This document shows positions 1-64,000 of a stretch of DNA of 64,000 nucleotides, in pieces (within the stretch, counting starts at the first letter, position 1; each line of letters begins with the position of its first letter). Origin of the DNA: Thunnus maccoyii. Taxonomy: Eukaryota; Chordata; Actinopteri; Scombriformes; Scombridae. A program made the position numbers and the translations under genes. The stretch lies in the NCBI RefSeq assembly GCF_910596095.1, contig NC_056544.1, positions 7,456,655-7,520,654 on the forward strand, given 5' to 3'. Under the pieces are notes generated by a model. That model made no database searches. It was not told where the DNA came from and saw only the letters and a list, made by a program, of their open reading frames with translations.

Positions 1-1556
1 GGGGGTGGGAGTAACAGGACTTGGGGGACCCTCAGGCACACGACTGGGGCTTCCGGGATGGGGTGGAGGACATAGGGAGGCAGAGGATGAAGAGGAGGAA
101 GAAGAAGTGGTGGTGGTGGCTGACAGCCCTAATTTGGGAGAGGCCATGTGTGCACTTCGGGAAGGGTGGATGAGGGCACTTGCAGAAGATGCAGGTTTAC
201 AATCAGAAAGTCGAAGGGCAGGTGGATTTTGAGTTTGGGAAGAGAGAGAAAGGTAAGGGAAGTCAGGGGAGAGGGAGAGTTGTGGGTCTTTTAGGGGCTG
301 GTGGGAGGGCTGGCTTGGTGAGCAGGACAGCAGTGGACCCTCAGTGGGTAGAGAGGGGGTCTGCAAGCCCTTGAAAGATAAGCGGAGAGCGAGGGGCAGC
401 TGGGAGCTTTGAGGAGAGGAAGATGGAGAGCACAAGGGAGAATCCGGGATAAATGGATAGGAGTTTGACTTCACTGCCAAGTGGTCATCTAGGGAAATTG
501 AAAGAAGAAAATCTGAATGTAATTTTATTGTCATAAATCACGACAAAAAAAAGTCACGGTTTATGTTAAGGTCTACAATCTTTATTTATAAGATAGCTTA
601 ATTATAATCAACATTGTAGGACACATAGAAATAACTAACAAAAGTCAGTATTAAGATGTAGATGGTGTTATTAGGCGGCTACTTGATGTCTAGGAAATGA
701 TAGAGTTCAAGGATCTAAGAGGTGACTTTTAACATCTGGGTTTAATTTCAACCAGCTTATCATCCACCACTGCTTTCTTTTCCTCTTTGTCCTGTCTACC
801 CTCATCAACTGCAGCCTCCCCACCACCGTGACCACACACACATACACACACACACATCATGCATGCAGACACACATGCTTCCACACACACATACGCAGAG
901 ATTCCACTGGTCTGCAAGAATACACTGCTCACCCGTAGAGGAGCCTACCTTGTTTCCAGGGCAACACGCACAAGACAATGGAGTTAACCCCCCCCCCCAA
1001 TAAAAAAGAAGCCACAGTCACACACCAAGACACTCTTCCATCCCTGCTTCTTTCTTTTTCTTTTTTCCTTCATTCAATCTTTCTTTTATCTCCTTAAGAG
1101 CCCTTCCCCCAGTAACCCAATGGGGTGCTAGGGGTCAGGTCCTGGTTGGGTACTGGACACTGTACTGGGTGCCTGATTGGCTAGCAGACTTGACCTTAAA
1201 CACTGGGGTCGCATTCCTGATACGGTTTAGGGGCAGGCAGAGGAAGAGAGGTGGCGTGCAAAGAAAACAAACAGCCCGGCAGACAGACATGATGACTCAC
1301 AGACTATCAACAAGCTAACGTAGGGCAGAAAAGTATCGAGGGACAGAGGTGAAAATGCACACACATAGCATATCTGTCAACACACAGGCACAAAAAAGGC
1401 TAACACTTTGTATGCAAAGGGTTGCTCATGCACACGTAGACACATACAGTACTTATTTCTGTTTGCTTGAAAGCTACAATTTTGTGACACAATGTGGCCC
1501 CTATTCCTGTAACTGGAGTGGACGGACAGACACAAATAGACACACAAGCATGCATG

Positions 1557-1587
<31 letters not shown>

Positions 1588-1591
1588 TCAA

Positions 1592-1631
<40 letters not shown>

Positions 1632-2505
1632 CTTCATGGGTATGTTCATGCTCCAGTGCCCAGCAACAAAGCTCAAAGGGGACAATGAGGTCTAATGCTA
1701 TTGCAGTTACAACACCTTATACAGTGCCTCGCAAAGTTTCCTTTTCCTTGACCTTCTCATGGTTAATCTTTACCAAATCCGTATCTTGGCTTTATAACAC
1801 ATTTCCAAATTCACCTTACATTCTTTTTTTCACAGATATTTCTCTGTGGATTTCTGTCCCTCTATTCTGGGTGGTCTGTGTCTTTGAACCTTAGAGTGAG
1901 GGGGAGTGAAGACACTTTGATTTTACAGGGCAGAGAAAGCAACTAATCACTGCAACCACAATGAAGGCCAATCATTTTAACATGCCCTCTTTCTCTTGAA
2001 GTGAAAATATAATATGCAACAAAACAAATTTTAAATTCAAATTAAACTGATTGAACTGTTGACCAATTCTGGCAAAAAACATTTACAAATATTTTTTTTG
2101 ATTAAATGATTACCTCCTAATCAACAAAATTAAAAACAAGCCACAAGCCTATAATAGCCTATAATAATATTTCAGTTCAAATCCCAAACTGCTATTTTCC
2201 ATATGAGGTTGGACAATTCATGCTAGATCAAAATTTACAATACAGTACAAAATGTATAATGATACAGTATGAGATATATCATCAAATCAGATATATCAGG
2301 CTACTATTCATTCATCCTCTGCATGTTGAAGAAAAGTGACTTCATTAGTGACTTTTAAAAGTCCCATCCAATCTTAATCGCATGATACTAAACAACCATT
2401 AATCTTTGGACATGTAGTCTATTTCTCACCATGCTCAAGTATCCGACAGGCACCGAGGGTCAAGCTCATAAGCTGCTGGGGTCGTTTCTGTTTCCGACGG
2501 GACAT
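1..2505 (-). CDS. sall2: sall2, 5' end (exon 1 and start of exon 2; partial)
   Basis: Spalt-like zinc-finger transcription factor, nuclear. Exon 1 is 2505-2430 (76 nt, ends phase 1 at a GTGAGA donor). It encodes MSRRKQKRPQQLMSL and ten more residues, the SALL-family N-terminal signature known to recruit the NuRD co-repressor. The QQL ending is closest to SALL2. Exon 2 starts at 488 after a TTTCCCTAG acceptor; the split codon gives Asp, and the frame then stays open to base 1, where the window cuts it. The 188 visible residues are Pro/Ser-rich, with a MASPKLG block resembling the ASPKLG stretch of SALL2 followed by a poly-Ser run. The large zinc-finger part lies off the left edge. No N-terminal C2HC finger is visible where other SALL proteins carry one. 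Proximity to chd8 and tox4 supports sall2 over sall1, sall3 or sall4. Both exons are too short or open-ended to appear as ordinary ORFs. Confidence 0.85.
489..2429 (-). other. sall2 intron 1
   Basis: Non-coding interval between the two sall2 exons. It is AT-rich with several CA microsatellites (about 833-890 and 1555-1630) and a C-run near 988-997. I found no zinc-finger-coding exon in it on the minus strand. Confidence 0.7.
1555..1630. repeat. (CA)n microsatellite
   Basis: Two long CA runs (about 1555-1585 and 1594-1629) separated by a short TGTCAAATA interruption, inside sall2 intron 1. The Cys/Val and His/Thr ORFs over it are repeat artefacts. Confidence 0.95.
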
Positions 2506-2822
2506 GCTTCTGCAGGACGGGACCGACGCAGGGGCGCACTGACCAACACACAACTTTTATTCTGTCTCCCTGCACACTGAAAAAAGTAAGTGTCTAAATA
2601 ACTCAAATTGAAAAAAATGAAGAAAAACTAAAGTAGCCTATAATTTCCAAAAATATTACATTGGGTGCTCCGGGTCGATTAGTCATAATTAAGCGGATCC
2701 ACGTTGGTGGCATTGTGGTGCAGAAAAAGAAAAACAGCACTAAAGTGCCAAAGAGGCATGTGTGACAGTTTCTCTCAACAAGTCTCCCTTTTCTCAAAAA
2801 CTCACCGTTGGTCCTCCTTCTC

Positions 2823-2824
<2 letters not shown>

Positions 2825-2860
<36 letters not shown>
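2825..2860. repeat. (CA)n microsatellite
   Basis: About 18 uninterrupted CA units upstream of sall2 exon 1. Confidence 0.95.
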
Positions 2861-2861
<1 letters not shown>

Positions 2862-3959
2862 CTCACTTGTTCATCCACTACTTTGCATTCAAATGGCGAG
2901 TGAACACCCCTTCTTTTGAGCCAAGAGTCCACTGCCTCTCTTTAGTAAACCCTCATACATTGACGCTCAAGTTCATCACATAATGGCCCTTGTTGCTTAT
3001 GCTTGCGATTAGTGATATGAAAAACTCAGGATGGCAGTCCTTTGGTAAGTCTTAACCTTATATATCTGCCTGTACGTAATAGGAGGAAACAGTGCGTGCA
3101 GGTGGGCGCATCAGCCAACCCATCTCGGTTAAATGAATTCTGGTTAATTTCACATTTCACCAAAGCCTATAGTATGTCACAGGCCACATGGTCTCACATG
3201 AACACTACTCAAGGTGTGTATTTGCTATGTGGGATTGCATGATGCTCTCGCCGCCTCAACACACGCAGGCTCCTGTGTGAGCTCAGTCAACAACGCGGCT
3301 GAAATGAGGAGGAATTTGCAACAATGGCGTTGAGGGAGCACAGCTGAGTGAACATCACCCTCTCAGAGCCTCTCCAACACATAAGGCCACTGACTGGAGG
3401 CACAATGCTCCCTTTTCACCCTCATCCCGACTGCTTACCACGTGGAGAGAGGTAGGCTAGTGAAAGAAAGACACAGCCGGAGTGAGAAAGGAAATCATTT
3501 TTCACCCCGGGCCCTGTGACACCCCCCCAACACCCCTTCACCTCCCCTCTGTCTCTCTGAGGCTTGGATAGAATAATAAAATGCATCCGAGATTTGATGT
3601 AAAGTGTGAATGTTATAGTGCAGTCATCCAATCAGTTAATGACGTGAGTCTGAATTATTTAAAACATCTTCTTTTGTCGGACAGTGGAAGTCTTATTCAT
3701 TCAACACTCTAATGCACAGTTTAACACCGGACTTATGTCCTTTCTATAGAGGGCCTGTGGACACTTTTGTCTATGCAAACCAAGCAGTGATTTCCGAACA
3801 ATAACAATGATCGATAAAAAAAATCATTAGGCTATAAATGTATGCGTCACTGCGTAATCGATAATGTTTTGTCAGAGAAAAAGAAGTGTTAACTGTAATA
3901 GTTATCAAACAGTCAAAACAGAGAAAATCGTTGCTTTTTTTAAACCAGAAGTCTATTGT

Positions 3960-4400
3960 GCCAACAACGCATTCGTGTTTTTTCGTGCCATCTTGCCAAC
4001 ATGATCGCGTTATCGACGGTCGGACGTTTCTCAGAAATGTTTGGAAACAAGCGCAAAATAGATGCGCGTCCCCGCTACTGTACGGCGACCTGTTGCACGC
4101 CACGCGCGCTCCCACATCATAACAAGTTATGATTCATAAAATATTATGACTTCTCCAAAAAATACAGTCCCGGATGTGCATTTCCCCCACAGGCCGCTCG
4201 TCGCCGACACAACCCCTTTAATAATAACACAAAAACAACTTACCATGTTTGAAACGATGATTTTTGGCAGCGATATTGTGTAATGACAAGGGGGGAAAAA
4301 GCACCGGAGCTTATGTTGGGTAAGATCGGCTCCGTCTCTCAGCCGGGACACTGGCGCAGCATTTCCCTATTCACTCCCAGGGATGCGCAGTCGGACAGCC
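3960..4400 (-). promoter_or_regulatory. Possible upstream promoter/5' exon of sall2
   Basis: A CpG-richer patch in AT-rich surroundings. On the minus strand a potential exon ends exactly at an ATG (4246-4244) followed by a consensus GTAAGT donor (4243-4238). It could be a 5' exon spliced to the sall2 coding exon 1, where a CTGCAG acceptor lies 4 bases before the ATG. SALL2 in mammals is known to use two promoters. If this exon joined exon 2 directly the phase would not match, so a UTR role is more likely. This is inference only. Confidence 0.3.
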
Positions 4401-7091
4401 GCATTTTTTTCAATTATTTATCTCCGCCGCAAATCGCGTTTTTTTCTATCTTATGACAAAAGGGTTATTATGCCTGAATGTATTTACTCATAGTCCACTG
4501 GCAGTAGGAAAAGCAGGGGCGGTGCAGACAGCTGTAGTACTCGCTACAGGGGGAGGATTATTTTTCTTGGCCGTGCGTGCTCTTCCTCCTCTCTTTGTAT
4601 TTGTCGGGGCCTGCTCCTGTCCGGCCTGTCTGCGCTCTCTGCGGTACTGTCTGTCTGTCTGTCTGGTTAGCTGGCTAGCTGTCTGTCTCCCTGTCTCTTA
4701 TAATTAATGGCCCTCGCAGCCAGACGGTCCTCTGGGAAACAGGTTACCTCCACATTGGCTCTCAGTGTGCTGCTCACATAGGAGCGCAGGCCCGGTCACA
4801 CACACTGAGTGATGGTGATATAAGATTGGCACAGGTGTGGATGACTGTGGTTCCCGCCTTTGTCATAAAAATTCATATTTTTCATATTTTAATTAAAAAT
4901 AGGTTATTTAGTTTCAGTGATAGCATTTTGTTGTAAAAGTTAGATTATTGGCACTGTTACCTGATATCCCAGTATAGCTGATGGGATGTCATTACACTCT
5001 TTAATGGTCTATTATGGGCCTTTGACTCCCAGTGAACAGGAAGCACATAGAGGTGCTCATAAATTATCTAAAAGCCAACCAATGCAACCATCTCCACTGA
5101 CAAAGACATGCAGTTGGGCCAATTCACCATCTTAATTTGGTCATTTGGAGATAAAAATCTATAGAAACAAATCCATCAATCCAAATAAAATCCAATAGTA
5201 GCCTAGTCCTACATGGCATATTTCAACCTTATGTGTAACTATATAGTTTCTCTTGCATGTCTTAACGTGTGCTTTGTTGACTGGTGATCAAGTTGGCACT
5301 TACAGTATCATGGTTATAATAGAAACCTCAAAGCACATGTTGTATAATTCATTTATTCATTCACTCACTCTGTTCCTGATGAACCACCATCTGTTACTGA
5401 TAGGCTACAAACTATGAAGATATAGTAATGTAAACAGATGATATATTTAACCAAGATAATTCACCTCCTGGCTGCAGTACTGCTGATCTGTGTAGGGGTC
5501 TGCTAAAGCACCATTATGTCCCAGCTTCAGATTGTGACAGTATTTTGAGCAGGGTGTGTAGAAGGTCGACTGTGGCTGACAACACAACACTGAATTAGTC
5601 AGCTAATGATGGTGCTGTGGCCGGACAGTCTGTGTGGTTAGTGGTTACTTAACAAGATGTTCTGTTCTGTTCTCTTATTTTCCAAAACCACAAACGTCAT
5701 GGATTAGGAAAAAATTAATTTGATGGCTCAGTATGATATCAGCTTTGGAATCAGGGGAATACAGGTTAAGGCTGAAGAAGAAAGCAACAACCTCAGTTTC
5801 TGCACCGTACTGTACTGCCTGTGGGAATTCGTACATGTTCAGACTTTCTCAAGTGTGTGGTAGTGTTCGGATACCATGTTGCTCATGTGTCATCTAGTTG
5901 CTCGAACAATTTCCCAGATTGACACTATTTTTTTTTCTTATCACCATCATACAGGTTAAGTATTGTGTTATCAATTCACAACCATGTCTCCTGGTAGCCC
6001 ACACTGAAGCTGACAGGTGCTGTGGTTCATGTCTTACAATAATTATGCCACTAGGTGTCTCTCAGAGACAAAAGATTAGAGACACATTGCAATGAGGTTG
6101 AGCCCTGTGACATCATTTTAATAATAACATTCACTCCAAGTGTAGATAATGCACATATATTTAAAACAGGTAATAAAGACAGGTAAAAGGCAAATACATT
6201 TATATTCTATTTTACAGATAATGTCCTATAAAGACAGTGTCTTCAACTCAACTCAATACTCATAGGCATCTTCAGTTGGTCAGACAATGTGTGTGTGTGT
6301 GTGTGTGTGTGTGAACCAGAACAGTAAAGTTGCAACTGAAAGATGCTAAAATGCTCTGTAGAGATGAGTTGGATGATAATAATTCAAGATCTTTATCATT
6401 TTACAAGACAAGGAAACACGAAATGTAGTCTGTAGCCTCCAAATGCTACACACACAGAAAAAAATAAAATAAAATAATAATTGGTCTGTTCAGCTTTATT
6501 ATCTTAGCTTTAGTAGCTTATTATCTTAACTTAGCTTTTCTTTAGTTAACTTTACTTATCTTAGCTTAACTGAATTTAACTTAAACTGTGTTTTACAGTC
6601 CTTATAATTCTATGCACTTATTAGTCAGCTATTATACACTGGGGTAGGTTTTGAATGGTTTAGTACACTTAAGAAATTTGTGTAGCATTACTGTTGTACT
6701 TGGAAAAGCACTGTTCTAATGTTTTGATGTTGGTCTTGACTTGAGCTACTCTGGTCTCTGGACTCTGACTTTGTGGACTTCGACGTTTCTTACTAGAAGT
6801 AATTACTGGGTTAACTGGATAATGGCACGGAAGAAAACAGTTTGACTTAAAAACCTGTTCCAGATTTGGAGTGGTTTAGTGTTTCTTTTTTCTCAGGACA
6901 TTTTCCAGCTGACTTCCTATTTCCTACTTTGTGAGATAGACTTTGTAAGAATGGACAATTCTGGTTTGTGGTGTAATTCACAAATTCAGAAGCAGTTAGT
7001 GGTAGTGTGTGAGAAACAAATAACTCAGTCCAAGCAGAAATGCTACAGGTGTGATGAAAAACTCCTACATGCTCATTTTGTAGCCTTCAAG
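4400..7091. other. Intergenic, sall2 to GPCR
   Basis: No supported gene. It contains a (GT)n run at 6289-6313 and a degenerate CTTAGCTTA-like tandem stretch near 6495-6590. An AATAAA on the minus strand at about 6493-6498 could serve the GPCR 3' UTR. Confidence 0.5.
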
Positions 7092-8189
7092 CTACAAAGC
7101 CGTATCTATCTGGGAAGTGTCTGTTAGCTTTTCCTGAAGCTCTTGAAGCTTCATCAGTGGTGTTCTGCAGCAGGCAAATGCTTCCATTGTGTCCTTTATG
7201 TCCCTCCTCATGAAAATATAGATTAAAGAGTCTATCATAGGACTAATGTAGACCAGGGCACTAGTCACAACAAGAGACCAATCCTTGACCAAGTCCTCTG
7301 CATCTGTGTCACCTTTGAGAGAGTAGTAAAGGTTCCTGAAACTGAAGGGGAAGAACAAAACTATATATGTCCCCAATACCAGACCCAGAACCCCCAAAAC
7401 CCTCCTCCTGTTTTTCTTTTCACGTCTCATGGCTATACTCCTGCTGAGGGCTTTCCATGTGGCTGTGAAGAAACCCACAAGAAATGGAGCAGGGAGGAGG
7501 CAGATGATGGAGAATAGCAACAAGGAGACCCTTTTGTTGGTCAAGAAGACATAATCCAGAGAGCTGTAGGCCAGTGAGAGGGTCCACATGCAAACTGAGA
7601 TCAGGATAGAAAACTTTGCATTGTTCTTTGTGTGGTACCACACTGGGAAAGCCACCAATAAATACCTCTCTGCAGAAATCAGCAGCATGAAACCCAAACT
7701 GGAGGTCAGGCCCAAGCGGACGAGCAGTCGTGCGATACAGCGGGCTCTGATGAAAGGCTGATAGGAAGCGTCAAAAAACCTACTTACGATAAAGACAATT
7801 GTGATCCCGATCTGAATTAGGTCTGACAGGAGCAAGTTTATGGCAAAGATCGGAGCTGCTGTTTCCTTCTTGAGTAGACACAGGAGAGCGTAGCCGGCAA
7901 GGCAGACTTCAGGTAATCCTACAAAGAATATGACCCAGTCCACCACAATGCCCATGATGTTTGTGTAGTAGAAAGAATCTTCACAATGGAGAAGTGAAGT
8001 ATTTTGAGGTATCACAGTCATCTTGCTGTTGTTGGCAATCTGTGGAGCATCGACCTTGATGCTTTCAGCTGTGAAGTTATTCTTAGTAAAGTTGTAGTTT
8101 TTGCTGTTCTCTTTTATCAGTGTCCATCCATGGTAAGATAGCGTGACTGAGAGATTATCAGATATTACACTGTCACTTCCTCCAAACAT
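7092..8189 (-). CDS. Orphan class A (rhodopsin-like) G-protein-coupled receptor, 365 aa
   Basis: Seven-helix plasma-membrane receptor, ligand unknown. The N-tail (1-74) has sequons at N12, N33, N38, N53 and N63. TM1 is about 76-105, TM2 112-136, TM3 151-172 ending in ERY (174-176), TM4 193-212 with Trp202, TM5 221-245 with Pro233, TM6 264-288 around FFPF, and TM7 304-327 ending DSLIY in place of NPxxY. A basic loop 3 (255-263) and a CC pair (340-341, possible palmitoylation) follow. ECL2 is only a few residues and has no cysteine to pair with Cys151 at the top of TM3. The short ECL2 and the FPVWY stretch after ERY resemble Mas-related receptors, but I do not assign a subfamily. The whole CDS is one exon; a T-run ending GTCAG just before the ATG is a good acceptor, so a 5' UTR exon probably lies upstream. 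Confidence 0.85.
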   Translation of the reverse strand: MFGGSDSVISDNLSVTLSYHGWTLIKENSKNYNFTKNNFTAESIKVDAPQIANNSKMTVIPQNTSLLHCEDSFYYTNIMGIVVDWVIFFVGLPEVCLAGYALLCLLKKETAAPIFAINLLLSDLIQIGITIVFIVSRFFDASYQPFIRARCIARLLVRLGLTSSLGFMLLISAERYLLVAFPVWYHTKNNAKFSILISVCMWTLSLAYSSLDYVFLTNKRVSLLLFSIICLLPAPFLVGFFTATWKALSRSIAMRREKKNRRRVLGVLGLVLGTYIVLFFPFSFRNLYYSLKGDTDAEDLVKDWSLVVTSALVYISPMIDSLIYIFMRRDIKDTMEAFACCRTPLMKLQELQEKLTDTSQIDTAL

Positions 8190-9392
8190 CCTGACAAAAA
8201 AAAAAAAGTAATAATCTCTAATAATCTCTAATAATCTGTGGGGTCAAATTCACAGGCTCATGTCATAGACTAAAAAGGACTAAATAAAAACACTGAAACA
8301 TTTTATTTTTGTTATATCCATAAGATTATGCTTCCAAGTTAAATATTGGTATCTTTTTCCTTTTTACCACCAGGTATAAACTGATATTGCAAACTTAGAA
8401 GCCACCAAGAAAATGCCACATCAATTTTCATCAATTATTTCCCCAAGCTCTATGCTCTCACCTTTGCCTCTGTGTTTTCTTGCATTATTCCCAACTCTGT
8501 TTCCTGTTAGAGCAGTGTAGTTATACGCTGTCATTCAGTCATGCAGTCTGAAGTTTCAGTAACCTTTCAGCCACCTATTTCATGGAACAGGAATTATGCA
8601 AACCAGGAGTATCTCTCTAGGATAGAGATATTACCATATGAATATGTTGGAAAAGGCACGTCACGACCTATCCCATTGCGATAATATACAAAATAAATTC
8701 AAACAGGTGAGCAGGTGATGGAGACAGACGAGGCAGCAGTTTAAATTGTAACAAGATGTACTCACATCTCAATTAAAAAGGAAAAACTTTTTTTTTCAAT
8801 TTTATTTGCCCAAAGGTTAAACATACACACAGACAGTATATACAATATACACCTGAACAGTTAATGTAACCACATACAGTACATGCTTCCACACACAAAT
8901 ACAGAATAATACATTAAAGCAAGAAAATGCAATAAATGCTTAACTGTAGCTTTACAGTAGCACATGTAAAAAGAGTCAGAAAGTCAGTAATGTCTTTTAA
9001 ACAACAGTATCTATGTAAAGACTAACATTAGCCACAGATAGCTACTGGTCATACCAGAGCAAGTAAGGCAAGAGTTGTATATTGTGTGTTATGTATTTAT
9101 TTTTTCAAACATAATATGGTCTCACATTAAAACATTCATAATAAGGTACATTATAAGATATCATTGTTATAATACAAGCAACAAGTTAACTAGATAACAT
9201 TATATAGTTGTTGTTAGGAATGTGGTCGGATCTTTCCCAGGTAATCTAGAAATGAACCTCAGATTACACTTAAACTTATTTCTTTGTCATATTAGCTAAA
9301 ACATGTTTTTTTTCCCCACAAGTTGCTTTTTGTACTATTACATAAGTCCATATTTAAAAAGAAAGTTATTTACATTTCCATTGCCATCCATT

Positions 9393-9725
9393 CAGTTTAG
9401 CTTAGCATAAAGACTGGAAGCAGGGGGAAACAGCTAGCCTGGCTAGCCCCACCCTCTAGCATCTCTAAAGCTCAGTAATTAACACATTTTATTTTATTTG
9501 TTTAATCCGTATGAATACCGAACTGTAAAAATGATTAGCTGTGGTTTTACAGGGAGTTATGGACAGGATTATTTCGTGGTTAGGTAGGTTTTTCTTAGCT
9601 TTGGATAGAACTAGGCTAGCTTTTAAGCTAAGATAACTATTTCCTGATTCCAATCTACTTGCTGTTCAAACATATGAGGGGTATCAATATGCTTATTTCC
9701 CAGAATATAAAACTATTCCTTTAAA
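9393..9725. repeat. Dispersed teleost DNA-transposon-like repeat
   Basis: Begins with a TTTAGCTTAGCATAAAGACT-type end, followed by AAACAGCTAGCCTGGCT, TAATTAACAC and TTGTTTAATCCGT. It ends at AAACTATTCCTTTAA. I recognise this order of motifs as a high-copy repeat of percomorph fish. Non-coding. Confidence 0.6.
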
Positions 9726-10604
9726 ATAGAAAATAAAATAAAATAAAACTGTCTGGTCTATAAAAACATCTAAGATACCCATATTTGTGCTGACACTTTA
9801 TAATACTTAAATTATATATACTATTATAATACTTAAAATTCAATACATTTTGCAGTATAAAACAATACAATTCAACAGCACCACAAACTTCATCCCACTA
9901 AATGACCATAAAGTTACAGTTGCACCAAAAATTGAAAATTATAACCTTCATGAATGTACTGCAAGACTGTTGTATTACACTACAATAGTCTTAGCTAAAC
10001 TTACCTTATAAACCAACAACTGAGTGTATGAAGAATGTTGTTTCACAATATTTAACATCAGTGCCAAAATAATGTCATAGTCTAACTTGAATAAAAAGTA
10101 TCCAATGCTGCAATAGATATAGGCCTATATGCTGCAATATACTGTACATCCCTTTATTAATTTAACTTCAGCTGCTGACACTACAGGTAGCTCCATGATG
10201 ACTGAAGATCACAGTCATACTCAAACATATCGTCTCTCCCACACTGCTGCTCTCTCAGTCATGTAGAGACTTTCTTCTCATTGGACCTGTGCTCTTCATC
10301 CGACACTAGAAGAATATAAATATAAAGACGCACACACACACAAAATATTACATCTAATGTGTTTTTAAAATGAATAACCTCTGACTTTTCATATAAGACC
10401 AAATAACACAACAATTCTTCATCCTTTTTCAAGATTCTAGCCTTCCAGCTTTCCATAAAACATGTCTTCCTGATGTACAGAAACTCAGAGCTGAAGACAT
10501 TAAAGTACTGAATATACTGTTTGATTGACAAGTGATGCCTGGAAGTATATTAGGCTACAACAGGACTTCATCCATGCTAGTGGCTCTGTAAGGCTGTTCT
10601 TAGT

Positions 10605-10945
10605 CATAGCGATGCTTTGAGCTAAATGCATGCTAACGTGCTAACACCAACAATGCTAAGCATGTATACTGTTTACCATATTCACCAGCTTATTCTAGCA
10701 TGTTGAAAAAGTCAAGGCTCAGTAGGAAACCCCATTTGGAAACCATGAATGTCTGTGAAACATTTTGTGCCAATTCATCTATTCATCTCACACGATGAGT
10801 TAAGACCTGCTGGTGACACTAGAGGAAAAGTCAGGGAATCATCAAAGTTATTAGGATTCATGTCTGTAAAAACATTCATGGAAATCCATACAATTAGTCA
10901 TTGAGATATTTAAATCTGAAACAAAGTGGTAGAGCCATGCTGCAA
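10605..10945. repeat. Dispersed teleost repeat (GCTTTGAGCTAAATGC family)
   Basis: Starts ATGCTTTGAGCTAAATGC with GCTAACGTGCTAAC and continues with GGTGACACTAGAGGAAAAG, CATGGAAATCCAT and CAAAGTGGT. This is a very common fish repeat. Shorter relatives in reverse orientation lie at about 15505-15610 and 57388-57432. Confidence 0.65.
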
Positions 10946-11108
10946 AATAAGAAACAAACAGAAACCAAGATTTTCGAAATGCACCACTTAAATTAGCATA
11001 TTTTATGAAGAAATGAAATACTCACTATATGGGGGTTCAGACATGCTGCTTGCCTTCTCTTTCCTGACTAGAATCCTCCCAATGCTCATCTCAAGTTCTT
11101 CATCTCCT

Positions 11109-11735
11109 TTAGCAAAAATCCTCAAACATCTCCCCAGGTGGTGACATTGTCTCTGCCGCAGTTTCCTCTTCCTCCCAGTTGTCTGTCTCACTTGCATTAA
11201 GACAGAGGACGCTGTTCTCCGCCACCTTCCACTTAATCTTTTCCAGAAGTCTTGTGACCTGAGCCGGATCATCTGCCTTTATGTTGAAGCTGTGGTACCT
11301 GTTGTTGCATTTCCTCACCAGCAACTGGAGAGTTCTGCCTCCACTTTCTATGGACTGCTCCACAGTGGTTTCTCCAATGCTGTCACACCAGCTGAAGAGT
11401 ACAAGAGTGTGTCTCCAAACATCCAGAAGGCTCATGTGCTCTCTGATGGACCTCAAGTGGGCCTTGGTGAAAGCAACAGCGGTGGAGACCACCAGGATGA
11501 TGGCATGGGGCCCTGGAGTGCAGAGTGAAACTCCTTTTGTTATCTCCTGCTTCACCTTCTCTGGAGTATCCTTGAGGGAGCTGAACCTTGACCAGCCTGG
11601 AGTGTCTACCAATTGGACCATCCACCGACCCAGTTGGCTTTGTCTCCCCGTCCCAGCAGGACGCCCAGTCTCCCACCCAGGTTTTCCCAGGCAGGAACCA
11701 GCCAGCCAGCAAAAGCCTGATTTTCCGCTAAACAA
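11109..11735 (-). pseudogene. GIMAP/AIG1-type GTPase fragment
   Basis: GTPases of immunity-associated proteins are membrane-linked GTP-binding proteins, expanded in fish. On the minus strand the frame shows a degenerate P-loop (SGKSGF near the 5' end) and a clear G3 motif VDTPGW. The family blocks DTPEKVKQEIT, SLCTPGPHAIILVV, VWRHTLVLFS and NRYHSFNIK follow, as does TRLLEKI. No ATG opens the frame. A TGA lies just upstream of the P-loop, and I found no upstream exon with a start. After MSPPGEMFEDFC the frame stops, but a different frame continues to a GTGAGT donor near 11026. I read this as a truncated, frame-broken copy, though a gene with unusual splicing cannot be excluded. Confidence 0.65.
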
Positions 11736-11819
11736 TAGGCCTACACCTCATCTGACAGTGAGATTAACAGAAAAAGTAGGAACTGGCTCTATTTACTGTC
11801 AAAAGATAAATACATGAAG

Positions 11820-13060
11820 TTTATCAAATCACTTCAATGATGAACCACTCACTGTGTAATTAAGATTACTCAGCATTTTCCACTTCAATACTCACACTTT
11901 TCATTTCTCTTGGGGTTTGCCAAAAAAGAAATTACCTTGAGGAAACTTTTAGTTTGTGATTCAACCTTGCTTGTTTTAGAAAAATGCTAGTGTTTGCACT
12001 ACAGTAGGAATCCTCCTTGTTTACTATATAGTTATATTACTTTGACGCTTTGTGCACCCATTTTTTTTAATCTTTCTGATCTGAAAAAGGTATGAGGAAA
12101 AACTGTCAAAGAAAAAGTACAAGCTCCTCCCTCTGGTATTCACATGGACAGTTGAAATAAACAAAATAGGCATCTATGAACCGCAAACCTGTGTTGAAGT
12201 GCAAATGATTTATTTACAGTATATTTCCCCAAAACAGGGCTGATACCAGTACCAATACCAGTACCCTTAAAGTGACACCAATACCAATAGAGTACTTAAT
12301 TTGATACATTTTTTTTCTACTTCATTCGATACCCATCATGTGAATGGAAGCATTCAGTCATATTATCACCACAGACCTGTAGGGGTTGTAGCTGCTGTGG
12401 TAGTGGGCCAGTCACACATCGCATTAAATTAAAGAACGCTTGTGGTGATTGGCTGTGTGCAAAATTATACAAATAGCCATTTTTTTTCTAGATCTGGGTA
12501 TAAAAGGATCAAATGCAGTTATCATTTGACTGCAGAAGTTCTGATACTACTTGGTACTGGGTTATTTTGGTTCATACCTTATTATTGAGGTATTGAGTAC
12601 CGATACCCAGCCCCCTGCCCCAAAATAAAATAAACTCAGACATAAATCACATTCCTTGTTCCAGTTTTAGCACTTGATGGGTTATGATGAAGGAAAAATG
12701 TGAAGGAGAAATACTGGTTTATCAGGTATGTGAAATGCACTCATTTTGAACCTGTCAGTGAAATGGAAATTTACAATCAGAAAAGTTTTTTTCCCCATAC
12801 ACACAGTCTGAATTCCCTTCATCTTGCAGTAATATTTGTTAAGTAGAACCAATGCCATACATTTCCATAAATAGGATCAACTAATGAGAAGAAGTTTAAC
12901 TTGACAATATATAAAAAATGTAATGTGTTTCAGCCTTTTGCTCTAATAGAGCTGATGTCACTATTCAGCAGAAGAAAGTAAGACAAGCCCTCTGAGAACA
13001 ATGGTTAATCTTTTAACTGTGACATTATTGGAAACCAGTTTACTTCAAAGTTACTTAATA
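11820..13060. other. Intergenic, GIMAP fragment to TRIM
   Basis: AT-rich with no supported exon. It includes the inverted-repeat element at 12235-12616. Confidence 0.5.
12235..12616. mobile_element. Non-autonomous hAT-like DNA transposon (MITE)
   Basis: The left end CAGGGCTGATACCAGTACC and the right end (reverse complement GGGGGCTGGGTATCGGTACT) are imperfect inverted repeats. TACCAATACC-type iterations are internal. The CAGGGCTGGGTATCGGTAC end is typical of fish hAT-type MITEs. No transposase ORF. Confidence 0.6.
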
Positions 13061-13237
13061 AGTTTCCGTGCACCCCCCTCCCATCTCAGGGTCATGTGAC
13101 CTCTCTGAATCCAGTGACATTGCTGAAGCAGACACTGCGAATCTGTTGGGATTAGCCTCCACAGTCAACATACTGACCAGACACAACACACACCCTCACC
13201 GATGGCCACTGCCCGCAAACACCAGCACATCAGTAGG
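13060..13237 (+). other. Possible 5' UTR exon of the first TRIM gene
   Basis: A GC-richer island that ends at CAGTAG followed by a GTAAGGAC donor. An acceptor (CACATTAG) lies about 30 bases before the TRIM start codon, so a non-coding exon here would splice cleanly. Inference only. Confidence 0.3.
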
Positions 13238-14088
13238 TAAGGACACTTTTCTTCTATACCTTTCTCATTTACTTATTATGCTATTAAAATTCAGTTAATT
13301 TGAACATATATGAGTTGGTTAAAAGCAGAGCACATGTAGAGTAAATCAGGCCAATAAGCTGTCAAGGATGATCTCCTGATCCCTCCGCTGCAACAGCTTG
13401 GGACTGAGTCGAGTTAAAACTCATCAAGGGTCAGTGTTACAACCTAACTTACCGAGATAACCCTTACCCTTACTGAGATAACCAGAAAAGCATAGTTTTC
13501 TTTGATTATTTATCTACCGTAAACTATTGTTTACTGTGTGAATTCCTTAGTAAATATTTGACATGGAAGGAATTCTGCGGATGACCCTCTAAATTGTGTC
13601 TACAGAGAAATAAGTTTCATTTTGAGTAATTCAACTCTCATTTTTAGGCAGTAGTTTGTGGTGCTGGTGTATTGCTTAGACTATGAGCCGTCATTTTGTC
13701 CTCCCACTGCGAATTTTCTCAGTAATAGCGGTTAGTACGTTGTCAAGAATTCTATTCATAGAGCACAGGAGGCAAAAGCCCAGTAGAGGATTAGTGGTCT
13801 ATAAGTGCACAGTTGGAGTGCAACAAGGACTTCCCACATGCCACCAGCTCAATACTTGTTGTGTCTTATTACCCTTCTGGGCATTAGTGCTTCTTACATG
13901 TAACAGGAGAACATAACTTGTGAAAATATTGTCTTTGTGGTTAAATTTTTGGTTTATAGTTTCGTATGTGACTGTAATTTCATCAGTGTGCTTTTGATTT
14001 CTCTCCTCTGTGTAAATCCTCTGTTTGAATGGTTGCGTAGTTAAGTAGCCTTGTGTGACACACATTAGGGACCTGTGATCCCCTCCCT

Positions 14089-17000
14089 ATGGCATCCCTG
14101 GAGGAAGAGCTGACCTGCTCTGTTTGCAGAGATATCTTCAGCCAAGCACCCCCCCTGCCCTGCGGTCATAGCTTCTGCCCTGCCTGCATCCGTGAAGCCT
14201 GGAGCAACCCAGATGAGGGCAAGGGTCACTTTACCTGCCCCCAGTGCCAGGAGGAGCACGGCGAAGTGCTGTGTGACTGCTGCCCTCCCAAGGAAGATGA
14301 AGCATTGGCTCCCTTGGCTGTCAAGACTTGCCTGAGGTGTGAAGTGTCGTTGTGTGCTGAACACCTCCAGCCGCATTTGGAGAGACCAGCGTTTAGCACC
14401 CACTTGCTGGTGGATCCACTGGGGGACCTTTCTCAGCGAAGGTGCCCGACACACACAGAGATATTCCGCTACTACTGTGCCGATGAGAGGGCGTATTTGT
14501 GCGGTGACTGTCTGCTGGACGGAGCCCATGTTCAGCATAAAGTGAAGGCGCTGAGACAGGTGGAAGAGGATCTAAAGGTTAGTTGAAAAAATATGCAGTA
14601 TATATACAGTGTGTTTTTGTGTTTGTTTGAGCTTCAGTGTGGGGTTTCTTAAATATGTGTTTTCTCAGGTCATTCTGCAGACGCTGCTCCAAAAAGCAGA
14701 GGAGAAGCTGAAAGATGGAGAGCGAATCCTCAAAGAGCATGAAAATTTTGATTCCACCATGGCTGTGAGTAAAAATATTTAAACTGTGCAGATGAAATGC
14801 AACATAATGACTCTCAGTAGAAATTGGTCTTTATACGTCATCTGTGCAAGTTATGATCCACAAGGACTCAAAAATGTAAATCTTCAGATTCAGACTGACA
14901 TTCCTATTCAGATTGATCAAATGGTTTGATTATGTCTCACTACAATGATCACCAATCACCAACTCCTGGTTGCAGGACTCTCTGAGGGAGGACAACACCC
15001 AGGTGGAGCGCCTGGGCTCAGACCTGCAGGTCCAGGTGAAGAATCTGGTGGTAGCCCTGAGGGAGATTACTAAGAAGGAGAGACAGCAGGTCACTGAGCG
15101 TGTGTATGAGGACTACTTGAAGGTGAGAGAAGACTTGAGCGAGACGCTGAGCATCCAGCACTACCTGGCCTCACTGCTGGCAGAGACAGACCCCTTCCTG
15201 CTCATCTGGGTAAGACTTTGCTGAACAGAGAATCTGGTGAACATTACCAGTGTCAGATTTGTTGAGAGCTAGGTCACATGAATGAATACAATTTATGTAT
15301 ACAATGCAATGTATACAATGTATACAATTGTATTGCAATTAAATGTGATACAGAATTTCATGATCCCCAGAGGATCCTGATGACTTTCCTCTATTGCCAT
15401 CATCAGGTCAAAATTTTAATTTGCCCAAGACTTTGGTTCATGTCCAAATACCTGCAAAACTGACATTCCCTTCAGTCTCAGCTGTACTTAGTGTTCTTGA
15501 TTAGCAAATGTTAGCGTGCTAACACACTAAACTGGTGAACATGGGAAAGCTAGCTGTAGCATTTAGCTCAAAGCACCTCTGTGCATTAAGCTGCCAGTAT
15601 GCTTCATCAGAACTGCTTGTCTGGCTTCAGTAATCCCCTCTCCTCACACATATCCAACATCAAAATTGGTGGAGGGCTGTGTCTGATTTAATTTTTGTAA
15701 CTTGCCGAAACTGACAATGTGACATTTATGAGCCAGTTGGCCAGCTGTGTCTGGGTAAGAAAGGAGACAAGGATTGAACTTCTCTTTCTTGCTCTCTTTT
15801 GTCCTTGTTAAACAACAATTTCTGTCACTTTTTGTGTGAAAAAATGGGTGCAACACTACAATTACCTTCCAGGAGAAACTGTCTGAAATTGTCTGCCGTT
15901 ATCTCTGTATTGACACAATATCATCTCCCCCCTCTTTATGATGGTCAGCTTTCCTCTCTGCCTTGTGGCCATTTGGAAAAGCTATAAACGCACTTGATCT
16001 CTGACGTGGTCGAACAATACATAGTACAAACTGAGATTGATCAAATTTGATTGAGAGTTGCGAACAACTCACTGTTGCCAGAGTCTCACTCAAAAGTGAA
16101 CATGACATCACCTTTTTTCCAGCTGAGCCCCGCCCACTTCAAACCAGTGAGAAGGGCACAGACAAAAGCACAAATACAGAAATCTCTCAAGTGTAATAAC
16201 CAAACCTGTTCTAACTTTGGCACAAAATTGTGTGCTAATGCAGGACCTAATCACTCATAGTTAGAAGCTGACTGAGAAAATAGGTTTTTAGGGCCTTAAA
16301 ACAGTCTATTATTAAAGCACAAAGCCAAATGATCTTCTCAAAAAGGGGCAAAATGATTTTAGAAATAGCTGTGATAATGTTCTTCATGCATTTTACATTT
16401 TTAATCTTCCATGCTGTTCTTGATATAGAGATGTATAGATTGACTTTCAGTGATAAATCACTGTATACATGACGTGTACTCCTCTTTCCTCAGGCCTTTC
16501 AATCAGATGATACAAAGTAAGTCCAGAACAAGTCAATGAAACTGTGTGAGGTTGTTCTTAGGTGTGCTGATGTGAGGGAGTGTTTCTATGTATGTGGGAT
16601 GAATGTGTTTGTTTGTTTTTTGTTTTTTTTCCTCATTAAAATGAGATCAGTTTCCTATGTGTTGTGTTTTTGTATTGTAGGTTACTAGCAGACCTGAACA
16701 GCCCACTTTACACACCTGATCCCGTCAGTCTGGACAGGAAGCACATCTTGGAGGACATAGAAAGCAAGTATCGAGAGTTCATCACCGCCACCCTCCGCTG
16801 TCTCAGTGACCTCAAGAGGGAGCTCTGTGAGTAGCAGATGGGTGATACATGCCCACACTATTTATTTTACCTTTTTAACATCATCTTTCAAATTTGATCT
16901 GGCCTCACATAATTTAAGAATGATTTTTCTGACATCTGCTGATTTCATGTGGCAAAGAATGGTCTTCTATGTGTGGTAACTAGCACTGTGCAGATGCACG

Positions 17001-18162
17001 GTTGCATTTCAGCAATACGTGGGTGTCAACTGGAAATATTTCTCAAGTTATAAAAAGCAAATAAAGCTGTTGTTATTTTTACAAGAGCTGCATCCTGCTG
17101 TAGGTTCTGCTTTACCCCCCACAAGTAACAACTTTTTTTTTTTTTTTAAATTTTCTCCTTATACAGTAACCAGTCCTTTGACTTTGGACACTAACACGGC
17201 CCATCCTCTTCTGAGCATCTCTGATGACCTGCGCTCAGTTACACGGGTTAAAAACCGCCTGCCTTGTGCTGCTCACCCCGACCGTTTCGACCACTGGCCA
17301 CAAGTCCTCACGGCCCAGACCTTCTCAGCTGGGACTCACTACTGGGAGCTGCAGGCTGAGGGATTCTGGGATATCGGCGTCTCCTACAAAAGTATTGGAC
17401 GGAAGGGGAAAGAAGGCAACGCCTTTGGGAACAACAAGGTATGTGTACCACCCACATGGTTTAGCATTTTTAAGGTGGTGTATGTCACATTGTTTAGAAG
17501 TGATTTGTTGTTTTTGTTACCAGTGAGATGAGTAGAAACCTACAGGTCAGTGTTTAGAGCACATTTACCACCAGGTGTTGCTCTACATGGAAAAGTGATA
17601 AGTTACACTTACACTGCTCAAAAATACTGTAGTTCACTTTAGCTGTTTTTCTGCCCTAAAACAAAGTAATTCCATGTTCTACAGATGCAGCCAAAACTTC
17701 CATAGATTTTTGTCAGTTACACAAATGTTTTGAAATTGACATGGCACTGATATACTGATGTTGAATAGTTACATGTATAGTGTCCTTAAATATGATCAAA
17801 CTGCCAACAGCACCCATCTTTATCTGCCACTGTAGGTTTCAACCAAAAAGAAAACATGTTCCTTGATTAAAATGCTTCTGTTAAATCTCCAGATGTCCTG
17901 GAGTTTGACGCAGCAACATGACAGGAAGCTAGCTGCCTGGCACAACCGCAGGAAGATCCGCCTCACATACCAAATGACCGGCAACCGTGTTGCCGTAGCT
18001 GTGGACTACGGAGCAGGCACCATCACCTTCTCTGAGGTGGGGCCGTCTAACAACTTAACCCACCTCCACACTTTCTCGACCTTGTTCACTCAGCCGGTGT
18101 GCTTGGGCTTTGGACTTTACAAAGCTGAGCTCAACAGCCGTATCTCTATTGTAAAAGTCTGA
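14089..18162 (+). CDS. TRIM E3 ubiquitin ligase (RING, B-box, coiled coil, PRY/SPRY), 509 aa
   Basis: Likely cytosolic E3 ubiquitin ligase. Seven coding exons, all in phase: 14089-14577, 14669-14764 (96 nt), 14976-15209 (234 nt), 16494-16516 (23 nt), 16681-16826, 17167-17438, 17893-18162. The 96-234-23 series is the canonical TRIM coiled-coil exon set. RING ligands are C10, C13, C25, H27, C30, C33, C50 and C53. A CDCC...KTCLRC first B-box and a complete second B-box (CPTH...YC...CGDC...HVQH) follow. Coiled coil is about 164-273 and B30.2 about 331-509, with the LTLD, YWEL, FWDIGVSYKSI and CLGFGLY motifs. B30.2 is split by a phase-0 intron after FGNNK. The link between RING and first B-box is unusually short. 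It resembles TRIM25/TRIM65-like fish proteins, but I give no symbol. An AATAAA lies at 18346-18351. It is paralogous to the TRIM gene at 50860-55177. Confidence 0.9.
16127..16260 (+). repeat. Copy A of the three-copy dispersed repeat
   Basis: GTGAGAAGGGCACAGACAAAA...AGAAATCTCTCAAG...AATAACCAAACCTGTTCTAAC. It lies in intron 3 of the first TRIM gene. Confidence 0.6.
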
Positions 18163-18345
18163 GGTGAAATAAAGAAGGACCAAGGAAACAACATTGATGA
18201 ACACAGAGAAAGCCATGCCAAGACAAACTGGTGCTGATTTATTTCCCAACTCTGGAACCACACAAACCTGTGCTTGAACTTTTTTCATGAGCTTCTCTGA
18301 TGTTTCTCTCCTGTCAGCTCTCAGGCTGAGCTCGTCTTCTCACTC

Positions 18346-18351
18346 AATAAA
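18346..18351 (+). terminator. Poly(A) signal AATAAA of the first TRIM gene
   Basis: Canonical hexamer 184 bases after the TRIM stop codon. Confidence 0.6.
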
Positions 18352-19063
18352 GAATCACCTAAAACTGTGATCAGGTGATACTGACATGGAAATGATTTCC
18401 AACAGGGAACAATGAAAATGGAGCTTTTAATGCATGATTATGAGTGGATCCTGGTGGGACAGCAGGACAATTGCAAGATTTTTACCTTTTATCTGCTATT
18501 TATTCAACAATTATTCAAAAATGTGAATGACTGACAACTAAAGATATTATTATCGTTGTTATGTAAAAGACGGTTGTGACTTTTAGCAACCGTTGATACC
18601 AGAAATTTTGTCCGATGCTGTAAACAAGCCTACCTCAGCTTGACTGAAAGTTGTCCAGGTGTTCAGGTGTGTCTACATTCTTCATCAGGCTGGTCAACAC
18701 ATGGACACTCTAGAGCAACTGATTTTTATAATCTGTTATTCCAACCCTTTAATATCTTATAAAAGAAGTTACCAAGTCACAGAGAGCACTGGCGCTGTAA
18801 ATGTTTAAATTCACATGAAGGTGCACAAGCAACAAGCCGGAGCATTTGATCCCTTTTAACTCAGCTTGAAGCCACACAAGACACTTGTTTGATTAGATTT
18901 TAAAGAAAAAAGGAAAACAACTGCCACTCACTCGCCAACTTTGCTCTTTGAAGCGGCTCAGATACCCAATTATCTTCCTATTTTCTTTATGTCACTGTAA
19001 AGGTGAGTGGGCGGATGTAACAGAGAGAGTGAGAAAGAAGCAGGCGGAAAGGGGGCTGGCTGA

Positions 19064-19128
19064 GAGAGAGAGAGAGAGCGAGACACACAGAGAGAGAGCG
19101 AGACACAGAGAGAGAGAGAGAGAGAGAG
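19064..19128. repeat. (GA)n low-complexity tract
   Basis: Interrupted AG dinucleotide runs with short ACACAG breaks. Confidence 0.9.
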
Positions 19129-20500
19129 ATCATAGCATACTCTGGCTTGGTTACGATCTGACTGCTGTGAAATAATGTGATAAAGGAGCAAGAGAAAGAG
19201 GATTTTTGACCAGATTTTGGCACTCCAGCTGGGAGGAAACAGATCTTTTCACCTGATATGGAATACAAGATCGTTCAAATGGAAACAGGTGATAACTCAT
19301 ATTTTTATTCACTTATAATACTAGGATTGTGCTGCACACTACAGCAAATAGATCATTTTAGGATACTTGTTTTAAGGTGTATAATAGATAATTTTGCATC
19401 AATGTGAATCATTTATTCAGTCAAAAACAGCTATATTTGTCTGTGTTGAAATAAGTTTCATTAAAGCTACGAATGAGATGTTTTTACACGTGCTGTCGCT
19501 CATCTTGATCAAAGACAAATGCCAAGTATTTAAACATTTACTGGACATCGCATGATTTTTAGAAATTGCTGACTGACATTTAATTTCAATTAGTTAAGAT
19601 AACAGAAAAGCTACAAGATGAATGCAAAATCTGACATTTTTGTATGTGCAGCAACTCTACGTGCGTCTGTAAGTGTGAAACAAAAGCACAAGTGAGAGAG
19701 TGTGTCGTGTGTGTCGTGTGAGGAACTGCATGTAGAGCGGCGTCAGGTGGGAGGGGGGTATGTGTAAAAGACAGATGGTCACTCAGTGGAGTTGTTCCCC
19801 CACTCTCTCTCTCTTTCTCACTCCCTTCTGGGTCTCACATCCTTCCCTTGTCAGCGCTCCAAAATCTTACCTCATCTATCCCCCCTCCTCCTCCACCCAC
19901 CCCCCACTTCTCCTTTGCATCTCTCACCATCATCCTCCTCTCCTTCACTTTAAAGTCTAACCTCGGACCCTCACTGACTTTGCTGTTCCTTATCTTTTCA
20001 AACTCCCTCTTCCCATCCCCAGATACTTCTCTTCTGCCTTCTTGTCAGGCTTTTTGCTGAAGAAATCAACTTGAAAAGTCCAAAAGGTCTATTTGTCATT
20101 GTCATTCTGGCCCCTTCTGACGCAGCAACTGACCAGCACGTAGTAAACTGAAGACATTTGGGATTTATGGGGGCAAACAAGACATCTTGACAGAAAAACA
20201 AAAAGGCAATGATTGACAGCTATGGCCAATGAACACTTCTGAGTATTGTCTGAATATTACGTGATTTTGAAACCCACCTGCTGGTTTTATTGCCGTATTG
20301 TATTGTACTTTGATGGTACAGGTCAAAACTGCATTAGTTGGAAAGGTTAGAACAGGTTTTCTGGTCTTTCTATTTAAACCCCACTGGTCAAGATTTGCTG
20401 TAATCAACTCTGCACTCAGAGAGCTGTTTGGACAATTTCTTTTACCGTAGCATGTTTATTTACATCTCAGGTTGTCCAAAGTGACACTTCTCCACAGTAG

Positions 20501-21922
<1,422 letters not shown>

Positions 21923-22016
21923 GGGAGGTGGATGGAGAGCAGGTTGAAGTCTTGTAAGGGTAATATGAGGGAATTGGATGGAGCAGGAATGAGAATGGGT
22001 ATAACAAAAAATGGGG

Positions 22017-22181
22017 AATAAAGTGGTAGGAGGAGAGAAAGGCTTCAATCTGTAACTCCTTATATAGCGCATGAAAGGATGTTTTTGTTTTTGCAAAAAT
22101 GTAGAGAAAATTGTGCAAATTAAGATATTTCTCATCTGAGAGAAAAAGAAATGGCAGAAAGAGAGTAAAATATTGAATAAA
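22017..22181 (+). terminator. Poly(A) signals of the cerebellin gene
   Basis: AATAAA at 22017-22022 and again at 22176-22181 downstream of the stop codon at 21922. Confidence 0.5.
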
Positions 22182-22184
22182 AAT

Positions 22185-23830
22185 AATTTGTCTGTGGATT
22201 TAATTTGCTGTTTCTGTGTATAAATATATATGTTGGGTTTGTATAAGAGATATTTAATTGTGACAAAATTATAAAGTAGCCATGTGCAATGTGGGCTTTT
22301 GTGCAAAGACTATGTGAAAACCTCTATTTTTTTTCTTTAATTCATAATGTTTGAAACACTGCTGTGCTCCACATGGCATCATGTGTAGCTTACAAACTTG
22401 CCAAACTTGCCCTTTATTCTGCTGTGTCTTATGACTGATGCTCCTCTATATGCCTGTTTGTCTCCTGCAACCAGATGTTTATTTACACAGAAATTTCTAT
22501 TTAGGACAAAATATTAAAATAAAACCATCTAAAGTTCACTCAGTATTTCTTTTTTAATTGGTTTCCACAAATATATTATGAGACAATATTTTATGAATCA
22601 GTACTTCATCTGTAAACAAATCACTTTTTTGGCTCTATGCGATTTTGAAATAATTGACTTTACACTGTAATATGCTAGGGGTGTGACAGTTTAATCTGCT
22701 CATGCAAAACAGTATTTCGCCTCCCTCTCATGGTGGTCTACTCAGTGCCATGGCAGCTGTTTGTAAATATAGCTCTCACCAGCAGAGTTGGTGTTGGCAT
22801 GGACCAAGCAAAGCAGCATGGGGCAGAGTGTAAGTGTGGTGAATAGTGGATACTCTTCGCAGGGCCGCAGACAGATGGAGGCTCTGGCGAACAGGCCGGC
22901 TCATCTCTGCAGGGCTGCCATGGATAAAGTGTGGTGCACTGTCACATGTAGTCACTTACGCTTCTCTGGTTCATGACCACCATCTCTCTCTCTCTCTCTC
23001 CCTCCCTCTTTCTCTCATATACACTCCCACATAATCGGAATCATACCATTATGATTTTAGGACAAGCCTTTAAGTATTCGTTGGAAATAGATAACCAAGA
23101 CATTAATTGTGTTGGTATATTCCTAAATTAATTTGTGTTTTATCAGTTTACCATACAGCATTGGGGCTGTACACGATGCACAAAGAGTGGAGGGAATAAG
23201 GGGGTTAACAGGGGCCTGTTTTTTGCTCAGGTGCCTCTATAGCAGGGTAATCTGACCATGTTTAGAATAAAAACTGAAAATGTAACAAATAAAACATTTA
23301 TTTGTCACGAATAAAGCCATAACAGCTAATAATCATGTTTCAGTTTGGGGTCACTAGAGGGCACCAAATCACACACAAGTGAGTCACCCGTGCAAGCACG
23401 CCAATAATAATCAGATTGGTACCCAGAGGAAAGCTGGCAATTAGGATCTAAAAACATAGTATGAAACGACTAAAATCCGTCAATGTGCTCACAGGAGGTG
23501 GATGTATATTTCTATGAAGTAACAGAGCAATATCACGAGGGGTCTCCATTCATTTTTATATCAATATGGACTAATTGTTGAGCTGCAGTCAGTGTAATAA
23601 CACGGACGGTGTCATTCACAAATGGGCCTGTGGTGCTTGTGCCCTCCATTATACCTTCGAGATTATTGAAACACTCGTTTATTTTTTCTCCAGTCAGCTC
23701 TACAAGCCCTCGTGCTCTCTCATATATGAGCATATATCTCAGTTAAAAAAAAAAAAAAAAGAAAAAAAAAAACATCGATGTTGAAGATCAACCCAAGTCA
23801 AATGAGCTCAGCTAGGCCGCATTTATTGTT
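22185..23830. other. Intergenic, cerebellin to chd8 promoter
   Basis: No supported gene. Contains a (CT)n run near 22981-23001 and an A-rich tract at 23744-23772. Confidence 0.5.
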
Positions 23831-23834
23831 TTCT

Positions 23835-24010
23835 CAACCCAACTACGGTACTCATCCCGCCCACAGTAGCGTCCGTATAACGTGACTGATAGCTGGTTCG
23901 GCCAATGAGATTGCCGTATGCTGCCGGCTGTGGCGATAACCGACCAATCAAAAAGGTTTGATAGCATTCGTAAGGAGGGGGCACGCTTTCTACGCTTTCT
24001 CTGGCAAGAA
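23835..24010 (+). promoter_or_regulatory. chd8 promoter
   Basis: CpG-richer stretch directly upstream of the probable 5' UTR exon. It has two CCAAT boxes (in GGCCAATGAG near 23900 and CGACCAATCAA near 23942) and a CCCGCCCAC GC-box-like site near 23857. No obvious TATA box, as expected for a housekeeping promoter. Confidence 0.5.
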
Positions 24011-24093
24011 TGTTAGTTCCTGCTCTTCCCTGGCCGTTTCCTGTAATCGTACAGTGTTGTGAGACGGAGAAAGCCATGTGTGTCGATGCAAAG
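24000..24093 (+). other. chd8 5' UTR exon 1
   Basis: The exon ends GATGCAAAG followed by a GTAAAT donor. It would join the acceptor at 25160 (TATTTCCAG), 101 bases before the start codon. It carries in-frame upstream ATGs at 24010 and 24076. The 5' limit is a guess. Confidence 0.5.
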
Positions 24094-25261
24094 GTAAATT
24101 TAGCACCCCGAAATTATTACTGAGAGACTTAAGGCAGTGGACATGATGGTTATTTACAGGTGTTTTTGCCGAAAAACAGACGCGGACCAACCGAAACAGC
24201 ATTGCGGCCTAAGTCGTGTCTGAACGTTGACGGGGACGTGGTTATTGTGGCACGTTGCTTTGGTTTGGTCCGGTTTGTTGATGAGATTGAAGGAGTCCGG
24301 TAGGATGAATGGTTGGTAGTAAATGACAGAGAAGCGAGCTAGCGGCTCTAAAACACACAATACACCGTGTTTATGAGCCTGATGTGTTCGGAGCCACTCA
24401 CGCTTTTGTAAGAGGCACATCTTGGTCGCGGTACAAGCTAATGCTAGCCGACGGGTTTTTGTGAGAAAGACTGCAATACGACCAGAGAGGAAAGCATCCT
24501 ACCTCTCCAGCATCAGCACCCTTCTCATCTGACTTCACTACCAACTCTTTTCAGCTTTTCTGGTTTTATATATAACTGATAAAACTGCCTGCTTTTGTTT
24601 TTTTTAGTCATTTGTTTTTACCAGAATTAAACCTGTAACAGCACATTGATAGTTTGTCTGTACAAGGTGGCCACGAGTTAGTTGTTATATTCAGCCAAAA
24701 CAAAATATGTGACAATGAAGTGAGTCTTTTAGTGTCCGTTAAACTTTTCTTCGCTTCGTTGCTGTTACATAAATTATTGGTATGATGTGAATTGACTCAT
24801 AGAGAAAGTAAACTTGGTAAGAGCTCATAGCTCTTAAAAAGCTGAATGTAAGTGTGTTTATATGAAAGTTGTGATTTAGGAAACTTAAGTGTGTTCTTTT
24901 CCATGCATTCAGAACTAAATTTAAATGAATAATGAGAGGTATACAGGGTTGCCTTATAGGGCCACTTTTGTAAAGCTTTCTGTTCTATTCTTTTTATCTT
25001 TGTACTCTTAAAGACCCTTGAACTGGCCATTGAATGAGACACACCAAACCTTCAGGTGTGAAACTGGCTGGAACTAGTAAGCAGTACAGCTTTTGTTCAA
25101 ATAATGTCAAAGTCATGAAATTGTGCATCATTGACATCTGTGTTTCTCCTCTATTTCCAGCAGTTTGCTTAAATATTGAGAAGATCTGGACGACTACTAT
25201 TTAGCTTCCATCTCGGAGTGTGTCTAACGTTGTGCCCGTCTCCCTGTGTGGAGGGGGCAAG

Positions 25262-41893
<16,632 letters not shown>

Positions 41894-43000
41894 CTGAACC
41901 CCCCAACACATCTGACTTAGTCCCCTTCTCAGAAATGAATTATGTTATTCCTCATCATTTATTTTTACCATATTATGTATCAAATTATGGATGAATGTGT
42001 TGTTTTGTTGCTACTTTTATTCATTTATTTTATATAGGATTTTTTTCCATGAAAGGAGCAGGTTTGCACCCATCTGTTTTCTTTTTCATCATTGAGAATC
42101 GTGTTCCATCTTTCTCTCCTTAGTCCTCCTCTCTAACCTCTGACAAAATGGCAAAAAGCTGAGCTTTCTTACTTCATGACTCGTCATTCTCCTCCTCTTC
42201 CTCCAAATCTATGAATTCCCATCACATTCCCAGCCGTGACCAAAAGGGGACTCCTGCTGTACAGATACCCTTTTCTTATCTAAGAACCTCAATACCAGTC
42301 CTCTTGCGCTACATGAAACTGGACATGTGTACTGAGCAGAGCCTGAATCCAGATCCCACAATCCCCTGATCTTGTTTGGTCATATCCTCTGTGTCCAGAC
42401 GAGCCTGTGAACTACAAGGGGATCCAGTGTGTGGATGTACTGTTATTGTTTTCACTCTATGGGAGGGGCGGGGGTTGAGAGGGAGGGAGGGAGAGGGAAA
42501 GTGGCGTATTAGTTACTGAAGCAGTGCTAGGAGGATGGGTGTATTGTACAATGTAGAGCTGGTCAATTGTGTACTATGGTGCAAAGATGACAGCAATGAG
42601 TTACTATTCTTGTTTTATGATCTGACTGTATCTGTGATATGAATAACAGCAATCTACAGTGAAAGCAAGTTTGTGTGTATTATTGTGACTTTCACCAAGC
42701 AGGAGCGGTAAGGTTTGCTGTTTGGTTGTCTGTTTCTGTAATATTGTGTTAGAGCTTAAGTTTTTAAAATTTAGGCTTCAATTTTATCATCAACTACAAG
42801 TTGCAAACCTTACTGATTCATACTTCATAGGAACAGTACTACAAACAAATTTAGAATAAAGTTAAGGGAACAGAGGGGCCTGTCTTACAAAGCTACTGTT
42901 TCATTATGTATTTCATCACTTGATCTACCTTTTTTATTTGTAACCTTTCTGAAACATGGCAGCTGAGATGTTATTGATCTGTTTTTCTACATTTTAGACT
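41894..43000 (+). other. chd8 3' UTR
   Basis: Non-coding. A canonical AATAAA lies at 42855-42860. A G-rich patch (GGGAGGGGCGGGGG) lies near 42461-42475. Confidence 0.6.
42855..42860 (+). terminator. Probable chd8 poly(A) signal
   Basis: AATAAA about 960 bases after the chd8 stop, with no stronger hexamer earlier. Confidence 0.5.
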
Positions 43001-44432
43001 GAATTGGTATTAATCACTATACTTTTATGACAGCACATGTATATTAAAGCCTAATTGGGGAGTGTAGTTAAATGCCAGAAAATAATTGTTTACGAGAAAA
43101 TACAATAGTTGATACCCAGCGAGGCTTAATGTATAGAAAATGTAGTAAAGCAGTGGGGTTTGACTTGAACTTAAAGGTCTTTTATCTTTGGGGAAGGGTT
43201 GTGCCTTTATTCAAACGATGGGCCATGATAGGGATTTAAGTGTTTGTATACTGCACATCCTGAAAGGGGGTCCTTCTGCCTGAAAGGCTTGACTCCGGGC
43301 AACACAATCCCACGTTTCACTAAAAAAAATGGATCATAATGATAAATTAAATGCCTTTGTTATTTGTTAGAAATGGCATGATACAACAAACTAAACCCTA
43401 AAGCTCGAGGTAAGACATTGTCCTCATAGTGCGATCCTGCTGGCGATGCAGATATTGCCGTTCATTCATATCCAAAGGTCCTCTAACCTGCTTTACGGCA
43501 GCCAGACTTTTATCAATTGAATGAAAATCCACGTCTTTAAAATCGCCACCCTTAAAAGTGTCGATCATTAGTTTAGAAATAAATTAAAATATTTTTTAAG
43601 TACCGTAACCCAATGAATACTGAGTTAAATGATTAAATATGTATGACACATGGCTCCGAGAGAGAATTGATTTGAATCGTGCTGCCTTCATGGCTTCTTT
43701 GTTTGCTCGTACTTCCCACTTACAAAATAATTTAAGCATTTTTTCTCCATCTCTTTGGAAAAAATAACAAAGTAGATCATATATTGTAACAAACTACAAG
43801 AGTCATTTTAAACTACATGAAGATGCAAAAGAGCGCATGCAACATTGTGTTTGGCAGTTAAACAAACTGGCAAACAAAAAATAGACAAAAATGTTGTGCA
43901 GGCCATGTTTACGTACCTCCGTTGAGTAAGCACGGCTGTCTCGTCTGTTCACTGCTCACATTGACATTCAGTAAGTCACACCACTAGTAGAGAGTGACCC
44001 GCGTTGGTATGGTTACTCAGTGGTTACAAGTGATGCTGGTACATTTTCCGACAGTCCTTGAACCCAGCAGTAGCTAATGTGCTCGGGTGCTGGCAATGAG
44101 CAGCTTTTGTTTTGGGCCTTCAGTAAACTATGCGCCCCGGGGGAGTTAATCGAAGCTAATACATAATACTTTGGCCACATTGTAATCATTTGGCTAACTG
44201 CTATCTGCCTAAAATCACCCCCATTATCCCAGTCCTTCCTAGGGCGTCAAAGCTAAGGTAACGTTAGCATCATCTCCTCGTCATGCTAGCCGGCAGCGAT
44301 TAGCTAGTTAGCTCGATGCTAGCTGCTTTAGTCAGTGTTGGCCTAAATGGGTAGAAAATTAAGAAATTCCCCTTTTCAACTAACTACGTATACAACGTGT
44401 GGTATAGTTTGCTAAGAGGGAATTATTTCAAA
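43000..44432. other. chd8-tox4 intergenic region and tox4 promoter/5' UTR
   Basis: No gene. From about 43,900 to 44,432 the DNA becomes CpG-richer (CTGTCTCGTCTG, GCGCCCCGGGGG, GCCGGCAGCGATT). It reads as the tox4 promoter and 5' UTR. GCTAGC/TTAGCT-rich runs near 44,265-44,330 are typical fish low-complexity sequence. Confidence 0.45.
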
Positions 44433-44907
44433 ATGGACCTTAATTTTTACTCGGACCTGTCGGACGGTTGTGCTCAAAATGTTGATTCGGAGTTTTTGGA
44501 CACTCAAGCTTACGGTGGATACTCTGAGGAAAATAAGGTAAAACAAAGTTAAACCAGTATTTAATAGCAAAGCTTTTATGTGAAGTTTCACGTTAGTTAA
44601 TTCAAAAACTAACGGTCTGTTTCAGTTTCCAGAGGGCAGCGACAGTTATCTGACTATTAGCGGACCGGGCCACCCTTTTCTGTCCGCCGAGGTGAGTTTC
44701 ACGATTCAATATGTTTATTGTCACTCCAGTTATACAATAATAATCGTGTGAAATACTGTGGCTGAGAGGCTCCAGTACAGAAAAACAGTAAATAAATGTA
44801 TAAAAAACACATATTTTGAAAAATATGCACATTAAAAAAAAATCAAGGCACAAAAAGGTTGCATGTAAAATCATTGGTCAGAATATTGCACAGAGGTTAG
44901 ATTGCAC

Positions 44908-44947
<40 letters not shown>

Positions 44948-47900
44948 ATTTAGTGGTCTTACAGCTGGAGGGGGTAAAAAAAAAAACTGTTCCTCATTCA
45001 TTATTCATCAGCTACACAGCAGTGCAGACAGTGTGAAACATCTTGATTATCTTCAGAAGTACACACACGTGTTTGAGTTACTGATCCTCAATCCTCCTCT
45101 CTTCCTCCAAATACAGCAGACATTTCATACTCCCAGTCTCGGGGATGAGGTTTTTGAGATCCCTCCCATCTCCCTTGACCCAGACCCATCCCTGAGCATC
45201 AGTGATGCCGTGTCCCACTTTGAGCTGTCTGACGGGTCAGATGGCACCGGGGGACCTCCAGGCTCCCGCAGCCTTGTTAGCAACCTCGTGGTGGAGGCCA
45301 ACGACCCATCCTTTGCCTCCACCTTTGTGAACACTGGGTCCCAGGGATTGGAGCAGCTGAACCTCGGGGCCATGGGCCAGGCTGGAGGGGGAGCCCTGCT
45401 GAGCTCCTCTGCATTGGTAAGTGCTTCACCTGTGAACCCTCACACAGAATACTGATTGGTGTGGTCATATATTAGTTGTTGATGAACGCAGTTTAGAGTT
45501 GTTTGTAACTTTTTTTGTTATTGCATTACTTGAATTATCTGTTACTTCAGGATTGACACAGTTGCTCCAAAAGTATCTGTGTGTCTCTATGACAACATTG
45601 TAAAAACATTTTCTCTAACCCTGCTCTCTTTCACCTCTTCTAATCCTTCTACAGGAACTGGGTAATACCAGTGGGTCACATTTTAGCAGTTCATCCCCCA
45701 TGACCATTGATGTTCAACTTGGTGACATTGGTCACGGTCTGTTGGGAAGCAGTCAGCTGACTACTATTAACCAGTCGGAGCTAACAATGGGTCTTGGGGG
45801 TGAAAACATCGGGCATCATTCAGGGACACCTGAGCAGCCGCTGTCAGCAACGCCGTCTCCAGCTGGCTCCCTACAGGATGAGGACATGGATGACTTTAAG
45901 GTGAGGGCTTAAACCTTACATGCATCGCAGCCAGTTTCAAATAAATGCACGCAACTAAAACATGCTTTTCCCTCTCTCTTTGCTCAGAGGAGTGTGCTCG
46001 TAGACTCCCCCATGTCTCTCTCCTCCTCCTCTGTCCTCTCCCACATGTCCTCCAACCAAGCTCTCCTGTCTTCTGTGTCACCGGCGACGGCAAGGAGGGG
46101 CGGGGGGAAGCCAGCCACACTGGCCTCGGTGAGTGGGGCAGTGGGCGCAAAGAAAGGAAGGAAGAAGAAAGACCCCAATGAGCCACAGAAGCCAGTTTCA
46201 GCGTATGCCCTGTTCTTCAGAGACACCCAGGCTGCCATCAAGGGCCAGAATCCCAACGCGTCGTTTGGTGAGGTGTCGAAGATTGTGGCCTCCATGTGGG
46301 ACAGCCTGGCTGAGGAACAGAAACAGGTATATACACACATGTTTGCATATATAAATATTCTGTGTCAGTCTTGGGGGAGAAAAAGTTATTGTTGGTTGAA
46401 ATGTACAGACAATTGGCATCTATTTACAGCAGTGGTTCTTGTTTGTCTTCATTAGGTGTATAAGAGAAAGACAGAAGCAGCTAAAAAGGAGTATTTAAAA
46501 GCACTGGCAGCTTATAGAGCCAACCAGCTCTCACAGGTAAGATCGTGTTGTTTTCCAAAGCAGTTAATGTGCTTTTCATTCATATTGCTTTTCTAATTTT
46601 TCCATCTGTCTTCACCACAGCCTGCCACTGAGGAGATGGACACGGCCCCTTCACCACCTCCACCAGTGGTCAACCCGACTCCTGCAGCCCTCCCCCCCGC
46701 AGGTCAACAGGCCATCCGCCCAGCTATTAACAACCTTGAAGAGAACACCATCACCAACATTTGCGCCTCCAACATCATCCTGGATGTCCCGGAGATGACC
46801 ACACGTTCCCGCACAGGGGCAAACAAAACCACCACTACACCAGCAGCAGTCCTCCCAGCCCAGCCCATCACTAAGATTATAATCCCGAAGCACATGCTGC
46901 AGACGGGGGGCCAGGTGGTGACCGTCCTGCCCGGAGGGGTCCGCACTCTGCAGCCTGCGCTGGTGGTGTCGGGCGCCTCTCGTCAGCCACCACCACTGCA
47001 GCAGATGCAGAATGCGCCGCCTCCACCGCGACTCCAACAGATGGCACCAGCACCTCCACCCTTGCAGGCCAAGCCCCGAGAGGGGAGCACCACACCGGGC
47101 CTCCCTGTGTCTGTCACGGCCACACCTCCACCTCCACTCCAGATAAAAATAGTTCCAGCCTCCTTACCAGGAAAAGAAGCCCTGCCAATTATTGTTCCCA
47201 CGACGGCGGCATCAGTGACTACATCTGGCCAATCTGCACCTGTTGTTGCAGTGCAGGTGGTGAATTCTGCCGACACATCAGGCAATCCCGACGAGGATGT
47301 AGTTGCAGAAGTGCTACCTTCAGAAGAGGTAAATGTTCCTCTTAATACATTTCTATTGTTTTTGGCAAGCTTAGCAGTAGGGCTATTTTTTTTCAAAAAT
47401 TAAATAAGTGACTTACTTTGACAAGATTTTTGGTTATTGACAGGATCTGCGATGTTTTGTTGTTTTTTGTTTTCTTTTAGGCTGGCTTATAATTTATTTT
47501 TAGACATAATCAATATGTTGTCATAGCAACAAATATCCAACATTCAGAAAAGCAGATTTATTCAGTTACCTAGAGCTTGGGTTGCAACTAATAATTATCC
47601 ATGACTGAGTAATCGACCTATAATTTCTGATATTGCTTTAAAATGTCAGCAAATACCAAAAAAGTGCCAATCACAAGTTTCCAGAGCCCACTGTGATGTT
47701 TTAAAATGTTTCTTGTTCAACTAACAGTCCAAACTCAAAAAATATTTACTCAACTATCACAGAAGACTTAAGAAAACCAGAAAATATTCACATTTGAGAC
47801 ACTGGAAGCAGTGAATGTTTGGCATTTTTACATAGAAGTGAGTAGTCGATCATCACAAACAGTAACAGATTAGTTTTCTATTGATTAACTGACTAATTGT

Positions 47901-48979
47901 TTCAGCTCTAGCTGTGGCATGACCAAAGTTGAAGTTAAATCTTTACCATCTTCTTCTTTACAAATCAGGAGATGTTAAATGTGCTCCATCTCCTTCGCCA
48001 TTACAACAGTGCCTGTAAACTTTGGACTTTTGTTTTATGGATGTAATTAAGATGTTTTGAGGTAATTAAGTGTGCAGCGCCGTGATTTTAGATTACACAT
48101 ACTGACATGCTGAGATGGGAGACACTGTGCACACAAATACTGGTGCCAAGGTTTAACCAGTTTTCACCAGTTTCACAGCAGAGTGGCAAAAAGAAGGCCA
48201 CTGTTGAAAACACTCACATGACATCTGGGGTGGTGAAAATTTGCTGTTCATTCAGCACATCATGTAAATTTATGGAGTTTCAGCAGTTTCAGTTTAGTAG
48301 TCACAAGGCTGTAACCGCTAAAACTTGACTTGAAGGAGGGTGAATACTATGAAAACAGTTATTTTGTGTTTTATATTTGTTTGCATGGACCAGATACATC
48401 TGTTAAGATTTGTTTTCATTTTGACATTGGATCTTATTCGCTTGATTAGAGCAAAAAAAAAAAGTTACATCATCTGGTCTTCAGAGATGTGAAAGGAGCA
48501 AAACATGAAAGTCAAAGGTGTTGAATAGTTTTACAGGCTTTTTCTTTTCACTTGTGTTTGCTCCTTCACTTGTATGTCATCAGCACCTACTGTGACAAGC
48601 CTAGGTCAGTGTTCAGAAAGTCTTTGATATTAATTGTGCTTTTTCCAAATCTTTCCTAATCTTCCAGGATGAGATGGAGGTGAATGAGTGCAGTGAGACC
48701 AGCTCTGTGAAGAGCGTGTGTGTGAGGGCCGGCTGTAACAACCCAGCAGTAGAGAGCGACGACTGGGACAAAGAATACTGCAGCAACGAATGCGTGGCCA
48801 CTCACTGCAGGTATGTACAGGTTTGACAGCTGCACATGCATCACAGTTAATGTATAATACATTTTCCAGCGGATATTTGAGAACTTTTCTAAACTAAGTA
48901 TTTTCTGGGGGTTTTTTTCAGAGATATATTCAAGGCTTGGTGCTCCATCAAGAATCAGACCATGGGGACAGTAAAATAA
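44433..48979 (+). CDS. tox4: tox4, TOX high mobility group box family member 4, about 680 aa
   Basis: Nuclear HMG-box protein; mammalian TOX4 is part of the PTW/PP1 phosphatase complex with PNUTS and WDR82. Nine exons: 44433-44537, 44626-44691, 45120-45416 (or from 45117), 45655-45900, 45988-46326, 46456-46536, 46621-47328, 48668-48810, 48922-48979. The N-terminus [12 protein letters not shown] is followed by [12 protein letters not shown] and [19 protein letters not shown], a strong TOX4 block. The HMG box is about 300-365, from [16 protein letters not shown] to [10 protein letters not shown] and split by an intron. A Pro/Gln/Val-rich region follows. The TOX4-type Cys-rich tail (CVRAGC...[11 protein letters not shown]...HCRDIF) ends the protein. 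The gene directly follows chd8 on the same strand. Exon 3 has a tandem CAGCAG acceptor, so isoforms of 680 or 681 residues are expected. Poly(A) signal at 49799. Confidence 0.95.
44911..44941. repeat. (GT)n microsatellite in tox4 intron 2
   Basis: About 15 GT units between tox4 exons 2 and 3. Confidence 0.95.
47571..47910. mobile_element. Non-autonomous hAT-like element in tox4 intron 7
   Basis: Starts TAGAGCTTGGGTTGCAACTA and ends TAATTGTTTCAGCTCTA, so TAGAGCT is inverted at the two ends. Internal ACCAGAAAATATTCACATTT is diagnostic of the very common teleost repeat whose ends read GGGCTGCAACTAA. Non-coding. Confidence 0.6.
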
Positions 48980-49798
48980 AGAGCAGCTTCCACCAGTCAC
49001 TTCAAATGCTTGTTTTTAACTGGCGCTCAGTGTTACTAGATGACCAGATGACCAATGGAGGACAGAAACGTCAAAAATACATTTCACTGAAGAAAACCAA
49101 GTGTTATAGTTCTCACTATTTTGTACATGTACAGTACTGTAGGTTGGACATGGTTGCTGTTCAGGAGTTACGACAGAAATTCCCCGCTGGTATGTTTGGC
49201 ATACAGACTATTCTAACAACAGAAATGTCCGCAGTGTGGATAATTATGTAGTGTTACGTTTGAGTATGTATACAGCTTTTATTCAGGCATCAAGGGACTT
49301 TGAGGCAGCTAGAGAGAAGAAAAACATCAGCACAATTAAGCAAGAAAGATGGCCAAGACGCCGGTGATCTCTGATTTTTTTTTTTTTTTTTACTAAAGCC
49401 CACACAGGTCGATTTATACATGTTTACTGTAAATTATATCTTTGTAAAAGGCTGATACAGGCAAGCAAGGTCTGTTTCTCAAAGATCTGTGCTCTGATGA
49501 AGATGAAGATTTTAACATTTTGACAGCAGTTTAAGATTTCTGTCTGATTTGAAATCCATGCTTTGGATTTTTTTTTTGGTGTTTTCATGTTGTGTCAAGA
49601 GAAACTACAATTCCAACTCTATCTGCAGTTAGCTGAAAAAACGCCTTAGTTTAAGTGGACAAACATTTGTATCACTGTATACCTGCTTTTTGTACTGAGG
49701 ATAGTGGCCTTTCAAGGCTTAATTTTGCCTTCATTTTTTTTGTAAAACATTCTGTTCATTGTCAATTGTTAAAAAATGCTTGACTTTCATGTTTTCTT

Positions 49799-49804
49799 AA
49801 TAAA
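49799..49804 (+). terminator. tox4 poly(A) signal AATAAA
   Basis: Canonical hexamer 820 bases after the tox4 stop; a non-autonomous transposon begins about 50 bases later. Confidence 0.65.
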
Positions 49805-49850
49805 TGAGCAAAAAAATGCTCAATGTAGTGATTTGTCTTTTTGCTATGTC

Positions 49851-50171
49851 CTTTAAAGTGAGACTATGTAACTTTTGAAAGAAGAAATAACTCATTCTAA
49901 TGAGTTAATGGACTAATGAAAAGTTGGATTCAAAAACGTTAAAGTGAACCATTGCTCAGAGGTTTTGCTGCTACAGCCTTACTTGGTCTGGTATGACCAG
50001 TAGCTTATGGTGGCTAATGTTAGCAAACTTAAGATACATATTAACTGTTACTATTGTGTGTTTGCTGACTTTATGACTCTCTCTGCTGCCAATGTAAAGC
50101 TACATTTTGGCATTTAACATTATCTTGTGGCCAAAGTGTTCAGCAAAAGTTAACATTGTTTCACTTTAAAG
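49851..50171. mobile_element. MITE with near-perfect terminal inverted repeats, 321 bp
   Basis: The left end CTTTAAAGTGAGACTATGTA and the right end (reverse complement CTTTAAAGTGAAACAATGTT) match over about 17 of 20 bases and continue AACTTTTG / AACTTTT. No ORF. The element sits in the gap between tox4 and the second TRIM gene. Confidence 0.75.
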
Positions 50172-50174
50172 CTC

Positions 50175-50300
50175 CTGAAAACTTAAATCTGTGAGAAGAG
50201 CACAGACAAAAACCTAAAAACAGAAAGCTCTGATGTGAAATAACCAAATCTGTGCTAAGATTGAGAAAATTAGTTTTCAGGGCTGTAAAGTCCAGATTCA
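50175..50300 (+). repeat. Copy B of the three-copy dispersed repeat
   Basis: GTGAGAAGAGCACAGACAAAA...AGAAAGCTCTGATG...AAATAACCAAATCTGTGCTAAG. It abuts the right end of the MITE at 49851-50171. Confidence 0.6.
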
Positions 50301-50653
50301 GGCTGTTCTCAGTTCTTTCATCTCTGTGTGAAGAAAAGAGAAGCTGGAATGTTATTCGCTCCACATTGAGGTTAATCATTGAACACTGACCTATCAAGGT
50401 CAATGTTTCAACTCCAAAAACCAAGAAAAGCAGTTGGGCAAAGTCAAAGAGTTAAGACTCTTATGTGCAGATTTCTTTATGATTACAGCAGTAGATTACT
50501 GTAATGACAATCATATTTTTTTTAAAAAGCCAACAAGAAAGCTGACAAGCTGGTAAATGCTATGTAGAAAATACAAATTTCACATTATGTACATGTAACA
50601 TAATTCACATTTAACCTGAAATAAAGATCTACCATCAAAGACAAATCAGTTAA

Positions 50654-50654
<1 letters not shown>

Positions 50655-50698
<44 letters not shown>
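50655..50698. repeat. (AC)n microsatellite
   Basis: 22 AC units downstream of the second TRIM gene. Confidence 0.97.
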
Positions 50699-50699
<1 letters not shown>

Positions 50700-50859
50700 C
50701 ATAAAAATATACCTGAGGCAAATGTTCCACTTTTTGGCTTTGGGCTACTCTCACCTCCACTTTCAGTGCAAATTAACATTAGTTCTTGTTGATCACCACT
50801 GGAGTAAAGGCAGTCTGGATCCAGCGTTAGCAGAATATTGTGACAGTCTGAAGGATTAT

Positions 50860-53767
50860 TCATGAAGCTTTGATAATAGAGATTCTGCTGGGTGGATCCA
50901 CACGGTAAAGCCCCAAACCCAGGCACAGCGGTTCAGTCAATTCAGCCTTGAACTCGTGCAGCTTTGTGGTGACGGTAGAGCCCACGGCACTGAATGTGAT
51001 GTTGCCTTTCTCAAAGTTAAACATCACCGCTATCCGGTTGCTCTGCAAGGTTGTAGAGAGAGTGTATTTTCTATTGTTGTGGTATGCAAACAGCTTGCCT
51101 TTGCCAGTGTGCGTCAGGCTCCAGGACTCGGGGTTGTTTCCGAAGGCGCTGCTGCCTTTGCTCTTGCGTTTGATGCTCTTGTAGGACACAGCGATGTCCC
51201 AGTATCCCTCAGCCTCCACTTCCCACCTATGGGTACCGGTGGAGAAGCACTGGGTGGAAAGGACCTGTGGGGCTACATCAAAGCGGCTGCTCGTGCTGGG
51301 GAAGCCCCGCTTGGCTTCCACTCTCTCTACTGTCAGGAGGTCAGCGGAGACTCCGAGGAAGGGACTGGCAGTGTCCAGGTCCAGCGTGAGAGTTACTGAG
51401 AGACAGACAGACAGAATTTTAATATAATACAGTAGCTTCATGGAAATTAAAAGGCTAATTAAAGACTAAGAATATGGGCTGCTCCAGTTATTACTGTGGC
51501 ATCTTTGCACTGCCCTTAACTGAGATCATGGTGTTTTTTTGTCCTTGAACTCACCTTACTACCTTTGTTAAACGCTTTTGTCGACAACTGTGTCAGAGAG
51601 GTGGTCTTCTTGAGTATTATATAGGTTCAATTGTGTGCTGTCCTTCATGTTACATATTTTCTGGGCAGCAATGCAATGACTGTGTTCACATGCATGCTAG
51701 TATCCCTGTTCTGATTGGGTATTTGAGTGTTTTTGTAAGTTCTTTCACATCAAAATCAGCAGTTTCCTGATAGAAACTGGGATGTTGTGGGATTGTAAAA
51801 AACCTTATCCAGGTTTCCATGCTCGCAGGAGTTTCCTCAACTCAAGTTATACAGTCAAAAAAAAATGCAAAAAATAAAAACATGATATTGAACAATGTGA
51901 TGGTCAACATGCTGAAAGAAAAGCAAAAGTCAGACAGCCGTGATGCAGATGAGAGATTTTATTATCACTCTTCCATTACTGAAGATAAGATGGGGAAGTG
52001 AAATCTCGAGTGGTAAAAATGCAGCAGAGTCCAGGTAGTCAGAAACCAGACTGAGTTCATCCTCAACTGTTTAGTTAATGCAGTCAGCTCAGAAATGGCA
52101 GATGGGCTGGATGTGGAGGAGTCACTGACAAAAACCTGCACTGATGCAGGTGATCAGATACCTGGATGATATTAGGATCATGTAAACAGGGATGTGAATA
52201 ACCAAGTTTCTCTTTGTTCTGTGGTGACATCATATTTTGAATAAGATCAAAACTAGAGGAGTGTTTCATAAAGCAAGATTACCAGTTGAACCAGGCTTAT
52301 TTTTAGGAACTTCAGTTATAAAGGATCTCAGTGGACTTGAGTTTATCTCTATTTGCGTCAGTCTGAGCTTACTGTTGGCTAAAAGTTGACTTGCTGTTTA
52401 TTGCAGTGGTTTTGTTCATTTTTTCCATGGCTGAAAACATCGGTGTTGTCCTTACATGTCAGATTTTTCCACTGTGAATTGATGTGATCTCACGTCTGTG
52501 TTTCTAAGTCATCAAAAAAAAAAACAACAACAAAAAAACACCCATGCTTGATCCTATTAGCTCCGAGTTCCCTTTAACAAGCAGCTTAGATGTGGTTCAG
52601 TTTGTTAGGCTCATTCAAGACAGGCTTGCCAGAATAAGCCCGGCTTTTCTGAGCCACCTTTATGAAACACCTCTCAGGATAAGACTTGAGCCAGGACACT
52701 AGTGTGTATCTAAACATAGTAATAGTTTGCTTATCTGTCTTTATTGTGATACCTTCATCTTCTGTCTCTACTGGATTGAGGCTCTTCATTGGATGATCAA
52801 CCAAGAGTTCTACATAGAAAAAAAAAAAAGAAAAAGATTATTTGAAGAAATGTCATCGGAATAAACTGAATGATTCTTGAAAAAGCCTCCACATGCTCCC
52901 TCACAACTCTTATTTAATACTAGTAAAAAAAGTTGACAGCTCTTGTTTATGGTGTGTGTTTTACTCATTTCGGCTCAGCACCAAGAATAGAGATTGAAAT
53001 TCTTGCACTATGTACTACCAGCAGGCTATTAACAGTCACATAAACACCAGCAAACATCCTGCTACATGTTGTAATGTGGAATGAATTCATTGTCCATTGT
53101 GGTGTGATGTGCTAAACACAATGAATATAGATTGTGAGCTAAAATATGTCGGTATACCATCTAACTCTGCTCTGCAAATGTTGCTGAATTCTCTGTTTTT
53201 GATCTCATCAGCGGGCAGCAGTGGGGTCTTGAGGTCCGCTTTCTTACCTGCTATGGTAGAATAGATGTGATGCATACGGCTCTGCTGCTTGTTCAACGCT
53301 TCTGTTAGCGTCTGGTTTTCCACAGAGTAGTTGTAGGCTAGTAAAAGGAAAGACAGCTTACTAGGGTTTGATCATGGATATTTGTCAGAGAGCTAATTAA
53401 AGATAGCAGAAATGAATCTTTTACCATAATACAGAACGATAAACCACAGACAGAGCAGCACCACTGTGACGCTGTTGAGGGTCGAGTCGACTGGGTTCAC
53501 TTTCTGCTTCTGACAGGAGAAAAATATATATTAGATCTGAAAAGTGTTAAAAACAAACTAAATCTTCAAAATTACATATTTGAGTGATTAGATAAAGTGT
53601 ATGTATGTAAATCAAATGTAGGTTTATTAATTATTTTATTATGCTAATGAGAATTTAGGGCTCACTTCTTGTTGGATTTCTTTTTGCAGTTTTTTGACAG
53701 AGTCTGTGGATTCCGTAAGTTGCTCCTTGAGCGTGTTAAAGTGCTCGTCCATGTACTTCTGTTGAAT

Positions 53768-53810
<43 letters not shown>

Positions 53811-55177
53811 AGTACCATTAAATACCCTGAAAACCTGGTTCCCAATCATACATATTTCATATAACTAAACATTTAAGTAAGCAACAATTAAAGTTAAAGT
53901 TTAAAAAATATATATCATTTGCTCTTACTTATGAGTTTATCACTGAAAAAAAGCTAATCTGCTTCATCAGGACTATGTGAGATGATTAGATTTGACTGAC
54001 AAACCACCAACTTTACTCAGATTGTGCTTCAAATGTTGCTAAATCCAGACTAACATCTGCTTTGTCCAACAAAGCTTCACTCACTTCGAACTAGTAAGAA
54101 GAGCACAGATAAAACAAGAAATAAAAACCTCTCATGTGAAATAATCCAAACTGTTCTTACTTTGTGTTTATGTAAAACCCTGTTGGTTAGTTTTTTCGTG
54201 GTCTTTAAGGAGTTAATGAATGAAGTGGTGTGGGGACGGCAGGTGAGAGTCAGTCTCAGATTCTCAGGGACCAGAAAATCCTGTTTCTCCAAAGCAACAG
54301 AGCTACAGACAGGCGTGTGGGTAATCCCTCTCCGTTTACAAGAAACTGCTGCTGCCACTTCCTTTTCTTGTGAATCCACCCTGATTTTTTATTGATATGA
54401 TGTCCTGAAAATGCCACAGTTATTCCAGTTTGAAGAGGGTGATATATATTGTCATAAAAGAACTCTACACTCACAGTCAGTTGTCTCCGCAGGGCAGTGG
54501 AGGTCTCAGTAGCCAGGTTGAGCTGCTTGCTCTCCAGGGCGCACATGTTGCAGATGTAGCGTCTGGACATGTTGCAGTAATACCTGAGCACCTCGTCCTC
54601 ATGCTGCGGGCATTTCCTCTCCTGGAGGTCACCCAGGGGTGTGACCAGGGGGTGTCCCGTGAACACCGGCAGCCTCAGGTGGTCCTTGACGTGCTCTTCG
54701 CACAGCGACAACTCACACTTGAGACAAGTTTTCATAGCCAGTGTTGTTTTCTCTGGGCAGCAGTCACAGTACACATTTTTTGTGTGCTCTTCCTGCTCAT
54801 AAAAATCAGACATTTAAGATGTGGGAAAATGTATGTTAGACACGTGTTCACTTTTAAGGATTAGCTTTAAGATTCCTAAGCATCTTTTAAGTGTGATGAT
54901 TGTAGTAAGATGTAAGTACCCTCCTCCTCCTGTTCAGCCTGAAGTCCTCAGCGATGCTGGCCAGTGCGTAGCTCTTCTGTACCCCTACGACCTGTCCAAA
55001 ATATCCCCTGCAGTCGGGGCATCGGAAGGGAAGGTCTGAGGTGTGACCCACCATGCCCTCCAGACAGTCCATACACAGGCTGTGTCCACATGGCAGCTGC
55101 CGAGGATCCTTGAAGATGTCCTGACACACTGGACATGTCAGCATTTCCTCAAAGTGGGTTTTCTCTGTATTTGCCAT
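50860..55177 (-). CDS. Membrane-anchored TRIM protein: RING, B-box, TM segment, B30.2; about 478 aa
   Basis: Probable E3 ubiquitin ligase with a membrane anchor. Minus-strand coding exons, all in phase: 55177-54920, 54792-54475, 53758-53666, 53509-53425, 53337-53248, 52809-52753, 51395-50860. The start is the ATG of MANTEKTHF, well placed after AAAA. RING ligands are C15, C18, C30, H32, C35, C38, C53 and C56. The B-box exon (87-192) holds CDCC...KTCLKC...LCEEH and CPQH...YC...CNMC, but the last His pair of the second box is missing. Residues 193-223 form a short helix. Exon 4 (224-251) encodes a basic KQKVN then a hydrophobic segment (about 236-253). Sequons N254-Y-S and N259-Q-T follow. B30.2 is 301-478, with WEVEAEGYWDIAVSYKSI, AFGNN and CLGLGLY. 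The usual 234-nt coiled-coil exon is absent. Its B30.2 is clearly related to that of the TRIM at 14089-18162. Exon choices in the middle are by eye. Confidence 0.8.
51679..52187. mobile_element. Probable non-autonomous DNA transposon in TRIM intron 6
   Basis: The left end TGTGTTCACATGCATGCTAG and the right end GATCATGTAAACAGGGATG form a weak inverted pair (TGTTYACATG...CTARTATC). A TACCTGGATGATATTAGGATC block is typical of fish repeats with ends of this type. Boundaries approximate. Confidence 0.4.
52257..52675. mobile_element. Non-autonomous DNA transposon with GTGTTTCATAAAG inverted ends
   Basis: The left end GAGTGTTTCATAAAGCAAG is inverted at the right end (TTTATGAAACACCTCTC). Inner AACCAGGCTTATT and AATAAGCCCGGCTT also pair. 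Located in the last intron of the second TRIM gene, no ORF. Confidence 0.6.
53769..53808. repeat. (CA)n microsatellite next to a TRIM splice acceptor
   Basis: 20 CA units. On the minus strand it is a (TG)20 tract ending ten bases before the AG of TRIM exon 3. Confidence 0.97.
54068..54200 (+). repeat. Copy C of a three-copy dispersed repeat
   Basis: Shares AGTRAGAAGRGCACAGAYAAAA, an AAA-rich spacer, CTCTCATGTGAAATAA and CCAAACTGTTCTTACTTTG with copies at about 16127-16260 and 50175-50300. It lies in intron 2 of the second TRIM gene. Confidence 0.6.
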
Positions 55178-55359
55178 TTTTGAGCCCAGCACCTTTTCAA
55201 AAGAGTTCCAGTGAGCATTAAAACAGCAAACAGGAAGGAGTTAAGTGCAAAGTATACACAGCACTCGGTTGCTGCCTTTGTGAACAATATCCTCTATTGT
55301 TTGTTTTGAGCCTAACATGGGATCTTAGGAACATATACAGTGTAAAGACGGATCATTTC

Positions 55360-55445
55360 ATACCTTGAAAGCTAAAGTTGGGGAAAGCCCTCAGTATTGT
55401 CTGTCGTCTGTCTTCCATGCACCCAGCTCAAAGTGAAAGCACTGC
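55360..55445 (-). other. Possible 5' UTR exon of the second TRIM gene
   Basis: On the minus strand CTTTCAAG is followed by a GTATGAAATG donor at about 55364. An AAAAG acceptor lies shortly before the ATG at 55177. Weak evidence. Confidence 0.3.
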
Positions 55446-55832
55446 TGAGTTTATATGTGTACTTCCTGTTGGGGCGGAGCCTGAGAGGAGGAGACTCAAG
55501 AGTCACTCGTATAAATATGAGATGACCAACTTTAAAGCGGAATATAAAACTACACAAACTACGTATCATTACTATATATTCCAAAATATGACAATTATTT
55601 TTAAAACTAGTACTTTTTTGTTTGTTTGTTTTTTAAGTGAGAGGGAAGAAATAAAAGTAAACACCCATGTTTTCAGTTGTTTTGTCTGGTTAAACCTCCT
55701 CTGACGTTAAACTAGCTATTTTGAGACTTTGTTGAGGTCGAACTCTGTCAAGACTTTATGACTAAAGGACTCGTCAAGTCAGGTGTGTTTGTTGACATTA
55801 ATTATGGCTTAGTCCATAAAAGTGTTCCAAGT

Positions 55833-56944
55833 CCACTGGCCTGCGCCACGAAGCAAGTTCACCATACCCAGGGTGTCTTTTCGGTAGTTGTCTTTGGCCG
55901 TCACGAGGCTCGTTATCAACCAGCTCAGTCAGCTCTGGGTTTTCTTATCAAGCGCGTTCATGTGAAAGAGGCGAGCGACACCATCAGACCATGAATGAAA
56001 TATTTCACATGATATGAGATGAAACGGTGATACAAAGCACCTGCAGAAAACTTCTGTTTTAGGGACAGCAAATGTTAAATTCAACGAAGTGAAATGTAAA
56101 CGAGCCTGTAATCATACAACAGAATAAGAAGATGTAAAAACACTAGAAATAATTTCCACATATTAAATGTAGGCTAAGGCTTTGAATACATGAAGGAATT
56201 ATTATATATGACTTCAGTATAGAGTGAATATGTTTTGCTATTTAGTTGGATGATGAAGAATCATTTTGAATAGGCCTATGTCACATAAAAAACGTAAAAG
56301 TAATGTCAGACTGTTTCTGCTACTGAAGCAAAGAGAGGAAAACTAGTTAATGTCTGTCTGACTTAAATGTTGCATTTCATGGGAGCTAAGTAACAGTGTG
56401 TGTTTATAATAAAAGACAATCTTTCGTTTTTATTTAAAGTTATCATCACACAGGTGTCTCATGTTATTATGAGTTGCATCCACACTGTCAGCTGACACTC
56501 CAGGGATAAAATCAACTTTGCACAATTACAATGCTGATAAAATCATCATTATGTGTTTAGAGTCGTAAACGATCTCTCCGTTTGTTAGAAGCTAGAAGTT
56601 TTAAAAACCACGGTGGAAATACAAAGCCTGGAACAATAAAATGTTTCCACTGACCTATATAAATATATATTGCTCCTTTTTACTTGTCACTTTATTGTAA
56701 ACTCACTTTCGTCCATGTCGGGATCCCGTAGAAATGATGACTCATTTTTATCCAGTGATATGATTGGTTAATGGTCAGGGTGGTGACAGTTTGTGATCCT
56801 CTGAAGTTAACCTGCTCCGGAGTAGGTTAAATGTTCAGCATTTGTTACCATGGTGATGTACCACCGTCATAACCCTGAAAACCCAGAGTTAAACCTGAAG
56901 TTACCTCGCTAACCCCAAACCTGCTTCTTAGCACAGGCCTCTGG
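55833..56944. mobile_element. 1.1-kb non-autonomous DNA transposon
   Basis: The left end CCACTGGCCTGCGCCACGAAG and the reverse complement of the right end (CCAGAGGCCTGTGCTAAGAA) are imperfect inverted repeats continuing GCARGTT. Internal near-palindromes include CCTGCTCCGGAGTAGG and TTACCATGGTGA. No transposase ORF. Confidence 0.55.
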
Positions 56945-58921
56945 TTCCTGCTGTATGGCTTACAGGAACAAATAAATGACACAGAGCCATCAGTAATATC
57001 ATTGGTTTCGGTTTCTCCAGTGTGTTTGTTACTAATCAGTACAATCACCCAAATCAAGTGGAAACATCTGTGTGTGCTGTTAAACTGTGACCACATAGAT
57101 TTGTGGAGTTAACTAAACCTCTGGCACCACCATGAGGTTTACATGTGTAGTTTTGAGTGAACATCTCAACGGTTCAATAGATTGCAGTAAGATTTGTAAG
57201 ATTAATTGTACTTTGTTCACACTCTTCTGACTCTGGAGCCATCATCAGGCAAAAATACTGTTGATTAATAACCAAATAACAGTAAAATTTTATAGGTTTC
57301 ATCTGTAAAATGTTTAAATGTCCATCATCCTCATCTGTAGAGTAGTTCCTGTTTACTGCTAATTATCAACTTATTTAACATGATAAACTATTAGCATTTA
57401 GCTCAAAGCACCACTGTGCATAGGAGATAACACTGATACTAGGACAAATAGCTGTATATTAATAATATGACAGAGCATTTAAACAGAATAACAAAGTATA
57501 TGCTAATATCACCCACCTGAATATGTGACTGAACATGCAGCACATATGTTCTTCAAATCTTTATTTAACAATAGGAGTGAGAAAATCAATGAAAATTAGC
57601 TTTTTTTGTTTTGCACTATAAGCACATTGCTGACTGCACAAACTTAAAACTTGGGCAGAAACGAAACCAACCAAGGTAATAAAGGCACCTGTATGATTAT
57701 ATCAACTTCCTTCATAACCACTTTGTAACAAGGCACTTTTATGCGATGTATACAATTCTTTTATTAATGTCTAGTAAATTATTTACTTACAGTTCAGAGA
57801 TCAGTTAGAAGCCAATTTACGAACAGCTTTCAGGTTGCCAGGTTGTCTCTAACTGGTGAAGCATTAATAAGGTCAAGTCACTAATAAATGCTCACTTTCT
57901 AATAAGCCATCAAGTCTCTAGTTAATAATTAATATATGGTATTAAACCATGGGTTCTGCTGTTGAACTAAATGATTTAATGAAATAATTAACAAAGGGTC
58001 ATGAGTTTCTCACTTTCTAATAAGCCATTAGCAAATGTTATTAGATCATCTGCAGATAACTGGCAGCTGTTTTCCAGAAGGTCAGAGGTCAAATGTTCCA
58101 TTGGATTTTTCTGATGAAATAAAGAGCTAAAAAGACAAAGTTTACAAGCTTAATAGAAAGCGGTGGCCTTCCTGCATGCTGAGTGTAATGTGTTGAGGGT
58201 TCAGACAACAATACAACTGCATTATCTTTTTTTTTTAATAATACAGAGAGAACAGAAAAACATTTTGAGACAAAAGTTAACTAACATCAGAAGTTTAAAA
58301 AGGAAACGGTATCTGCATTGCGGAATAAAAAAAAGTCTTATTTCAACTGTCTTTAAAAGTGGAATATGAGATAACATTGGTTTAACCTTTCACCTTAAAA
58401 TCATTCATAAAAGTTTTAACATTTAAACCAGATTTCTTATAAAGTCTGCATAATTACATTTAAACATCTAGAACAGGAACAGAAAGAAGTTCAAATATAT
58501 ACAGTAACATGAATATAAAACAAAAGTTGAGAAAGAATAACAGGAATATAGAAATAAAAACCTACACCTGGTTAATGGTGCAAGGTGGGAGAACCTCCTT
58601 GCAAACATGTTGCGTTTTTCTCATAAGGTCTAATGCTAAGAAGTGTTGAGTAGTTGACACTCTTGCACTCTGTCCCAGTAATACTATTGGTCCACAATCA
58701 CAGGAAGCAAAGATATGGCGAGGAATAAGAAACAAAGAAAAAACATCAGTAGTATGTGTTTCTGGAAAAAAAAAACCCATCACACTGCAACCCTCCATAT
58801 TTTTTATTAAAATAAAATCTTTCTGGAATGACTCAGAGTCTCAGGAATTACTCAGGATTGTGGTTTCTGTTTCTGTTCTTGCTTTAACTTTTCACCACAG
58901 TTTTCCACAATAGCCATAAGC

Positions 58922-59444
58922 CCCTTTCACACATGCACTGCAACCCTGAAATTTTCCAGCCATATTCTAGAGGAGCTGTATGTGTGAACACAAATGTCAA
59001 CAAATGTCTGAATCAGTTGGACCAGAGTTCCGAAGAATTCACAGCGAGTGAGTGAGTGAGCGAGTGGGTGTTTTGATGACATTTCTATCATCCGGCTGCT
59101 GCCAGATAAACACAGCAGGCCGGATGAGCTGCATTGTTTTGACTGGGCCTGAACGTTCTGCTGTGAAGCTAGCGCTGATGGGAGTGAAGACTTCCTGTGA
59201 GTCTCATAAAATAAAAGCAGTTTTATTTTTGGTGAAAAGCTTAAAATGCTGAATTACAACTGCAGTGTACTTTACTTTTACATTTTGTGTCGTGCCCCCT
59301 GCACGCTCTATCCAGGCGCCAACCCTCGCTAAAGCAAACAGAGTTTTTCCAGTAAGTGAGAACATGTCTGACACGGCAACTCCAGACAATGTCCGGACCT
59401 GATTCTCCAGACATTGCCTGGAGTTCATATGTGAAAACGGCTTT
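58922..59444. mobile_element. 0.5-kb non-autonomous DNA transposon
   Basis: The left end AAGCCCCTTTCACACATGCACT and the reverse complement of the right end (AAAGCCGTTTTCACATATGA) form inverted repeats of a type common in fish genomes. The ORFs inside it are not conserved genes. Confidence 0.55.
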
Positions 59445-59513
59445 ACAGTGTTTTGAGTCTGAGGTAGAAAATGGTGCAACCATCATGAGCAGCCACGAGC
59501 TGTTATTTCACAG

Positions 59514-62500
59514 CTAAATGCCAGCAATCGTTCTGAATGAAGGGACAAAGAACCCACACTGGCTGAGTTTGTGTTTCTCCAGATTTCTTGTGATCCTGAA
59601 CATCTTGCCACATGTGGTGCAGCTGAAAGGCTTCTCTCCTGTGTGAAACCTCAGGTGTGCTTTCAGATTGTCTCGGAGACGGAAGCTTTTGCCACACTGC
59701 GTGCAGGTGTGAGGTCTCTCCCCCGTATGGAATCTCAAGTGGCGGCGGAGGCTCTTTCTGAGTGCGAACGTCTTAGAGCACACTGAACACGGGTACGGTT
59801 TTTCACCTGTGTGGAAGCGCTCATGCCGCCGGAGAATCTTCCGCCGTTTGAACGTTTTTGTGCAGACGCTGCAAGTGTAGCCGTCACGGGAGTGGGTGAC
59901 GACCTTCTGGAGCCGCCAGATTCCGTTTCCACATGAGGTGAAGCAGCAGAGGCGATGGCCAGTGTGAAGACCTTGGTGTCGACGGAGATCTTTGGGCAGA
60001 GGCCATGGTATTTTGCTGTTAGCACCATCAAACTGAGATTTAACCTCCGTCTCAGGTACAGTGAGCACATTCACCAGTTGAACTGCACAGGGGCGCATCA
60101 GCTTTTTGTCGGGAGAGGTCAGCTTCAGTTTCATCTGGAGATGGTTTTTCATGTCTTTTGGCGTGTGGGTCAATTCCCAAACCTTAACCTGTGCTGGAGT
60201 CACAGCTCCATCAGATGGGGACGGACTGTAGGCAGTACCCTTAGCGGTGCTGACACAGGCTTGCTGAGGCTCTGCTTGAACTGGCTTCTCTGTATTTTCA
60301 GGTTTTGCTGCAGGAGACTCTGGCTTAAGGATCAACGGGCAAACAAACTTCACCTTGTCCCCTGAAGTAACGTCACTTGTGTCTGGCTGGATCACAAGAA
60401 GCTTCTGTTTAGCTGGAGAGCTTTGTGAAGATCCATGTCTTAGATCTGCAGAGACTAAAAGAAGATTGCTTTTAATTACACTGTGCATTCCCACCATTTG
60501 TTGCTCATTTACTTAACCCATCCCTTCATCATTTTTCCAGAAAGCTTTTTGCTTAGGTGTAATCTGACCGAATACGTCTGGATTGGGTTTATTGATTCCA
60601 AATGCAGCAGAAAGATACAGAAATCTCAGTCATTTGCATGATATCTTGTTGGACAGGCGTAGTTAAATTTTGAGGTGTAGCAAATCAAGTCAGCTCAACG
60701 CAGCAACACTATCTAACAAACATCCAATTATATTCTCACTGTGCCTCATCTTGCCATGTGTGTATGAGATTACACAGATTAAATATGTATTGATAAAACT
60801 CTGAATTAAGTTAGTGCCACCAGTTTATCAGTAGTGGAAATGTGGGTACTTTTGTGTGAAAGGTAAAAAACCTTGGTTAGATACAATGAGGACTGTTTTG
60901 ATGTGCAGCCTTACATCTTATCTCTGTGCTAATTGACCAAATGGGTGCCAAATTCAAATTGATAAGCAGAGTCTCAACATAAAATGTGCTCGCTTGAGTT
61001 TGTAGGTGTTGTAGTTTCCCACAGCTGCCAACAGGTGTTAGTAAATAGACACATTTTACTGCTAGCACCTTTAAACGGAACAATCTGTGGCACTTGTGTA
61101 ATTTTTATTCTTATTCATTTCGGGAAGCTGAAACTGAACTTTACATTATGTGAAATGCAATGAGTGGGACTTGAGCCTATCCCAGAATGCATTGGGAGAG
61201 TCGCCAGTCTATCACATGACTATGTTATGTTCACATTTGCTCGTTTACCTCCAACAGCGTTTTGCACATTTGCAAATTTCTGATCATCTGTATCACTCTT
61301 TTTGTTAGAATTTTTACTGTTATGATCAATATTACATTGTCAACTCCTGTGATGAAAAACCTGACAAGCATATATATTTTAGACCCAAAAATGTTTTCTT
61401 GTCTTGTTATTGCTTTTATGTAAAAGTACAAACCATACAGAGGACAACGGTTTCTTCATTTCTAGTTGGTAATGACAAGACCAGACCTCAGTGTCTAATG
61501 TCTCTTATATGGAACTTCCTCTTGTAAAAATTGCGCATTGTCATCCAAACTCACTGAATGTCAGTGTGTTCCTAGTAGTTTTCCTGTATTTGTTCAGGAA
61601 TTCAATCCTCGGCAGATAAAAACCCAACAATGTCTGATTTGCATGAACTCTCTACTCTTTACACTTTGGCTGTGAGTTTTAGTCTTGGGCTGAAAATAGT
61701 TTATCTCACAGCCTTGTTCCTTACCATGCAAATCTTCAGTTTGTGGATCACTATCTGTTGAGGACCCCGTTTCAAGGACGCTGATCCCCGCCATATCCAC
61801 AGTCTCTGCCACAACCTGATTAAACAGGAAATACCACAAAAGAACAATGGAGTTTTGAATTATGCTCGTATCATGGTTTATTGAACAGCCATTGAAAAGT
61901 CATTCCAACAACTTCCATGTGATGACATGCAGCTATAAAACAAATCAGGCAGCACCAACACCCTAATACATATGCTGCGCTCACAGTATCGCTCTGTGTG
62001 TCACTCTCATTTCACTGCTGATTTACATCCCTGTAAATCCTCACTGACCTGTTCCTTCAGGGGCGACCACTCGGGGTCATCACGGCCATTATCTTCAGTA
62101 AGGAGGATGTCTGGTGGAATGAGGCACCCCTCCTCCTCCTCCTCCTCCTCCTCCTCCTCATCCCCCTCCTCCTCCCTGTACTCTCTCATACAATCCCCAT
62201 CTGAGGGGAGTGGGGAACCTGTGGAGAAGAGGGGGGAGGGGTTAAGACCCTAACAGAGGCACATACATTCCTTTACACTGGGTCTGCAGTAACAACAGTT
62301 CTCAACTACACATTAACAAATGCACACGGAGCATGCAATGATTATGTGCATACACAGTAACAGTCAAAAGTTGCTTCTAATCATTTGAATGAGAAATGTG
62401 TCCAAACTTTTGACTGGTAACGTTACTGTTTGCATCAAACTTCAAATATCCAGACTGCATAAAAATCTGCTAGACATTGTTGCCGATTGACTAGTGTAGT

Positions 62501-62876
62501 CAAAATTCTTAAAATCAACTAGTCTCTCTAGCCTCTAGACTGCAACCCCCCTCATGCATCTGTTTCTGCAGCCTAGCCATGGACCCAAACAGGAAGTCAT
62601 AGCATTTAAATGTCCAGAACACATACCAGAAAGCTGTAACTGCGCATTAATGTCTTCGTCCACTTGCACGCCGATGCTGCGTTTTCTGTTTCCTTTCGAT
62701 AAACTCTCCACGGTTTCATTTTCCTTTCCGTCCTCGGTGCGGCCCAGCTGCACATCCAGAGCCGAGGCTCGGTATCTGCTCTCGAACAGTTTGGTTAACT
62801 CCACCGAGGCGACTTTGACCAGCGCAGCCAGAACAGACTCCACCTGCGCCTGGATGTCCACGACGCCTGCCGACAT
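59514..62876 (-). CDS. C2H2 zinc-finger transcription factor, 480 aa
   Basis: Nuclear DNA-binding protein of a lineage-expanded fish family; target unknown. Four exons, in phase: 62876-62627, 62218-62049, 61815-61725, 60445-59514. The start [24 protein letters not shown] opens the helical N-terminal module common to many fish zinc-finger proteins ([15 protein letters not shown]). Exon 2 has a run of about ten Glu. The last exon ends with fingers at YTCSVC...H, YPCSVC...H, HTCTQC...H and FSCTTC...H, joined by HTGEKP/HTGERP linkers. The final finger ends H-x4-C. Ahead of them are two degenerate units: [12 protein letters not shown] without its cysteines, and CCFTSCGNG...VVTH. Minus-strand AATAAA at 59222-59227. 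No KRAB or SCAN domain is visible. I give no symbol. Confidence 0.88.
62130..62165. repeat. CTC/GAG trinucleotide run coding poly-Glu in the zinc-finger gene
   Basis: CCTCCT repeats on the plus strand read as GAG codons in exon 2 of the minus-strand gene. Confidence 0.9.
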
Positions 62877-62879
62877 TTT

Positions 62880-63075
62880 TGGCTGCCGTTGTCGTGCAGG
62901 AGTCCGCAACGTTTATGTAAAAAAACTGAATAAAAAGGAAGTTGAAATCTGCAGAGACCTTTATTTAGCTTCCGTCGACAGCCACATGGCTTGCAGAAAG
63001 AAGGGGCGTGTCACGCGCAGGCGCGCCAAACTGAAGAGCTGGGACGGGCGGGGCTAAGAAGATGAGACGAACCGA
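62880..63075 (-). promoter_or_regulatory. Promoter/5' UTR of the zinc-finger gene
   Basis: CpG-rich patch just upstream of the start codon, with GGGCGTGTCACGCGC, AGGCGCGCC and a GGGCGGGGC GC box. The flanking DNA is AT-rich. Confidence 0.5.
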
Positions 63076-64000
63076 CATAAACAAAGATGAAGCTCATTGA
63101 TGTTGTTTTTCGATCGCTAAAAAATCCCGTATGTCTCACGTTCTCCATTTTTGTCCTTAATTTCTTGTCTCCATCTCTTTTTATTTGGATTTTTTTCAAA
63201 TCATGGAAGTGTTTGAGATGTCTTACTGTTTTAAGTGTTTTTAAATCCTAACCAAAACAAAGAAAGTGAGGCACAAGAATGCAAATACTTTCATTGTTGG
63301 AGGGTACAACAGTTTGAAGAGCAAAACTGTGGCTATTATTATACATGAAAATAGCCATAGTTACATATCCCCTCCAGACATGTATAAAGACAGACAAAAA
63401 TACTCTGCTTGGAACAATAATGTGTGTCTGACATGTTTTTCCACATATAGCCTATATAATTACCACATTAGAATGGGCCTACTTAAAGTAAGTTGAATAT
63501 TGGGCCACAATCGACTTGCAAACTAGTTTTGATGTCACAAATAATACTCATAGGCCCACCCCTTAAAATCTGGAAATGTGTAGATGTCTTTTAAAAGTGA
63601 CAGAAATTACAGGTGGCCATGTTAGGGGTTAAAAAGACAACACAAACCTATCAAAGGTGGAAGTGTCTTTAATACAATTTGCAAAATGTGTCTTCTCCCA
63701 CTGTAACTTAAGGGCTTCCAGCTGGTGGAGATGTCTTCTGATAAACAGACCCATGACCTCATTAGTTAGCAACTCCGTACACACAAGACTGTATTTATGC
63801 TTGACAGATGTGTACACCATTTTCCACAGAAACGTTGGGATTTATGTGCACAGTTCATTGGGAAAATGTGTCCACATCTACAGTATGAGACTGCTTGAGG
63901 AAGAACACTAAGCTTTAAAAATATGTCGCAACCTGAACCAGCTGCTATTTCAAACCACATGTGTGTTCTTTTTGCCTTAGTACCGGTATTTGTGTGCAAA
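63076..64000. other. Right-edge intergenic DNA
   Basis: AT-rich and without a gene I can support. Short ORFs on both strands match nothing recognisable. Confidence 0.5.

Follow-up and report, generated by a model that had tools for sequence, protein, structure and literature searches.

TRIM ligases are mainly known as cytosolic or nuclear proteins, and a membrane TRIM with a far-side recognition domain would open secretory or extracellular ligands to inspection by the same B30.2 module. The closest described system is zebrafish btr31, an EST-supported gene with the order RING, transmembrane segment (TM), B30.2, published in 2011 (Boudinot et al., PMC3137616, excerpt). According to that excerpt, the TM of btr31 is encoded by a stretch that replaces exons 3 and 4, the membrane parts RING from B30.2, the gene belongs to the bloodthirsty/trim39-like set and has lost the B-boxes and the coiled coil, and it adjoins a normal relative, btr32. 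TRIM13 and TRIM59 likewise combine a TRIM N-terminus with hydrophobic regions, besides which the excerpted text gives them no domain, and the same text describes PA-TM-RING ligases (RNF13, GRAIL/RNF128 and others) with an extracellular or luminal protein-binding domain, one TM and a RING, the PA domain of GRAIL facilitating recognition (PMC4021871). In butyrophilins B30.2 is joined to one TM, with the Ig domains of BTN3A3 outside and its B30.2 inside (PMC9736575, excerpt). In the literature searched, which was mostly free of subscription papers, a RING-TM-B30.2 TRIM was found only in PMC3137616; the excerpts of papers on duck TRIMs (PMC10445537), TRIM origin (PMC3503706), carp (PMC10048487) and grass carp (PMC8698530) contain no TM between RING and B30.2.

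Here we describe a gene, termed TM-TRIM here after its predicted TM, in a 64-kb stretch of Thunnus maccoyii DNA (the window). Conceptual splicing of seven exons on the minus strand (55177-50860) gives an intact open reading frame of 478 aa with the order RING, B-box, TM, B30.2, the TM being predicted. The order of RING, TM exon and B30.2 is that of btr31, which was compared by its published description rather than by sequence; unlike btr31, TM-TRIM still has B-box1 and part of B-box2, its predicted TM is flanked by heptads on either side, and its N-terminus is TRIM25-like. It thus looks like a second version of the arrangement and not the first, although the sequence-only reading had taken the architecture to be undescribed. 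Nor is a receptor-like E3 design new, as that reading had supposed, since a binding domain that faces outward is already present in PA-TM-RING ligases. These ligases would work like TM-TRIM but are not homologous to it: they have an N-terminal PA domain, a RING-H2 and, in most cases, a signal peptide (PMC4021871, excerpt), an order that TM-TRIM reverses, and a Pfam scan with E up to 0.001 found no PA domain in TM-TRIM. In contrast to TRIM13 and TRIM59, TM-TRIM has a B30.2 after the TM, and its B30.2 would face the opposite way to that of BTN3A3. With TRIM25 and other class-IV TRIMs it shares RING, B30.2 and two B-box stretches, the second only in part, but it lacks the long antiparallel coiled-coil exon and has a predicted mid-protein TM. 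The features are as follows.

54920..55177, minus strand: exon 1, with the ATG and the RING finger (about residues 10-57), aa 1-86 (from splicing, Pfam and the TRIM25 alignment)
54475..54792, minus strand: exon 2, B-box1 and B-box2, aa 87-192, B-box2 without its final two zinc-ligand His
53666..53758, minus strand: exon 3 (93 nt), short coiled-coil heptads, aa 193-223
53425..53509, minus strand: exon 4 (85 nt), two Lys followed by the predicted transmembrane segment
53426..53470, minus strand: core of the predicted transmembrane helix, residues 237-251 (top-scoring segment 233-253)
53248..53337, minus strand: exon 5 (90 nt), juxtamembrane N254 and N259 sequons and a second, weaker set of coiled-coil heptads, aa 252-282
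52753..52809, minus strand: exon 6 (57 nt), linker, aa 282-301, phase 1-1, in-frame skipping possible
50860..51395, minus strand: exon 7 (536 nt), PRY/SPRY (B30.2), aa 301-478, and stop
51001..51003, minus strand: codon of N432 in the GNITF sequon, the only B30.2-side sequon distant from the membrane
55364..55424, minus strand: putative 5' UTR exon, inferred from a reading by eye
14089..18162, plus strand: paralogue, an ordinary RBCC-B30.2 TRIM of 7 coding exons and 509 aa without a TM-grade segment

The exons measure 258-318-93-85-90-57-536 nt, in agreement with the 93-85-90-57 series and the coordinates of the sequence-only reading, and GT..AG borders are present at 6/6 introns. Exons 2-7 are entered in phases 0,0,0,1,1,1. 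The shift from phase 0 to 1 is made by exon 4 only, so that the reading frame to B30.2 depends on this exon: among 16 exon combinations tested, B30.2 stays in frame in 8/8 with exon 4 and is lost in 8/8 without it. If cells splice the transcript as modelled, this supports a TRIM gene in which a putative TM-coding exon between B-boxes and B30.2 is indispensable for the frame. Third-position GC lies between 0.55 and 0.74 in exons 1-5 and 7.

The RING is intact, with a Pfam match at residues 15-56 and zf-RING_UBOX, zf-C3HC4_4 and zf-C3HC4 above cut-off; its C3HC4 ligands align with those of the window paralogue, and R57 aligns with the published TRIM25 linchpin R54. The B-box1 cysteines and histidines align with the paralogue and with Midline-1. 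B-box2 passes its Pfam cut-off narrowly (24.6 against 24.1 bits), the match reaching only position 31 of the 42 in the profile, and its final His pair, kept by the paralogue and by 14 further TRIMs in the comparison, is lost. The C-terminus matches PRY (1.7e-11) and SPRY (1.7e-7), and the closest solved structure to the protein is that of TRIM25 (4cfg, E 6.7e-38), which is also the nearest solved one to its N-terminus. Relaxed constraint may also account for the loss of the B-box2 ligands and for the third-position GC of exon 6, which is low (0.37).

Conceptual splicing of the paralogue yields exons of 489-96-234-23-146-272-270 nt and bears out the 96-234-23 nt coiled-coil series noticed earlier; we used the fintrim exon series (excerpt of PMC2657112) for the coiled-coil (96 and 234 nt) comparison. 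The 93-nt exon of TM-TRIM stays in register, and the 234-nt exon is absent. The view that the TM exon had taken the place of the coiled-coil exon is right in that a TM exon lies there and the 234-nt exon is gone; however, the slot that the TM exon fills by phase (0 to 1) belongs to the exons downstream of the 234-nt exon, so that the latter is missing and was not swapped one for one.

The segment of residues 233-253, to which the 85-nt exon contributes most, has an insertion score of −1.92. This places the hydrophobic run of the sequence-only reading at the level of a membrane helix and is close to the best score (−1.93) in the rhodopsin-type receptor that the window also encodes. By comparison, the best score of the paralogue is +2.72, and those of 14 other TRIM ORFs of this genome range from +2.15 to +3.81, none of them membrane-like. 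These controls come from 15 loci (L001-L008 and L012-L018; L002 has no full ORF), which are the top-scoring loci of two genome searches rather than a random sample and are nearly all single-exon genes; hydrophobicity parameters and heptad weights were set ad hoc. A helix score of −1.9 was reached by 6 of 1500 protein shuffles and a score of 0 or less by 77, and the 19-residue Kyte-Doolittle maximum was matched by 171 of 5000 composition shuffles. Hydrophobicity by itself is thus only moderately unusual, and the stronger evidence is how far the segment differs from the paralogue and from the 14 genomic TRIMs. Among the frames of the 85-nt exon, only that demanded by the splice phase is hydrophobic. 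Heptads before the TM were equalled in 0 of 2000 shuffles, those after it in 34 of 2000 (28-residue window) or 70 of 2000 (21-residue window); a comparison of aa 194-300 with solved structures gave no solid match (best E 0.057, a coiled coil), and a single-sequence AlphaFold model of the protein was unusable (mean pLDDT 36.9).

Provided that the helix inserts, the single TM, the lack of a signal peptide and the 232-residue, largely zinc-binding N-terminus suggest a cytosolic RING and a B30.2 that is luminal or outside. None of the four most hydrophobic segments is N-terminal. The charge bias across the predicted TM is weak: the 25 residues before the core hold 5 K/R and 3 D/E and the 25 after it 2 and 2, the corresponding values for 15 residues being 2 and 2 before and 0 and 2 after. 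The basic stretch reported ahead of the hydrophobic run is real in that K/R are slightly more frequent on the N-side, but it is modest. The sequons N254, N259 and GN432ITF are all present, and the paralogue reads GTITF at the last site, yet they lend no support to a luminal B30.2, as had been proposed. The count of four sequons is not raised, since shuffles contain 3.1 on average and 1914 of 5000 have at least four, and the 14 TM-less TRIM ORFs carry 1 to 5 each. Just 1-8 residues separate N254 and N259 from the predicted helix, too near the membrane given that glycosylation is affected at less than 12-14 residues (PMC11915841, excerpt, citing Nilsson and von Heijne 1993). This leaves N432 as the one site that might be used.

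We consider it probable that a TRIM25-like class-IV gene has turned into a single-pass type II membrane E3 with B30.2 on the non-cytosolic side. A decaying or lineage-private paralogue, in which coiled coil and B-box2 ligands were lost and an exon that is hydrophobic by chance holds the frame open, with little or no function, would fit the missing His pair, the low third-position GC of exon 6 and the hydropathy peak that composition shuffles can reach. It would also fit the lack of a close second copy among the best 89 of 902 genome candidates scored, where the next matches are at about 31%; however, the window paralogue is itself missing from the matches listed despite a clear tblastn match, so that the absence of a close copy is not established. 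We regard decay as rather unlikely, because 7/7 exons are open, all splice sites are GT..AG, B30.2 is complete, the RING and B-box1 ligands are kept in alignment with the paralogue and heptads flank the TM on both sides. The weak charge bias would also suit a hydrophobic helix packed within a soluble bundle, leaving B30.2 cytosolic. This is unlikely, as the segment scores like the best one of the receptor and skipping exon 4 breaks the frame in every combination, leaving no soluble B30.2 form.

The real transcript might instead use another exon set, for example with a cryptic coiled-coil exon, and the exon 3 acceptor does follow a (TG)n run, its polypyrimidine tract being weak. Such an error in the gene model is very unlikely, given that the coiled-coil exons of the paralogue have no match in 50860-55177 (tblastn, E up to 10), a search that an exon of unrelated sequence would escape. 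Hardly plausible is an inverted topology with luminal RING and B-boxes and a cytosolic, butyrophilin-like B30.2 beside an idle RING. The intracellular B30.2 of BTN3A3 (PMC9736575, excerpt) and the small charge difference would favour it, but the N-terminus is not hydrophobic, 232 residues of zinc-finger sequence would need translocation, K/R are slightly higher on the N-side and the linchpin position of the RING is kept.

For the type II membrane E3 we propose the following hypothetical course, in which (i) a TRIM25-like class-IV gene would have lost its long antiparallel coiled-coil exon and gained a signal-anchor exon, or converted a neighbouring exon into one; (ii) RING, B-box1 and the degenerate B-box2 would lie in the cytosol, followed by coiled coil, TM and coiled coil, with B30.2 in the ER lumen, the endosome lumen or outside the cell; (iii) B30.2 would, as the most likely mode, capture a membrane or secretory client such as a host receptor or viral glycoprotein; (iv) the RING would ubiquitinate the cytosolic tail of the client, or itself, leading to disposal by ERAD or in lysosomes. 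With a chain that spans the membrane, the oligomer would have to be parallel. Antiparallel TRIM coils keep RINGs at opposite ends (PMC4864278, excerpt); the parallel oligomer would gather them without the antiparallel rod or B-box2 assembly, so that the RINGs inside could be activated when ligands cluster the protein from outside. Such a protein would also offer a test of whether a TRIM RING, to become active, depends on the antiparallel rod or just on the proximity of two RINGs. More tentatively, and with some doubt, we suggest a second, independent fish origin of a RING/TM/B30.2 ligase, starting from a TRIM25-like gene. The product would be a type II receptor E3, with a luminal or extracellular B30.2 that binds ligands and a parallel coiled-coil/TM/coiled-coil stalk that clusters cytosolic RINGs in place of the antiparallel rod. 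If the arrangement arose twice, in btr31 and TM-TRIM, through the same middle-exon loss, this would argue for selection.

A search of the same genome for the SPRY family scored the best 150 of 666 candidates. Searches of viral and prokaryote contig collections, which are uninformative on fishes, gave no relative, and an Rfam scan of the 64-kb window at the gathering threshold gave no match. The start of the putative 5' UTR exon is an estimate based on TATAAA at 55455-55450, with a donor after 55364 and an acceptor before 55192. A match to the interferon-response element (TTTCNNTTTS) at 55438-55429 beside this TATA box was given no weight, because the window contains 26 such matches against 9.8 expected by chance and this copy lies between the TATA box and the expected start site. 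The names trim103-110 are given to genes in PMC3137616 (excerpt), and TRIM107 and TRIM110 were up more than 2-fold in flounder cells after VHSV (PMC7521715, excerpt).

Both TRIM genes of the window were rebuilt from DNA, and the sequence-only reading of the minus-strand gene (the TM gene), in which a transmembrane (TM) exon precedes B30.2, stands on the following models:

55177-54920, minus strand, TM gene exon 1 (258 nt)
54792-54475, minus strand, TM gene exon 2 (318 nt)
53758-53666, minus strand, TM gene exon 3 (93 nt)
53509-53425, minus strand, TM gene exon 4, the TM exon (85 nt)
53337-53248, minus strand, TM gene exon 5 (90 nt)
52809-52753, minus strand, TM gene exon 6 (57 nt)
51395-50860, minus strand, TM gene exon 7 (536 nt)
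14089-18162, plus strand, paralogue, an ordinary RBCC-B30.2 protein of 509 residues (rebuilt, with Pfam)

All introns of the TM gene are GT..AG, the entry phases of exons 2-7 are 0,0,0,1,1,1, and the spliced ORF runs for 478 residues without a stop, with RING, B-box, PRY and SPRY detected by Pfam. The two genes form a pair with a support of 1.0 in an unrooted FastTree tree of 16 TRIMs and share the residue at 93 of 177 aligned positions in B30.2 and at 74 of 156 across RING and B-boxes. The paralogue's B30.2 is interrupted by an intron after AFGNNK (17439-17892); the TM gene has no intron at that site and has one between RING and B-boxes. The fintrim paper describes a single exon encoding B30.2 (PMC2657112).

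On the Hessa scale, with hand-entered parameters, residues 233-253 of the TM gene product have an insertion score of -1.92. This matches the top segment of the rhodopsin-type receptor in the window (-1.93), whose six next segments, taken as its other helices, score -0.91 to +2.27. The best segment of the paralogue reaches +2.72. The controls were 15 top-scoring SPRY or TRIM loci among those listed for the source assembly (782 Mb, 54 contigs; L001-L008 and L012-L018), with RING in 14/15; the best scores of the 14 full TRIM ORFs (L002 has none) are +2.15 to +3.81. The 85-nt exon is hydrophobic in a single reading frame, the one demanded by its splice phase. Shuffling of the product counts against the TM reading: its Kyte-Doolittle peak was reached by 171 of 5000 shuffles, a score of -1.9 by 6 of 1500, and a score of 0 or less by 77 of 1500.

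The phase is 0 at the end of exons 1-3 and 1 at B30.2 entry, and among the exons of the model only the 85-nt exon makes this change. When exons 3-6 were kept or dropped in all 16 combinations, the eight with exon 4 were open to the B30.2 stop, and the eight without it reached a stop at residues 193-234. Skipping of exon 4, which the sequence-only reading had held up as the case against it, would by these frame results yield a truncated RING protein, so that a soluble TRIM with B30.2 would arise in this way only if an unseen exon were used. The paralogue's coiled-coil exons had no match inside the TM gene at E up to 10. Zebrafish fintrims are given as having a first exon of 555-594 nt, then 96, 234, 154, 60 and about 545 nt (PMC2657112); the TM gene series of 93, none, 85, 90, 57 and 536 fits loss of the 234-nt exon, with the next phase slot taken by an exon that is either new or altered.

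No signal peptide is visible in the TM gene product, and about 230 residues, zinc-binding domains included, lie N-terminal to the helix. For a signal anchor these features favour N-inside, C-outside, which is a fair inference for this product. The charge difference across the helix is small (within 25 residues, 5 K/R and 3 D/E before, 2 and 2 after). The sequons, previously read as support for an outside B30.2, lose that role: there are four against a shuffle mean of 3.1 (at least four in 1914 of 5000) and three beyond the TM against 2.2 (as many or more in 1871 of 5000); N160 is part of B-box2 and would face the cytosol; N254 and N259 lie 1-8 residues off the helix, below the 12-14 residues from the membrane named for glycosylation (PMC11915841); and 14 TM-less TRIM control ORFs of the same genome carry 1 to 5. 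N432 remains usable as a test site.

Under a simple scheme devised for this analysis, heptad repeats precede the helix (residues 195-222; 0/2000 shuffles as good) and weaker ones follow it (residues 260-287; 34/2000, or 70/2000 for a 21-residue window). Chains crossing the membrane could pair only in parallel, whereas TRIM coils solved so far are described as antiparallel, with RINGs at opposite ends (PMC4864278). The last two zinc-ligand histidines of B-box2, kept by the paralogue and 14 other TRIMs, are gone. R57 aligns with TRIM25 R54, described as the linchpin (PMC4864278), and on this ground the RING appears functional. The paralogue (14089-14577) has Q at this position, after the last RING cysteine (CPQCQ), and the catalytic state of its RING may differ.

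The sequence-only reading knew no described case of an outward B30.2 coupled to an inward RING; the RING-TM-B30.2 architecture is already published for zebrafish btr31 (Boudinot et al. 2011, PMC3137616), which leaves the TM gene as a second version of this uncommon architecture. Its cytosolic part differs from that of btr31 and is more complete, and its ancestry is apparently different. Carp and grass-carp surveys report some TRIMs with TM domains, placed C-terminally (PMC10048487, PMC8698530). The PA-TM-RING proteins are known E3s whose domains include an extracellular or luminal one (PMC4021871). By analogy, the product would most likely use B30.2 to capture a non-cytosolic client and would ubiquitinate the cytosolic tail of that client.

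At 55477-55415, near a putative 5' UTR exon of the TM gene, lie a GC box, GGAAGT, TATAAA and an ISRE-like TTTCACTTTG, as well as an upstream ATG that a hand count places out of frame. The stretch 25205-46452, between the TM gene and its paralogue, holds a helicase gene of chd type, with matches to SNF2, HTH_CHD6-9 and BRK, and an HMG-box gene with TOX nearest among solved structures; they are provisionally named chd8 and tox4. On the minus strand, 7095-8243 holds the rhodopsin-type receptor, whose best match among solved structures is PAR2 (7e-11), and 11112-11747 holds an AIG1/GIMAP-like GTPase exon. Elsewhere in the genome, large TRIM RBCC-B30.2 arrays occupy contigs C2 (1.8-3.5 Mb), C5, C12 (27-32 Mb), C16 and C17, where each gene has a single ORF of some 550-600 aa and appears to lack introns.
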